In this document: positions 1-56,113 of the stretch, one piece after another
How positions within the stretch are numbered: position 1 is the first letter of the stretch
Layout: each line of letters begins with the position of its first letter
Assembly (NCBI GenBank): GCA_946403295.1
Contig: CAMIZL010000014.1
Span: forward strand, 1-56,113
Length of the DNA stretch: 56,113 nt
Reading direction: 5' to 3'
DNA from: an uncultured Clostridia bacterium
Lineage (GTDB): Bacteria; Bacillota; Clostridia; Lachnospirales; Lachnospiraceae
Position numbers and translations under genes: made by a program
Notes under the pieces: model-generated
Databases searched by the model: none
The model's input: the letters and a program-made list of their open reading frames with translations, nothing else
Told to the model about the DNA's origin: nothing

Positions 1-110
1 AGCGCATCGTCCGAGCTTTCGCCGGCTCCCGGACCGAATTCGAGCGCATCGTCCGAGCTTTCGCCGGCTCCCGGACCGAATTCGAGCGCATCGTCCGCGC
101 TCTCCGGAGC
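1..110. repeat. 42-bp in-frame tandem repeat in hybrid kinase tail
   Basis: Two identical 42-bp units (1-42 and 43-84) and a diverging third (85 onward) encode 14-residue repeats on the minus strand with the core DDALEFGP. The array lies downstream of the Hpt domain and continues to the window edge, so the copy number cannot be read here. Confidence 0.9.
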
Positions 111-2663
111 GTCCGCCTCTTTGGCTCCTGAGCCGAACGTGTTCATGATCGTGTCGGTGAGGACTTTGTAGTCGTCCATGGCGGAGCGGTGTCCCGCTTC
201 GATCGTCGCGATATCGCCGGCTTTTGATGCTTCTTCGAGATCCTTTGCTTTCGTTGAAAGCTCGGTCGCACCGATCATCTTGGCCGTGCTCTTTAAGGCA
301 TGGACGAGGATCGAATAATCGGGAAGATTCTTTTGTTCGTAAAACTTCTCGAGGTTCTTAAGTTTTGCGGGGGCTTCGGATGCAAATTGAAGGAGAAGAG
401 TACGATAGAAATCTTCGTCCTTTTGGCAATAGAGAAGTCCCTGGCTGAGGTCGACACCGAGATTCCTGAGCGGTGTATATTCGTCGATCACTTCGTTGTC
501 GCGGAGATCTTCGGATTCATTCTCAGCGTTTTCTCCCATACCTGCGGGTTCGGTCTCGAGCTTATGTCTTCTCACGCTCTTACGCGAATGAGGTCTGTCC
601 TCGAAAGTAACGACGGTCTTGGGCAGAACAAGCCGGAGAACGCGCTCGAGCTCGAGGATATCTATGGGCTTTGCGACAAATCCGTCGAAACCTGCAATCC
701 TGAACGATTCGCGTGCCGTGCTGACAGCGTTTGCCGTGAGCGCAACCATGGGAACCGATTTCCAGGCACCGAGAATGTCCGATCTGATACGGCGCATGGC
801 CTCGATACCGTCCATACCGGGCATCATGTGGTCCATGAAGACGATGTCGTATGTTTCGTGTGTGCAAAGTTCGATCGCTTCCTGACCGGAATTTGCCGTG
901 GAAACGTTTATGTCATAGCGTCCGAGAATGTCTCTTGCAACGGTGAGGTTAAGAGGTTCATCGTCGACAACAAGAGCACGCACGCCGTGGCAATACATAT
1001 ATTTGTCCGTAAAGTCATCGTCGCTTGATCTGTTGAGAAGCTCGGCAGCGGGGAAGCAGTAGAAAGGCTTCTCCATGATATGCACCTTGGAGGATGCGGG
1101 GAGCACAAGATCCGGACCGGCGATGACGGAAACGGAGAAGCTCTTTGCGAGTTCTTCTATATATTCGGTGCTGCTCATGTATTCTGCTTCGCTTACAAAC
1201 AGGTGGGTCATACGAAGCGAAGTATTGAGTCTTTTGAGGTTTTCTTCCGTATCAACGCGGTGAAGCTGAACATTCAGGCCCTTTACGATGTTAAATACCA
1301 TGCTGTTGTAGTAATCGCGTACAACGGGGCTGTAGTGCTTCTCGAAATTGAAGAATCCGCCGACAACGAGCTTACCGGGATCGTGCACGGAGATACAACC
1401 CGCGGGATCGACAACCTGCTGGGGAACGGTGACTCTGACGGTAGTACCTTCATCGGGTGTGCTCTCGATATGGACGAATCCGCCGAGCGCCGAGACATAA
1501 CCGTTTACGATCGCCATTCCGAGGCCGAGACCGCTCGTCGAACGCGTATAGGCACTCTTGCCCTGATAATAGCCATCAAATAGTCTTTCGACTTCTTCTT
1601 CGGTCATGCCCTCACCGGTATCGGAGATATCGATGATGAGGTTGATGCCGTAGTCTTCCTTCTGCGAAGTGAACCTGAGATAAACGCCGCCTTCCTTTGT
1701 GAATTTGAGGGCGTTGTTTACGAGGTGCCAGATGATCTTCTTGAGTTTGCTGACATCGGATCTGAGCATGGCGGGGATCGAGGGATCGACGTCGATGATC
1801 ATTTCCACGCCCTTCTTCATGTAGGGCCTTATCTCCATAACAAGGTCGTGGAGGAGCGATGCGAGCATATATTCCTCATGGTTCATCGCGAAATTCTGTC
1901 TGTCGATCTCTGAATAATCGAGGATGTCGCTGATCTGTTCGGCCACGCGTTTTCCGGCGTTCTGGATCGCTTTGAGGTTTTCGCGCTGTTCTTTGTTCTG
2001 AGTCTGCTCAACGGCAATGCCTGAAAGACCGAGAACCGCATTGATGGGAGTTCTGATCTCATGGGAAACTTTTGTAAGGAATTCGTTGAAACGTCCCGTG
2101 GCTTCGGTAAGCTGTTCGACTTCTTCCTTCGAATGATCGAGTACACGGGTCCAAAGGTCGATAAGCGAACGGCCGAGCCATCCGACAACAAAAACTATCA
2201 GCGGATGGTAGACGATCCTGCTGAACATAAGCGCATCAAACAGTTCGGGACTTTCGCTGAGGATAAGGACGATATTGTAAAAGAACGATATGCAGAATGT
2301 TGCGACGCAAATCGAAATAAGCTTTTTGACGCCCGTTGTGGCGCATAAAACTATGCCGATACAAGCCGTTACCGATAAATCAAACGTACTTGTGGGATGA
2401 ACTCCGTAGTAGAAGAGCAGTCCCATAAGCACCATACAGAAGATGGTGATCCTGTTACGGTCGGAGAATGTCTGCTGTAAGTGGATGACCCAGCAGAAAA
2501 TGACCGCCGCAAAGATGGGGATCATCGGCCATTTTTCCCAATCGAGAAGAATGCCTTCCACGCCGAGCGCCGCCGATGCAACAGTCATGGCGATCAGGCT
2601 CATCATGTGCGCTGCCTGGAACAGGGTTTGATTGTCGGGCGATTTTTTACGTGAATCGTTCAT
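1..2663 (-). CDS. Hybrid sensor histidine kinase (HisKA-HATPase-pseudoREC-REC-Hpt), C-terminus off the window
   Basis: A membrane phosphorelay kinase whose gene runs off the left edge after about 887 codons. The start is ATG at 2661-2663, with AGGAG ten bases upstream. Residues 20-165 hold several hydrophobic membrane segments and no evident extracellular domain. Then come a HisKA box SHEIRTPINAV with phospho-acceptor His201, a HATPase domain (N box VNNALKF, DTGEGM, GLGLGMAI), a receiver-like stretch without an obvious Asp (about 430-550), a true receiver (VVDDEPLN, phospho-Asp in FMDHMMP near 610) and an Hpt domain (VHALKSTAKMIGA, His788). Repeats of DDALEFGP follow up to the edge. It is the last visible gene of the minus-strand operon, 46 bases after the HD-GYP regulator. 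The architecture is a complete His-Asp-His relay, so a separate output regulator is expected. The ligand is unknown. Confidence 0.93.
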   Translation of the reverse strand, partial: MNDSRKKSPDNQTLFQAAHMMSLIAMTVASAALGVEGILLDWEKWPMIPIFAAVIFCWVIHLQQTFSDRNRITIFCMVLMGLLFYYGVHPTSTFDLSVTACIGIVLCATTGVKKLISICVATFCISFFYNIVLILSESPELFDALMFSRIVYHPLIVFVVGWLGRSLIDLWTRVLDHSKEEVEQLTEATGRFNEFLTKVSHEIRTPINAVLGLSGIAVEQTQNKEQRENLKAIQNAGKRVAEQISDILDYSEIDRQNFAMNHEEYMLASLLHDLVMEIRPYMKKGVEMIIDVDPSIPAMLRSDVSKLKKIIWHLVNNALKFTKEGGVYLRFTSQKEDYGINLIIDISDTGEGMTEEEVERLFDGYYQGKSAYTRSTSGLGLGMAIVNGYVSALGGFVHIESTPDEGTTVRVTVPQQVVDPAGCISVHDPGKLVVGGFFNFEKHYSPVVRDYYNSMVFNIVKGLNVQLHRVDTEENLKRLNTSLRMTHLFVSEAEYMSSTEYIEELAKSFSVSVIAGPDLVLPASSKVHIMEKPFYCFPAAELLNRSSDDDFTDKYMYCHGVRALVVDDEPLNLTVARDILGRYDINVSTANSGQEAIELCTHETYDIVFMDHMMPGMDGIEAMRRIRSDILGAWKSVPMVALTANAVSTARESFRIAGFDGFVAKPIDILELERVLRLVLPKTVVTFEDRPHSRKSVRRHKLETEPAGMGENAENESEDLRDNEVIDEYTPLRNLGVDLSQGLLYCQKDEDFYRTLLLQFASEAPAKLKNLEKFYEQKNLPDYSILVHALKSTAKMIGATELSTKAKDLEEASKAGDIATIEAGHRSAMDDYKVLTDTIMNTFGSGAKEADAPESADDALEFGPGAGESSDDALEFGPGAGESSDDA

Positions 2664-2709
2664 TACGAAATACACTCCTATTATACGTTTTTGGTGGTTC
2701 TGTCGAAGC

Positions 2710-3717
2710 TTATTGTTCCTTCATTTCGTAGTTTAGGTCTTCGTCAATCATATGGAGCATGATGTCGGCAAATCTGGGATCGAATTGAGTTCCCTTTCCC
2801 TTTTCAATCTCGGAACGGACAACGTCCTGAGGAAGGGGAGCACGGTAGCTTCTGTGGCTGGTCATCGCGTCGTAGGAATCCGCTACGGCGATGATGCGCG
2901 CTTCGATCGGTATGTCCTCGCCTTTAAGATTGTCGGGATAACCGCCGCCGCCGTACCTTTCGTGGTGCCAGCGGGCACCGTTGGCGAGAGCGGGCATTTC
3001 CTTGATCGCACCGAGGATCTTGGCTCCGAGCACGGGATGTGTCTTGATGAGCTCAAATTCTTCGTCGTTGAGTTTCGCGGGTTTGTTGATGACGGCGTCC
3101 GGGATACCGATCTTGCCTACGTCGTGCAGAAGTCCCATCATGTAGATCGTGTTCTGCTGCTCGTCGTTATACCCGATCCTTCGCGAGATCTCGCGCGAGT
3201 AAGCCGCAACACGTCCGGAGTGACCGTTTGTATAATTGTCCTTTGCATCGATCGCCTTTGCGAGAGCTTCAACGACATGAAGGAAAAGCTTGCTGTTTTC
3301 CTGAGTTTTTTTGTGCACCTCGTGCGAAAGCTGACGCTGAAGGTGATTAAGGTCGATGATATGTCTTACGCGCAGGGTAAGTACATCGGGAACAAAAGGC
3401 TTTTTGATGAAGTCCATCGCGCCGAGTGAAAGACCTTTTGTCTCGGATTCCTCGTTGTCATCCGCGGTAAGGAAGATAACGGGGATACTTTCACATCCCT
3501 CAAGCTCACGAAGAGCAATGAGTGTTTCGAAACCGTCCATCCCCGGCATCTTGATGTCGAGAAGGATAAGGTCGGGTTTTCCGTTTGCCTCGACATAATC
3601 GAGGAGGGACTGACCCGATTTGAGCGCCGTAACGCGCATATTTGAACGGCTCAGGATGTGACCTGCCATCTTAAGGTTTGTGATGTCGTCATCTACAACG
3701 ATTACCCAATCTGCCAT
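2710..3717 (-). CDS. Response regulator with HD-GYP c-di-GMP phosphodiesterase domain
   Basis: A two-domain, 335-residue regulator. The N-terminal receiver (about 1-125) has the acidic VVDDD cluster, phospho-Asp54 in LLDIKMPG and a conserved Lys in FIKKPF. The C-terminal HD-GYP domain (about 145-330) has HDVGKIGIPD, HPVLGAKIL, the HHERYGGGGYP signature and ADSYDAMTS. In this family such domains hydrolyse cyclic di-GMP, and all usual metal-site motifs are visible, so it is probably active. It lies between two hybrid kinases (15 and 46 base gaps) and is the natural relay output for either Hpt domain. This is the only visible c-di-GMP enzyme; no GGDEF gene is in the window. Confidence 0.95.
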   Translation of the reverse strand: MADWVIVVDDDITNLKMAGHILSRSNMRVTALKSGQSLLDYVEANGKPDLILLDIKMPGMDGFETLIALRELEGCESIPVIFLTADDNEESETKGLSLGAMDFIKKPFVPDVLTLRVRHIIDLNHLQRQLSHEVHKKTQENSKLFLHVVEALAKAIDAKDNYTNGHSGRVAAYSREISRRIGYNDEQQNTIYMMGLLHDVGKIGIPDAVINKPAKLNDEEFELIKTHPVLGAKILGAIKEMPALANGARWHHERYGGGGYPDNLKGEDIPIEARIIAVADSYDAMTSHRSYRAPLPQDVVRSEIEKGKGTQFDPRFADIMLHMIDEDLNYEMKEQ

Positions 3718-3732
3718 AATAGCTCCTATCTT

Positions 3733-6700
3733 TTATCTTATTGCTGCTCTAATGTCTGAAGCGAGCTGTTTATAAATTTCCATGAATTTGCGATGATTAA
3801 CGTTTATGAAGTCGCTGTTTCCTTCACCGGCTGCCTCTTCAAGCGATTTGGCAAGTGAGAAAGCGGCTTCCGATCCGATGGTTTTTGACGTGCTCTTTAT
3901 GGAGTGAACGAGTATCTGATAATCGTTCCATTTACCCTCACGGTAATAATCCTCAAGGAGACCTCCCTTTGAAGCGGCGCCTTCACTGTAGCTGTCGAGC
4001 ATTTCGATATAGAAGGACTCTTCGCCGGCGCAGAATCTCAGGCCGTCGCTTAAGTTGAGACCTGCCTTTTCGAGGATCTTCTTTGCCTCGCTTGTGAGAG
4101 AGGAGGGAAGAGAGTCTTCGTCCTCATCACCGTTTGACGGACCGAACTCCATGATGTCCTCGTTTGTGGGACCGAATTCAAGTATATCGTCGTCATCACT
4201 GCCGCCGCCCGGTGCAAAATCGAAAACTTCCATGGGCTCGGACGCGGTCGCCGCAGCCACTTTCACGGGTTCTGCCGCAACCGGTGTCGACGCGGCCGCC
4301 TTCACGGGGTCTGCTACCGCGGGAGCGGGTGCTTCCGGCGCTGCCTTCACGGTTTCTGCCACCGCGGGAGCGGGTGCTTCCGCCGCTGTCTTCGCGGGTT
4401 CTGTCGCAACAGGTGTCGACGCGGCCGTCTTCGCGGGTTCTGCCACCGCGGGAGCGGGTGTTTCCGGCACTGCCTTCACGGGTTCTGTCGCAGCGGGTGC
4501 GACATCGGGATATCTCCACTCCACGAGGTCTGCGGGAAGGTGCTCGCTGAGCTTCTGCTCAAGCTCTTCAACTTCGATCGGCTTGGAAAGATAATCGTCG
4601 AAGCCTGCTTCGAGGTATTTCTCTTTGGCGCCGACAACGGCATTGGCGGTCAGCACGATAACGTGTGTGCCCCCGGGGAGGAGATCATCGTCTTTTAGAT
4701 GACGGAGAGTCTCGATACCGTCCATAACGGGCATCATGTGATCCATCAGTATAAGATCGTATTTGTTCTTTTTTACGAGTTCAAGACATTCGGCGCCCGA
4801 AGAAGCAAGATCGGGTTTTATGCCGGATATCTTCAAAAGGTTACGCGCAACCTTAAGGTTCATGTCGTTGTCATCGACAACGAGAAGACGTGCCTTTTCG
4901 GCAAAGAGAACCTTTTTGGTATCCTCGGACTGAATTGCTTTTTCCGCATGATCGAAATAGTCGCCGATCGGTTCGTCGGAAACGATCTTTTGCTCAACGG
5001 TGAACGAGAATTCCGAACCGACGCCGTAGATACTGTCAACGTGCAGTTCGCTGTTCATCATGGAGAGAAGCTTCGTTACGATCGACATTCCGAGGCCGGT
5101 GCCTTCGATATTACGGTTACGGATCTCTTCGATACGCTCGAAGGATTCGAACAGCTTCTTCATATCGGCCGATTTGATACCGATACCGGTGTCTTTGACG
5201 GACACGAAGAGTTTGAGTGTGCCGTTTTCTCTGCCGCCGTCTTTAAGTGTGAGGGTAACGGCTCCTTCGTGTGTATACTTGACTGCGTTTGTAAGGAGGT
5301 TTGTTACAACCTGCGCCACACGCACATCGTCTCCGAAGAGAACGGAGGGAAGAGAAGGATCAACATCGACATTGAAACGAAGTGCCTTTGCTTTCGCTCT
5401 TTCTTCTATTGAGACTATAAGATTGTTTACCAGTGAAGTAAGTTCGTAAGTGGCGGGAATGATCTCCATCTTGCCGTCCTCGATCTTCGAGAAATCAAGG
5501 ATCGAATTGATGAGCGAGAGAAGGCTTCGACCGGATGACTTGATGTTGGCCGCATATTCCCTGATCGTATCGGAGTTCGACTCACGAAGGATCATCTCAT
5601 TCATGCCGAGAACAGCGTTTATGGGTGTCCTTATCTCATGCGACATCTGCGCAAGGAACTGGTTCTTTGCCTTTCCGGCTGCGATAGCGGTGTCGGCGGC
5701 TTCCTTCATCCTGGCATTTGTCATTTCCTGCCATCTTATCATGTTGCCAAGCGTTCTGTGTACAAGAACGATACAAGCGGCAAACGCTATGAGACAGATG
5801 ATATCGTAGATAAGGAACGATCCGTAGATCGACATGAAATTCTTGACAACGTATATCGAGAAGAATGCGCTTTCGCTCCTCGTGGCGATAAGAAGCTTGC
5901 GGCTTGAGTCATAATCGGTGATGAGCTCAATGGTGCTTGCGTCTTCAAAGATACCGCCGTAAGGAAGATCGGCGATGTTGGTACTCGAATCGGCCGTCAT
6001 CTGATATTTTCCGTAGGGGTGATTTATGATATCGCCTTCGTCATCGACAAGGAACGCATATCCCGTGTCGGTGTAGCTGTCACCCAAAATGTTCACGAGC
6101 GAGTCCATATAGAAGTCAATACCGAAGTTTCCGACAAAATCACCGGTTTTGCTGTCAAGGACCGTCTCCGCGAGTGTAACACAGTAGCTGCCTGTTTGCT
6201 GGTCATAATAAGGTGTGGTAATGATCCAGTTTTCCTCGCTCTTTGTGAGCTCGATGTACCAGGGCCTTTCTTCTACCGGTTTGTCAGGATCCGGCTCCCA
6301 CCCGTTATTCATATAAACAGTATGGACGCGCTCGGGATTGGTGATATATGATGCCGAAATTTCCGGATATTGTTCTGTGATATTGTTAAGGAACTTGACG
6401 GTGCCTTCATAATCGTCAAGAATCCCGGGGTTGGTTGAGAAGAAGCTGCAGAACATGTCAAGCTTGCCCTTCTGCTCGAAAACCCATGCTTCAAGCTTAT
6501 CCTGGTATTCGCCCGCTTCGCCCTGCATCTTGGTGAAACCGAGCTGGTATGTCGTATAGATGCTTGTGAAAACGGAAATACCCATTACGATGAGCATGAT
6601 GGTGATGATGAGTATGCGGAAACGGTTGTTTACGCCGAATTTCCGTGTCGGGATAAGAGCCCTTGCACGGCTTTTTTCCGTGCGGAGGATACTCTTATAG

Positions 6701-7785
6701 GAAATGATCTGTGCGAGTTTTTCGTCAAGGTTCAGTCCGGCTTCCCTGATCTTTGAAAATTCGCCGCCGATCGAACCGTCCTCGGAAGAACTTTCGCGGG
6801 CCGAGATCTCAAGGATCCTGTTAAGGGGAGCTTTAAGCTCACCGCTTATGCCGGAGATAAATTCGTCTCTCGCGGTGAGTGCGTCTTCGGCTTTCTTACG
6901 GCTGCGCGATGCATGGTAATAAAGGACTATGATAACGGAAAAAAGCGCCAGCGAAAGGAAAACGGTGAGAGCAAGCTGAATGTACGAATTACGGTAAAGA
7001 TCCCATTCGCTTTCGCTTACTATAAGATACCATCCGTTACCTGTCCTGGTTGCGAAGAGGTTTTCATGGAGAACGCCGTCCCTTATCCTTCCGGTAACAA
7101 CGCCCGACTTGTTTTTGGCGAGCGTGTAAAGGCCGGCATATTCGGGAAGGGCGTCTATAAGCTTAACGCCTATATGATCGGGATTCGTCGAACCCGCAAT
7201 ATAGCCTTCGTCGGTAACGATGACGGCATTTGTGAGTTCGGTGCTGTGAAGCTTATCGATATGAGCCTGGATAGAATCGAGAGTGTAGTCGATGGCGATG
7301 ACCGTCTCTTTGTCCCCGAGCATTACGGAAACGGTGAAACAGATATCGTTTGTAAGAGCGTCGATATAGGGAGGGCTTACGTAGGGAGCGCCGTTATTTC
7401 TGATGGCACCTGTGTACCAGACTCTTTCCTGGGCCACGTATCCCTCGGGTGCGATAAGGTCGGGAATGTAATCCCAGTCGGATGTCGCCATATATACGTT
7501 ATATCCGCTGTTGTTCTCGATGAGCATGTTCTTCTTTCTGCGGAGAAATGCGGCAACTTCTTCGTGGTCGTCAAGGTGTTCGCGAAGTTCGATGGCCATG
7601 CCCATGGTCGTGTTGATGGCCTCGTTGAGAGTTGTTTCGAGAGCGCCGCTGACGGACTGAAGCTGGTAAGAACCCGATGTACGGGTCTGCTCACGCGTCA
7701 TGCCGAAAACGATAAAGATGTCCATTGAAACGACTGCGATCAATAATACCGCAACTACTGCAATGATTGCACTGTTCTTTTTCAC
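3733..7785 (-). CDS. Giant hybrid histidine kinase with two extracellular sensor modules
   Basis: A 1350-residue kinase. An N-terminal membrane segment (8-28) is followed by a Cache-like extracellular domain (about 30-270) and a second membrane segment (270-292). A cytoplasmic stretch at 303-370 resembles a HisKA helix but reads SGELKAPLNRIL where a kinase has SHEIRTPIN. A third membrane segment (390-412), a second Cache-like domain (415-660) and a fourth membrane segment follow. Then come a real HisKA (SHEIRTPINAVLG, His716), HATPase (NLLTNAVKYT, DTGIGIK, GTGLGMSI), a receiver (VVDDNDMN, Asp1015 in LMDHMMP), a long Pro/Ala linker (about 1095-1190), an acidic EFGP-motif stretch and an Hpt domain (His1294 in VHSIKSTSKTIGS). 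It starts two bases after the small receiver gene. It looks like two receptor kinases fused end to end, the first having lost its catalytic core. Confidence 0.93.
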   Translation of the reverse strand: MKKNSAIIAVVAVLLIAVVSMDIFIVFGMTREQTRTSGSYQLQSVSGALETTLNEAINTTMGMAIELREHLDDHEEVAAFLRRKKNMLIENNSGYNVYMATSDWDYIPDLIAPEGYVAQERVWYTGAIRNNGAPYVSPPYIDALTNDICFTVSVMLGDKETVIAIDYTLDSIQAHIDKLHSTELTNAVIVTDEGYIAGSTNPDHIGVKLIDALPEYAGLYTLAKNKSGVVTGRIRDGVLHENLFATRTGNGWYLIVSESEWDLYRNSYIQLALTVFLSLALFSVIIVLYYHASRSRKKAEDALTARDEFISGISGELKAPLNRILEISARESSSEDGSIGGEFSKIREAGLNLDEKLAQIISYKSILRTEKSRARALIPTRKFGVNNRFRILIITIMLIVMGISVFTSIYTTYQLGFTKMQGEAGEYQDKLEAWVFEQKGKLDMFCSFFSTNPGILDDYEGTVKFLNNITEQYPEISASYITNPERVHTVYMNNGWEPDPDKPVEERPWYIELTKSEENWIITTPYYDQQTGSYCVTLAETVLDSKTGDFVGNFGIDFYMDSLVNILGDSYTDTGYAFLVDDEGDIINHPYGKYQMTADSSTNIADLPYGGIFEDASTIELITDYDSSRKLLIATRSESAFFSIYVVKNFMSIYGSFLIYDIICLIAFAACIVLVHRTLGNMIRWQEMTNARMKEAADTAIAAGKAKNQFLAQMSHEIRTPINAVLGMNEMILRESNSDTIREYAANIKSSGRSLLSLINSILDFSKIEDGKMEIIPATYELTSLVNNLIVSIEERAKAKALRFNVDVDPSLPSVLFGDDVRVAQVVTNLLTNAVKYTHEGAVTLTLKDGGRENGTLKLFVSVKDTGIGIKSADMKKLFESFERIEEIRNRNIEGTGLGMSIVTKLLSMMNSELHVDSIYGVGSEFSFTVEQKIVSDEPIGDYFDHAEKAIQSEDTKKVLFAEKARLLVVDDNDMNLKVARNLLKISGIKPDLASSGAECLELVKKNKYDLILMDHMMPVMDGIETLRHLKDDDLLPGGTHVIVLTANAVVGAKEKYLEAGFDDYLSKPIEVEELEQKLSEHLPADLVEWRYPDVAPAATEPVKAVPETPAPAVAEPAKTAASTPVATEPAKTAAEAPAPAVAETVKAAPEAPAPAVADPVKAAASTPVAAEPVKVAAATASEPMEVFDFAPGGGSDDDDILEFGPTNEDIMEFGPSNGDEDEDSLPSSLTSEAKKILEKAGLNLSDGLRFCAGEESFYIEMLDSYSEGAASKGGLLEDYYREGKWNDYQILVHSIKSTSKTIGSEAAFSLAKSLEEAAGEGNSDFINVNHRKFMEIYKQLASDIRAAIR
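4250..4500. repeat. Degenerate Pro/Ala-rich coding repeat in kinase linker
   Basis: This GC-rich stretch of the giant kinase encodes repeated modules of the type APAVAEPAKTA and STPVATEP on the minus strand. It separates the receiver from the Hpt domain and is probably an extended flexible tether. Near-identical DNA copies suggest recent expansion. Confidence 0.8.
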
Positions 7786-7787
7786 GG

Positions 7788-8144
7788 CTATGCTTCCTCC
7801 CTGATCAATCTTGCGGCTTCTCTTACCGAATGTTCAAGCCAACTGCGGTCCACAGGTCTGGTGATGAAATCGTAGATGTGATTCCGGAGAGCATAACCGG
7901 CGAAAAACGCGTCGTTGCTGATCCAGATGACCCGTGTCTTCGGGAAGCGGATACTGTATTCGCGAACAACTTCCATGCCTTCAGCACCGTCAAGAGCCAC
8001 TATTACGAGATCGTAGACGATCTTGTAGGTTTTATGACCGTCGGGTTCCACACGGGTAATATTGTCGCTCTCGGTCACCTGAGCGATAAGCGATTGATAT
8101 GATTCGAACTCCGAAGTGTCTCGGGTATAAACTACAGTGTTCAT
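7788..8144 (-). CDS. Stand-alone degenerate receiver-like protein
   Basis: A 118-residue protein with a receiver-like pattern: alternating strands and helices, YDLVIVALDG where the phosphorylation strand should be, WISND for the Thr/Ser switch strand and FITRPV for the Lys-Pro turn. The usual N-terminal acidic pair is absent (VVYTRD), the expected phospho-Asp position is Ala50, and the conserved Lys is Arg. It therefore probably cannot be phosphorylated in the usual way, although Asp52 lies two residues on. It is the first gene of the minus-strand operon, two bases before the giant kinase. Upstream in-frame stops fix the start at or after the ATG at 8142-8144; the ribosome site there is weak, with GGAGG about 30 bases away. 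A protein-binding role rather than signalling by phosphate is inferred. Confidence 0.75.
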   Translation of the reverse strand: MNTVVYTRDTSEFESYQSLIAQVTESDNITRVEPDGHKTYKIVYDLVIVALDGAEGMEVVREYSIRFPKTRVIWISNDAFFAGYALRNHIYDFITRPVDRSWLEHSVREAARLIREEA

Positions 8145-8367
8145 GAATGATAGTCGGATTGTTTAATAATCCTGCCTCCACGCGAATTCTACGTACTTGA
8201 AAAAGTGACGATTTTGGTATAAAGTAAAATTTTAGAAACAAATTTGTGTTGTTTCATGTATTTTTTATCCCGAAACACAGAATAGTTTATCAAAACGGCA
8301 AAATCAACAGACTTGGTAAAATCCGCAACTGTTTTGGCAGAATCGGAAAGACCCGGAGGAACACCGT
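8145..8367. promoter_or_regulatory. Divergent intergenic region with three GGYARAATC direct repeats
   Basis: An AT-rich 223-base region between the minus-strand kinase operon and the plus-strand AgrA-like gene. Three direct repeats, GGCAAAATC (8297-8305), GGTAAAATC (8315-8323) and GGCAGAATC (8336-8344), are spaced 18 and 21 bases apart, about two helical turns. LytTR regulators bind such direct repeats, so autoregulation by the adjacent regulator is plausible. A possible promoter, TTGAAA (8197) with TATAAA (8218), has a short 15-base spacer. CGGAGG lies just before the ATG at 8368. Confidence 0.5.
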
Positions 8368-9120
8368 ATGAATATAGCCATAGTAGACGACGAACAAAAC
8401 GAGATCGACCTGATCTCGGGCGTTATCAACGAATACTCGAACATCAACAAGCTTGATATATCTCTCTTTGCTTTCCACAGCGCCGAAGAGATCCTTTCGT
8501 CATATCGTCCCTATGCTTACACACTCATCTTCATGGACATATACATGAGCGGCAAAACAGGAGTGGAAGCGGCAAGAACGATCATGGAGAATGACCCGGG
8601 CGCAATGATCATATTCCTGACCACGAGCGACGAGCATATGCCGGAAGCTTTTTCACTGCATGTCTATGACTATATCAACAAGCCCGCCGGCAGGGAGCGA
8701 CTTTTCAAAGTGCTTGACGATGCGCTTATGCGTACCACGAAGAAAAGCACGGAACCCGTTTTTACGTTCATGAGCAACAGGCACACGATCGCGGTCAGAT
8801 TTTCGGAGATCCTTTTGATCAGGACAAGCGGGCGAAATCTTGAGGTCGTCGATACCGACGGCGAACGTTACGAAACGCGCATGGCCATTTCCGAAGCGGA
8901 GCAAAGGCTTGCGGGTGACGCGAGATTCCTTACGCTCATGAAAGGCATAATCGTCAATATGGACTTTATCACCGACATCCGCGACGGAGTCTGCTATATG
9001 ACGAACGGAGAAAGCGCCTCCGTCAACGTCAAGAACGCAAAGAACCTCACGACCGTCTGGCAGAACTACAGGATAGGAAGTATTCGCGCGGAACGCAGAG
9101 AAAGGAGAAACAACCGATAA
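8368..9120 (+). CDS. LytTR-family response regulator (AgrA-like)
   Basis: A 250-residue regulator. The receiver spans about 1-120 (IVDDEQNE, phospho-Asp57 in FMDIYMSG, Lys in YINKPAG). The C-terminal LytTR DNA-binding domain spans about 135-240 (FMSNRHTIAVRFSEILLI, FLTLMKGIIVNMDFI). It starts at ATG 8368 after CCGGAGG. Its stop overlaps the kinase start in TAATG, so the two are translationally coupled. Direct repeats upstream may be its own binding sites. In this family targets include peptide-sensing, exopolysaccharide and virulence-type genes, but nothing here shows the target. No signal-peptide precursor gene is recognisable nearby. Confidence 0.93.
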   Translation: MNIAIVDDEQNEIDLISGVINEYSNINKLDISLFAFHSAEEILSSYRPYAYTLIFMDIYMSGKTGVEAARTIMENDPGAMIIFLTTSDEHMPEAFSLHVYDYINKPAGRERLFKVLDDALMRTTKKSTEPVFTFMSNRHTIAVRFSEILLIRTSGRNLEVVDTDGERYETRMAISEAEQRLAGDARFLTLMKGIIVNMDFITDIRDGVCYMTNGESASVNVKNAKNLTTVWQNYRIGSIRAERRERRNNR

Positions 9121-10439
9121 TGACGGAGAAGTTTTTTATGATCTTTCTTAATCTGCTCTCACTCATGCCCGCGGGGATCTTTTGTTATTTCCCCATGCGC
9201 AGGTATATGCGTGTGAGCAGGAAGAAGGCTGTCTTTACGGTTTTTTTGCCGCAGGCCGCGATCATCTTTGTCGCATCCCTCGCGGCGCTCATGTTTGATA
9301 TCCGTCCCCATATCATAAGGCTGCCCGTGATCGCTCTTTTCTTTCTTATATATTACAGAAGCATTAATGTTCATATCACGAAAGCGATCTTTGTCTATGT
9401 ACACATCCATGCGGTGGTCATAATCTTATACAGTTTCGCGAACGGCTGCGATGCGCTCATACATCCCGATCTCGGCGCGGGCTCATATACATGGTCGGAT
9501 TCACTCTTGCAATTATTGTTTGTTTCGGTTTATGTCGCGCTTGTCTGCTACCCCGTGAGAAGATTCGGACCTGTCCTCGTCGAAAAGCTTTCGAGCGTCA
9601 GGATATGGGTCTCGGCGACAATGATACCCGGCATCATCCTTTTCTTTAACCTGTTCATGAGGGTGGAAAAATACGAGTCGCTTTTCGTCAACAAAGTTTT
9701 CAGGGCGTTCATTGCTCTTCATTCCGTAAGCTTCGTGCTCATCATATTGCTGACGATATTTTTCTATTACGTTGTTTCGGGAATCTTCCGTGAGACCCAG
9801 ACTCAGGAAGAGCTTAAGGTCCTGAAGCTTCAGGAACGTTATTTCAAGGCGCAGCAGCAATATATGAACGACACGGCGCGAGTGCGACACGATTTCAAGC
9901 ATACGATCCATACGCTCGAGCGACTCGCAAGCGACGGCGACCTTGAAGAGATAAAGAATTTCCTTGCCCGTTATACGGATTCGATGCCGAAGAACGAGCT
10001 TGTGTGTTATTGCGAGAACATGGCCGTGAACGCTCTCCTTAATTATTATATGGAGCAGTCAAAGAAAGCGAAGACAAGATTCACTCTTGAGGTCGATATG
10101 CCGGATGAACTTCCGGTAAGTGACGTGGAAATGTGTGCCGTTATCGGAAATATACTGGAAAATGCCATGCTCGCATGTATGGAGATCGATACGCAGGACA
10201 GATATATCGATCTTGCCATCAGGGTTGAAAACAACGCACAGCTTTACATACTGGCGGAAAACTCTTTTAACGGCGAGGTACAGATCGAGGACGGCAAATA
10301 CCGTACAACCCACTCGGGCAACGGCATAGGACTCTCATCCGTCATGGCCGTGGCGCAGAGTTGCGGCGGTACGGCAAGGTTCTCTCACGAGGGAAAACAG
10401 TTCTATTCGGATGTGATCTTTCCTTTGAAAACCAAGTAA
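9120..10439 (+). CDS. AgrC-like membrane histidine kinase (GHKL type)
   Basis: A 439-residue partner of the preceding regulator. Residues 1-220 hold about six hydrophobic segments with short loops, a sensor embedded in the membrane. A coiled linker follows (QEELKVLKLQERYFKAQQQY), then the dimerisation box RVRHDFKHTIHTL with likely phospho-acceptor His257. The GHKL ATPase follows with N box VIGNILENAML and G box GNGIGLSSV. This is the AgrC/BlpH class, which usually senses peptides or lipid-soluble ligands. It overlaps the regulator by one base. No cyclic-peptide maturation gene (AgrB type) is in the window. Confidence 0.92.
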   Translation: MTEKFFMIFLNLLSLMPAGIFCYFPMRRYMRVSRKKAVFTVFLPQAAIIFVASLAALMFDIRPHIIRLPVIALFFLIYYRSINVHITKAIFVYVHIHAVVIILYSFANGCDALIHPDLGAGSYTWSDSLLQLLFVSVYVALVCYPVRRFGPVLVEKLSSVRIWVSATMIPGIILFFNLFMRVEKYESLFVNKVFRAFIALHSVSFVLIILLTIFFYYVVSGIFRETQTQEELKVLKLQERYFKAQQQYMNDTARVRHDFKHTIHTLERLASDGDLEEIKNFLARYTDSMPKNELVCYCENMAVNALLNYYMEQSKKAKTRFTLEVDMPDELPVSDVEMCAVIGNILENAMLACMEIDTQDRYIDLAIRVENNAQLYILAENSFNGEVQIEDGKYRTTHSGNGIGLSSVMAVAQSCGGTARFSHEGKQFYSDVIFPLKTK

Positions 10440-10447
10440 CATCATTG

Positions 10448-10477
10448 TTGCAAGACATGCATCGGATTTGGTATAAT
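10448..10477 (+). promoter_or_regulatory. Promoter for rubrerythrin
   Basis: TTGCAA (10448-10453), an 18-base spacer and TATAAT (10472-10477), preceded by TGG as an extended -10. It lies about 75 bases before the rubrerythrin ATG, downstream of the kinase gene, so rubrerythrin is transcribed separately. Confidence 0.75.
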
Positions 10478-10551
10478 ATCGAATGTACACGATTACCGCG
10501 AAAACGGTAAATCCGAGGTGCTAAACCGCATCCCAACAGGAGGAATGATCA

Positions 10552-11091
10552 ATGGCAGGAAAGTATGAAGGAACACAGACACAGAAGAATCTCGAGGCGG
10601 CTTTCGCAGGTGAGAGTCAGGCCCGTAACAAGTATACCTACTTTGCTTCCAAGGCAAGAAAAGAAGGCTTTGAGCAGATAGCCGAACTTTTCGAGCTTAC
10701 CGCAAACAACGAGAAAGAGCATGCTAAGCTCTGGTTCAAGGAACTCGGCGGCATCGGAACAACGGCAGAGAATCTTCTCGCTGCTGCGGAAGGCGAAAAT
10801 TTCGAGTGGACAGATATGTACGAAGGCTTCGCAAAGACAGCCGAAGAAGAAGGATTCAAGGCTCTCGCCGCTAAATTCAGAGGCGTTGCGGCTATCGAGA
10901 AGAGGCATGAGGAAAGATATCGTGCACTTCTTCATAACGTTGAAGCTCAGGAAGTATTTAAGAAGAGTGAAGTTAAGGTTTGGGAATGCCGCAATTGCGG
11001 TCATATCGTTGTAGGAACGGCAGCTCCGGCAGCATGCCCCGTTTGCGCACATCCTCAAAGCTATTTCGAGATCAGTAGCGAAAACTATTGA
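10552..11091 (+). CDS. rbr: Rubrerythrin
   Basis: A 179-residue non-haem di-iron peroxidase that protects anaerobes from hydrogen peroxide in the cytoplasm. The ferritin-like four-helix domain (about 1-140) carries the metal motifs [20 protein letters not shown] and IEKRHEERY. The C-terminal rubredoxin-like domain has two pairs of cysteines, CRNCGH and CPVC. The length is normal for the family. It starts at ATG 10552 after AGGAGG, has its own promoter, and is followed by a hairpin, so it is monocistronic. No reductase is adjacent. The family is found mainly in strict anaerobes and microaerophiles. Confidence 0.97.
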
Positions 11092-11118
11092 TATACTGCT
11101 TATCAAGAATACCCGGAA

Positions 11119-11151
11119 AAGGGGTTTGGAAGCATTGCTTTCAAACCCCTT
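11119..11151 (+). terminator. Hairpin terminator after rubrerythrin
   Basis: A 15-pair stem, AAGGGGTTTGGAAGC with GCTTTCAAACCCCTT (one G-U pair) around a three-base loop, begins 27 bases after the stop. The T-run after it is poor, so some read-through is possible. Confidence 0.75.
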
Positions 11152-11273
11152 AGTTATGCAGCAATACGATGCTCAATTATCGGATACTATACATATGAAT
11201 TGTGTAATTGGTGAAGATTCTGTTCACAATATATGAATATATAACATTTTTTACGCAAATACTAAAAAATAAC

Positions 11274-11301
11274 TTGACAATAATCGCAAATGTGATACAC
11301 T
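11274..11301 (+). promoter_or_regulatory. Promoter for TetR regulator
   Basis: TTGACA (11274-11279), a 16-base spacer and TACACT (11296-11301) lie about 55 bases before the TetR start. Many TetR regulators repress themselves; no clear inverted repeat was identified here. Confidence 0.6.
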
Positions 11302-11358
11302 GTGTATGTGTTTACTTAACAGCTTTACAATTTCGCAACTATTCAGGAGGATTTTTAA

Positions 11359-11955
11359 ATGAACAAAAAAGAGCTCCAAAGACAAGAGAGCAACAAACGT
11401 ATCGTAGAGGCAGCGCTGGTTGAGTTCTCAAAGAACAATTATCAGGTAGCTACCCTCACCGATATCGCAATAAGAGCGGATGTCTCCAAGGGTCTCGTTA
11501 CACTCAGGTTTGGGAGTAAGGCCGGTCTTTTCCTGGAACTTATGAAAATGGTTTGTGAGAGAGAAATTGTTTTCCCCAAGACCGAGGAGAAGATCAAGAG
11601 CTTCAACGAAGCTATCCTTTCTGTTGTTGCATACAGCAAATATCTTGCGAAAGAGAAACCGCTCGTTGCCAAATTCGTATACAGATTCCTTGATTGCATC
11701 GAATTTATCCCCGAGGACAGTCGTCAGGTAATGAAAGAACATGTGATGAAACATGATTCGGTGAAATTCTTCGAGAAGGAAGCCAAAGCCGGCAGGATCA
11801 ATAAGCATTTTGACGCGTACGGTGCGCTTTGCCTCTTTATGACAAACTGTCTCAGCCTTTCGATCTCAACGGTCAATGCGGAAGTTGATTTCCTTAATGA
11901 CAAGGATTATCTCTTCATGCTTCCCCTTATCACGGTTCCGAAGAAGAAGAAATAA
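11359..11955 (+). CDS. TetR-family transcriptional regulator
   Basis: A 198-residue repressor. The N-terminal helix-turn-helix (about 12-60) has the family pattern RIVEAALVEFSKNNYQVATL followed by TDIAIRADVSKGLVTLRFGSK. The C-terminal ligand domain has no recognisable subfamily. It starts at ATG 11359 after CAGGAGG. It stands alone between its own promoter and a terminator, so its target operon cannot be inferred. The His/Tyr of the recognition helix seen in many TetR proteins (LYYHF) is replaced by LRF, as in several fatty-acid- or stress-type members. Confidence 0.9.
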   Translation: MNKKELQRQESNKRIVEAALVEFSKNNYQVATLTDIAIRADVSKGLVTLRFGSKAGLFLELMKMVCEREIVFPKTEEKIKSFNEAILSVVAYSKYLAKEKPLVAKFVYRFLDCIEFIPEDSRQVMKEHVMKHDSVKFFEKEAKAGRINKHFDAYGALCLFMTNCLSLSISTVNAEVDFLNDKDYLFMLPLITVPKKKK

Positions 11956-11987
11956 TCACGGCACCGCCGATATTACGGATCAAAAAA

Positions 11988-12022
11988 CACCCCCTGCTTG
12001 CTTTTTGGCGTCAGGGGGTTGT
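11988..12022 (+). terminator. Hairpin terminator after TetR gene
   Basis: ACCCCCTG and CAGGGGGTTGT form a GC-rich stem, with one bulge, around a loop of about 18 bases. It starts 30 bases after the TetR stop and separates that gene from the YesM/YesN operon. Confidence 0.65.
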
Positions 12023-12066
12023 ATACTTTTATGCGGAAAAACTTTTAAAGACGGGAAGAATCCGCA

Positions 12067-13821
12067 ATGAACCGCTTTGTAAAATTCATCAACAAAATAT
12101 CGATCAGTCGCAAGCTCTACGTGATGCTTGTTCTTTGTGTGTTCCTTCCTTTGTTCATCACCGACTTCTTATTTGTTTCGATCATCATCAGCACCGAGAT
12201 GAACGAGGACGAGCGCATCATGAACAATGTCGCGGAGTCCGTAAAGTTTACACTCTCCGATTACTGCGATTCGGCCTATATCTTCCTTAACAGTCTCGCA
12301 TCGGACAGAGCGATCGACCAGTTCGTTTCCTCGGAATACGGCTCTCCCCTCAGTTTCTACGAAGAGAGATATCCGCTCGTCAGCAGGACGCCATTCGCCA
12401 ACGACCGTTTTACGGCGACGGTATATTCGTTAAAGAAAGGGATAGTAAGCGGCGGCAGCTTTCAGGATCTTTCGAGATACAGCGACAGCGCCTGGTATAA
12501 GGAATATATGAGCACACCGAACAGGTACGTGCTCCACATCGGTTACGACAGGATCTATTGGCGTGACCAGAGAGTCATAAGCACCGTGAGCGTTTTTGAC
12601 TTTTTCCATAAGAGTGACAGCAAAGAAAACAAACCGCTTATAAAGGTCGACATGAATTACAGCGACATTCAGCGCGTGATCGACAATTCCAATTATTCCA
12701 ATATCATATACGTATGCAACAATGACGCCATCATCTTTTCGAACGACCAGAAGGGCGGCGTGACGACACCGTTTTCGGTCGTAACACCCGAGATCAAGGA
12801 AAATGCCGCGTTTACGACATCGTTTACGTTGATGGACAAGACGATGGACGTATATGTCATGGGAAACGAGAACATCATGGCCAGGGCACTGAGGCAGAAC
12901 GCCAAGCTTTTCGTTACGCTCATACTGTTCAACCTCATCATCCCCATAGTTCTTTACAGGCTCTTCGTCAGGTCCTTCGTCGACAGGGTAAGGACGCTCA
13001 CGAGCTTCATCGAGAGTAACGATGCCAACGAACTTGAAACACTCGGACAGAACGAGGAAGGAGACGAGATCAGCAGGCTTACCCAGGCATATAACGACAT
13101 GACCGTGAGGATCAACAGCCTGATCGATAACGAATATAAGGAACGGCTCCGGCGTCAGGAGATGGATCTTGCGCGTCAAAGAGCGGAGCTTCATGCGCTG
13201 CATTCGCAGATCAACCCGCATTTCCTCTTTAACGCGCTCGAGAGCATAAGAATGCACTCCCTTCTTAAAAAAGAAAACGAGACGGCACGTATGGTCGAAA
13301 AACTTGCGATCATCCAGCGGCAAAACGTCGAGTGGAACGAGGACAGTGTAAAAGTCAGCGATGAGATAAGATTCGTGGAGGCGTATCTCGAGCTTCAGAA
13401 ATACCGTTTCGGCAATAAACTCGTGTACGAGATCTCCGTGGACGAAGAGTGCAAAGAAAAACGTCTGCCCAAGATCACGCTCGTTACCTTTGTCGAAAAC
13501 GCATGCATTCACGGCATGGAGAACAAGACTTCGTCGTGTTATATCTTTGTGCGTGTTTCGATGGAAGGCGACGAACTCGTGCTTGAGGTCGAAGATACGG
13601 GTACGGGCATAAAGGACGACGAATGCAGAAAACTTCTCTATGATATCGAAAATGTTTCGATGAGCACGATCGAGGACAGAAAGAGCATAGGAATCCTAAA
13701 TGCCGCGCTGAGGCTTAAGATGTTCACGGGCGGCAGGGTAAAATTCGAGATAGAAAGCGAACACGGAGTCGGAACGATCGTTACGATCCGCATACCGCAG
13801 GAGAGCGGCGAAAAACAGTGA
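12067..13821 (+). CDS. YesM-type sensor histidine kinase
   Basis: A 584-residue kinase. Membrane segments lie near 20-42 and 280-300 around a Cache-like extracellular sensor. A HAMP-like linker and coiled coil (RQEMDLARQRAELHAL) follow, then the His_kinase box SQINPHFLFNALESIR with phospho-acceptor His385, and a HATPase with N box FVENACIHG and DTGTGIK. This is the class that pairs with AraC-type regulators next to sugar ABC importers. The following regulator starts 19 bases after its stop. The ribosome site (GGGAAG) is weak. It probably senses an extracellular saccharide, possibly with the binding protein encoded downstream. Confidence 0.94.
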   Translation: MNRFVKFINKISISRKLYVMLVLCVFLPLFITDFLFVSIIISTEMNEDERIMNNVAESVKFTLSDYCDSAYIFLNSLASDRAIDQFVSSEYGSPLSFYEERYPLVSRTPFANDRFTATVYSLKKGIVSGGSFQDLSRYSDSAWYKEYMSTPNRYVLHIGYDRIYWRDQRVISTVSVFDFFHKSDSKENKPLIKVDMNYSDIQRVIDNSNYSNIIYVCNNDAIIFSNDQKGGVTTPFSVVTPEIKENAAFTTSFTLMDKTMDVYVMGNENIMARALRQNAKLFVTLILFNLIIPIVLYRLFVRSFVDRVRTLTSFIESNDANELETLGQNEEGDEISRLTQAYNDMTVRINSLIDNEYKERLRRQEMDLARQRAELHALHSQINPHFLFNALESIRMHSLLKKENETARMVEKLAIIQRQNVEWNEDSVKVSDEIRFVEAYLELQKYRFGNKLVYEISVDEECKEKRLPKITLVTFVENACIHGMENKTSSCYIFVRVSMEGDELVLEVEDTGTGIKDDECRKLLYDIENVSMSTIEDRKSIGILNAALRLKMFTGGRVKFEIESEHGVGTIVTIRIPQESGEKQ

Positions 13822-13840
13822 TATTTTGTGAGGTGTAAAG

Positions 13841-15430
13841 ATGTTAAAAGTCTTACTTGTGGATGATGAGCAGGTTATCCTTGAAGGTCTCAGGGTTATG
13901 GTCGATTGGGAACAGGAAGATCTCAAGATCGTCGGGACGGCTTCGGACGGAATGGAAGCTTTTCAGATGATAAGGGAACTGTCGCCCGATATCGTTATCA
14001 CCGACATAAAGATGCCGAGGATGACAGGCCTTGAACTGCTCGAAAGAGTGAGGGAGAGAGGCAATGTTCAGACATGCTTTATCGTTCTTACGGGATTCGA
14101 CGATTTCTCATATGCGAGAAGAGCCCTCAAACTTGAGGCGATCGACTATCTTTTAAAGCCTGTCGAGAAGAAAGAACTCCTCGCGGCGCTCAAAAAGGCT
14201 GTGGCAGTATGCGAAGAGATCAACAGATCGAAAAAGACGGACAACGAGCTTCAAAAGGAGGTACTTTTCCACAACATCATTTCGCTCATAAACGGAAAAA
14301 GCGACAACGCATCGATCAATAACGTCAAGCAGTATCTCGGAAAACTGACCGGTGTCAGATATATTTCGATCGAGCTCGGTGAAAACCACGAGCGCGTTGC
14401 GAATGCCACCGTCGATGAAAAGAGACGCATGCAGAAGCAGATGTATTCGGTATGCCTTGATTATGTAAAAGACGAATACAGGGTACTTTTTGACGTTTCA
14501 CTCAGGGGATCGAGCTATGACGTCGGGTTCATATACAGCGACGAGCTTCTCGAAAACGGTGTTTCGGAACAGGAATTTTTTGCGGGATTCAGAAAAGAGC
14601 TTGAGGAAAGGCTCGGATTCCCCGCTGTCTTTATACCCGGGCGAAAAGTCGACAGTCTCGCCGACATCGCTATATCATGTAAATCAGTGGCAATGGCTGA
14701 TTCGCTTCGTGAGTGGGGTAATTATCAGGATGCGGATGAAGCAAAACTCGCGAGTTTCATAAACAGCGGTCTTGCGATAGACAAGAAAGATGTCGATGAA
14801 CTCGTCCGCAGCGTTGCGCGTAACAGAAAAGAAGACATACTCAGGCAGGCAACCTCACTTGTGGACAGTTTTCAGGGAATGGAGAACCGCTTTATCTCCA
14901 TGATCATCGACTACCTTATCTTCGGGCTTATAGGTACGGCTAAAGAACTCGACAGCCAGATCGACCAGGAAGAGGTCCTTCGCTACATCAGCGATTCCGT
15001 ATACGAAGAGATAGAACTCAAGAGCGACAGCGAGAATCTGTCGAGGATCCTTGTCGATTATGCTGAATATCTCGATGAGCTTCGTTCGAGCAATTCTGCC
15101 GGTATACTCAAGAGCATCGAGGACGATATCAGGGAGAATTATCGTGAAAATCTCACACTCAAGGAACTCGGCGCGAAATATTATATCAATGCGTCCTATC
15201 TCGGACAGCTCTTCAAGGCAAAATACGGTACGACATTCAAATCTTTCCTTCACCGTATAAGGATCGAGAAGGCGGAAGAGCTTCTTATAAACAGTGATAT
15301 GAAGATGTATAACATCGCGGAAGCGGTCGGTTACAAAGACACCGACTATTTCATCGATCATTTCATTGCTGAAAAAGGATGCACCCCCAGTAAGTTCAGA
15401 AAAGAGAAAAACAAAAATAAGGAATCGTGA
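13841..15430 (+). CDS. YesN-type response regulator with AraC DNA-binding domain
   Basis: A 529-residue regulator. The N-terminal receiver has VDDEQVILEG, phospho-Asp55 in ITDIKMPRMTG and LKPVEKKEL. A long middle region of unassigned fold follows (about 130-425). The C-terminal AraC helix-turn-helix pair spans about 430-525 (LTLKELGAKYYINASYLGQL, IAEAVGYKDTDYFIDHF). It forms a two-component system with the preceding kinase and probably activates the binding-protein and permease genes just downstream, as in other YesMN loci. It starts at ATG 13841 after a GAGGTG site. Confidence 0.95.
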   Translation: MLKVLLVDDEQVILEGLRVMVDWEQEDLKIVGTASDGMEAFQMIRELSPDIVITDIKMPRMTGLELLERVRERGNVQTCFIVLTGFDDFSYARRALKLEAIDYLLKPVEKKELLAALKKAVAVCEEINRSKKTDNELQKEVLFHNIISLINGKSDNASINNVKQYLGKLTGVRYISIELGENHERVANATVDEKRRMQKQMYSVCLDYVKDEYRVLFDVSLRGSSYDVGFIYSDELLENGVSEQEFFAGFRKELEERLGFPAVFIPGRKVDSLADIAISCKSVAMADSLREWGNYQDADEAKLASFINSGLAIDKKDVDELVRSVARNRKEDILRQATSLVDSFQGMENRFISMIIDYLIFGLIGTAKELDSQIDQEEVLRYISDSVYEEIELKSDSENLSRILVDYAEYLDELRSSNSAGILKSIEDDIRENYRENLTLKELGAKYYINASYLGQLFKAKYGTTFKSFLHRIRIEKAEELLINSDMKMYNIAEAVGYKDTDYFIDHFIAEKGCTPSKFRKEKNKNKES

Positions 15431-15542
15431 GTTATAAAATATAACTTTATTCGTTGGCGATAAAATTAGACATCTAAGGAAATTCTTAAGATTTTTCCCC
15501 ACTTTTTTTAAAAATTCGTCAGGTATAACTAAAAATTGCCTA

Positions 15543-15551
15543 TGCTAGAAT
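15543..15551 (+). promoter_or_regulatory. Extended -10 promoter of the ABC uptake genes
   Basis: TGC-TAGAAT (15543-15551) is an extended -10 element about 45 bases before the lipoprotein start, with no good -35. This fits a promoter needing an activator, plausibly the AraC-type regulator encoded upstream. The T-rich tract at 15490-15515 lies where such a regulator could bind. Confidence 0.5.
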
Positions 15552-15595
15552 GATGAAAGTAGTGCAAAACTACCAAAAATCTAGAGGAGGCAACT

Positions 15596-17356
15596 ATGAA
15601 AAAGTTAGTAGCATTATTACTCGTTCTTGCTATGGCAATGGCTTGTCTTACAGCTTGCGGCAGCGATGATACACCCGCTGACAAGACTGAGACACAGGCA
15701 CCCGCTGACAAGACTGAGACCGCAAAGCCTGCTGAGAAGACTGACACAGCACCGGCAGACACAACAAGCACGGACGTAGCAGCACCCGCTGTTGATACTC
15801 CCGCTGAAGTAACAAACTTCACAATGTTCATCACAATGCCCGGTTCAGAGATCAACTCCGATAACGAAATCGCAGATATGATCGCTCAGAAGTGGGGCGT
15901 TAAGGTTAAGGAGACCTGGCTTACAGGTCAGACAGCTTCCGAAGCAACAGGTACACTCCTTGCTTCAGGACAGTATCCTGATTTCATCGACTCTGATGAA
16001 ATGAACATGCTCGTTGAGGCAGATGCTCTTGTAGCACTTGATGACTACATTGATCAGTACCCTGAGTTCAGAGATCAGTGGTTCACACCCGAAGAGTGGG
16101 AGAAGTTCCGTCAGCCCGATGGACATATCTACTGGATCAACCCCTTCGGCAACACAATGGGCAAGTCTAAGGCTACAACACATAACGATGAAGCATTCTG
16201 GATCCAGGTTAGAGTACTTGAGTGGGCAGGATACCCTCAGATCAAGACTATGGATGACTACTTCGACGTTATCGAGCGTTACATGGCAGCCAACCCCACA
16301 ATGGAAGATGGAACACCTAACCTGGCTTACACCATCCTTTGCGAGGACTGGAGATACTTCTGTCTTGAGAACGCAGGTCAGTTCCTTGCAGGATATCCCA
16401 ACGATGGTTCTGTAATCGTTAACAAGTCAACCATGACTATCGAAGATTACAACACATCTGCTGATACAAAGGCATACTTCAAGAAGCTCAACGAAGAGTA
16501 CCAGAAGGGCTTTGTTGATCCCGAGAGCTTCACACAGACATACGACGAGTACATCGCTAAGCTTTCAACAGGCCGCGTACTTGGTATGGTTGATCAGTGG
16601 TGGGATTTCGCTTACACTGTAAACGATGTATTCAAGACACAGGGTCTTGACCTTAAGGGATGCAACTATGTTCCTTTCGGTCTTACAACCGAGGCCGGTA
16701 TGGTTAACAGATGGCATACATATGATGACACTGTAAACCAGGCATCAGGTATCGCTATCACAACATCTTGTGCAGATCCCGACAAGGCATTCAAGTTCAT
16801 CGTTGATTGTACAATGGATCAGGAACTTCATGACCTCAGATTCTGGGGCGTTAAGGGCGTAGACTACGAAGTAGATGAGAACGGTCTCTACTACAGAACA
16901 GACGCTCAGAGAGCACAGTGGGCTGATACATCTTACCAGGCAGCACATCGTTGCCAGTACAGCTACTTCCCTCAGTGGCATGGAACAAGCCGCGATGGCA
17001 AGAATGCTAACAAGCCTGAAGAGCAGCCTTCAGAATTCCAGAACGATATGGCTAAGCCTCTCGTTGACTGCTTCGCAGCATACGGCGCAGGCAACTATCC
17101 TGATATGATCGGTTCTATCCAGGAGTCTAACGGACCTTGGTTCCCGATGTACAGCTACTCGAACAACTTCACAACAGAGACACCCGGTGGTCTTGCTTGG
17201 GCTCTTATGGGCGAGACAAAGCATGAGTGGCTTCCTAAGGTTGTTATGGCTGCTGACTTCGAGCAGGGCTGGGCTGATTACATGAACGCATACAACGCAT
17301 GCAATCCTCAGGACTTCCTCGCTGAGATGCAGGATATTCTTGATACATTCAAATAA
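15596..17356 (+). CDS. Extracellular solute-binding lipoprotein of a sugar ABC importer
   Basis: A 586-residue lipoprotein. The signal sequence ends in the lipobox LTAC, so Cys21 is lipidated and the protein is held on the outer face of the membrane. A low-complexity tether rich in Pro, Ala, Thr and Asp (about 24-75, repeats of APADKTET) precedes the binding domain. Its size matches the large LplA/YtcQ-type oligosaccharide-binding proteins. Strong AGAGGAGG precedes ATG 15596. Codon choice is more uniform than in the neighbours (many GCA, ACA, CTT), typical of a highly expressed gene. Two permeases follow after a hairpin. No ABC ATPase gene is present, so a shared ATPase such as MsmX must serve the importer. 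Confidence 0.94.
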   Translation: MKKLVALLLVLAMAMACLTACGSDDTPADKTETQAPADKTETAKPAEKTDTAPADTTSTDVAAPAVDTPAEVTNFTMFITMPGSEINSDNEIADMIAQKWGVKVKETWLTGQTASEATGTLLASGQYPDFIDSDEMNMLVEADALVALDDYIDQYPEFRDQWFTPEEWEKFRQPDGHIYWINPFGNTMGKSKATTHNDEAFWIQVRVLEWAGYPQIKTMDDYFDVIERYMAANPTMEDGTPNLAYTILCEDWRYFCLENAGQFLAGYPNDGSVIVNKSTMTIEDYNTSADTKAYFKKLNEEYQKGFVDPESFTQTYDEYIAKLSTGRVLGMVDQWWDFAYTVNDVFKTQGLDLKGCNYVPFGLTTEAGMVNRWHTYDDTVNQASGIAITTSCADPDKAFKFIVDCTMDQELHDLRFWGVKGVDYEVDENGLYYRTDAQRAQWADTSYQAAHRCQYSYFPQWHGTSRDGKNANKPEEQPSEFQNDMAKPLVDCFAAYGAGNYPDMIGSIQESNGPWFPMYSYSNNFTTETPGGLAWALMGETKHEWLPKVVMAADFEQGWADYMNAYNACNPQDFLAEMQDILDTFK

Positions 17357-17392
17357 TGTATTTGAGAAAACTTATCTGATTTAAAAATCCAC

Positions 17393-17442
17393 GGGAGTGG
17401 CGCAGAGTTTCCGATACCGGAAATCCGGTGCCACTCCCTTTT
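17393..17442 (+). terminator. Nested hairpin between binding protein and permeases
   Basis: An outer stem, GGGAGTGGC (17393-17401) with GCCACTCCC (17430-17438), is followed by TTTTGTTT. An inner hairpin, ACCGG-AAAT-CCGGT (17416-17429), sits in its loop. It probably acts as a partial terminator or mRNA stabiliser, giving more binding protein than permease. Confidence 0.8.
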
Positions 17443-17463
17443 GTTTAAGATAGGAGAAGCCAT

Positions 17464-18420
17464 ATGGCTAAATCGGCAGCAACGATCAATGCACCGCGTA
17501 AAGATCGAAAATTCACATGGAAAGAGGTCAAGAGACAGAAGGTTCTTTTGATCATCGCTCTTATAGTATTCCTTTACGGTGTACTGTTCTATTACCTTCC
17601 TCTTTTCGGATGGGCCACCGCGTTTATACAATATAAGCCCAAATTTGGTGTTTTCGGATCACCATTCATAGGATTCGATAAATTTAAGTTCTTATTTACC
17701 AATGAAAGCATTGGTTTTTGGCGTGTTATGCGTAACACGTTTGCAATGGGTGCCTTGAACCTTGTTACATCGACATTCATGGCTGTTCTCTTTGCAATCC
17801 TGCTTAACGAGATCAAGCCCAATATCATCAAGAAACCCATTCAGACAGTTTCTTACCTTCCTCACTTCCTTTCATGGATCGTCGTTACCGGTATCCTTCA
17901 CAGTGCTCTTTCGAATGCGGGTATCGTTAATGAAGTCCTCATGACTTTGGGAGTGACTGATCAGGCAATCAACTTCTTTGCATTCCCCGAATATTTCTGG
18001 GCGATAGTAGCATTTGCGAACGTTTGGAAAGAAACGGGTTGGAATGCGATCATCTATCTGGCAGCGATCACTTCGATCGATCCCACTCTTTACGAGGCGG
18101 CCTCTATCGACGGCGCGGGCAGATGGGCGAAGATTAAATATATTACACTACCCGGTATCAAACCTACTTTTATGATCCTGCTCCTCATCAACGTCGGTAA
18201 CGTTCTTAATGCGGGATTTGAAGTACAGTACCTTCTCGGTAACGATCTTGTTAAGAAGGTTTCCGAGACCATCGATATCTTCGTTCTTAAATGGGGTATC
18301 AGCCAGAACGACTTCTCGCTCGGTACGGCTGCAGGTATCTTTAAGAGCGCGATAAGCATACTTCTCATTGTCCTTTGTAATGCTTGGGCTAAGCATGCCG
18401 GCGAAGAGAGATTGTTCTAA
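17464..18420 (+). CDS. Sugar ABC transporter permease, LplB/YtcP-like, first subunit
   Basis: A 318-residue inner-membrane permease with six predicted membrane segments (first about 30-50). The ATPase-docking EAA loop is visible as YEAASIDGAGRWAKIKYITL. It starts at ATG 17464 after TAGGAG. Its stop overlaps an ATG in TAATG, with the true start of the next permease 18 bases further on. With the next gene it forms the membrane channel that takes substrate from the lipoprotein encoded upstream. The family imports oligosaccharides or their degradation products; the exact sugar cannot be read from sequence. Confidence 0.95.
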   Translation: MAKSAATINAPRKDRKFTWKEVKRQKVLLIIALIVFLYGVLFYYLPLFGWATAFIQYKPKFGVFGSPFIGFDKFKFLFTNESIGFWRVMRNTFAMGALNLVTSTFMAVLFAILLNEIKPNIIKKPIQTVSYLPHFLSWIVVTGILHSALSNAGIVNEVLMTLGVTDQAINFFAFPEYFWAIVAFANVWKETGWNAIIYLAAITSIDPTLYEAASIDGAGRWAKIKYITLPGIKPTFMILLLINVGNVLNAGFEVQYLLGNDLVKKVSETIDIFVLKWGISQNDFSLGTAAGIFKSAISILLIVLCNAWAKHAGEERLF

Positions 18421-18437
18421 TGGAGGGTAGAGACAGT

Positions 18438-19340
18438 ATGAATCAAAAGAAACAAAAACATATAAACAAATGGGATCTCGCATTTAAGATCTTTCTTGCG
18501 GTCTTTATGACGTTATTCCTTGTCATAACACTTTATCCCGTTATAAATACTATCGCTCTTTCGTTAAACGACGGTACTGACGCCGTAAGAGGCGGCATTT
18601 ACCTCTTACCCAGAGTTTTCTCGGTTAAGAGCTACAAGACGGTTCTGGCGATGGAGAACCTGCTCACGGGATTTAAGATATCTGTTCTCAGAACGGTTAT
18701 CGGTACTCTTTCATCACTTGTGATCAACGCACTCCTTGCGTTTGTTTTGAGCCGTAAGCGTTTCCTTTTCGCTTCACAGCTTTCGTTCTTCTATGTGATC
18801 ACGATGTATGTCAACGGCGGACTTATCCCGACGTTCATCCTTTACAGGAACCTCGGCCTCATGAACAGCTTCTCTGTTTACTGGGTAACAGGTCTTGTAA
18901 GCGCATGGAACATGCTCGTGCTTCGTACTTACATGAAGGGTCTCTCCGAGTCGCTTGAAGAGTCCGCACAGCTTGACGGTGCCGGTTACTTCACGATCTT
19001 CGTCAGGATCATTTCGCCTCTTTGTAAACCTGTTTACGCGACGATCGCACTTTTCGTTGCCGTATGGCAGTGGAACAACTGGTTTGATGCGATGATCTAT
19101 AACAGAATGGCTACAGAACTTACGGTTCTTCAGTACGAGTTGATGAAACTCCTTTCATCGGTTATGCAGCAGAGCAGTTCGGCAACGAGCGCGAAAGAGG
19201 CGGCCGGAGCCAACACGATCACACCTATCACTGTTCGTTCCGCTGCATCGGTTGTCACGATGTTACCTATCATCTGTGTTTACCCGTTCCTGCAGAGATA
19301 TTTCGTTACCGGTCTTACGATCGGTGGTGTAAAAGAGTGA
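18438..19340 (+). CDS. Sugar ABC transporter permease, second subunit
   Basis: A 300-residue permease of the MalG/YtcP type with six predicted membrane segments and the EAA loop LEESAQLDGAGYFTIFVRII. The start is taken at ATG 18438, which has GGAGGG ten bases upstream; an earlier ATG at 18420 overlaps the previous stop and would place that site inside the gene. The C-terminal FVTGLTIGGVKE is typical of this subunit. A terminator follows 20 bases after the stop and closes the operon. Confidence 0.94.
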   Translation: MNQKKQKHINKWDLAFKIFLAVFMTLFLVITLYPVINTIALSLNDGTDAVRGGIYLLPRVFSVKSYKTVLAMENLLTGFKISVLRTVIGTLSSLVINALLAFVLSRKRFLFASQLSFFYVITMYVNGGLIPTFILYRNLGLMNSFSVYWVTGLVSAWNMLVLRTYMKGLSESLEESAQLDGAGYFTIFVRIISPLCKPVYATIALFVAVWQWNNWFDAMIYNRMATELTVLQYELMKLLSSVMQQSSSATSAKEAAGANTITPITVRSAASVVTMLPIICVYPFLQRYFVTGLTIGGVKE

Positions 19341-19360
19341 GATATTGCTAATACATTGGA

Positions 19361-19395
19361 AAAGGCTCGCGGTCATCAGACCGGGAGCCTTTTTA
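19361..19395. terminator. Terminator of sugar importer operon, facing pgi
   Basis: AAAGGCTC and GAGCCTTT, with inner CGGTC and GACCG around an ATCA loop, form a strong stem followed by TTTTT. It lies between convergent genes. A 13-base direct repeat (TACTTGTTGTTTG) follows at about 19407-19432. Confidence 0.85.
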
Positions 19396-19457
19396 TCTGT
19401 TGTCAGTACTTGTTGTTTGTACTTGTTGTTTGCAGCTGACTTTATATTTTCTTCTTT

Positions 19458-21041
19458 TTATTTAAGAAGGAGCTTGCTGTATGCCTCGAGAGCGCCGGTG
19501 CACTCGCCGCCGAGAACTCTTGTGGCAAGCACTTTTCCGAGCTGTACGCCCTCCTGATCGAAGCTGTTGAGGTTCCATGCGAATCCCTGGAACATGATCT
19601 TGTTCTCAAAATGAGAGAGAAGGGATCCGAGTGCTTCGGGAGTAAATTTGTCGCCGTAGATGAGCGATGAAGGACGTCCGCCGTCAAAACGTTTGTTGGG
19701 GTTGTCGTCGTCCTTGCCGAGGGCAAACGCTACGATCTGTGCGGCGAGGTTGGCGCAAAGCTTGGCGCGTGACGTACTTCCTTTGACTTCGTAGTCTAGT
19801 GTGCCCTGGTTGTTCGAGAAACCGATGAACTGAAGAGGCACAATGTCCGTTCCCTGATGAAGGAGCTGATAGAAAGAGTGCTGTCCGTTTGTTCCGGGCT
19901 CACCGAAGAGAACGGGGCCTGTCTTGTATTTCACGGGCTCGCCGAACCTGTTGACCGATTTGCCGTTGCTTTCCATGTCCGCCTGCTGAAGATGTGCGGG
20001 GAAACGTGACAATCCCTGGGAATAAGGAAGGACTGCCGTTGTTGCGTAACCGAGCACGTTACGCTCCCAGATCCCGATGAGTGCATCGAGAAGGGGAGGA
20101 TTCTTTCTGATGTCGCGTTCTCTTGCCTGTGAATCCTGTGCTGCGGCACCCTGAAGGAATCTGTCGAAAAGGAAACCGCCGAACGCGAGTGAAAGGACTG
20201 CTCCGCCGACCGCTGATGTCGAGGAATAACGTCCGCCAATATAATCGTCAATATAGAAGGAATCAAGATAATCCTTGCTGTTTGCGATGGGAGAAGTCTT
20301 GCTTGTTACCGCGATCATATGCTTGGCGGGATCAAGCTTTTCATTTTCGAGCATGTTCCTTACAAGAGTCTCGTTTGTGAGGGTCTCGAGCGTTGTTCCC
20401 GACTTCGAAACAAGGATAAAGAGTGTTTCGGAAAGATCGATCCCGGAGAGTACGCTGTAGGCATCGTCGGGATCGACGTTGCTGATGAAAAATGCCTTCA
20501 TGCGGAGCATGCCTTTTTGACGCGCATAATTCTCAAGAGCGAGATAAATGGCGCGGGGACCGAGATCACTTCCGCCGATGCCGATCTGTACAACATTCTT
20601 AAAGGGGCCGTTCTCACCGGCGATGGCGCCGCTGTGAACCTTCTTCGAAAACTGGATGATACGGTTTTGCTGTTCAAGATAGAAAGCACGTTTGTCTTCG
20701 CCGTCTGCGATAACACGATCACCGAGAAGACCGCGTGTCATGTGATGGAGCACGAGCCTCTTTTCGCCAGTGTTGATCATCTCACCGTTATAGAGAGCGG
20801 CATATTTGTCAACAAGCTGTGCTTCGTCGGCAAGTTCCTGAAGCACTTTAAGAACTCTGTCATTAACCTGCTTGGCTGCATAGTTGTATCTAAAGCCGGT
20901 TGCCATGGGTATGGAATATTTTGCGACACGTGCAGCGCCTTCCTCACCGCCGAGCATCTCTTTGAGCGGAGCAACCTGGGATTTAAGCTTTTCAAGCTTC
21001 TTAAATGATTTCAGTTCATCAAGATTGGTCCAATTAATCAT
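19458..21041 (-). CDS. pgi: Glucose-6-phosphate isomerase
   Basis: A 527-residue cytosolic enzyme interconverting glucose-6-phosphate and fructose-6-phosphate in glycolysis and gluconeogenesis. Visible family motifs are GIGGSDLGPRAIYLAL, the sugar-phosphate site SKSGTTLET, DYIGGRYSSTSAVGG, GTNGQHSFYQLLHQG with its catalytic His, and SFDQEGVQLGK near the C-terminus. The start is taken at ATG 21039-21041 because AGGAGG lies six bases upstream; a longer reading adds twelve residues across that site. It has its own near-consensus promoter and converges on the sugar importer operon. Confidence 0.97.
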   Translation of the reverse strand: MINWTNLDELKSFKKLEKLKSQVAPLKEMLGGEEGAARVAKYSIPMATGFRYNYAAKQVNDRVLKVLQELADEAQLVDKYAALYNGEMINTGEKRLVLHHMTRGLLGDRVIADGEDKRAFYLEQQNRIIQFSKKVHSGAIAGENGPFKNVVQIGIGGSDLGPRAIYLALENYARQKGMLRMKAFFISNVDPDDAYSVLSGIDLSETLFILVSKSGTTLETLTNETLVRNMLENEKLDPAKHMIAVTSKTSPIANSKDYLDSFYIDDYIGGRYSSTSAVGGAVLSLAFGGFLFDRFLQGAAAQDSQARERDIRKNPPLLDALIGIWERNVLGYATTAVLPYSQGLSRFPAHLQQADMESNGKSVNRFGEPVKYKTGPVLFGEPGTNGQHSFYQLLHQGTDIVPLQFIGFSNNQGTLDYEVKGSTSRAKLCANLAAQIVAFALGKDDDNPNKRFDGGRPSSLIYGDKFTPEALGSLLSHFENKIMFQGFAWNLNSFDQEGVQLGKVLATRVLGGECTGALEAYSKLLLK

Positions 21042-21079
21042 AGGATACCTCCTTTTTCCTAAATAGAAGCGTCTCATAG

Positions 21080-21108
21080 ATTATACTTTAACAGGCACTT
21101 TATATCAA
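21080..21108 (-). promoter_or_regulatory. Promoter for pgi
   Basis: On the minus strand, TTGATA (21103-21108), a 17-base spacer and TATAAT (21080-21085) lie about 40 bases before the start codon. Confidence 0.8.
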
Positions 21109-21175
21109 GGCGGAAAAAGGAGGTATCGTGATCGGTTATGAAAGTGTATCAAAAATCGGTTTTGACCGGTGAGTG

Positions 21176-22354
21176 TTAGTTCAAAGCTTCCTTAAGTACG
21201 GAGAGGTTGTTTTCCATGATCGAAAGATAAGTTGCTCCACTCTCGACGTCTTTCTTTGTCACGGACTGAAGGGAATCGAGAACGAGTATCTTACGGTTCC
21301 TGTCGGAGGAACTCTCGATAACGGTCTTTGCGATCTTTCCGTCGGACTTTTCTATCGTGAGCACGCAATTAAGTGAGAGTTCGTCCACTTTCTGCGCAAG
21401 GAAAGCAATCGTTTCGAAGCTTGCTTCGGTATCGGCGGAACAGCCGATAAATGCCGCATAATAGTTGAGGCCGTAATCATCCGTAAGATAGCGGAACGGG
21501 AATCTGTCACCGAAGAGAAGAGTCTTCTTTGATGCGCCGTCCACGGCTGCCTTATATTCGTTGTCAAGGCTGTTGAGCTCTTTTATATAGGCTTCGGCAT
21601 TCTTTTGATATGACGAAGCATTGTCGGGATCGAGTTTTTGAAGAGCTTCGCTTATGGTATTTACAAATATTCCGGCATTTCTGAGCGAGAGCCAGACGTG
21701 CTCGTCGTTTTCGGGCTCGCCGTCATGGTGATGATGCCCGTGCCCCTCGTCCTCGTCGTCATGATCGCCATGATCGTGGTCCTCGTCATGATCGTCATGA
21801 TCGTGATCCTCGTCATGATCATCATCGTGGTCCTCGTGGTCATGCTCATGATCATCATCGTGGTCCTCGTGGTCGTGATCATGGTCATCATCGTGATCTT
21901 CATGATCGTGGTCCTCGTGGTCGTGGTGGTGTTCGGATTCCTGCATGCCTTCGACAAGTTCCTCCTGCTTTACGGAAGCTCCGAGGGTCTCGAGAAGGTT
22001 GATGACTGTCATATCTTTGTTTGTGGCATTCTTAAGGGCATCGTCGACCCAGTTGTCGGATTCGCCGCCGACGTAGATGAACATGTCGCAGCCCGAGATC
22101 TTGAGTATGTCGCTTGCGGTGGGCTGGTAGCTGTGAAGATCGACACCGTTGTCAAGAAGAAGAGTGAGCTCGGCGCGGTCTGCCCTGTCACCGAGTACGT
22201 TTCTTACCCAGTCGTATTCGGGGAAGATCGTGGCAATGATCTTAATCTTATCGTTCTTTTCGCTGCCGGTGGCGCCCGAAGTACATCCGGACAGACATCC
22301 TACGATATAGAAGATCGTGATAAAAGCAGCAAATGCTTTTTTGAATTTGGACAT
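21176..22354 (-). CDS. Metal-binding lipoprotein (ZnuA/TroA-type) with large His/Asp-rich loop
   Basis: A 392-residue lipoprotein with lipobox LSGC. The cluster A-I solute-binding fold is visible as IKIIATIFPEYDWVRNVLG, VDLHSYQPTASDILKISGCD and MFIYVGGESDNWVDDAL before the loop, then NDEHVWLSLRNAG and FGDRFPFRYLTDDYGL after it. Between them, at about 125-215, lie dozens of alternating His, Asp and Glu residues, far longer than the usual zinc-binding loop. His62 (DLHSY), EHVWLS and the later Asp/Glu are candidate ligands for Zn or Mn. It starts at ATG 22352-22354 after AAGGAG. No permease or ATPase is adjacent, so it serves a transporter encoded elsewhere. Confidence 0.93.
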   Translation of the reverse strand: MSKFKKAFAAFITIFYIVGCLSGCTSGATGSEKNDKIKIIATIFPEYDWVRNVLGDRADRAELTLLLDNGVDLHSYQPTASDILKISGCDMFIYVGGESDNWVDDALKNATNKDMTVINLLETLGASVKQEELVEGMQESEHHHDHEDHDHEDHDDDHDHDHEDHDDDHEHDHEDHDDDHDEDHDHDDHDEDHDHGDHDDEDEGHGHHHHDGEPENDEHVWLSLRNAGIFVNTISEALQKLDPDNASSYQKNAEAYIKELNSLDNEYKAAVDGASKKTLLFGDRFPFRYLTDDYGLNYYAAFIGCSADTEASFETIAFLAQKVDELSLNCVLTIEKSDGKIAKTVIESSSDRNRKILVLDSLQSVTKKDVESGATYLSIMENNLSVLKEALN

Positions 22355-22387
22355 TTTATGGTATCTCCTTAATCTCATTTGTTCACC

Positions 22388-22415
22388 ATTATATTCGCCG
22401 GAATCTGTTTGTCAA
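22388..22415 (-). promoter_or_regulatory. Consensus promoter for metal-binding lipoprotein
   Basis: A perfect TTGACA (22410-22415) and TATAAT (22388-22393) with a 16-base spacer on the minus strand, about 35 bases before the start. Just upstream is a palindrome, ATTTGCAAAT (about 22430-22439), and a nearby ATTTGC copy, a possible operator for a metal-dependent repressor. It does not match the Bacillus Zur or streptococcal AdcR boxes I know. Confidence 0.75.
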
Positions 22416-22522
22416 GTAATTTGCGACAGATTTGCAAATTTCATTTTATGAACGTATCATAATCAATGAAGACGATACGTGAAAAAATGCGAGATAAGAA
22501 AAAAGACAATTAGAATAATAGT

Positions 22523-22551
22523 TTTCAAGAGGGTGGGTTAAGTGGTATAAT
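22523..22551 (+). promoter_or_regulatory. Promoter of the DUF2156-SpoIIE operon
   Basis: TTTCAA (22523-22528), a 17-base spacer and TATAAT (22546-22551), preceded by TGG as an extended -10, about 50 bases before the first start codon. Confidence 0.65.
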
Positions 22552-22600
22552 ATATTAACGTATATGGGATGGAGAACATGCAGACCCAAGGGGGAGTCGG

Positions 22601-23527
22601 ATGGATTTCAAGGAAGTTACTCTCAGGGATCGTGTTACCATTGACGGCTATATGATGAAATACGGCGAAGGTTCCTGCCAACATTCGTTTATGGCCATGC
22701 TCGGAATGCAGGGAAAATACGGAGATGTATTTTGCGAGGATAACGGGGTACTCTATGTGCTTCGAAGAGGCCTCTCAAATGACGATTCGGATGCATTCCT
22801 TGTACCCATGGGTCTTATGTGCGAAAGCGATGAGGGAATGATCGCGGCGGTCGAAAAGATCATGGATCATGCACATAAGCGTGACAAAAAAATTGCTTTT
22901 AATACGCTGACAGAGGATTCCATGAAGAGGATCACCGGGCTTTTCCCGGGGAAATTCGCGGCGGAAGAAGCAAGGGACAGTTTTGAATATATACATACGT
23001 TTGAAGATCTTGCATATATGCGGGGCGCCGGGTTTTCACGGCGAAGGCAGGATATCAATTCGTTCAACAGGATATTCGGTGACAGAACGCAGATCAAGAC
23101 CATAGACGCGGACGATATCTGTGATATCAGGGATTTCCAGATATACTGGAATGACGATCACACGGAGCGCTGCCTCATAAACGGAAGAAAGACACTTCAG
23201 CATGAACATGAAGGCATAATGAAGATCCTTGATGCTTTCGGGCAATTGCCAGTGAGCGGGATAGTGATCAGGGTTGAGGGAGTCGTCAGGGGTTATGCCT
23301 ACGGAACGGTCATTTCGAACGGACTGTATGACGTGCTTGTCGAAAAGGGTGACAGGGGGATCAGGGATATATACAGGCCTTTAAATACGGAGCTTGTAAA
23401 GATGTGCGCTTCCGGCCACAGATACATAAACAGGGAAGAGGATTGCGGGGATTTGGGGCTTAGGGCATCGAAATTGTCGCTCATGCCCGAATTTTTTCTG
23501 AAAAAATATATTGTAAGCGAGGTATAG
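22601..23527 (+). CDS. DUF2156-type acyltransferase (GNAT-like fold)
   Basis: A 308-residue cytosolic protein. The C-terminal signature YINREEDCGDLGLRASKLSL followed by MPEFFLKKY matches the DUF2156 family, related to the catalytic domain of phosphatidylglycerol lysyltransferase and to GNAT acyltransferases. Residues 130-165 (RGAGFSRRRQDINSFNRIFG) fit the same family. It has no membrane segments, so it is not a full MprF-type flippase. It starts at ATG 22601 after AAGGGGGAG and is the first of four closely packed genes. Its substrate is unknown; aminoacylation or acylation of a small molecule, lipid or peptide is possible by family. Confidence 0.85.
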   Translation: MDFKEVTLRDRVTIDGYMMKYGEGSCQHSFMAMLGMQGKYGDVFCEDNGVLYVLRRGLSNDDSDAFLVPMGLMCESDEGMIAAVEKIMDHAHKRDKKIAFNTLTEDSMKRITGLFPGKFAAEEARDSFEYIHTFEDLAYMRGAGFSRRRQDINSFNRIFGDRTQIKTIDADDICDIRDFQIYWNDDHTERCLINGRKTLQHEHEGIMKILDAFGQLPVSGIVIRVEGVVRGYAYGTVISNGLYDVLVEKGDRGIRDIYRPLNTELVKMCASGHRYINREEDCGDLGLRASKLSLMPEFFLKKYIVSEV

Positions 23528-23530
23528 GCT

Positions 23531-24487
23531 GTGAACAAGATTGAGGCGAGATCCCTTCTTGTATTGATCACCTTCTTCGCTTCGATACAATATGTGTTCA
23601 TCAGGGCGGTTGGAGATGATTATTCTCCGTTCGGTTTTTTGAGCATCACGAACCTGACAGGTTTTGTGATGATGTTTATAATATTTGCCGGAACCGTCGT
23701 TTCCGAGTTTTACAGGATACGAAAAGAGGATATTTTACACGGGTTGATCCTTTCGCTCGAGCTTACGGGATTTAACACGTTTACACTGCTCGGTGTCGCG
23801 GGAGCCGGAGTGACCGTGAGCGCATGTGTTCTCTCTTCTTATTTTGTGTTTATACCGATCATAATGTTCGTGACCAAACGCGAGAAGCCGAAACTTAATA
23901 TAGTGGCAGCTTCGCTTATGGCGGTCGTCGGGCTCGGCATGGTCGGCGGTTTCAGCTTTGAAAACTTTTTTGACCCGCACACGCTCGCACTTTTGGCGGC
24001 TGATATATGTTTTGCGTTATATACGGTCTCGGTCGGTAAATATTCGACCGAGGCAAGCCCGACATTCCTCGTGATGGGACAGCTTTTGTTCTGCTTCCTG
24101 ATCACTTCGGTGTTGTGGGTCGGAGAAGCGTTTGTGACGGGACGGCCGTTTGAATTGCCGTCGAGTCCCGCGTTCATAGTATGCGTATTTTATGTCGGGA
24201 TATTCCTGAAAGGCGTCTACAGTATCGCACAGGTACATTCGCAAAGATTTATATCGCCGATCGAGACATCGCTCATCTTCTCCACGGAGATAATCATGAC
24301 GATGCTCGTATCACCGCTTCTCGGAATGGTGATCGACGTTCCCGTCGAGGAGATCACCGCTTTGAGACTCGCGGGAGGAGTGCTTGTGATCTTTGGGATA
24401 CTTATTGCAGATGAAGAAATCTATAAAAGGCTCGGCAAGTTGATCGCCGCAGTCTGTAAAAGGGAAAACGGAGGAAAGGCATCATGA
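23531..24487 (+). CDS. EamA/DMT-family transporter
   Basis: A 318-residue membrane protein with ten predicted helices in two homologous halves, the drug/metabolite transporter pattern (SIQYVFIRAVGDDYSPFGFL in the first half). It starts at GTG 23531, three bases after the preceding stop, and ends in ATGA overlapping the next start. The family exports or imports amino acids, purines and other small molecules. With the acyltransferase encoded just upstream, export of a modified metabolite is conceivable but not shown. Confidence 0.88.
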   Translation: MNKIEARSLLVLITFFASIQYVFIRAVGDDYSPFGFLSITNLTGFVMMFIIFAGTVVSEFYRIRKEDILHGLILSLELTGFNTFTLLGVAGAGVTVSACVLSSYFVFIPIIMFVTKREKPKLNIVAASLMAVVGLGMVGGFSFENFFDPHTLALLAADICFALYTVSVGKYSTEASPTFLVMGQLLFCFLITSVLWVGEAFVTGRPFELPSSPAFIVCVFYVGIFLKGVYSIAQVHSQRFISPIETSLIFSTEIIMTMLVSPLLGMVIDVPVEEITALRLAGGVLVIFGILIADEEIYKRLGKLIAAVCKRENGGKAS

Positions 24488-25389
24488 GAAAAGGAATAAG
24501 GGTACCGGCAATCATATGTATGGTTGCGCTCGCGTATATAATACTTGACCTGCCGGTGCGTTTTTCGACATTCGTAAATGATCTGCCCCCTTATCTGGGA
24601 ATCAAAAACGCGGTATCGCCCGCCACAGGCATTATTCTCGGCCCCTGGGGCGTGATCGGATCGACGCTCGGCGCCCTGGTGAGCGGCATTCTTGATAAGA
24701 CTTCCACATGGACGCAGATCATCTACGAAGTGATCACGATCGTTATTGAAGGATTGTCCATATGGTTCTTATGGCATCTTTTTACACCGAATCACAAGGT
24801 GAGATTTAAGAAGATCACGGATCTTTTGAGATATTGTCTGCTTGTTGCGGCATTGTCGGCTGTTAGCGGACTTCTCAGCTTTGCGTTTGTCGAAGGCGGA
24901 GATTTTTTACCGGTCTTCTTAACGCACATGATCTCTTCGATACTCATAGGCGTTCCCGCAATCATCATATACAGCGGTATCATGTGCCAACCGCCCGTTA
25001 TCCCGGCGTGGTATACAAGGCTTCATGACATAGAAACGGACATCGAGGCAACCGACGAAAGCTTTATGAGCCTTATGGAAAAGGTCGAAGAGCTCACGAC
25101 GCGTCTCGGACTCTCGAAGAAAAGGAACTTCGAGGTACTCAATACCATAGAAGAGGTTTATTTGCGGATAAGAACGCATGAACCCGAGGCTAAGGTACAT
25201 ATTACGATAGATTGTGAAGAGGCTCTTTCCATAACACTTGCTTACGGAGGCGAGAAATGTAATCCTCTCAGGATATCGGCTGAAGAAGATCTGGTCGCGC
25301 TCATAGGATTAAAGCTTATCGAGCACAGGGCGATCAGAACGAGCTACAAATATGTGGCTCAGACGAATCAGGTGCTCATTGTTCTGTAA
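24484..25389 (+). CDS. Membrane protein with C-terminal degenerate RsbW-like ATPase domain
   Basis: A 301-residue protein not assignable to one known family. Residues 1-175 hold about five membrane helices, with VSPATGIILGPWGVIGSTLG resembling MASE- or ECF-S-type membrane sensors. Residues 180-215 look like a coiled linker (LMEKVEELTTRLG). The C-terminus (215-301) follows the layout of anti-sigma kinases: VLNTIEEVYLRIRTH for the N-box helix, CNPLRISAEED for the PFNP-type loop, and IGLKLIEHRAIRTSYKYV for the last helix. The Asn and Gly residues that bind ATP are missing or replaced. It overlaps the EamA gene by four bases and precedes a SpoIIE-type phosphatase by 48, so partner switching is inferred. 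Confidence 0.7.
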   Translation: MRKGIRVPAIICMVALAYIILDLPVRFSTFVNDLPPYLGIKNAVSPATGIILGPWGVIGSTLGALVSGILDKTSTWTQIIYEVITIVIEGLSIWFLWHLFTPNHKVRFKKITDLLRYCLLVAALSAVSGLLSFAFVEGGDFLPVFLTHMISSILIGVPAIIIYSGIMCQPPVIPAWYTRLHDIETDIEATDESFMSLMEKVEELTTRLGLSKKRNFEVLNTIEEVYLRIRTHEPEAKVHITIDCEEALSITLAYGGEKCNPLRISAEEDLVALIGLKLIEHRAIRTSYKYVAQTNQVLIVL

Positions 25390-25437
25390 GAAACGAAGCG
25401 TCTGTAACGGTGGTGAGTTTTAGAAAGAGAGGATCAT

Positions 25438-27486
25438 GTGAAACCCAAGAGATCATCGATAAAGATTCAGATCAGGCGATTGATCATCTTCACGGCGGCG
25501 GTAGCGCTCATACTTACCAGTGTGAGCGGTATGGTCAGTATGTTTAACATAAGGGAAGAAAGTGCGAGATCATTGACAGGCCAGCTCAAGGAAACGGTCG
25601 ACGGGATCGTTGACGGCAAGGCGAGCCTTGCGGACTCACGTCTGGGCCTTTATGCCGATTATATAACGACGATGTCCGAAGTGATCTCCGACCTGTACAG
25701 TAATCCCGGCGGATATGAGCCGAAGGAGGTCCTTCCTCCAGATGCGAGCATGGAAAACATCCTGTCTATGCAGAGATATTTTACGAGTACGGATGTTAAA
25801 AGAGAAGATGTCCTCGACGATCTTTGTCTTTTCGGAAATCTGGACAGGATATGGGAGCCGATCATCGAAAACCACGAAAATATCATTTTGAACATTTATC
25901 TCGCGACCGACAAATTGATGGTCTGCTGCGATAAGAACGCAAATCTCGCGGAACTTGCTCCGGACGGAGAGTCATATTACGACTACCGCGACATGGAATG
26001 GTATAAGAATACACTGGCGGCCGAATCGGATAAGGCAAGCTTCCTTAAAACATATCGGGATTCCTACGGCAGAGGACTTATGACAAGCTGCAGCGCACCG
26101 TTTTGCAAGAACGGCGAGCGCATCGGGGTTGTCAGCATGGACGTCCTTATCAGCGACCTGAACAGCTCGATCATTGACGTCAGCCTCGGCGCCGGAAGTT
26201 ATGCGTTCCTCGTCGACAAGGACGGTGATATCATAGCTTCGCCGTACATGAAGAGAGATTCGGATACATTCGTGAATATCGTAAAGGCGAACCTTTTTGA
26301 GCCCGAACTCGCGCAGAAGATACTTGACGGAGAGCGCGGCGTCGAAAAAACGGATGACAGGATATATTATGCATTTGCACCGATCGAATCGACGAGCTGG
26401 GAAATGGTCATAAGCATTCCCGAATCGCTGATCCTTGAGCCGATCAACCAGATGAACGATCAGATCATGGTCACGATCATCCTGTTCGGCGTGATCTTTG
26501 CGGTTGTGTGCACGGTCGTTATCATACTCGGAACACGTCTTTCAAGGCGATTTACCGAGCCGATCGTCGCACTCGAGAAGGATGTTGAGATCATTGCCGC
26601 CGGCAATCTGCAGCATAAGGCGATATTGAGGGAAAATAACGAACTCGGAGACCTTGCTCATTGCGTCAACAGCATGGCGGTCTCACTCGACAATTATATC
26701 AATGACCTGACGAGGATCACGGCAGAGAAAGAAAGGATAGGGGCCGAGCTTGATGTCGCAACGCATATCCAGTCCTCGATGCTTCCCTGCATCTTCCCCG
26801 CATTCCCCGACAGGACCGAGTTTGACGTATATGCGTCAATGACTCCCGCAAAAGAGGTCGGCGGCGACTTCTACGACTTCTTTATGGTTGATGATTCGCA
26901 TGTGGCGTTTGTTGTCGCGGATGTATCGGGAAAGGGAATTCCCGCGGCTCTGTTTATGGTCATCGGCAAAACGCTCATCAAGGATCATACGGTCCCGGAT
27001 GCGAATCTTGAGACGGTGTTTAAGGAAGTCAACAACATACTTTGCGAAAGCAACAGTGAAAACATGTTCATAACCGCGTTCGAAGGAGTCCTCTCCCTTA
27101 AAACGGGAGAGCTGCGCTTCGTAAATGCCGGTCATGAAAATCCCTTCGTTTACAGGAAGGGAGGATCGTTTGAGAAATATCCCATTCAGGCATGCTTCGT
27201 GCTTGCGGGAATGGAGGATATGAATTATAAGGGCGGTTCGATCATGCTTGAACCCGGAGATAAGCTGTTCCTCTACACGGACGGCGTTACCGAGGCCAAC
27301 AATGCTGACAACGAACTGTATGGGACGGAGCGTCTCACTGACATACTCAGGACGATCGGAGACAAAACGCCTTATGAGATATTGCCGGCGATCAAGGCTG
27401 ATATCGATGCGTTTGTCAAAGACGCGCCTCAGTTTGACGACATTACCATGCTTTGCCTTGAATTCAAGGAAAAAATGCAACAGTAA
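25438..27486 (+). CDS. Membrane SpoIIE/RsbU-type protein phosphatase with Cache and HAMP domains
   Basis: A 682-residue PP2C-family Ser/Thr phosphatase. A membrane segment (12-34), a large Cache-like extracellular sensor (35-340), a second membrane segment (343-368) and a HAMP domain (about 370-425) precede the phosphatase domain (about 440-680). Metal-binding motifs are intact: KEVGGDFYDFF, VADVSGKGIPAALFM, FLYTDGVTEANN and FDDITML. Family members dephosphorylate STAS-domain anti-sigma antagonists. The start is GTG 25438; the overlapping ATG at 25436 meets a stop at once. It senses an outside signal and is the last gene of the four-gene operon. No STAS gene is seen in the window. Confidence 0.93.
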   Translation: MKPKRSSIKIQIRRLIIFTAAVALILTSVSGMVSMFNIREESARSLTGQLKETVDGIVDGKASLADSRLGLYADYITTMSEVISDLYSNPGGYEPKEVLPPDASMENILSMQRYFTSTDVKREDVLDDLCLFGNLDRIWEPIIENHENIILNIYLATDKLMVCCDKNANLAELAPDGESYYDYRDMEWYKNTLAAESDKASFLKTYRDSYGRGLMTSCSAPFCKNGERIGVVSMDVLISDLNSSIIDVSLGAGSYAFLVDKDGDIIASPYMKRDSDTFVNIVKANLFEPELAQKILDGERGVEKTDDRIYYAFAPIESTSWEMVISIPESLILEPINQMNDQIMVTIILFGVIFAVVCTVVIILGTRLSRRFTEPIVALEKDVEIIAAGNLQHKAILRENNELGDLAHCVNSMAVSLDNYINDLTRITAEKERIGAELDVATHIQSSMLPCIFPAFPDRTEFDVYASMTPAKEVGGDFYDFFMVDDSHVAFVVADVSGKGIPAALFMVIGKTLIKDHTVPDANLETVFKEVNNILCESNSENMFITAFEGVLSLKTGELRFVNAGHENPFVYRKGGSFEKYPIQACFVLAGMEDMNYKGGSIMLEPGDKLFLYTDGVTEANNADNELYGTERLTDILRTIGDKTPYEILPAIKADIDAFVKDAPQFDDITMLCLEFKEKMQQ

Positions 27487-27547
27487 CGAGTTTTTCCGGG
27501 CTTATCCTATTTTGGGTACCGGTACAAGTTAAAGAGGAGGTGCTTTT

Positions 27548-28108
27548 ATGTTTGTTTACATGATCTTATGTGACGGGTTTGAGGAAACCGAGGCCATAAC
27601 CACGGCCGATATTCTCGCGAGAGGCGGGATAAGCGTTAAATTCGTTTCTCCCTATGACAAATTCAAAGCGATAGGATCGCACGGATTTGTTGTGGACATT
27701 AACGACCGTTTTGCCAATCCCGACTATTATGACCATCGTTTCGACGATGCCGATGCCGTTATCCTCCCGGGAGGAAAGATCGGTACGGACAATCTTCGCA
27801 ACAGCATGGCTGTAAAGGCCATGGTCAGGGAATATGCCGATTCCGACAAGGTGGTAGCAGCCATATGCGCGGCACCCACGGTGCTCGGCGCGGCGGGACT
27901 TTTGAGCGGAAGAAGATTCACGTGTTATCCCGGGTTTGAAGCCAACATCAAAAATGCGGAATATACGGGAGCTCCCTGCGAGACCGACGGCAATATAATC
28001 ACCGGAAAGTCCATGGGATGCGCGGTAGAATTCGGACTCGCGCTTCTCGAGAAGCTTAAGGACCGCGAGACCGCGGAAAATGTCGAGAAGGGTATCGAAA
28101 GACCCTGA
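27548..28108 (+). CDS. DJ-1/PfpI family protein
   Basis: A 186-residue cytosolic protein of the DJ-1/ThiJ group. The conserved Glu is in CDGFEETEA, and the nucleophile Cys107 sits in the elbow AAICAAPTVLG. ILPGGKIGTDNLR is also typical. Family members act as deglycases, chaperones or redox sensors; which applies here cannot be said. It starts at ATG 27548 after AAGAGGAGG, with a 61-base gap from the phosphatase gene. Its stop falls inside a tandem repeat. Confidence 0.92.
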   Translation: MFVYMILCDGFEETEAITTADILARGGISVKFVSPYDKFKAIGSHGFVVDINDRFANPDYYDHRFDDADAVILPGGKIGTDNLRNSMAVKAMVREYADSDKVVAAICAAPTVLGAAGLLSGRRFTCYPGFEANIKNAEYTGAPCETDGNIITGKSMGCAVEFGLALLEKLKDRETAENVEKGIERP

Positions 28109-28215
28109 GCGGCAAAGCGGGATCAGTAAAAGTCCCGGGCGGCAAAGCGGGATCCGTAGAAGACCCTGAGCGGCAGAAGCGGGATCCCCGGAAGTTGCTG
28201 AGCGGCAGAAGAGGT
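28101..28215. repeat. 30-32 bp tandem repeat after DJ-1 gene
   Basis: Four imperfect copies share the core GCGGCARAAGCGGGATC or a close variant, starting near 28109, 28139, 28170 and 28202 (periods 30, 31, 32). The array begins over the stop codon and ends just before the SOS promoter. Periods not divisible by three argue against coding. Confidence 0.85.
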
Positions 28216-28218
28216 GTC

Positions 28219-28269
28219 TTGACTTGGTAAAACAGTCGTGATATACTTCAAATCACGAACAGACGTTCG
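28219..28269 (+). promoter_or_regulatory. SOS promoter with LexA (DinR) box for Y-family polymerase
   Basis: TTGACT (28219-28224), a 17-base spacer and TATACT (28242-28247) form a strong promoter. A perfect inverted repeat, CGAACAGACGTTCG (28256-28269), sits at the expected transcription start and matches the Gram-positive LexA box (CGAAC-N4-GTTCG). Repression by LexA and induction after DNA damage follow from known SOS biology. Confidence 0.92.
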
Positions 28270-28297
28270 AAAATGATTGAGCGTATCAGGAGTGACT

Positions 28298-29881
28298 GTG
28301 AAAATGCCGGAACAGGAAGAACGCGCCAGAACATATATCGCGATTGACCTCAAGTCTTTCTATGCTTCCGTCGAATGTGTCGACAGAGGTCTTGATCCGC
28401 TTGGGGTAAATCTTGTGGTTGCGGATCCCGAGCGTACGGAGAAGACCATTTGTCTGGCAGTATCGCCGTCGCTGAAGGCATACGGCATTTCAGGCAGGGC
28501 CAGACTGTTTGAAGTGGTGGAAAAAGTAAAATTGATCAACGCGAAGCGTCGTGCCGAAGCACCCGACAGGACTCTTACGGGGAGTTCTTCGGTTGCGTCG
28601 GAACTGAAAGCCGATAAGACGCTCGCCGTCGATTATATCGTCGCGCCTCCGCGCATGGGGAGGTATGTCGAGATGAGCCGCAGGATCTGCGGCATATACA
28701 GACGGTTTATTTCACCGGAGGACATACACGTCTATTCCGTTGATGAGATTTTTGCGGATGTGACGGATTATCTTAAATTCTATGGGGTCACCGCTCGTGA
28801 ACTTACCATGAGGATGATCCGTGCGGTCCTCAACGAAACCGGGATCACGGCGACAGCGGGGATCGGTTCAAACATGTTCCTATGCAAGATCGCCATGGAC
28901 ATTGTGGCCAAACACATGGAGCCGGACGCCGACGGCGTGCGACTCGCCGAGCTTGACGAGATGTCCTTCCGCAGGACCCTCTGGACACATAAGCCCATCA
29001 CCGATTTCTGGATGATAGGCAGGGGTATTTCGCGCCGTCTTGAAAAACTTGGCATATACACGATGGGAGATATCGCACGCTGCTCGATCGGTGCGCCCGG
29101 TGAATTCTATAATGAGGAGCTACTCTATAAGACATTCGGTGTCAATGCGCAGCTTCTCATTGACCATGCATGGGGATATGAACCCTGCACGATCGCGGCT
29201 GTAAAGGCGTGCAAGCCGAAGTCGAAGAGCCTGAGTTCGGGACAGGTTTTAAAGGAACCCTATCCGTTCGACAAGGCACGTATCGTCATCAGGGAGATGA
29301 CGGACAAACTTGTTCTCGAGCTTGTCGACAAAGGGTATGAAACCGACAGGATAGTCATAGACGTCGGCTATGACACGGAGAACATTACCCTTGAAAGCGC
29401 GGGCTACAGGGGAGAAACAGTGAGGGATCACTACGGACGCATGACTCCGGCACCCTCACACGGAACAGCCGCACTGGACGGTTATTCCTGCTCGTCGCGG
29501 CAGATATGCGACGCCGTAACAGAACTTTTTGACAGGATCGTAAATAAAAAACTCACTGTTCGCAGGATGTGCGTTGCAGCCGGAGATCTTTTGGCGCATG
29601 ATGAAGTACAGTCCGAACCCGCGAAGACGGAAACTCCAAAAACTTCGTTTGAGCAGATGAGCTTCTTTGATGAGATCGCTTCGGAAAACGAAGAAGCGAT
29701 GAGGGAAAAAGAAGCCGCGGACAGGGAGAAAGAAGCGCGTGAGAAGGAATACAGCCTCCAAAAGGCTGTGGTGGGGCTTCAAAAGCGCTACGGCAAGAAT
29801 GCGGTCCTCAAAGGAATGAACCTCGAGGAGGGAGCTACCGCCATCGAAAGAAACGGACAGATCGGCGGACACAAGGCATAA
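28298..29881 (+). CDS. Y-family (UmuC/DinB-type) translesion DNA polymerase
   Basis: A 527-residue lesion-bypass polymerase. Catalytic carboxylates are in AIDLKSFYASVEC and VYSVDEIFADVT, and the steric region includes FISPEDIHVYS. Later motifs include TATAGIGSNMFLCKIAMDI and the helix-hairpin-helix segment ISRRLEKLGIYTMGDIA. QMSFFDE near 455 resembles the beta-clamp binding motif of UmuC-like proteins. A charged helix and a family-typical tail (GKNAVLKGMNLEEGATAIER) follow. GTG 28298 has AGGAG five bases upstream; ATG 28304 is the alternative. It is under an SOS box and overlaps the next small gene. It resembles the UvrX/YqjW group rather than classic DinB. Confidence 0.93.
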   Translation: MKMPEQEERARTYIAIDLKSFYASVECVDRGLDPLGVNLVVADPERTEKTICLAVSPSLKAYGISGRARLFEVVEKVKLINAKRRAEAPDRTLTGSSSVASELKADKTLAVDYIVAPPRMGRYVEMSRRICGIYRRFISPEDIHVYSVDEIFADVTDYLKFYGVTARELTMRMIRAVLNETGITATAGIGSNMFLCKIAMDIVAKHMEPDADGVRLAELDEMSFRRTLWTHKPITDFWMIGRGISRRLEKLGIYTMGDIARCSIGAPGEFYNEELLYKTFGVNAQLLIDHAWGYEPCTIAAVKACKPKSKSLSSGQVLKEPYPFDKARIVIREMTDKLVLELVDKGYETDRIVIDVGYDTENITLESAGYRGETVRDHYGRMTPAPSHGTAALDGYSCSSRQICDAVTELFDRIVNKKLTVRRMCVAAGDLLAHDEVQSEPAKTETPKTSFEQMSFFDEIASENEEAMREKEAADREKEAREKEYSLQKAVVGLQKRYGKNAVLKGMNLEEGATAIERNGQIGGHKA

Positions 29882-30114
29882 TGATCTATTTTTTCAGAAA
29901 AGACAAGGACCCGCATGAATATGACGATATGCTCGATATGCCATATCCTTATGCGAGTGCGCACAAAAGGATGGATCTCATCAACCGGGCAAACCAGTTT
30001 GCGCCGTTTGCCGGAGTGGGACATCTTGATTCGCACGACGGTATGGTCGAAGCGCTTCCCGAGGAAGAGGATTACGAAGAAAGCCCTTTTGACGACAGTT
30101 CGTTCGAGGGGTGA
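29881..30114 (+). CDS. YolD-like small protein partnered with Y-family polymerase
   Basis: A 77-residue acidic protein. RMDLINRANQFAPFAGVGHL matches the core of the YolD-like family (RMxxxxRAxQFAPFA), small proteins usually encoded next to UvrX/YqjW-type polymerases. The C-terminal half is mostly Glu and Asp. Its ATG overlaps the polymerase stop in TAATG, so it is translationally coupled and SOS controlled. It is thought to act with the polymerase in mutagenic repair, by genetic linkage rather than a proven reaction. Confidence 0.8.
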   Translation: MIYFFRKDKDPHEYDDMLDMPYPYASAHKRMDLINRANQFAPFAGVGHLDSHDGMVEALPEEEDYEESPFDDSSFEG

Positions 30115-30172
30115 AAGAGTCGGAACAATATGATCGACAGATCAAAGAATAAATCAGAATGGAGCTCTGTTT

Positions 30173-31558
30173 ATGTTTCAGGATATGCTTGAAAAGAAAA
30201 AAGAACTTTTTGCGGACGGTGTGCAAACGGTCCTGAGGGGACACAGCAACCGCAATCGCAGAGTAGTCATCCTTAAGGGTAACATCGTGCAGAACACGCG
30301 AAGCGAGAGCAGCGGTATCAGCGCGAGAGTCAACAATAACGGCACCTTTGGATTTGCTTCGGTTGCACAGACCACTCCCGAGGCGGCCGAGAAGGTCTTA
30401 AGGGCCGCTACGCAGAACGCATCGCTTCTTGCGCAGCACGCGAACAGGAGCATCATGCTCCCGCCTTCTTTGGGAACGGGGATGCTTGAGCCTCACGGCG
30501 TTATAAACGACGCGGCTCAAAAAGATATCATCGAGGCATGCCAAACAGTCGATGCCTATGTTGAAAAAACTTATCCCGACCTTACAACGAGGACGATCGT
30601 ATATACCGAGGATTCGCAGGACAGGACCATTGTTTCGTCGGATGCGTGGAACGGTCATATGATCACACCCCGTTGTTATATTTATGTGTTTATCACCGCC
30701 ACGACGGAGAGCGGCAATCCCGTCGAGCTGTTTAAGGCTTTCGGCGGCTACGGAAGCTTCAAGGACAATTTCTCGGACGTTACGAAGTATTATCCCGAGA
30801 TCGACGAGCTTTACAAGCGTCTTATGGACAAGAAGGAAGGCGTTTATGCCCAGTCCGGATACAAGACGGTCGTGCTCGGCGGATTTATGTCCGGTATGCT
30901 CGCGCACGAAGCTGTCGGACATACGGTCGAGGCCGATCTTGTGAGAGGCGGAAGCGTGGCCGGCAAAAATCTTAACAAGACGGTCGCTTCGGAACTCGTG
31001 AGCATGATCGATTTCGCGCACACATATGACGGCAAGCCGGCACCCCTTCCCGTTTATCTTGATGATGAGGGAACGGTTGCCGAAGACGAAGTTCTTATCA
31101 AGGACGGTACGCTCGTCGGATACATGCATGACCGTGAGAGTGCGCAGCACTACGGAATGAAGCCTTCGGGCAATGCCAGGGCATGGGGATATTCGGACGA
31201 ACCCCTTATCAGGATGCGTAACACATGCATTCTTCCCGGAAAGAGCACGCTCGAGGAGATGATCGCATCGATCGATGACGGCTACTACCTCATCAGCTCC
31301 GGTAACGGTCAGGCCGACCTTACGGGCGAATTCATGTTTGGCGTCACATGCGGTTATGAGATCAAAAACGGTAAGCTCGGCAAAGGCCTGCTCGACACGA
31401 CGGTTTCGGGTGTCGCATTTGATATGCTCAGGACCGTTGACATGGTTTCCGACAGTGTCGAATGGTCATCGAGCGGATTCTGCGGCAAGAAGCAGATGAT
31501 GGCCGTCAGCATGGGCGGACCGAGCATGCGCTGCAAGATTATGATCGGAGGACGTTAA
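30173..31558 (+). CDS. tldD: TldD-type metalloprotease subunit
   Basis: A 461-residue protein of the TldD/PmbA family. The zinc motif HExxxH is present as HEAVGH (245-250), followed by TVEADLVRGG and the C-terminal Cys/Gly region (QADLTGEFMFGVTCGYEI). TldD carries the active site of the TldD/TldE heterodimer, which degrades unfolded or modified peptides in the cytoplasm and helps mature some RiPPs. It starts at ATG 30173 and is one base from tldE. The pair appears complete. Confidence 0.94.
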   Translation: MFQDMLEKKKELFADGVQTVLRGHSNRNRRVVILKGNIVQNTRSESSGISARVNNNGTFGFASVAQTTPEAAEKVLRAATQNASLLAQHANRSIMLPPSLGTGMLEPHGVINDAAQKDIIEACQTVDAYVEKTYPDLTTRTIVYTEDSQDRTIVSSDAWNGHMITPRCYIYVFITATTESGNPVELFKAFGGYGSFKDNFSDVTKYYPEIDELYKRLMDKKEGVYAQSGYKTVVLGGFMSGMLAHEAVGHTVEADLVRGGSVAGKNLNKTVASELVSMIDFAHTYDGKPAPLPVYLDDEGTVAEDEVLIKDGTLVGYMHDRESAQHYGMKPSGNARAWGYSDEPLIRMRNTCILPGKSTLEEMIASIDDGYYLISSGNGQADLTGEFMFGVTCGYEIKNGKLGKGLLDTTVSGVAFDMLRTVDMVSDSVEWSSSGFCGKKQMMAVSMGGPSMRCKIMIGGR

Positions 31559-31559
31559 A

Positions 31560-32858
31560 ATGAGTGAGCTTATGAAACTGGCGGATCGTTTTGAGAATAT
31601 AATAAAGGGGCACGATCTCACCAAGTATACATATTCGTTAACAGAAAGCGAAAAACAGGAGTTCAACATCGAACACGGTGAGTTCAAGCTCCTGAGAACG
31701 GTTTATTCAAACAGAGGCTCGTTAAGAGTATTTCTCGGAAACCGGATGGGATCCGCGAACGGTACGGATCTGACGGACAAGGGCCTCGAGGCTCTCGTTG
31801 AAGATGCAACGGCAGCGGCAGAGTCCTCGCCCGAGGATCCCGCGCACGATATCGCACCCGATCAGGGCAAACACGAGAGGACGCAGGGAGTGATCGAACC
31901 GAACCTTGACCTCTTCATCGAAAGGATCAAGGAATTCCTCGACACCGTTGCGAGGGACTATCCGAGAGTGCGCATCCTTAATCTCGGGGCATCTCACGAC
32001 AAGTGGACATGGCTCTGCCGCAATTCAAACGGGTCGGATTTCTGCGAAACAGCGGGCTGCTACACCTTCATGATCGAGATCAGTGCAGCCGAGGGTGATG
32101 CCACGACAGGCTTTGATTACACCGCTGTCACCACTAAAGACCTTGATACTCCTTTCATCGAGAGAGGAGATATCAGAAGGTGCATCGAGAGCATCGACGC
32201 AAGTATTTATCCCGAGGCGATCGAGGGAGAATTTAAGGGCTCGCTCGTTATCACTCCTTCATGTGCGACCGACTTCATCGGGATGCTTATAGGAAACTAC
32301 GCGAGCAGCGGCGTTGTTATAGACGGGACAAGCCTGTGGCTTGATAAAGTAGGGGAGCAGGTGGTAAGCGATGCACTTACCGTCAGCCTCAAAAACGAGG
32401 ACGAGCGCATCACATTGAGCGACCTGGCAACAGGGGACGATTTCCTTGCCGAGAACGCTACGCTCATCGAAAAAGGCGTTTTAAAACAGCACTTCCTCGG
32501 ACTTTACGCAGCCAACAAGACAGGACGCCCGGTTGTAAAGAACAACGGCGGCAACTTTGCGGTAGAGCAGGGCGACAAGTCGCTTGACGAGCTTATCGCG
32601 GGAGTTGAAAAGGGTCTGTTGCTCGGACGCTTCTCGGGCGGCAACCCCGGCACGAACGGCGATTTCTCGGGTGTTGCGAAGAACAGCTTCCTCATCGAGA
32701 ACGGCAAGATCAAGTGCGCCGTTGCGGAGACAATGGTCAACGGCAATCTCTGGGATATGTTCAAGAACATCCGCGGCATAAGCAAAGAGCTTGTTTGCAA
32801 CGGTTCGACCGTTATGCCGTACATCGCGGTCGACGGTATAAACATTTCGGGAAAATAG
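31560..32858 (+). CDS. tldE: TldE/PmbA-type protease subunit
   Basis: A 432-residue partner of TldD. It has the same overall fold (FSGGNPGTNGDFSGVAKNSF near the C-terminus is typical of PmbA/TldE) but lacks the HExxxH metal site, as expected of the non-catalytic subunit. It starts at ATG 31560 directly after the tldD stop and GGAGG. A tandem repeat array fills the space to the next gene. Confidence 0.93.
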   Translation: MSELMKLADRFENIIKGHDLTKYTYSLTESEKQEFNIEHGEFKLLRTVYSNRGSLRVFLGNRMGSANGTDLTDKGLEALVEDATAAAESSPEDPAHDIAPDQGKHERTQGVIEPNLDLFIERIKEFLDTVARDYPRVRILNLGASHDKWTWLCRNSNGSDFCETAGCYTFMIEISAAEGDATTGFDYTAVTTKDLDTPFIERGDIRRCIESIDASIYPEAIEGEFKGSLVITPSCATDFIGMLIGNYASSGVVIDGTSLWLDKVGEQVVSDALTVSLKNEDERITLSDLATGDDFLAENATLIEKGVLKQHFLGLYAANKTGRPVVKNNGGNFAVEQGDKSLDELIAGVEKGLLLGRFSGGNPGTNGDFSGVAKNSFLIENGKIKCAVAETMVNGNLWDMFKNIRGISKELVCNGSTVMPYIAVDGINISGK

Positions 32859-32870
32859 AGACGGTCGGAC

Positions 32871-33033
32871 GGGCCGGATAAAAGTCCGGAAATGCGGACA
32901 CATAACGGACGGGCCGGACAAAAGGCCGGAAAATGCGGACACATAACGGACGGGCCGGACAAAAGGCCCGGAAATGCGGACACATAACGGACGGGCCGGA
33001 TAAAAAGCCGGAAAATGCGGACGTAAAACGGAC
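32871..33033. repeat. Four-unit 40-41 bp tandem repeat between tldE and ung
   Basis: Units start at 32871, 32911, 32952 and 32993, each beginning GGGCCGGAYAAAA and ending near CACATAACGGAC. Every unit can fold a small stem-loop (CCGGA with TCCGG, or GGGCC with GGCCC), and the sequence differences between units fall largely within these arms. The array starts 12 bases after the tldE stop and ends just before the ung ribosome site. Confidence 0.9.
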
Positions 33034-33047
33034 ATACGGGGAAAGAT

Positions 33048-33722
33048 ATGAGCGGAATAAGCGGGGTTTGGTACGAAAAATTAAAGGAGCAGTTCGAGAT
33101 GCCTTATTACAGGGATCTTTATACCTTTGTGAGGGACGAATATTCACGCGGACCCGTTTATCCTCCCGCGGAGGATATCTTCAACGCGTTCCACTATACC
33201 CCGTACGAAAAGGTCAAGTGTGTGATCCTCGGACAGGATCCGTATCATGAGCCGGGGCAGGCACACGGGCTCTGCTTCTCGGTGAGACCCGGAGTTCCCG
33301 CACCCCCGTCTCTCCTTAATATCTATAAGGAACTTCAGGACGATCTTTCATGTAAGATCCCCAATAACGGTTATCTCGAAAAATGGGCACGCGAGGGAGT
33401 ACTCCTTTTGAACACGTGCCTTACTGTGCGTGCGCATTACGCCAATTCGCATAACGGGCACGGCTGGGAACAATTTACCGACGCTGTGATCAAAGCGGTG
33501 GACGAAAAGCCCGAACCCGTTGTGTTCTTACTTTGGGGAACGCCTGCCGGAAGGAAGAGCGAACTCCTTACAAACAAGTCTCATCTTGTCCTTAAGGCTC
33601 CTCATCCGAGTCCCCTTTCGGCATACAGAGGCTTCTTCGGTTGCAGACATTTCAGTATCGCGAACGCATATCTCAAAGAGCACGGCATAGAGCCGATCGA
33701 CTGGCAGATAGAGGATATTTGA
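33048..33722 (+). CDS. ung: Uracil-DNA glycosylase, family 1
   Basis: A 224-residue base-excision repair enzyme that removes uracil from DNA. The catalytic water-activating Asp64 is in GQDPYHEPGQAHGLCFSV, and the catalytic His186 is in HPSPLSAYRGFFG. LLLNTCLTVRAHYANSH is the uracil-pocket strand. Length and motifs are normal for the family. It starts at ATG 33048 after GGGGAAAG, directly behind the tandem repeat array. Whether it is co-transcribed with tldDE depends on read-through of that array. Confidence 0.97.
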   Translation: MSGISGVWYEKLKEQFEMPYYRDLYTFVRDEYSRGPVYPPAEDIFNAFHYTPYEKVKCVILGQDPYHEPGQAHGLCFSVRPGVPAPPSLLNIYKELQDDLSCKIPNNGYLEKWAREGVLLLNTCLTVRAHYANSHNGHGWEQFTDAVIKAVDEKPEPVVFLLWGTPAGRKSELLTNKSHLVLKAPHPSPLSAYRGFFGCRHFSIANAYLKEHGIEPIDWQIEDI

Positions 33723-33766
33723 CAGGGAGCGTCACATAAGCGTTAAGATCCGTTACCCTAGTGTAT

Positions 33767-33789
33767 TACATCCGAAAATGTAGTATAAT
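33767..33789 (+). promoter_or_regulatory. Possible promoter/operator before chorismate synthase-like gene
   Basis: TATAAT (33784-33789) is preceded by an inverted repeat TACAT-N6-ATGTA (33767-33782) that would overlap a promoter spacer. No clear -35 is seen. The site is about 80 bases before the start codon. Confidence 0.4.
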
Positions 33790-33867
33790 GGTTCAGATGT
33801 AGATAATATCATCGATGGCGCACGGACGCGGAAGATTTTTATGGCACATGGCCTGAAAGGATGAAAA

Positions 33868-34968
33868 ATGGCAGGTTCTGTTTTTGGAAAATTTTTTACA
33901 TGCACCGCATGGGGTGACGCATATACGCAGGGGATCGGCGCTGTTGTCGACGGAGTTCCCGCGGGTCTTAAGATCACGGAGAACGACATCCAGCAATACC
34001 TCAACAGGCGCAGAGTCTGGGCTGCCTCGGTTCCCGCAAAGAGACATGAAAGCGATTTCGTGACCATTGCTTCGGGCCTTGAAAACGGTATTACTACGGG
34101 CGGACCCGTTTCGCTCACCATCATGAACAGCGCGGTCAAAGAAAAAGGCTCGGCGACGGTTCCCGGAACCATAAGACCCGGACAGGGCGACCTCGCGATG
34201 GTTGCAAAATACGGTGCGACGACCGAAAAGGTTACGCTTTATCCTTCGCGTATCCAGTCGGCGATCACCGCGGCAGGTGCCATTGCAGTAAAGATCCTTA
34301 AGGAGATCGGCGTAAGCTTTTGTACATATGTCAGCTCCGTGGGACCTGTGTCGATCTCATATGCGAACTGTTCGGTTGATGCACTGAAGAAGAGTCCTCT
34401 TCTTATGCCCGATCCTCAGGCGAGTGCGGAGGCTATGGAATATGCCCGCAACGTTGCGGCCGAACATGATTCGGCGGGCAGCACCGTGGAAGTGGTCGTG
34501 ACGGGCATGCCGGCCGGTGTCGGAGAACCGCTGTTCGGATCGCTCTCGGCACAGATAGCGAGCGCGGTCATGGCGATCGAGTCGGTAGCCGGTGTTGAAT
34601 TCGGCGACGGCATAAAGTCGAGCACAAGAAAAGGCAGTGAGGACTGCGATTCATTTGCGTTCGGCGACGAGATAAGGAAGCTTTCAAACCACTCGGGCGG
34701 TATCGAGGGCGGCATGAGCGACGGTTCGGAGATCGTTGTGAGAGCGGCGCTCAGACCCGATCCCTGGGCAGGTCAGGATCATGATACATTTAATGTCCAC
34801 GGCACACCCGTTTCGCTTTCGGCAAGGGAAGCGTACGATGTCGTTACGGCTCCGAGACTTTGCGTTGTCATTGAGTCCGTGGTGGCCATGGCGATCGTTG
34901 ACAGGCTTTTTGAGAACATGAGTGCAAAGATCGAAAACGTTAAGAAGTTTTACGACGAGGCTAAATAA
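33868..34968 (+). CDS. Chorismate synthase-like protein lacking the catalytic histidines
   Basis: A 366-residue protein that aligns over its whole length with chorismate synthase (opening AGSVFGKFF, GAVVDGVPAGL, TTGGPVSLTIMNS, IRPGQGD, SNHSGGIEGGMSDG). Signature residues differ. The GESHG box reads GDAYT, so Tyr19 stands for the invariant His. The RPGHAD box reads RPGQGD, so Gln106 stands for the second invariant His. The GGGRSSARET flavin/substrate loop reads VTLYPSRIQSAIT, and the C-terminal GRHDP box reads VHGTP. Chorismate formation is therefore doubtful. Automatic annotation would probably call it aroC. It is not beside other aromatic pathway genes. It starts at ATG 33868 and overlaps the next start in TAATG. 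Confidence 0.85.
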   Translation: MAGSVFGKFFTCTAWGDAYTQGIGAVVDGVPAGLKITENDIQQYLNRRRVWAASVPAKRHESDFVTIASGLENGITTGGPVSLTIMNSAVKEKGSATVPGTIRPGQGDLAMVAKYGATTEKVTLYPSRIQSAITAAGAIAVKILKEIGVSFCTYVSSVGPVSISYANCSVDALKKSPLLMPDPQASAEAMEYARNVAAEHDSAGSTVEVVVTGMPAGVGEPLFGSLSAQIASAVMAIESVAGVEFGDGIKSSTRKGSEDCDSFAFGDEIRKLSNHSGGIEGGMSDGSEIVVRAALRPDPWAGQDHDTFNVHGTPVSLSAREAYDVVTAPRLCVVIESVVAMAIVDRLFENMSAKIENVKKFYDEAK

Positions 34969-36599
34969 TGGGAAAGATCATCAACACATTGCGATACGGC
35001 AAAGCAAAGACCAAGACATTTATCATTTCGGTCTTTGTTTTGATGGTTGTTGCGATCGTGCTTGGGATCATAGGTATAAACGGGATGAACATCATCTTAC
35101 TGGGAATTTCAATGGTGCTGTTCATCATCTGTATTTTAATGGTATTTAAGCTTGAGGGCGCAACCGCCGATGTGAACGCGGACGACGAAACATCCGTCCC
35201 GAAGCCGGGCGCTGCAGGCAGAGCCGGCGCTGCGGGAACCGCAAGGGTAGCGGGAGAGGCCGCAGGCCGACCCGGTGCGACGGGAGCCGCAAGGGTAGCG
35301 GGAGAGACCGCAGGCCGACCCGGTGCGACGGGAACCGCAAGGGTAGCGGGAGAGACCGCGGAAAGACCCGGTGCGGAAAGCCCCGAAAGAGAAGCGCTCC
35401 GAGGGGATACGGAGGGTGCTTTGAGAGAAAAGCCCCGAAAGATGATCGCAAAGACACGCGGTCCCAAGGCGATCAGGGCACAGCTTGAAAAGCGACTTCT
35501 CGTCGAGATCATAAAAGCTAATAAACGAAGCGCCGTACTTGATAAAAAAATGTACGGAAAGCGCATGAAAGAAGCCGTGAAGGCTCGTAACCGCAAATTG
35601 AAAGAGATGCGTGCACGAGCTGCCGGGGAAAACGAAAGTATCGCAGAGCAATTGCGTGACGCCGGAGGACGCGGTGAGCGCGCAGCCGCAGCCGAAAGGG
35701 GACGCGGTGAGCGCGCAGCCGCAGCCGAAAGGGGACGCGGTGAGCGTGATGCGGCAGCCGAGAGGGGACGCGGTGAGCGTGATGCGGCAGCCGAGAGAGG
35801 ACGCGGTGAACGCGATGCGGCAGCCGAGAGAGGACGCGGTGAACGCGCCGGCGAGCAGGACAGGGAAAGCGACAGTTTACCCGAGAGAGGGCACACCGTC
35901 GAAAGAAAGACGGATTACAAGCTCTATACGAAGAATGAGATAAAGAGACTCCGTAAGGTTTATAAGATACCTAAGGACGCATGCAAGATAATCATTGATT
36001 CGTGCAAGAGTCTCGCTATTGACCATGCACCTGCATTCTTCTGGGTTAAGAAGGGCAGGATATATATTCTCGCATTTGAGGAAAGCGCCAGATGCGAGAC
36101 GCTTCCGATGAGCAAAATGAAGGTTTCTTACAAGAAAAACCTTCGCGAGGACGAGATCATAAAATATAACTCGATGCGCGAGATGGGTGTCTATAAGGAT
36201 TTTGAGGACATGATGCCCACGTTTTCGGTGCACGGCGGTGCAACGGGCAACGAGTATTTCAAGAATCTCTACGTTCTCGGAAAAGACCTTGAGATCACGC
36301 CCCGTTCGCTTCGTTCGCTCATGACGCAATTTGATTTTGAGATCAGGATATTCGACAGTCTCGGGATCAAGGGCAATTATTCGGAGTACTTCCAAAAAGC
36401 CTATGAGCAGAGGATCATGTGGACCGACGGTGTCATTTCGCAGAACCAATACCAGAACAATATCAGGGATATACTTCAATCAATGGTTGATGACGACTCG
36501 ATCATACGATATGATTTCATGGATGATCTTGCGAAGATGGTACACCACAGGCTGATCACGGACGAATATGCCGAATTTTACAAGAATAAGAGATTATGA
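34968..36599 (+). CDS. Repeat-rich membrane protein of unknown family
   Basis: A 543-residue protein I do not recognise. Residues 15-60 hold two adjacent hydrophobic segments. Then come a low-complexity region with three 16-residue repeats (ARVAGETAGRPGATG type, 91-138), a basic helical stretch (160-220) and five to six 11-residue repeats (DAAAERGRGER, about 234-294), very Arg/Glu/Gly rich. The C-terminal 240 residues are well-formed, globular and without repeats (KNEIKRLRKVYKIPKDACKI, FFWVKKGRIYILAFEESARC, FDFEIRIFDSLGIKG). Topology suggests a membrane anchor with a long cytosolic tail. Its start overlaps the stop of the chorismate synthase-like gene, so the two are made together. Confidence 0.82.
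   Translation: MGKIINTLRYGKAKTKTFIISVFVLMVVAIVLGIIGINGMNIILLGISMVLFIICILMVFKLEGATADVNADDETSVPKPGAAGRAGAAGTARVAGEAAGRPGATGAARVAGETAGRPGATGTARVAGETAERPGAESPEREALRGDTEGALREKPRKMIAKTRGPKAIRAQLEKRLLVEIIKANKRSAVLDKKMYGKRMKEAVKARNRKLKEMRARAAGENESIAEQLRDAGGRGERAAAAERGRGERAAAAERGRGERDAAAERGRGERDAAAERGRGERDAAAERGRGERAGEQDRESDSLPERGHTVERKTDYKLYTKNEIKRLRKVYKIPKDACKIIIDSCKSLAIDHAPAFFWVKKGRIYILAFEESARCETLPMSKMKVSYKKNLREDEIIKYNSMREMGVYKDFEDMMPTFSVHGGATGNEYFKNLYVLGKDLEITPRSLRSLMTQFDFEIRIFDSLGIKGNYSEYFQKAYEQRIMWTDGVISQNQYQNNIRDILQSMVDDDSIIRYDFMDDLAKMVHHRLITDEYAEFYKNKRL
35237..35380. repeat. 48-bp in-frame tandem repeat
   Basis: Three 48-bp units (35237, 35285, 35333) encode 16-residue repeats of the ARVAGETAGRPGATG type in the membrane protein. 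The third unit diverges. Confidence 0.88.
35668..35850. repeat. 33-bp in-frame tandem repeat
   Basis: Five 33-bp units start at 35668, 35701, 35734, 35767 and 35800, and a partial one at 35833. They encode ERGRGERDAAA-type 11-residue repeats. Units are nearly identical in neighbouring pairs, a sign of recent slippage or unequal exchange. Confidence 0.92.
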
Positions 36600-36687
36600 T
36601 CCCCGGGGGGAGATCGACGCGGCCGGGATTCGGTCGCAAAAAATACAGAGGTGCGTTTTGGCACCGGGAAGATATGGGGTTTCAGAT

Positions 36688-36978
36688 ATGGATAACGAAA
36701 ACAAAGAGATCGAAATAAATGCCGGGGCAGCCGGAGAAACAGCGGCGGACGAGCTTACTCCTTTCGAGATACTTGATAAATTTCTTGATGCGAGGACCGC
36801 AAAGGAAAAGATTGAGATCCTGAGCGAGAATTCTTCACATATCGATGAAAGGCTTATCGGAAATATCGAAGCATCGCTTGATCTGCCCGGAGGAAACGGA
36901 ACGCTTTGGCAGAGGATCGAGTACGTAATGTACTGCCTTCGTACTAAGAGCCGATTTGAAACCGACAGGCTCAGATAA
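36688..36978 (+). CDS. Small conserved-looking protein, function unknown
   Basis: A 96-residue acidic protein, probably helical (TPFEILDKFLDARTAKEKIE, IDERLIGNIEASLDL), with no membrane segment or known motif. A longer in-frame reading from 36568 exists, but that part overlaps the preceding gene and reads like non-coding sequence, so ATG 36688 is preferred. It ends 15 bases before the ABC-F gene and is probably co-transcribed with it. Confidence 0.7.
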   Translation: MDNENKEIEINAGAAGETAADELTPFEILDKFLDARTAKEKIEILSENSSHIDERLIGNIEASLDLPGGNGTLWQRIEYVMYCLRTKSRFETDRLR

Positions 36979-36993
36979 GGGGAAATTTACCTG

Positions 36994-39090
36994 ATGATAC
37001 TAACATGTAATGATATCTGCAAAGCTTACGGCACCGATGAGATACTGCGTGACGTGAGCTTCGTTCTTAACGAGAGGGAGAAGATGGCCGTCGTGGGCAT
37101 TAACGGCGCGGGCAAATCGACTCTCTTAAAGATCATAGCCGGTGAGCTGAGTGCAGACAGCGGGCAGGTGATAAAACCAAAGGATGTCACCATCGGCTAT
37201 CTCTCACAGCAACAGGGTCTTACAAGCGGCAATACGATAAGGGACGAGGTTATGTCCGTCAAAGCCGATGTGCTCGCGCTTGAGAGGAATATGAGGCGTT
37301 GTGAGGAAGAAATGAAAAATCTTGAGGGCGAAGAGCTTGAAAAGATGCTTTCATATTACAACAGGATCACACATGAATTTGAAATGAAAAACGGATATGC
37401 GCTGCGCAGCGAGATAAACGGAGTCTTAAGAGGCCTCGGGTTCGGCAGCGGCGCGGACGGTGCCCGGGGCGCATCGGAACAGGACGGCGCCCGGGGCGCA
37501 TCGGAACAGGACGACGCCCGGGATGTTGATGAATTCTCAACGATAGTGGATACACTTTCGGGCGGACAAAAAACAAGAGTGGCACTTTCGAAATTGCTGC
37601 TTTCAAAGCCCGACATCATCATGCTCGATGAGCCCACAAACCATCTTGATATGAGATCCGTCGAATGGCTCGAATCGTTCCTTGCGAACTATAAAGGCGC
37701 GGTTATAATCGTTGCCCATGACAGATATTTCCTTGACAGGATCGCAACGAAAGTGCTTGAGATCGAGAATTGCAAGGGGCGCGTTTATACGGGTAATTTT
37801 ACTGATTATTCGGAGAAGAAAAAGGCGGTTCGTGCCGATGAACTCAAGGCATATCTGAATCAGCAGAAAGATATCGAACACCAGGAGAAGGTTATAGCGA
37901 CATTGAGGTCGTTTAACCGCGAGAAATCCATAAAAAGAGCGGAGTCGCGCGAGAAGATGCTTTCCAAGATCGAAAGGATCGAGCGGCCCGTTGAGCTTGA
38001 CGACAAGATGAATCTTCGATTCAGACCCTGCAGCGAGAGCGGCAGTGACGTGCTCGATATAAAAGGTCTCGCGAAGAGCTATGACGGAAACGTTCTTTTC
38101 AGGGATGTCGATTTCCTCGTAAAGCGCGGTGACAGGGTCGGGATAATCGGCGATAACGGAACCGGCAAGACCACACTGCTCAAGATAATCTGCAACCGTG
38201 TCTCTCCCGATACGGGTTCGGTAAGGCTCGGAACAAACGTGAAGATCGGTTATTACGACCAGGAACACCATGTTCTCGACCCCGACAATACCATTTTCGA
38301 AGAGATCAGCAACACCTATCCCGACATGGACAATACGAGGATCAGAAATCTCCTCGCGGCTTTCCTCTTTAAAGGAGATGACGCGTTTAAGCTCATCAGG
38401 GACATTTCGGGCGGTGAGAAAGCGAGAGTATCGCTCGCAAAGCTCATGCTTTCCGATGCAAATCTGCTTATCCTCGACGAGCCGACAAACCACCTCGATA
38501 TCGTTTCGAAGGAACTGCTCGAAGAAGCGGTCAGCGGCTACGGCGGAACGGTGGTCTTTGTATCGCACGACAGATATTTTATCAACAAGACGGCAACGCG
38601 TATCATAGAGATCACCGCGGACGGTGTTGCGTCGTTTGACGGCAATTACGAATATTATGTCGAAAAACGCGACGAGATTCTTGCGACCATGATATCAGGT
38701 AACGCCGGTATTTCAGGCCGGGGCGGACAGGGAAAAGCAAACGCTTCGGGAAGCGGCGCGGCAGGCGGCACCTTCACGGCGAAAGACGAAGGTACACCCT
38801 CTTCGGGCGGTTCGGGCCGGTCGGAGTGGGAAGAGAAGAAACGTCTCACCGGCGAACGGCGAAAGCTTGAAAATGAGATCGCAAAGTGCGAGGATGAGAT
38901 AAAGAAACTTGAGGAAAGGGTTAGCGAGATCGACGGGCTCTTTGAGGACGAAGAGATCGCGACATCCCCGACAAAGCTCAAAGAACTCACCGAAGAAAAA
39001 GAAGCAAGCGAACAGAAGATCATGACACTCATGGAAAGCTGGGAGGAGCTAAATGAGAGACTTGATATCAATAATAGTACCATGCTTTGA
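36994..39090 (+). CDS. ABC-F family ATPase
   Basis: A 698-residue soluble protein with two ABC domains: Walker A GINGAGKST and GDNGTGKTT, signatures LSGGQKTR and ISGGEKAR, Walker B IIMLDEPTNHLD and LLILDEPTNHLD. The linker between them has the charged arm typical of ABC-F proteins that bind the ribosome E site (REKSIKRAESREKMLSKIER). The C-terminus (about 605-698) is a coiled coil as in Uup/YdiF. Two oddities are an insertion at about 152-180 of 9-residue repeats (DGARGASEQ) just before the first signature, and a Gly/Ser-rich spacer before the coiled coil. Translation-factor or antibiotic-protection roles are both possible. It overlaps the next gene by 38 bases. Confidence 0.94.
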   Translation: MILTCNDICKAYGTDEILRDVSFVLNEREKMAVVGINGAGKSTLLKIIAGELSADSGQVIKPKDVTIGYLSQQQGLTSGNTIRDEVMSVKADVLALERNMRRCEEEMKNLEGEELEKMLSYYNRITHEFEMKNGYALRSEINGVLRGLGFGSGADGARGASEQDGARGASEQDDARDVDEFSTIVDTLSGGQKTRVALSKLLLSKPDIIMLDEPTNHLDMRSVEWLESFLANYKGAVIIVAHDRYFLDRIATKVLEIENCKGRVYTGNFTDYSEKKKAVRADELKAYLNQQKDIEHQEKVIATLRSFNREKSIKRAESREKMLSKIERIERPVELDDKMNLRFRPCSESGSDVLDIKGLAKSYDGNVLFRDVDFLVKRGDRVGIIGDNGTGKTTLLKIICNRVSPDTGSVRLGTNVKIGYYDQEHHVLDPDNTIFEEISNTYPDMDNTRIRNLLAAFLFKGDDAFKLIRDISGGEKARVSLAKLMLSDANLLILDEPTNHLDIVSKELLEEAVSGYGGTVVFVSHDRYFINKTATRIIEITADGVASFDGNYEYYVEKRDEILATMISGNAGISGRGGQGKANASGSGAAGGTFTAKDEGTPSSGGSGRSEWEEKKRLTGERRKLENEIAKCEDEIKKLEERVSEIDGLFEDEEIATSPTKLKELTEEKEASEQKIMTLMESWEELNERLDINNSTML
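37456..37515. repeat. 27-bp in-frame repeat inside ABC-F gene
   Basis: Two 27-bp units (37456-37482, 37483-37509) and a start of a third encode DGARGASEQ twice. They fall between the helical subdomain and the signature motif of the first ABC domain. Confidence 0.9.
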
Positions 39091-40048
39091 CGAAGAAGAG
39101 GCGTTGCCGATCTTTTTTGTCGAACTCGAAAACGAAAGAAAAGCGCTTCCGTGTGACAGCGAGGTGATCTTTGTGGATGACGGTTCGAAGGACAAAACAC
39201 CTGACATCATCAAACACATCGCCGAGAAGAATGCGGGAGTCCGCTATGTGCTCCTTTCGAGAAATTTCGGAAAAGAAGGGGCCATGGCAGCGGGCCTCTG
39301 TGAGGCGAGGGGCGACTATGCGGTCGTGATGGACGCAGACTTGCAACATCCGCCGCGATACATAAGCGTCATGTACGATGCGATCAAAAACCCGAAAGAC
39401 GGCAGGCAGATCGACAGCGCGGCCATGTACAGGACGGGACGAAAGGGCGAAAAGAGGATCCGCTCGTTCTTTGCGAAACGCCTGATGAAGCGTTTTTGCA
39501 GGATGTCGGGCATTGATATCCCGGCCGGAGCGACGGATTACCGTATGGTGAGCAGAAGAATGCTTGACTGCTATCTCGGTTTGAGCGAAACCAACAGGTT
39601 TTCAAAAGGTCTGTTTAACTGGATCGGATTCGATACGAAGTGGATCCCTTACGAAAATACCGTCCGGGTGGCAGGCAGATCAAAGTGGTCGTTTTCGGGA
39701 CTGGCGGGTTACGGCCTCGAGGCGATGCTTTCGTTCTCGGACAAGCCTCTTAGATATGCGGCTGTGCTCGGTGCAGTCTCATGCGTGCTTGCTTTGATAT
39801 TTGCAATTTATGTTATAATCAAGACTATCATCTGGGGCGACCCGGTTGCCGGATTTCCGTCGCTTTTCTGTATGATCCTGTTTATGGGAGGAAGCATACT
39901 TTTGTTCCTCGGTCTGATCGGGCGGTATATATCTAAGATATATATGGAAACGAAGCGAAGACCCCTCTTTGTTGCCCGGGAAAAAGGTGGGCACAGGGAA
40001 ACCAAGGAAACGCCGACAGGCATACCGGACGGGACGGAGAAAAGTTGA
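39053..40048 (+). CDS. Family 2 glycosyltransferase, GtrB/DPM-like, membrane anchored
   Basis: A 331-residue enzyme. The GT-A domain has IIVPCFDEEEALP, FVDDGSKDKT, and the metal site in VMDADLQHPP. GATDYRMVSRRML and the two C-terminal membrane helices (about 235-300) match polyprenyl-phosphate glycosyltransferases that load glucose or a similar sugar onto undecaprenyl phosphate for wall or polysaccharide modification. ATG 39053 lies inside the end of the ABC-F gene, with GGGAGGAG eight bases upstream. The last residues (TGIPDGTEKS) fall in a 32-bp duplication. Confidence 0.92.
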   Translation: MRDLISIIVPCFDEEEALPIFFVELENERKALPCDSEVIFVDDGSKDKTPDIIKHIAEKNAGVRYVLLSRNFGKEGAMAAGLCEARGDYAVVMDADLQHPPRYISVMYDAIKNPKDGRQIDSAAMYRTGRKGEKRIRSFFAKRLMKRFCRMSGIDIPAGATDYRMVSRRMLDCYLGLSETNRFSKGLFNWIGFDTKWIPYENTVRVAGRSKWSFSGLAGYGLEAMLSFSDKPLRYAAVLGAVSCVLALIFAIYVIIKTIIWGDPVAGFPSLFCMILFMGGSILLFLGLIGRYISKIYMETKRRPLFVAREKGGHRETKETPTGIPDGTEKS

Positions 40049-40078
40049 CAGGCGTGCCGGACGGGACGAAAAACAATA
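40015..40078. repeat. 32-bp direct duplication spanning the glycosyltransferase stop
   Basis: Two copies, 40015-40046 and 40047-40078, share GACAGGCRTRCCGGACGGGAC. The glycosyltransferase stop codon lies at the junction. Confidence 0.8.
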
Positions 40079-40133
40079 AAAGACGTATCGAACGCAAAAA
40101 AGGAGAGAGGGGAAGAACCCTCGTGATTATACA

Positions 40134-41270
40134 ATGAACATGATGAACATTTCGTACAAGAGGACAGATGCACACGTCGATCTTGACGCGATAGCACACA
40201 ACATGCGGGAGGTTAGAAGGATCACGGATCCGCATGCGAAGATCATGACGATCATTAAGGCCGATGCCTATGGCCACGGAGCCGTTAAAGTCTCGGGCAG
40301 GCTCGACAGCGAAAATCTTACGGACGCATACGGCGTTGCGATCGTTGAGGAGGGAATCTCGCTCCGTATCGCGGGTATCACAAAGCCCATATTGCTTCTC
40401 GGATACTCGGCTCCGGAGGTTTATCCTCAGGTAGTTGAATATGAACTCACACAGACCATCTTTTCGGAGGAAATGGCAGAGGCTCTCTCGAAGACGTGCG
40501 TGAAGATGGGCAAGGCAGCCAGCATAAACATTAAGCTCGACACGGGTATGGGAAGGATCGGTTTCGCGCCCTGCGAAGAAACGATCGGGGCCATCGGAAG
40601 GATAGCAAAGCTTCCCGGGCTTTCCATAACGGGAGTCTTCTCGCATCTTGCCTGCGCCGACGAGGCCGACAAGACAAGTGCCGAGAGGCAGTTCGATATA
40701 TTTGCTTCGTTCTGCGACAAGATCGAAAAAGAGGGGATAGAGATCCCCATGCGCCATATAGCGAACAGTGCGGCGATCATCGACCTTCCGCACATGCATC
40801 TTGATATGGTGCGTTCGGGTATCATAACATATGGCATGTACCCTTCGGATGAGGTTGACCGCTCGAGGATCGACCTTATTCCCGCACTTTCATGGAAAAC
40901 GCATGTATCGTTTGTCAAGGACGTTCACGCCGGCGCAACGATCAGCTACGGTGCGACATTCACCGCGGATCATACCATGAGGGTGGCAACTATTCCGGTC
41001 GGTTATGCCGACGGATATCCGAGGTCGCTTTCGGGCAAAGGACGCGTCCTTATTGCCGGAAAGTCCGCCAGGATCCTCGGGAGGATCTGTATGGATCAAT
41101 TCATGGTAGATGTTTCGGATATTGACGGTGTTAAACCCGGAGACAGGGTCACGCTCGTCGGACATGACGGAGACGGATTCATACCGATCGAGGAGCCGGC
41201 CGACATGTCGGGATCGTTCAATTACGAATTTGCATGCAATATCGGAAGAAGAGTGGAGAGGTCGTATTGA
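40134..41270 (+). CDS. alr: Alanine racemase
   Basis: A 378-residue pyridoxal-phosphate enzyme making D-alanine for peptidoglycan. The cofactor Lys42 is in IIKADAYGHG, and the catalytic Tyr272 is in ISYGATF. RIGFAP, GYADGYPRSLSG and RICMDQFMVDVSD are typical family motifs. Length is normal. ATG 40134 is used; ATGs at 40140 and 40143 are alternatives. The best ribosome site (AGGAGAGAGG, about 40100) is over 20 bases upstream, a little far. It is followed by a repeat array and a terminator. Confidence 0.96.
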   Translation: MNMMNISYKRTDAHVDLDAIAHNMREVRRITDPHAKIMTIIKADAYGHGAVKVSGRLDSENLTDAYGVAIVEEGISLRIAGITKPILLLGYSAPEVYPQVVEYELTQTIFSEEMAEALSKTCVKMGKAASINIKLDTGMGRIGFAPCEETIGAIGRIAKLPGLSITGVFSHLACADEADKTSAERQFDIFASFCDKIEKEGIEIPMRHIANSAAIIDLPHMHLDMVRSGIITYGMYPSDEVDRSRIDLIPALSWKTHVSFVKDVHAGATISYGATFTADHTMRVATIPVGYADGYPRSLSGKGRVLIAGKSARILGRICMDQFMVDVSDIDGVKPGDRVTLVGHDGDGFIPIEEPADMSGSFNYEFACNIGRRVERSY

Positions 41271-41289
41271 ACCGCGATGCTCGAAACTA

Positions 41290-41420
41290 ACGGGAGCAGA
41301 TATATCGAAGGGAAAATAAAACAACAAACGGGAAAGATATATCGAAGAGCATATAAAACAACAAACGGGAAAGATATATCGAAGAGGATATAAAACAACA
41401 AACGGGAGAAGTTATATACA
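41290..41420. repeat. 37-38 bp tandem repeat after alanine racemase
   Basis: Units start at 41290, 41328, 41365 and 41402 (last partial), with the pattern ACGGGAAAGATATATCGAAG followed by an A-rich half. The array lies between the alr stop and its terminator. It is contiguous, without spacers. Confidence 0.92.
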
Positions 41421-41423
41421 AAA

Positions 41424-41455
41424 CGAAAAAGCAGCCGGGTGAGACTGCTTTTTTC
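41424..41455 (+). terminator. Terminator after alr and its repeat array
   Basis: GAAAAAGCAG and CTGCTTTTTTC form a stem around a loop of about ten bases, ending in a T-run. Confidence 0.85.
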
Positions 41456-41800
41456 GTCAGTAACAATCAACAAAGGACTAAAATGTTACCTGTTGCGTAT
41501 AATAGGGTGGGAGTAGAAAGCGTTTGACACTTTCTGTATATGATAATAACATATCTTTGGAAATAAGTTGTTACGATTTTATAAACATTTTGTGAATTCG
41601 TAATTAACCACTGAGTAATTTTTCGTGAACTCTTGTTTATAATTATTCACAAAAAGAGTAAAAATCGGCAGTTTATGAGGTTGCACAGTCTGAAGTACTT
41701 TCGCTTTTGTGTAGAAATCGGTAACGGGTTTACATGTATGCATGTGCGGCATTACTAAACGTGCAATAGTATCTTGTTATGTAGAATACGAGGTAAAGGG
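41456..41800 (+). other. AT-rich intergenic region upstream of rlmH
   Basis: About 345 bases with no convincing gene on either strand. Promoter-like elements include TATAAT at 41498 and at 41638, and TTGACA (41524-41529) with a weak TAACAT 17 bases on. The real promoter of the rlmH operon cannot be chosen from sequence. AGGTAAAGGG just before 41801 is the rlmH ribosome site. Confidence 0.5.
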
Positions 41801-42280
41801 ATGCATATAAAAATATTATGTGTTGGAAAGCTTAAGGAATCTTTTTTTGTAAAAGCAGTGGAAGAATATAAAAAAAGACTTTCAAAATATTGCAAGACGG
41901 ATATCATTGAAGTAGATGACGAACCGGCTTCGGGCTCGGAGAGCGCGAGGATGGAAGAGATCATTAAGGCTGCCGAAGGGGGACGCCTCTCGCGGCACAT
42001 AAGCGCTGATTCCTATGTTATCGCGCTTGCCATAGAGGGAAAGAAACTCGATTCGGTCAAGTTCTCGAATAAGATCGGAGAACTCGGATTGACCGGAAAA
42101 AGCGATGTCACCTTTATCATCGGCGGGTCGCTCGGACTTGACAAGGAAATACTTAAAAGGGCGGACATGTTGCTTTCTTTCTCGGACATGACATTTCCGC
42201 ACCAGCTGATGCGTGTGATCCTGCTTGAGCAGATATACAGAGCGTTCAGGATCATGAGGAACGAGCCTTATCACAAATAG
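41801..42280 (+). CDS. rlmH: 23S rRNA pseudouridine-1915 N3-methyltransferase
   Basis: A 159-residue SPOUT methyltransferase that methylates pseudouridine 1915 in helix 69 of 23S rRNA, using S-adenosylmethionine. It opens MHIKILCVGKLKE; the SAM knot is FIIGGSLGLDKE, and the tail SDMTFPHQLMRVILLEQIYR continues to the conserved NEPYHK. The start at ATG 41801 gives the standard length of 159 residues; an earlier in-frame ATG at 41774 adds nine unlikely residues. It is the first gene of a four-gene group. Confidence 0.97.
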   Translation: MHIKILCVGKLKESFFVKAVEEYKKRLSKYCKTDIIEVDDEPASGSESARMEEIIKAAEGGRLSRHISADSYVIALAIEGKKLDSVKFSNKIGELGLTGKSDVTFIIGGSLGLDKEILKRADMLLSFSDMTFPHQLMRVILLEQIYRAFRIMRNEPYHK

Positions 42281-42306
42281 TAGGAAGAAAACGGAAGGAT
42301 AAAGAA

Positions 42307-42963
42307 ATGCAAAAAACGGTCGTATTTGATATGGACGGAGTGCTTCTCGATTCGGAGGCGCTTGACCATATATGCTGGTATGAAATAGCAGACGAGAACG
42401 GTTTGAAAGAGATAGACGATGTGTTTTTTAAAACGATCGGCAGAACGGAGGATGCCTGCATCAGACTCCTCAAAGACAAGTACGGCGAGGACTTTGACGG
42501 AGCATGGTTCAGGGCCGCTACTCTCGAGCGCTTTGACGAGAAGGCCGAACGCGACGGGATGCCCGTCAAGCCTTACGCGGCGGAGTGCCTTAGGGGGCTT
42601 AAGGAAGCCGGATTTAAGCTCGCGCTCGCCTCATCGACAAACATCGACAGAGTCAGGAGGCAGCTCTCTGAGACGGGGCTTCTCGGATATTTTGACGAGG
42701 TGATCGGCGGGGGAATGTTTAAGAAGAGTAAGCCCGATCCCGAGGTCTTTCTTCTTGCCTGCATGAGACTCGGAGCGGTTCCCACGGAGACCTGCGTGAT
42801 AGAGGATTCTTATAACGGTATCAGAGCCGCTCATGCCGGAGGAATGCTTCCGATCATGGTCCCCGATCTTGTCGAACCCGATGAAGAGATCCGTCCTCTT
42901 TGTCACAAGGTGATGAAGGATCTTAAGGAAGTTCTTGAATATCTGATCTTAAAGACTAAATAA
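42307..42963 (+). CDS. HAD-superfamily hydrolase, beta-phosphoglucomutase-like
   Basis: A 218-residue HAD subfamily IA phosphatase or mutase. The nucleophile motif is VVFDMDGVLLDSE, motif II LALASSTN, the motif III Lys precedes PDPEVFLLA, and motif IV is CVIEDSYNGIRAA. The helical cap lies at about 18-85. The substrate is a small phosphorylated metabolite, probably a sugar phosphate or nucleotide; it cannot be fixed from sequence. It starts 26 bases after rlmH and 15 bases before the next gene ends the gap. Confidence 0.93.
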   Translation: MQKTVVFDMDGVLLDSEALDHICWYEIADENGLKEIDDVFFKTIGRTEDACIRLLKDKYGEDFDGAWFRAATLERFDEKAERDGMPVKPYAAECLRGLKEAGFKLALASSTNIDRVRRQLSETGLLGYFDEVIGGGMFKKSKPDPEVFLLACMRLGAVPTETCVIEDSYNGIRAAHAGGMLPIMVPDLVEPDEEIRPLCHKVMKDLKEVLEYLILKTK

Positions 42964-42978
42964 ACCCGGGAGGAAAAA

Positions 42979-44169
42979 ATGAGATATCCTAAAAGTATTA
43001 AGAAAGGTGATACGCTCGGTATCATCGCACCGTCATACGGCGGCTCGTCGAGCCCTTTTAAGGAGAGACTCGACGCTTCGATTGAAAACCTCAAAAAGGC
43101 CGGATATAAGGTAGAACCGGGCCCCAACGCTTATGCCGGAAAGGGGCTGGGCAAGAGCAATACGCCGCAGGCCTGCGCGGCAGAGATCATGGATTTCTTT
43201 ACCGTTCGAAATGTCGATGCGATAATATCGGCAGGCGGCGGAGAAACCATGTGCGAGGATCTGCGTTATGTGGATTTTGAGAGACTTGCTGCCGCTTCAC
43301 CTAAGTGGTTCAGCGGTTTTTCCGACAATACGAACCTTACTTTCACACTTGCAACGCAGTGTGATACGGCAAGCATCTATGGTCCCAATGCGGCTCATTT
43401 TTGGGCGAAGCCGCTTTCGATGCGCAGCGGGGACGAAGCTGAAACAGGCGCACAAAAAGGGGGATCGCCCGTTTTGGCGGACGAGGATTTCAGGAGTGCG
43501 AATTTCGGACGCCCCCAGCGTGAAACTCTCGAGATAATGAGCGGGGCGAGAAATATCGTCAGGAGCCATGATTTTTGGGAGAAGGAGCCGTTAGGCGGTG
43601 ACGAGATCTTCCCGACCGCCAATCTTGCGGAGCCGTTTTCGATGAAAGTATCGCTTCCCGGGGAAACGGGGGGCGCGGGAGCAATAATTAACGACCGCGA
43701 CGATAGGGATGCCGGCGTGGACGATCTTTGCCCCGAAGGGAAGAATGTAAGGTTTGAGGGAAGGCTTATCGGCGGATGTCTCGACTGCCTGCAGGTGCTT
43801 GCGGGAACTCCGTACGCGGGTACCGAAAAATTCATAAAACGCTACGGGAATGAAGGGATCATATGGTTCTTCGAGGCGTGCGACCTGAATCCCATGGGTA
43901 TCAGAAGAGCGATCTGGCAACTTCGCGAGAACGGTTGGTTTGAAGGAGTAAAAGGATTCCTGGTCGGACGCCCGCTCCATTACGGCGAAGACTGCCTCGG
44001 CATGAATCAGTACAATGCCGTAACCGGATTGCTTTCGGAATTTAATGTTCCGATCCTCATGGATCTCGATATCGGACATACCGATCAGATGATGCCGCTC
44101 GTGACGGGCAGTCATGCGGTGGTCGAAACGAAAGGCAATTCGCTTTCGGTACGTCAGGATCTTGTATAA
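42979..44169 (+). CDS. S66 family LD-carboxypeptidase / MccF-like serine peptidase
   Basis: A 396-residue peptidase. The catalytic triad is visible: Ser115 in SGFSDNT, Glu299 in WFFEAC and His367 in DIGHTDQMMP. The opening KGDTLGIIAPSYG is typical. LdcA-type enzymes trim D-alanine from recycled murein tetrapeptides; MccF-type enzymes destroy microcin C-like toxins. The Trp/Phe-rich GLU segment and the insertion at about 145-220 make an MccF-like member likely, but the two cannot be separated here. It starts at ATG 42979 after GGGAGG. Confidence 0.92.
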   Translation: MRYPKSIKKGDTLGIIAPSYGGSSSPFKERLDASIENLKKAGYKVEPGPNAYAGKGLGKSNTPQACAAEIMDFFTVRNVDAIISAGGGETMCEDLRYVDFERLAAASPKWFSGFSDNTNLTFTLATQCDTASIYGPNAAHFWAKPLSMRSGDEAETGAQKGGSPVLADEDFRSANFGRPQRETLEIMSGARNIVRSHDFWEKEPLGGDEIFPTANLAEPFSMKVSLPGETGGAGAIINDRDDRDAGVDDLCPEGKNVRFEGRLIGGCLDCLQVLAGTPYAGTEKFIKRYGNEGIIWFFEACDLNPMGIRRAIWQLRENGWFEGVKGFLVGRPLHYGEDCLGMNQYNAVTGLLSEFNVPILMDLDIGHTDQMMPLVTGSHAVVETKGNSLSVRQDLV

Positions 44170-44184
44170 GAAAGGTGGGATACG

Positions 44185-46038
44185 ATGAAGAAAACAATTA
44201 AGATTATTACGGTTCTTCTGGCAGTCATGCTCATGCCGGTGCTCTTTTCGGGCAACGATGCGCAGGCAGCACAGAAAAAAGAAGGAAAGATCAAAAATGT
44301 ATCGGTGATGATATTTGATACCGGTTCTTATTCGTATGTGGAAAGAAGCGGCAGCTACGAAGGAGAGACAAAAGACGGTGTTCCGGACGGCAAGGGTACT
44401 TTCTTTTTGACCAATATGCAGGGAATCCCTTATACCGCATCGGGAACTTTTAAGGAAGGCGTGCCTGACGGGAATGTCACAATATTGTTTGACAAGATCG
44501 AAGGATACTCGCTTGTCAGGTATGAACAGAATTATAAAAACGGTGTGATAAGATCATTCTCGGACAGATATGAGTCCACCGAAGGCGAATGGTATTCTTA
44601 TGACGGTATCAAAACCGGAAAAGGATATTATGTGATCTATGCGAATTCCGAAGGCTACAACGAGACATTTCATGTAAATGAGGCGGGCGAAACGGTCATG
44701 GACAGTTTCGATAACCTTTATCTGAACAACGTCGTCAATACAGGATTCTGCGGTGCGAGTCTCGACATAGCCAATAACACGGCTTTTAAAGTTGAGAAGA
44801 TGAGAAATGCTTCGAAGTCGTCGGTAAAGAAAAAGGCAAAGATCGTTTCGGGAGAGGCGATCGCGGAGAATCCCGAAAAATATGAGGGCAAACTCATAAA
44901 GCTCGAAAACGCGATAATGGAAGATTATCGGTTGTATGCCGACCAAAACGACAATATGAACATCGTCTTTGAATCCGTAACATTCCTCGCAGACTACTAC
45001 AGATATACATTATTCTTTGAACCCGGCACCGTAAAGTTCAAGAACGGAAAAGTGGTGGATCTGTGTTACGTCTCCTTCGGTACGGCCGGATTTATGCTCA
45101 GTGACGGCACATACGAAGGAAGAGAGTGCGGCTGGGCGATCGGAAAGCCTTCGAAGTCAAAGGAAACAAAGGCAACATATGCGTTATACAGATTCGCCGG
45201 CATGAAGTACGAAGAGTACAGCGGAACATTCTGCGGACCTCTTAAAGACGGTAAGCCAAACGGCCTCGGAGTGTTCAGCTATAAGATCGGGGACGTGCCT
45301 TTGTACGTTGTGGGGTCGTTCTACGCAGATGAGCCGCTTGACGGTTTTTACGGCACGTACCTTAAGGACAGCGACAGGGAAAGATGCGAAACGACCTATA
45401 TCAAGGGCGAATTCACCCAGGCCATGATCACGGTCAAAGAAGAGGATACGGAGACGGGCGAGGACGCGCCGGTATGGACATATTTCTACGGACGTAACTC
45501 GGACAGCGACGAGATCGCGAAACTGATACTGCTCAACGGATCGTATTATTATTCCGAACACGTGAATGAAGCCGTAAACATGCCGATAACAGAGGGTGTG
45601 GACGTATATTATAATTCGCTGAATGACATAAAAACGTCCGATAATGATATCAATACAAGCATAAATATGTATTTTGCCATCGACCGGATCAGACAGCTCC
45701 CGAAAAAGGAGATCAAAAAGCAGGCATCGAACATGAGCGTTCAAAAAATGCTTGCTGATATACCCGGGCTCAGTGAGGAAGTACTTTGTCTTGACAACGT
45801 AAAAGTGATCGGCACGGCAAAGTCCGAATATGCCGACGGAAAATATTTTACCGAGATCAATGCGTCAGCCGGGGGTCATGTGTTCATGTTCTTTGCGGAC
45901 GGCAAGAAGTCGCTTAAAGAAGGTGACGTTTGCACCGTATATTTTACGGTCGGAGGAACAATGACCGGGGTGAACGAAGACGGCGGCGAAGAGGAATATA
46001 TTTTGGCTTATGCATATGATGTAAAAAAGGCAAAATAA
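44185..46038 (+). CDS. Secreted MORN-repeat protein
   Basis: A 617-residue exported protein. A signal peptide (about 1-30, cut after AQA) is followed by MORN-like repeats: YEGETKDGVPDGKGTF and ASGTFKEGVPDGNVTI near 55-110, and YSGTFCGPLKDGKPNGLGVF near 350. A small beta-barrel-like module with the phrase NPEKYEGKLIKLENA occurs near 232 and a related one near 525. No lipobox, sortase signal or wall-binding motif is visible. MORN repeats in bacteria often form surface hairpins of unknown role. It is the last gene of the rlmH group, 15 bases after the peptidase. Confidence 0.82.
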   Translation: MKKTIKIITVLLAVMLMPVLFSGNDAQAAQKKEGKIKNVSVMIFDTGSYSYVERSGSYEGETKDGVPDGKGTFFLTNMQGIPYTASGTFKEGVPDGNVTILFDKIEGYSLVRYEQNYKNGVIRSFSDRYESTEGEWYSYDGIKTGKGYYVIYANSEGYNETFHVNEAGETVMDSFDNLYLNNVVNTGFCGASLDIANNTAFKVEKMRNASKSSVKKKAKIVSGEAIAENPEKYEGKLIKLENAIMEDYRLYADQNDNMNIVFESVTFLADYYRYTLFFEPGTVKFKNGKVVDLCYVSFGTAGFMLSDGTYEGRECGWAIGKPSKSKETKATYALYRFAGMKYEEYSGTFCGPLKDGKPNGLGVFSYKIGDVPLYVVGSFYADEPLDGFYGTYLKDSDRERCETTYIKGEFTQAMITVKEEDTETGEDAPVWTYFYGRNSDSDEIAKLILLNGSYYYSEHVNEAVNMPITEGVDVYYNSLNDIKTSDNDINTSINMYFAIDRIRQLPKKEIKKQASNMSVQKMLADIPGLSEEVLCLDNVKVIGTAKSEYADGKYFTEINASAGGHVFMFFADGKKSLKEGDVCTVYFTVGGTMTGVNEDGGEEEYILAYAYDVKKAK

Positions 46039-46079
46039 TACATCGTACGGTTCTGAACAACGATCTGACGGTACATAGG

Positions 46080-46129
46080 GAAAGCGCTCGAAAAACACAG
46101 TAAACAGTGGTTTTTCGGCGCTTTCTTTT
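46080..46129 (+). terminator. Strong terminator of the rlmH group
   Basis: A 19-base stem, GAAAGCGCTCGAAAAACAC (46080-46098) with GTGGTTTTTCGGCGCTTTC (46107-46125) and a few mismatches, is followed by TTTT. Confidence 0.92.
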
Positions 46130-46141
46130 GTTCGCGATTTG

Positions 46142-46170
46142 TTGACCGACGGGACTAAATGAGGTATAAT
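46142..46170 (+). promoter_or_regulatory. Promoter of chemoreceptor-LytTR operon
   Basis: TTGACC (46142-46147), a 17-base spacer and TATAAT (46165-46170). It gives a leader of about 150 bases before the start codon at 46327. Confidence 0.85.
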
Positions 46171-46326
46171 CTTAAGTGTCGACCGATCATTTGGGGACCG
46201 CTTCACAGTCATGTGTCGGGAAATGAACGGTCACATACCGCTTGCGTGTTGAATATTGCCGTTCTTGTGTGTTACGGGCAGGAAACCGGGGAGCGGTAAA
46301 AGCGCTTCTAAAGAGGAGGAGTCATT
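46171..46326 (+). promoter_or_regulatory. Long, potentially structured 5' leader
   Basis: An untranslated leader of about 150 bases. ACCGCT (46237-46242) can pair with AGCGGT (46292-46297), enclosing a further stem GCCGT (46258-46262) with ACGG (46274-46277). It matches no riboswitch consensus I can recall. AGAGGAGGAG just before 46327 is the ribosome site. Confidence 0.4.
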
Positions 46327-48369
46327 ATGGTGTGTATCATTGTAGCGGGGTGCGAATTCTTAGTTATCGTTTTTCTTTTACTGTTTCTTCTACGGGAGCA
46401 CAATTCACAAAAGAAGATCATCGACAAGGCTTCTGATATTGCAGGGGGCCAGCTTGGTATCGATGATATCAGACTGCGCACGGAAAAGGGTTCCAACGGA
46501 ATTGTTGCAGGTGCGTTCAATTCCATCAAAAACAATCTCTTAACGTTCATCGAGGCCACCAAGAACAATGTGGTTACCCTCACGGATGCTGTTGACAAGC
46601 TTTCGCAAAGTGCGGATGCGAACAGCGAGGATAACAAGGCGATCGCAGACGGTGCCGCTCAGGTTGCGGAGAAGACATCCGAGCAGTTTGAGATCGTTAA
46701 GAGCAACCTTGAACTCATCGAGTCGAGTAACGCCCGCATGCAGGAGATCAATGCGGCGATCGCGCTTGTTGAGGATACCCTTTCCCAGGTTACCGGAAAC
46801 AGCCAGGAAGGTCTTCAAAGACTTGACGGCTATAAAAACGATATGGGTATCATGGCAGACAATCTTGCACGTATCGATGCAATCCTTCTTGAATTCAATC
46901 AGGAGATCGCAAAGATCAGCGAGATCGGCGATTTTATCATAGACATTAACGAACAGCTCATTCTTCTTGCACTCAACGCTTCGATAGAGGCAGCGCGTGC
47001 CGGAGAAGTAGGACGCGGTTTTGCGGTAGTAGCGGGACAGATGAACGAGATGTCCGTCAAGACAAAGGAAGGCATGGATTCCATCACATCCATCCTCGGC
47101 GAGATCGTAGAAAGCTCCAAGCAGGTTAACGAGAGCATTAAGAGCTGCTCGGATACATACGACAAGAGTCAGGTTACATTTGAACTGGTTAATTCATCAT
47201 TCAAGACCATCAACGAACAGAATCAGGATATCCAGGCCAAGATGCAGGAGATCATGGCGAAGTTCGAGATCGTTGCAGACAATTCCGAGGATTCCCGCAA
47301 CATGGCTCAGAACCTTTACAAAACTTCCGAAGCCATCAGCGAAAGAACGGAGAATATTGCCGGTATTTCGGACAAGGTTTCGTTGCAGTCCAAGCAGATC
47401 GACGATTATGCCGGCGAGCTCGGCGGTATGCTTAAAGGCATACAGAGACTTCTCGGAGGTTTCAATACTGCCATCACACCTACCGCAAAGCGTCCCGCAG
47501 GCAGCAGAAAAGTCAGGATCCTTGCGATCAGTATGCTTGATAACGATTTCTGGTACGGAGTTAAGCGCGGCGTGAATTATGCGTCAACCGAGATGTCAGA
47601 ACTTCCCGCAGAGATAATCTATGAAGGAATCGTTCCTTACGAAGGATGGGGCGACGATCTTGCAAAGAAGATCAATGCGCTTGTTGATGAAGGCCTTGAC
47701 GGTATCACATTCCCGGGATTCATAGATTCGATCGTTCCCGCACTTACGCGTGCTCAGGCAGCGGGTGTTAAGATCATCTCCTATAATTGCGATTGCTCCA
47801 ACAGGATCAAGAGACTCGCTCTTTATGCACCCGACAATGCCGATCAGGCACGCAGCGCAGCAAAGGCAACGGTTGATTACCTCGGCAAGCACGGCAATGT
47901 CATTATCCTTGAGAGCGATATGAGCATCAACGGCAATCGTATCAGATCCGAAGCGTTCACGGATGCTGTCGGTGAATATCGAGGGATCAATATCGTTTCC
48001 AAGATCTCCATCGGAGACAGTGCACAGGATGTATATCAGAAGACCGCCAAAGCGATCCGTGAGCATTCCGAAGTCGAAGTTATATATGTTATCAGCGGAT
48101 TCCTTGACGCAGCAGCCAAAGCGATCCTTGATGCGGGTGTTCAAAACAGGATCAAAGTTGTCGGATTTGATCATACCCCTGCGATCTTCGAACTTATCAA
48201 GAAGGGTGCTATCCTTGCCGCAGTAGGACAGGATGCGTTCGGTCAGGGACATGATCCTATCGTTTACCTTTACAACAACATTGTAACGGGCGAGGCACTT
48301 CCTTCCGATACGATCATCTGTCGTGCCAGTGTTGTTGACAGCCATAATGTAGCCAATATGGTAATGTGA
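46327..48369 (+). CDS. Methyl-accepting chemotaxis-like protein fused to a sugar-binding domain
   Basis: A 680-residue protein. One N-terminal membrane segment (about 2-22) is followed by basic residues, so the rest should be cytosolic. Residues 40-380 form a long coiled coil with an MCP signalling tip: ILLALNASIEAARAGEVGRG, then FAVVAGQMNEMS (near 210-250). After a short linker, residues 395-680 form a complete type I periplasmic-binding-protein fold (KVRILAISMLDNDFWYGVKR, IISYNCDCSNR, VVGFDHTPAIFELIKKGAI) of the ribose/galactose-binding or LacI sensor type. A binding domain after the signalling domain is the reverse of normal chemoreceptors. The signalling tip departs from the consensus (EQLILLALNAS for QTNLLALNAA). 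It starts at ATG 46327. No CheA/CheW or flagellar gene is in the window. Confidence 0.9.
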   Translation: MVCIIVAGCEFLVIVFLLLFLLREHNSQKKIIDKASDIAGGQLGIDDIRLRTEKGSNGIVAGAFNSIKNNLLTFIEATKNNVVTLTDAVDKLSQSADANSEDNKAIADGAAQVAEKTSEQFEIVKSNLELIESSNARMQEINAAIALVEDTLSQVTGNSQEGLQRLDGYKNDMGIMADNLARIDAILLEFNQEIAKISEIGDFIIDINEQLILLALNASIEAARAGEVGRGFAVVAGQMNEMSVKTKEGMDSITSILGEIVESSKQVNESIKSCSDTYDKSQVTFELVNSSFKTINEQNQDIQAKMQEIMAKFEIVADNSEDSRNMAQNLYKTSEAISERTENIAGISDKVSLQSKQIDDYAGELGGMLKGIQRLLGGFNTAITPTAKRPAGSRKVRILAISMLDNDFWYGVKRGVNYASTEMSELPAEIIYEGIVPYEGWGDDLAKKINALVDEGLDGITFPGFIDSIVPALTRAQAAGVKIISYNCDCSNRIKRLALYAPDNADQARSAAKATVDYLGKHGNVIILESDMSINGNRIRSEAFTDAVGEYRGINIVSKISIGDSAQDVYQKTAKAIREHSEVEVIYVISGFLDAAAKAILDAGVQNRIKVVGFDHTPAIFELIKKGAILAAVGQDAFGQGHDPIVYLYNNIVTGEALPSDTIICRASVVDSHNVANMVM

Positions 48370-48384
48370 AAAGGTTGATTTTTG

Positions 48385-49131
48385 ATGAAAGAACTTGAAA
48401 TAATCAGGATCGCGGTTTGTGATGACGAAGAGCGGTTCAGAACACTTTTGATGTCTTCCATAAAAGAAAACTTAGATAAAAAGAATATCAAAACCGAGAT
48501 CGTAGGATACGAATCGGGAGAGAAAATGATGGAATCGGACCTTCGGGTACTTGATTTCGATATAATATTTCTTGATGTGGATATGGGACAGGAAGATGGT
48601 TTTGAGACCGCTCTGAAGATCAGAGAACTGTCCCCGGATGTGCCGATCATTTTTGTTACCGGAATGTTAAATACATGGAACAAGGGTTATGAAGTCGGAG
48701 CCTTTCGCTATATAATCAAAGATGCCAATACATTTGACACTTTATTATGCGAGTGCCTGGAGGCAGTCATAAAGACGTATTTCTCTGAGAAACCCGTATT
48801 ATCGGTAAATTGTTCGGAGGGCAAAGTAGAGATTCCGATCAAAAGCATAATCTATATTGAGAGCATGGGTCATATGCAGTATTACCATGTGCTCTCAAAA
48901 TCCGGGATGATCGATTATAACGTACGGGACAGATTGAGCAAATACGAAAAGAACCTTTCGGAATACGGTTTTGTCAGGATCCATCAAAGCTTTTTGGTCA
49001 ATACCGAGTTCATCAAAAAGGTGTACAATTACAAGGCGGAACTTAAATATATAGGTCTTGAACTGCCTGTATCAAGAGATAAATACAAAGAAGTTAAATC
49101 AGCTGTATCTACTGCCAGGGGTGTTATTTGA
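48385..49131 (+). CDS. LytTR-family response regulator (second AgrA-like)
   Basis: A 248-residue regulator with a receiver (CDDEERFR, phospho-Asp in FLDVDMGQEDG, Lys in YIIKDA) and a C-terminal LytTR domain (IPIKSIIYIESMGHMQYYHV, FVRIHQSFLVNTEFIKKV). ATG 48385 is preferred to the TTG one codon earlier. It lies 15 bases after the chemoreceptor-like gene and one base before the kinase, so all are one operon. The kinase is frameshifted, so this regulator may lack its usual phosphodonor. Confidence 0.93.
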   Translation: MKELEIIRIAVCDDEERFRTLLMSSIKENLDKKNIKTEIVGYESGEKMMESDLRVLDFDIIFLDVDMGQEDGFETALKIRELSPDVPIIFVTGMLNTWNKGYEVGAFRYIIKDANTFDTLLCECLEAVIKTYFSEKPVLSVNCSEGKVEIPIKSIIYIESMGHMQYYHVLSKSGMIDYNVRDRLSKYEKNLSEYGFVRIHQSFLVNTEFIKKVYNYKAELKYIGLELPVSRDKYKEVKSAVSTARGVI

Positions 49132-49132
49132 T

Positions 49133-49921
49133 ATGTTTTTGGATATTGCAAATATTATAATCATTATTTTGGAAGCATATTCATGCTTCCTGTTTTTTGA
49201 TGTCTTTCATCCCAAGAAGAAAAACGAAGACAGATGTGGTGACAGAATAATAGCCATCGTCAGTCTTTCGATTTTTTTATTCTTCATTTCATATTACCTG
49301 CAATCCTCATTCCTTTTGAGACAGATTGTCGGCGTGGCAATTATCGCGCTTACCATGTTTCTGGTAAGGAAATATTCGCTGTTACAGGCATTTCTCATAG
49401 CATTTGTGTTTCAGGGTATATTGACGGCAACCGAATTCCTCGGTTTATTGATAGCGAAGATGGTCGTCGTCGACATAAACAATATGGATGAGATTGAACA
49501 GATCAGCGTTATGAACATAGGTCTTATCACGCTGATCGTCATGTTGATGTGCATTATCCTTGTGCGGAGATTTTTCAGGATCCATCACAATGAGACGGTG
49601 TTCAGAAAAGAGTGGATCAGGTTTGTTTTGTTCCCGATCTTCACAAATATAGTCATTATCCTTATGACAAAAGCTTTCGGTGAGGTTACGGCCCTTTCTC
49701 AGGCATATGCGTTATACGGGATCGGGATAGGCCTCGTTATTATGAATTATTATATTTTCCATTTGCTCGATGATACGATCAGGGTTCACAGTGACGTTAA
49801 GAGCGATGCCTTGTTCATGATGCAAAAGAAGGACGGAATAGAGATGTATTCCGCTCTGTATAACAGTCTGGAAAGACAAAAATCCGAGAGCCATGATTTC
49901 CGCAGCATATCATGTGTCTGA
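49133..49921 (+). CDS. AgrC-like kinase, membrane half (gene broken by frameshift)
   Basis: A 262-residue N-terminal part of an AgrC-like kinase. About six membrane helices (1-205) are followed by a coiled linker and the phospho-acceptor box. The frame ends SESHDFRSISCV and then a stop. One added base near 49903 would give SHDFRKHIMCLKNMADN and join it to the next reading frame, restoring a normal kinase of about 436 residues. It starts at ATG 49133, one base after the regulator stop, with AGGGGTG upstream. As read, this half has no ATPase domain. A real inactivating mutation, a phase-variable site or a sequencing error are all possible. Confidence 0.85.
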   Translation: MFLDIANIIIIILEAYSCFLFFDVFHPKKKNEDRCGDRIIAIVSLSIFLFFISYYLQSSFLLRQIVGVAIIALTMFLVRKYSLLQAFLIAFVFQGILTATEFLGLLIAKMVVVDINNMDEIEQISVMNIGLITLIVMLMCIILVRRFFRIHHNETVFRKEWIRFVLFPIFTNIVIILMTKAFGEVTALSQAYALYGIGIGLVIMNYYIFHLLDDTIRVHSDVKSDALFMMQKKDGIEMYSALYNSLERQKSESHDFRSISCV

Positions 49922-50442
49922 AAAACATGGCTGATAATAACGATATAGATAACCTCAAAAAATATTTGGGAGAGATAATCAAGTCGGGAACCGTTTCGGA
50001 AAACGTTATAGACACGCATAACGTCATAATAAATGCGATACTTAATACAAAGTATTATGAGGCGGCTTCCAAAGATATTGTTATGGTCATGAAGTTAAAT
50101 GATCTTTCCCACGTCATTCTGCAAAACGATGATCTTGTCGTATTGCTTTCAAATCTCCTCAATAATGCGATCGAAGCGACAGAGAAGTGTGACGAAAAGA
50201 AGATCATATACATTAAAATGGAACAGGAAGAGGACGGATTGATCCTTTCGGTCAAGAATCCCTATAATCATGTCAACATGAAAAAAGGTGACGAGTATGT
50301 TTCTTCAAAGGACAACAGCCTGGGTAACCATGGCATAGGCTTAAAGAACATAAAGAAAGTCGTTGAAAAATATAACGGAGTGTTTGCGATACAGGACAAA
50401 GCCAATTTGTTTAATGTCGCGATCACCATCCCGAATGAATAA
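49912..50442 (+). CDS. AgrC-like kinase, GHKL ATPase half (frameshifted continuation)
   Basis: A 176-residue frame holding the ATPase part of the kinase: the end of the dimerisation helix (NDIDNLKKYLGEIIKSGT), N box LLSNLLNNAIEATEKC, and G box NHGIGLKNIKKV. It overlaps the membrane half by ten bases in another frame. ATG 49912 lacks a ribosome site, so it is probably not translated on its own unless frameshifting occurs. Treat it as the second half of one broken gene (49133-50442). Confidence 0.8.
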   Translation: MCLKNMADNNDIDNLKKYLGEIIKSGTVSENVIDTHNVIINAILNTKYYEAASKDIVMVMKLNDLSHVILQNDDLVVLLSNLLNNAIEATEKCDEKKIIYIKMEQEEDGLILSVKNPYNHVNMKKGDEYVSSKDNSLGNHGIGLKNIKKVVEKYNGVFAIQDKANLFNVAITIPNE

Positions 50443-50474
50443 GGGGATAAGCCGAACTTAATGAGACGAAAAGG

Positions 50475-50508
50475 AACACCCCCGGTTCGTGAGCGAATCG
50501 GGGGTGTT
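50475..50508 (+). terminator. Terminator of the chemoreceptor-LytTR operon
   Basis: A 15-pair stem, AACACCCCCGGTTCG with CGAATCGGGGGTGTT around a TGAG loop, 32 bases after the kinase stop. The T-run is weak. Confidence 0.85.
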
Positions 50509-50576
50509 TGTGCGTCGCATTTTCCAATATGTTAACTGCGTTTTGCGTCAAAAACCTACAGTTTAGGACAAACCCA

Positions 50577-50606
50577 TTGATAAATCGCTTTGTTTTGCAA
50601 TAATGT
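50577..50606 (+). promoter_or_regulatory. Possible promoter for ABC exporter locus
   Basis: TTGATA (50577-50582), an 18-base spacer and TAATGT (50601-50606). The transcript would start just before the small ORF at 50620. It is the first promoter-like site in the AT-rich segment. Confidence 0.45.
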
Positions 50607-50619
50607 TTAATGGGTTAAT

Positions 50620-50838
50620 ATGCATGGCATGAGCGACATTGGAAATGAGGGCAAAGAATACTTTGAAATCAAAGAGTCGCAGAAAAACCATATGTATACA
50701 ATTGATTTCAAAGGAGAGTATCTGTATTGTAGCATTAGTTGCTTTGAAAGTATGATAGATACAATACAAGATGAGTTTAGGAAATGTATTAATAGATTAG
50801 CGGAAGAAATGGAGGAAAACATTGAAAATTATATTTAA
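50620..50838 (+). CDS. Small protein ahead of FtsX-type permease, unknown
   Basis: A 72-residue frame with a plausible protein sequence (HMYTIDFKGEYLYCSISCFE, then an acidic helix to the end). No known motif or membrane segment. It overlaps the permease start by 17 bases and carries that gene's GGAGG in its last codons, an arrangement typical of coupled genes. Its own ribosome site is poor; ATG 50629 is an alternative start. Confidence 0.55.
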   Translation: MHGMSDIGNEGKEYFEIKESQKNHMYTIDFKGEYLYCSISCFESMIDTIQDEFRKCINRLAEEMEENIENYI

Positions 50839-53293
50839 GCATATTATACGTAATATAGCTGAAAAAAAAGTGAGAACCACAATTATTATTTTGGCTATTA
50901 CAATCGTCTCAGCATTAATATTCGTGGGAATGTCTATCCGTGATACAGCGATTGATATGTATCAAAATATGTTTACAAAGGCAAGTGGATTAGCAGATAT
51001 TGTTGTCAGTAACAGGGTTAGCTTTTTCTACGACGAGGATGATGTCGAATTATCTGAGGTTACAATTGAGGATAAGTTGCCGGTGTTAAATTACTATGGC
51101 AAATATGAACTCCAATCCGGAAAAAAAATAAGAGTATTATTTTATGGAACCGATGTGGAAACCGCAGAGAGGATGAAATTGATTTCAGCTTCGAAGAAAA
51201 TTGATGGCTTGAATAAGTATGAAGTAATAGTTAGTGATGCTTTTGCTCAAAGCGAGAATCTCGCTTTGGGCGATAAGCTCAAAATAACAGTTGACGACAA
51301 AGAGTATGAGTTTAAAATTGCGAAGCTGGCATATTCGACCGGTATTTATACAGATGAAACTGAGAGTGTTGTAATGTCAATTTCATCGGAAACTGCTACG
51401 GATATGATAGGCCTGCCGGATGAAAATATAATAACCGCTATGTATATTGATTCAGGAGATATGGATGTTGAAGAGGCAATTGGGAAGATTTCTTACAAAA
51501 AAAGTAGCGAAAATTATTCGGCAGAAAAACTTTTAGATGAGAAGATAATAACAGAAAAGGTTTCATCAATTTCTCAGATTTTATTTATTGCGCTCTTATT
51601 GATTATTGTGCTTACCGGAGCAGTAATTATCTCTTTGTATAAGCATATACTGAATGATCGTATGCCTGTGATGGCCACATTTAGAAGTACCGGCGCGTCT
51701 ATTGGGAAAACAAATACAATTATTCTTTTGGAGATTATTCTATACGGAATGATTGGAGGAGTTCTGGGAATTATCGGTGGAACTGTAAGTTTTCCGTCTA
51801 TTTATGGGGTGGTGGTAAAGGATGTATTAGCAGAGAGACCTTCTATTAGTTTCGATGCAGAAAAATCTTTACTGACGTTTCTTTTATCTGTCTTATTTGC
51901 AATTGTAACAGCTACAATTGTTCTTATGGGACTTAAGAGAAAATCTGTAAAAGACGCGCTGTTCAATACCGTTGCAGTGAAATACAAATTAAGCAGGGTG
52001 AAAACAATTATTGGTGCAATCTTTTTGGTAATCACAGTAGTAGGCCATTTTGCATTCGGAAAGTCGGCATTAGCCGTTTTGTTACCGGTCACACTTTTAG
52101 TGGGATGCGTAATGATGATTCCGTTTCTTATAAATTTTGTGGTTACGAACATTCTTAAAATTGTTCCCAAGAAATGTGTTTTTGTAACAGTTGCATCGAA
52201 GAATATCAAAAATAGTAAGGTAATCATTCAAAATATTATCATTATGGTAATTGCTATTACTCTTGCGAATAGTGTTTTTTCCATATGTGAGTCAGTTGAT
52301 GGATATCTGAATGAAGCGACGAATATGCAGGCTGAGATTGTGGTCAAATTAAGTGGCACGACTGTGGGCGATGAAGTAGAAGATATCTTGAATTTAGATT
52401 TTGTGGAGGATGCGTATACGGTTTATGCTACTTCCGGAGAGATGGAAGTTGATGGCAAGATGGTAAGATGTACAGTATATGGACGTCAGGACAAGGACAA
52501 CTTCGAAAAGATATTTGGCGAGAGCATAGTATACAATAATCCGGAGAACAAAGATGTTAAAGATGGACATATTATTGTTGATGAAAGTCTTTTGGAAGGA
52601 AGCAATATAGAGGTTGGTGATAAACTTTATTTTGCTGTGGGAGACAACAAGAAGGAATATATTCTTCAGGGAACAATGGATTCCTACAAGTTTGCGTCAG
52701 ACAAAAGGACGGTAATCGTTAGCCTTGACGATTATAAAGAGGATTTTACGGATGTTCCGGTAGCAATGTATTTTAATGCATCAATAGAGGAAAATGATGC
52801 AAGAGACAAGGTGGAAGATTTAATCCTTGATTCTGATTCTACCGTTATGACGTTTACGGAATATCTTAATAATCAGAAGCAGCAGACAAGCTCAATTATG
52901 AATATAATTCAGTTTGTTGTATTGCTTGGAGTTGGAATCTGTATTAACGGAATTATCAATAATCTTGTAATTAGTTATCTCGCCAGAAAAAAAGAGTTTG
53001 CGGGATTATATGCGACGGCAATGAATAGAGGCAATATTAAGAGAATGATTATATACGAGATTTTGGTTCAGTTCCTGTTAGCGTTTACTTTATGGATGAT
53101 TTTCTCAATTCCATTAGTATATTTTATGAACGGAATTTTAGGGGTGCTTGGTGTTATGCTGGAAGTTCATTTTCCTTGGATATTTGCGTTAGAATTATCA
53201 GCAGCCTTAGCAATAATAAACATATTGAGTGGATTAGGTATTACAAGAATCATTGATAAGTTGAATATAATGAGGGAGTTACGTTATGAGTAA
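50822..53293 (+). CDS. FtsX/MacB-type ABC transporter permease
   Basis: An 823-residue membrane protein with two FtsX domains. The first helix is at about 18-38, then a large extracytoplasmic domain (40-240), three helices (250-375), a further helix group near 400-455, a second extracytoplasmic domain (about 485-690) and three final helices (700-815). This ten-helix layout is that of peptide or lantibiotic resistance exporters (BceB- or YtrF-like relatives). It starts at TTG 50822 with GGAGG six bases upstream. Codon use is AT-rich, unlike genes before 50.4 kb. It overlaps the ATPase gene by eight bases. Confidence 0.9.
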   Translation: MKIIFKHIIRNIAEKKVRTTIIILAITIVSALIFVGMSIRDTAIDMYQNMFTKASGLADIVVSNRVSFFYDEDDVELSEVTIEDKLPVLNYYGKYELQSGKKIRVLFYGTDVETAERMKLISASKKIDGLNKYEVIVSDAFAQSENLALGDKLKITVDDKEYEFKIAKLAYSTGIYTDETESVVMSISSETATDMIGLPDENIITAMYIDSGDMDVEEAIGKISYKKSSENYSAEKLLDEKIITEKVSSISQILFIALLLIIVLTGAVIISLYKHILNDRMPVMATFRSTGASIGKTNTIILLEIILYGMIGGVLGIIGGTVSFPSIYGVVVKDVLAERPSISFDAEKSLLTFLLSVLFAIVTATIVLMGLKRKSVKDALFNTVAVKYKLSRVKTIIGAIFLVITVVGHFAFGKSALAVLLPVTLLVGCVMMIPFLINFVVTNILKIVPKKCVFVTVASKNIKNSKVIIQNIIIMVIAITLANSVFSICESVDGYLNEATNMQAEIVVKLSGTTVGDEVEDILNLDFVEDAYTVYATSGEMEVDGKMVRCTVYGRQDKDNFEKIFGESIVYNNPENKDVKDGHIIVDESLLEGSNIEVGDKLYFAVGDNKKEYILQGTMDSYKFASDKRTVIVSLDDYKEDFTDVPVAMYFNASIEENDARDKVEDLILDSDSTVMTFTEYLNNQKQQTSSIMNIIQFVVLLGVGICINGIINNLVISYLARKKEFAGLYATAMNRGNIKRMIIYEILVQFLLAFTLWMIFSIPLVYFMNGILGVLGVMLEVHFPWIFALELSAALAIINILSGLGITRIIDKLNIMRELRYE

Positions 53294-54005
53294 AAAACGG
53301 ACTAATAAGAATAAGAAAACAAATGCAAATTCCCCGGTGATCGAGGCTGTAAATATCGAAAAGGATTTCGGAGATAATCATGTATTAAAGGGAATAAATC
53401 TTAGTGTTAACAAGAAAGATTTCATTACGATTATGGGACGTTCCGGAAGCGGAAAAAGTACGTTACTATATGTTATAAGTGGAATTGAAGAAGCCACTAA
53501 AGGTGAAGTGTTTGTTCAGGGAAAAGGAATCAGTGGATTAAATGACAGAGATTTAAGCATAATCAGAACTCAGAAAATCGGATTTGTATTTCAGTTTTAT
53601 AACCTAATGCAAAGTCTGACTGCGAAGGAGAATATTCTCCTTCCGGCACAGGTTCGAGGCGCGGAATATGAAGAACTGGAAGAACGATATGAGAAGATTA
53701 TAGATTTAGTTGATCTTAGAAGTCAACAGGATAAGATACCAAGCGAGATGTCGGGCGGACAACAGCAGCGAGTTGCAATTGCAAGAGCCCTAATTAATAA
53801 TCCGGAGATTTTGATGGCAGATGAGTTGACAGGAAATCTTGACAATGTTACATCAGAGAATGTGATGAATATTTTGAAGAATATTAACAAGGAATTAGGG
53901 GTGACAATTCTTCATGTATCACATGACAGAGAACTTGTTAAATATGGAAATCGAATCATAACCTTAAATGATGGGCAGATTATTGATGACACACGGATAC
54001 AATAA
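53286..54005 (+). CDS. MacB/LolD-type ABC ATPase
   Basis: A 239-residue ATPase for the preceding permease: Walker A GRSGSGKST, Q loop FVFQFYNLMQ, signature MSGGQQQRVA, Walker B ILMADELTGNLD, H loop HVSHD. ELTGNLD replaces the more usual EPTGNLD. A basic N-terminal extension (about 1-16, rich in Lys and Asn) precedes the domain. It overlaps the permease end by eight bases. Together they form an exporter or a mechanotransmission unit for antimicrobial peptides by family. Confidence 0.93.
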   Translation: MSKKRTNKNKKTNANSPVIEAVNIEKDFGDNHVLKGINLSVNKKDFITIMGRSGSGKSTLLYVISGIEEATKGEVFVQGKGISGLNDRDLSIIRTQKIGFVFQFYNLMQSLTAKENILLPAQVRGAEYEELEERYEKIIDLVDLRSQQDKIPSEMSGGQQQRVAIARALINNPEILMADELTGNLDNVTSENVMNILKNINKELGVTILHVSHDRELVKYGNRIITLNDGQIIDDTRIQ

Positions 54006-54121
54006 TCTCTCGGAATCCTGAGTGATTATATCCGGCACGGCAAAACATTAGATATATTATATGATTCATACTGAAAAAAAAGGAGGGTATGATCTGCTGA
54101 TAGGCATTTCATTTACAGAAT

Positions 54122-54790
54122 ATGAGTGTTGTAGAAGCTAAAAATATATGCAAAAATTACGGTGATGTTACAATTTTGAATAATATAAATATCCAATTTG
54201 AACAGGGAGAATTTGCATCTATAGTAGGTAAATCCGGAAGCGGAAAAAGTACATTGTTATATCTTATGAGTGGGTTAGAGCCTGCAACAAGTGGGGAAAT
54301 ATATATACAGGGTAGTAATATTTCAAAGCTTTCTGAAAGGAAGCTAAGTAGATTGAGGAGTGTTGAAATGGGCTTTGTATTCCAGTCCTACAACCTAGTG
54401 CAGAATCTGACTGTTAAAGATAATATTCTATGTCCCATTGCATTTGGCGGCAAGACATGTAGAAAAAACAAAGATAATATCGATGAACTCCTTGAGCAGA
54501 TAGGTTTGGCTGAGAAAAAGGATGCGTATCCCAGTCAGTTATCCGGTGGACAGCAGCAAAGAGTGTCCATTGCCAGAGCACTAATCAATAATCCCAAAAT
54601 TATTTTTGCAGATGAGCCAACAGGTAACTTGGATTCTGCTTCAAGCCATAGCATTATGGAACTGCTTAAGAAGATAAACGAGGAAAGGAATACTACCATA
54701 ATTCAGGTTACGCATGATCTCGAAATGGTAGATTACGGGAATCGCGTGATTAAGGTTTTAGATGGAAAAATAATAGATGACAGTATGTAA
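54122..54790 (+). CDS. Second MacB/LolD-type ABC ATPase
   Basis: A 222-residue ATPase close in sequence to the preceding one: GKSGSGKST, FVFQSYNLVQ, LSGGQQQRVS, IIFADEPTGNLD, QVTHD. No second permease is present, so it may be a duplicate partner for the same permease or the remains of another exporter. The start is odd: AGGAGGGT precedes an ATG at 54089 that is in frame but meets TGA and TAG after three codons. The usable ATG at 54122 has no clear ribosome site and may depend on reinitiation. Confidence 0.88.
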   Translation: MSVVEAKNICKNYGDVTILNNINIQFEQGEFASIVGKSGSGKSTLLYLMSGLEPATSGEIYIQGSNISKLSERKLSRLRSVEMGFVFQSYNLVQNLTVKDNILCPIAFGGKTCRKNKDNIDELLEQIGLAEKKDAYPSQLSGGQQQRVSIARALINNPKIIFADEPTGNLDSASSHSIMELLKKINEERNTTIIQVTHDLEMVDYGNRVIKVLDGKIIDDSM

Positions 54791-54836
54791 ATAAGTTGCA
54801 ACACTCTTTCAGTGCAAAAGCAGATAAAAAAGGTAA

Positions 54837-54989
54837 TTAGCTCCAGAGATCTTCCGTGTTCTTGGAAAACGCAAGCCACAGTTCGTAAAGCCGTATGATG
54901 AACAACTGAGAAGAATATCAGAAACTGATAGTAACCGTGTCGTAAGGATTCACAGCCTGGGTGCGATTAAAGCGGCAGGGGCTGAATAG
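54837..54989 (+). pseudogene. Remnant of an unidentified gene, C-terminal part
   Basis: An open frame without a start codon, ending at TAG 54987-54989. It reads like a real protein end (FRVLGKRKPQFVKPYDEQLR, then ETDSNRVVRIHSLGAIKAAG). A stop lies immediately upstream, so only about 50 codons survive. Its stop overlaps the ribosome site of the methyltransferase gene, as in an operon, so it was probably the gene before it. I do not recognise the family. Confidence 0.5.
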
Positions 54990-54999
54990 GAGAATTGAT

Positions 55000-55602
55000 A
55001 TGTTTTGGGATAAGATTTCACCATTATATGACTTGTTTGAAAACGTATATAACCACAAGGTATATGCCGGTACCGGGAAAAAAGTTGCAGAATTTATAGA
55101 TCCTGCAGATGAAGTGCTTGAGTGTGCATGTGGAACAGGAGCTATTACAGTCTGCATTGCAGAAAAGTGCAGGAGACTTATAGCAACGGATTATGCATCC
55201 GGAATGCTTAAACAGGCAAAGAGAAAATGCAGAAAGTTCAGAAATGTGAGTTTTAAGAGAGTAGATATCACAAGCATAAAATGCAGGAATGACCGGTTTG
55301 ATAAGGTGGTTGCCGGCAATGTGATACATCTTTTGCCGGAGCCAGGGAAAGCACTTGCAGAGCTTGAAAGGGTAGTAAAACCCGGTGGGAGGATCATTAT
55401 CCCTACATACATCAATATGTCAAAGAGATCCGCAGGCCTGGCAGTGAAGTTTATTGAGTTTCTGGGAGCAGATTTCAAAAAACAGTTTGATATGGATTCA
55501 TACAGAAAATTCTTCAATGAGATCGGCTATAGAGATGTGGAATACTATGTGGTAGACGGAAGGATGCCTTGTGCAATAGCGGTGATCAATAAGAAATTGT
55601 AA
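55000..55602 (+). CDS. Class I SAM-dependent methyltransferase
   Basis: A 200-residue methyltransferase of the UbiE/methyltransf_11 type. The SAM motif is LECACGTGAITVCIA (the second residue after the strand is Cys where Gly is common), then ATDYASGML, FDKVVAGNVIHLL and the post-motif VVKPGGRIIIPTY. The substrate is unknown. ATG 55000 has AGGAG seven bases upstream; longer readings begin inside the preceding remnant. Base composition matches the AT-rich segment. Nearby remnants suggest it sits in decaying acquired DNA. Confidence 0.88.
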   Translation: MFWDKISPLYDLFENVYNHKVYAGTGKKVAEFIDPADEVLECACGTGAITVCIAEKCRRLIATDYASGMLKQAKRKCRKFRNVSFKRVDITSIKCRNDRFDKVVAGNVIHLLPEPGKALAELERVVKPGGRIIIPTYINMSKRSAGLAVKFIEFLGADFKKQFDMDSYRKFFNEIGYRDVEYYVVDGRMPCAIAVINKKL

Positions 55603-55690
55603 ACGGAGCAACTTGAAAAGATTCGAAAGCTTGTTGAAAAGATTTAGGTTTTCTATAAACATGGCTTTTTAGATATTTGAGGACAGAAGA

Positions 55691-55843
55691 ATGGGTAATG
55701 AGGATATTGGAAGAAGGCGGAGTTACAACGGATTTCCGTTCTGTTTGGCTTTTGGTTTTCTGGGGAAGATTAACGATCGGCGGTATGATTTTAACCCCGA
55801 TGACGTCTCACCATATGATGCATCTTCCGACAGCGGTGGATAG
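55691..55843 (+). CDS. Possible 50-residue small ORF
   Basis: A frame with a mixed, plausible composition (RRRSYNGFPFCLAFGFLGKI then RRYDFNPDDVSPYDA), starting at ATG 55691 with GAGG about ten bases upstream. A 78-residue frame at 55677-55913 overlaps it in another phase. Neither has a known motif. The rest of 55603-55939 shows nothing convincing. Confidence 0.3.
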   Translation: MGNEDIGRRRSYNGFPFCLAFGFLGKINDRRYDFNPDDVSPYDASSDSGG

Positions 55844-55899
55844 AATTATAGAGTGTGTAAAAAATCTCTGTAAAAACGGAATAACACTATTCGAACGAG

Positions 55900-55936
55900 G
55901 TCTCCTAAGGTAAAATAAATCTTAAGGAGGCCTTTT
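55900..55936 (+). terminator. Imperfect hairpin before the IS256 start
   Basis: GGTCTCCTAAG and CTTAAGGAGGCC form an imperfect stem followed by TTTTA. It overlaps the transposase ribosome site and could limit transposase expression by occluding it, or stop incoming transcripts. Confidence 0.4.
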
Positions 55937-55939
55937 ATT

Positions 55940-55993
55940 ATGGCAAAAGAAAAGAAACCCGCACACAAAGTTCAGATGACAGACAGACGGTAA
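55940..55993 (+). mobile_element. Truncated start of an IS256-family transposase
   Basis: AAGGAGG then ATG 55940 begin MAKEKKPAHKVQMT, which I recognise as the usual N-terminus of IS256-family transposases in Clostridia. After 14 residues the sequence departs and meets a stop at 55991. Only the left end of the element survives, cut near 55985. Confidence 0.7.
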
Positions 55994-56113
55994 TCTGTCC
56001 TATTTTCCGGATCGTCCTGCTTTCTGCGTTTCTTTTGCGTAAGTATTTGATCTTGTCACGTGAACTACTCGGCAATTGAATTGCCAGAGCATCTGGTTTG
56101 CGGGGCTTACGCC
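55994..56113. other. Window end: possible truncated minus-strand frame
   Basis: On the minus strand a frame is open from the window edge to about 55938 (RKPDALAIQLPSSSRDKIKY in its first part). It could be the end of a gene cut by the IS junction near 55985, or chance. No family is recognised. Confidence 0.2.

Follow-up and report, generated by a model that had tools for sequence, protein, structure and literature searches.

The window analyzed here is a 56,113-nucleotide stretch of DNA from an uncultured Clostridia bacterium of the Lachnospiraceae, and the three genes described next, with their motifs, lie on its forward (+) strand. At its center, for our purposes, is an intact open reading frame that begins with ATG and encodes a 366-amino-acid paralogue of chorismate synthase (AroC) (33868..34968). 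It is preceded by ung, encoding uracil-DNA glycosylase (33048..33722), and followed by a gene whose product has no assigned family, contains repeats, and was called a membrane protein in a first-pass annotation of this DNA (34968..36599). About four 41-base tandem repeats (90% match) are located at 32866-33033, between the second TldD/PmbA gene and ung, and repeats of 48 and 33 bases are located inside the downstream gene, at 35214-35375 and 35667-35847.

The window protein belongs to the AroC fold family. With PF01264 it scores 288.6 bits (cut-off 27) over profile positions 1-326 of 327, which bears out the first-pass description of a full-length chorismate synthase fold at 33868-34968. The protein also matches the TIGR00033 aroC profile at 285.9 bits, above the cut-off of 212.2, and falls below that of the stricter equivalog NF003793 (293.8 bits versus 321). 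Because it clears the TIGR00033 cut-off, it is an annotation trap. The first-pass annotation had further claimed that both catalytic histidines are replaced, by Tyr19 and Gln106. Its coordinates and residue numbers are correct, and when the protein is aligned by phmmer with AroC chains of solved structure, GDAYT falls at the GESHG-type boxes and RPGQGD at RPGHAD, which rules out a shifted alignment as the source of the apparent replacements.

The first catalytic histidine is replaced at the Tyr19 codon (33922..33924), where the GESHG box reads GDAYT, and the second by Gln106 within an RPGQGD box that retains Arg103 and Asp108 (34174..34191). LYPSRIQ, with Arg128 kept, is present where the GRSSRET region is expected (34237..34257), and RPDPWA is present instead of KPTPSI, such that Lys296, Thr298, Ser300 and Ile301 are replaced (34753..34770). 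The motif containing Lys296 and Ser300 is, we presume, the one that contacts the FMN phosphate. In place of GRHDP is EAYDV (34828..34842), from which Arg322, His323 and Pro325 are lost, so that of the arginine and aspartate of the RHDP box only Asp324 is kept. The rewriting of the SSARET and RHDP segments that had been noted earlier is therefore real, with SSRET changed to YPSRIQ and GRHDP to EAYDV in an alignment of 160 proteins. There is also a new histidine, His60 (34045..34047), which is present in 11 of the 12 full paralogues and has a frequency of 0.00 in family-type AroC.

These motif counts are based on that alignment of 160 distinct AroC-family proteins (identical proteins entered once), 108 of which are of the type common in the family ("family-type") and 37 of the canonical type of the genus, with three fragments (L041, L043 and L044) left out of the 12-paralogue residue counts. 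Position 19 is His in 106 of the 107 family-type proteins with a residue there (the exception, L081, has Leu) and in 36 of 36 of the canonical type, and position 106 is His in all 108 and all 37, respectively. Among the paralogues with a residue at these positions, His is found in 0 of 14 at position 19, which is Tyr, Gly, Leu, Gln, Ala or Val, and in 0 of 13 at position 106, which is Gln, Thr, Leu or Cys. L081, the sole AroC of its genome (G346), is otherwise an ordinary AroC (444 bits), and its WGESLG box may be a natural variant or a sequencing error.

At 66 positions that are near-universal in the family and canonical types, the window protein keeps 40 residues and lacks 26. H19, T57, Y95, H106, D119, A239, K296, S300, I301, G321, R322, H323 and P325 are absent from every full paralogue covering them, while R48, E61, R103, D108, R128, D261, N274, G277 and G278 are kept, as are Gly282 and an acidic residue at 324, which is Asp or Glu in all 13 paralogues covering that position. 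Within the window's clade, the lost positions are variable at the background rate (6/26 versus 65/299; Fisher p 0.81), with 19, 106, 296 and 322 outside the six that vary, and the replacement residues are unlike from one paralogue subclade to another. Because the lost positions vary like the background and differ between subclades, no shared new active site is visible in the aligned paralogues.

Published work on AroC, in the text available to us, assigns roles to several of these residues. His110 of the Streptococcus pneumoniae enzyme is described as protonating flavin N1, replacement of the flavin-side His with Ala in the Neurospora crassa enzyme as costing 20-fold, and loss of an aspartate that primes flavin N5 as costing 300-600-fold (PMC3509576). 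His17 is reported to protonate the leaving phosphate, and the first of the two histidines is called present across all known species (PMC2386126). Docking with a fungal AroC has EPSP contacted by R46, R103, R129, R354 and R362 (PMC11633415). We assigned these literature residues by motif to positions 106, 324, 19, 48, 103, 128 and 322. A structure model of the window protein was built on a 30-row alignment in which 19 rows were ordinary AroC, and pocket loops are uncertain in it, with residues 51-54 and 92-96 under pLDDT 50.

The first-pass annotation had proposed looking for a canonical aroC elsewhere in the genome and building a tree with true AroC proteins. The genome (2.39 Mb, 99.2% complete) contains a canonical AroC (411.9 bits) on another contig, ruling out that the window gene is its only aroC. 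By eye, the neighbors of this canonical gene are aroF, tyrA, aroB, aroA, aroE and aroQ, and the 3-dehydroquinate synthase (aroB) among them was also matched by a family search (C1:120545). The window protein is 28% identical to its own genome's canonical AroC, and 12 full or nearly full paralogues are 26-37% identical to 10 canonical proteins. In the family at large, about 320 of 384 matching genomes have an AroC with an E-value under about 1e-65 against the window protein, with 38-44% identity among the matches listed. In a tree of 68 proteins chosen out of the 160, the 12 paralogues form one side of a 100/100 branch, with the genus's canonical type on the opposite 100/100 branch, and the paralogue clade sits on the side of the family-common AroC type, apart from its own canonical AroC. 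Many of the branches between the two, within the family-type side, are weak, so that the placement of the paralogue clade within that side is approximate. The branch leading to the window's group is 1.38 changes per column in this tree and its members are then only about 0.1 from the window protein, a pattern of much change followed by strong constraint, as judged from branch lengths.

The best reading of these data, in which the direction and order of events are what we infer, is that the genus runs the pathway on another AroC type and that the family-type gene would thereby have been freed; the paralogue may have entered from outside. The canonical AroC itself is of two subtypes, about 45% identical, within this one genus (L018, L019, L020, L022 and L023), and the ordinary enzyme therefore also seems to have been exchanged within the genus.

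Records matching this genus of uncultured rumen bacteria come in part from goat omasum, yak rumen, water buffalo reticulum and horse faeces, and the paralogue is present in 14 of its 24 genomes. It is full length and without stops in 11 genomes, and the incomplete copies comprise one in two pieces on two contigs (G017), one at a contig end (G022) and one with a deletion (G023). All 14 holders also have an ordinary AroC. Nine genomes, including G007 (100% complete) and G009 (97%), have the canonical gene without the paralogue, and G015 yielded no AroC match. At the ung locus of seven genomes lacking the paralogue, tblastn found no remnants of it (two chance matches, E 4.2 and 4.5). All 15 pairs drawn from six close orthologues have NG86 dN/dS values of 0.014-0.049 (dS 0.6-2.0), compared with 0.038-0.066 in 12 of 15 pairs for the canonical AroC of the same six genomes (three pairs gave no dS), all of these ratios being rough as many dS values are above 1. 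Identity among the six is 88-98% for the paralogue versus 83-93% for canonical AroC, and paralogue dN/dS for a sister-group pair (G013-G005) is 0.10. By these measures, strong purifying selection acts on the paralogue, to the same degree as on the ordinary copy, and the earlier argument from the intact frame against decay is borne out.

A second, histidine-free AroC appears to be peculiar to this genus within the set searched. AroC is mostly single-copy in the family, with one matching stretch in 363 of the 384 matching genomes. A PF01264 search of 60 outliers from the family (among them all 20 other genomes in which more than one stretch matched), a place search (best 80 of 351 places) and 15 mostly low-scoring regions identified no full-length histidine-free AroC beside an ordinary one outside the genus. 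One genome of this set (G327) has both histidines in a second, partial AroC located at a contig end, and another (G033) contains two short PF01264 pieces. A literature search, conducted partly with queries that were perhaps over-strict, identified no AroC without the histidines and no dead AroC paralogue among the matches listed.

The genes surrounding the paralogue do not name a function for it. All 14 holders have ung close to the paralogue (in G014, on the other strand and beyond what looks by sight like a ThiF-like gene), and the function of ung is probably unrelated. The start/stop overlap with the downstream gene had been taken to tie the paralogue to a membrane protein, an interpretation that did not survive comparison among genomes: the downstream protein is matched in 22 of the genus's 24 genomes, 9 of the 10 without the paralogue among them, it is on another contig in holders G014 and G019, and the two genes do not overlap in a close relative (L105). 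It is part of a block (a patatin-like gene, identified by sight, then the downstream protein, a small protein, ABC-F and a glycosyltransferase) that exists independently of the paralogue, and we consider it a neighbor and not a conserved partner. In five relatives, ung, the paralogue and ABC-F are each more conserved than the downstream protein, which is 59-65% identical. A HAD-family hydrolase is encoded directly upstream of the paralogue in 7 of the 14 holders (G010, at L160:8290-8898, G019, G017, G022, G013, G023 and G005), where the G010 hydrolase shares 67-78% identity with the other six and the G013 copy holds a stop. In the window's clade, no close orthologue of this hydrolase was found (30-40% identity or no match), and, given its presence in only half of the holders, it was rejected as a fixed partner. 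In G010, a large right-handed beta-helix-repeat protein is encoded directly behind the paralogue (L160:10166-12529), and G019 has a different large protein in that location. No promoter was found in front of the paralogue; the one promoter-like site in 33600-35100 is at the gene end, and 1.3 are expected by chance.

AroC proteins lacking both histidines are not confined to this genus. Of 137 genomes of the class, 8, from four families (f14, f24, f47 and f56), have a type with Tyr and Gln at the two positions, both residues being present in 8 of 8 cases. This type came in part from a motif check of the 15 regions with mostly low-scoring AroC, of which three (G440, G468 and G535, all of one genus) have Tyr and Gln and twelve keep both histidines; G492, G430 and G513 belong to two other families. 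The boxes in these six genomes are GESY and RPGQA (L250, L251, L253, L257, L258 and L259 in G468, G535, G440, G492, G430 and G513; the type also includes L266 and L268). In G505, the AroC sequence is cut before the first box, and RPGHAD is present. In the six genomes tested, the Tyr/Gln AroC is the sole PF01264 gene in 6 of 6, 3-dehydroquinate synthase is present in 6 of 6 and chorismate-using enzymes in 5 of 6, and in G440 and G535 the gene is located, by eye, between aroA and shikimate kinase. The Tyr/Gln AroC is thus probably a working chorismate synthase without either histidine, judging from gene content. The histidines, described as invariant in the first-pass annotation, are near-universal in the aligned ordinary AroC, but "invariant" is too strong given this branch. 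Since some genomes have a Tyr and Gln protein as their sole AroC, loss of the histidines is weak evidence for a dead enzyme, and the existence of this branch therefore lowers our confidence that function was lost in the window protein and adds weight to the possibility that it still makes chorismate.

In a quick tree of 47 of the 68 earlier proteins and 10 new ones, the Tyr/Gln branch and the window's group are separate clades (support 100 and 99, respectively). A common origin of the two was not seen in this quick tree, and the Tyr/Gln pair therefore seems to have arisen twice. T57, K296 and R322 are kept in the six Tyr/Gln proteins examined and all lost in the window's group, and R[SN]DP is present in 8 of 8 Tyr/Gln proteins, with Arg and Asp both kept. 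In the sequences compared, it is loss of T57, K296 and R322, together with an ordinary AroC in the same genome, that sets the window's group apart.

Our data suggest that the window gene is probably a neofunctionalized AroC paralogue, as the first-pass annotation had proposed: the whole fold is present, catalytic residues are lost while an intact homologue exists in the same genome, and the gene is under purifying selection without decay. On balance, we favor a reading in which this AroC-derived protein would retain an AroC-like fold and still present a positively charged substrate side (Arg48, Arg103 and Arg128, with the acid at 324), on which it would hold a shikimate-, EPSP- or chorismate-like anion; it would no longer make chorismate and would act through binding, as a regulator, scaffold or carrier. 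Anion binding is proposed because the substrate-side arginines and the acid at 324 are kept. Action through binding is the most likely mode and an enzyme with a different reaction the less likely one; the acid at 324 favors flavin chemistry, and loss of Lys296, Ser300 and Thr57 opposes it.

The main alternative, a new enzyme, which we regard as rather unlikely, is that the scaffold binds flavin and a shikimate-like substrate and catalyzes a different reaction, with Asp/Glu324 and possibly His60 as catalytic residues. The acid kept at 324, matched by motif to the aspartate that primes flavin N5 (in the available text of PMC3509576), the near-constancy of His60 in the full paralogues, and retention of Asn274, Gly277, Gly278, Gly282 and Asp261 are all consistent with this proposal, and the HAD hydrolase upstream in half of the holders could mean a phosphorylated metabolite. 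However, Lys296, Ser300, Ile301 and Thr57 are lost in every full paralogue covering them, the replacement residues vary between subclades, and the hydrolase has no close orthologue in the window's clade and holds a stop in G013.

It is improbable, in our judgment, that the protein is still a chorismate synthase, with Tyr19 and Gln106 used in the way the Tyr/Gln branch apparently uses its own pair. That branch, with its sole-AroC genomes and its two genes located, by eye, between aroA and shikimate kinase, gives this idea its substance, as do the score above the TIGR00033 cut-off and the only 20-fold cost of the flavin-side His-to-Ala change in N. crassa (available text of PMC3509576). Within the paralogues, however, the Tyr/Gln pair is found only in the window's six-genome clade, position 19 in the sister paralogues being Gly, Leu, Gln, Ala or Val and position 106 Thr, Gln, Leu or Cys; Thr57, Lys296 and Arg322 are lost, yet kept by the Tyr/Gln branch; the two groups are separate clades in the quick tree; and every holder has an ordinary AroC.

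We give still less credence to the idea that the protein partners or regulates the ordinary AroC, by analogy with trypanosomes, in which catalytically dead paralogues are described as activating partner enzymes (PMC5201418, PMC3663545 and PMC6221367, in the text available to us). Both proteins are indeed present in 14 of 14 holders, but they are only 26-37% identical and on different sides of a strong branch, and nine genomes have the canonical AroC without the paralogue. That the gene is decaying or an assembly artifact, as the split, contig-end or internally deleted copies in G017, G022 and G023 might suggest, is hardly credible and already contradicted by the dN/dS and dS values among six genomes and the full-length, stop-free frame in 11 of 14 holders.

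A neofunctionalized paralogue acting through binding remains our preferred reading. To our knowledge, the AroC fold is known for one reaction only. In the broadest form of the proposal, which we offer tentatively, this genus would have converted the fold into an enzyme or ligand sensor of a different role, derived from the family AroC type while another AroC serves the pathway, and, independently, other clostridia make chorismate with an AroC without either histidine. A fold that was kept while its pocket was rewritten and then placed under strong selection would amount to a natural experiment on the capacity of the AroC scaffold, and the window's group and the Tyr/Gln branch together allow direct tests of what the two histidines do.

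Compared with AroC itself (PF01264, TIGR00033, EC 4.2.3.5), the window protein is alike in fold, length, 40 of 66 near-universal positions, the three substrate-side arginines and the acid at 324, and differs in lacking both histidines, the RHDP arginine, Thr57 and Lys296 and in having a separate ordinary AroC in its genome. It resembles the Tyr/Gln AroC branch in having both histidines replaced by Tyr and Gln (8 of 8 in that branch), but members of that branch keep the SARET/SGRET loop, the six examined keep Lys296, Arg322 and Thr57, they are the sole AroC in the six genomes tested, and they form a separate clade 31-33% identical to the window protein. The trypanosome AdoMetDC prozyme and deoxyhypusine synthase, in the available descriptions, are likewise dead paralogues retained alongside a live enzyme, with which they form a complex; here the live AroC is of another type and no complex is known. 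Plant SKL1 and SKL2, as described in the available text of PMC2593004, bear similarity in that duplicates of a shikimate-pathway enzyme lost activity and were kept for another role, but they are from plants, derive from shikimate kinase, and, in the case of SKL1, have mutants with a known chloroplast phenotype.
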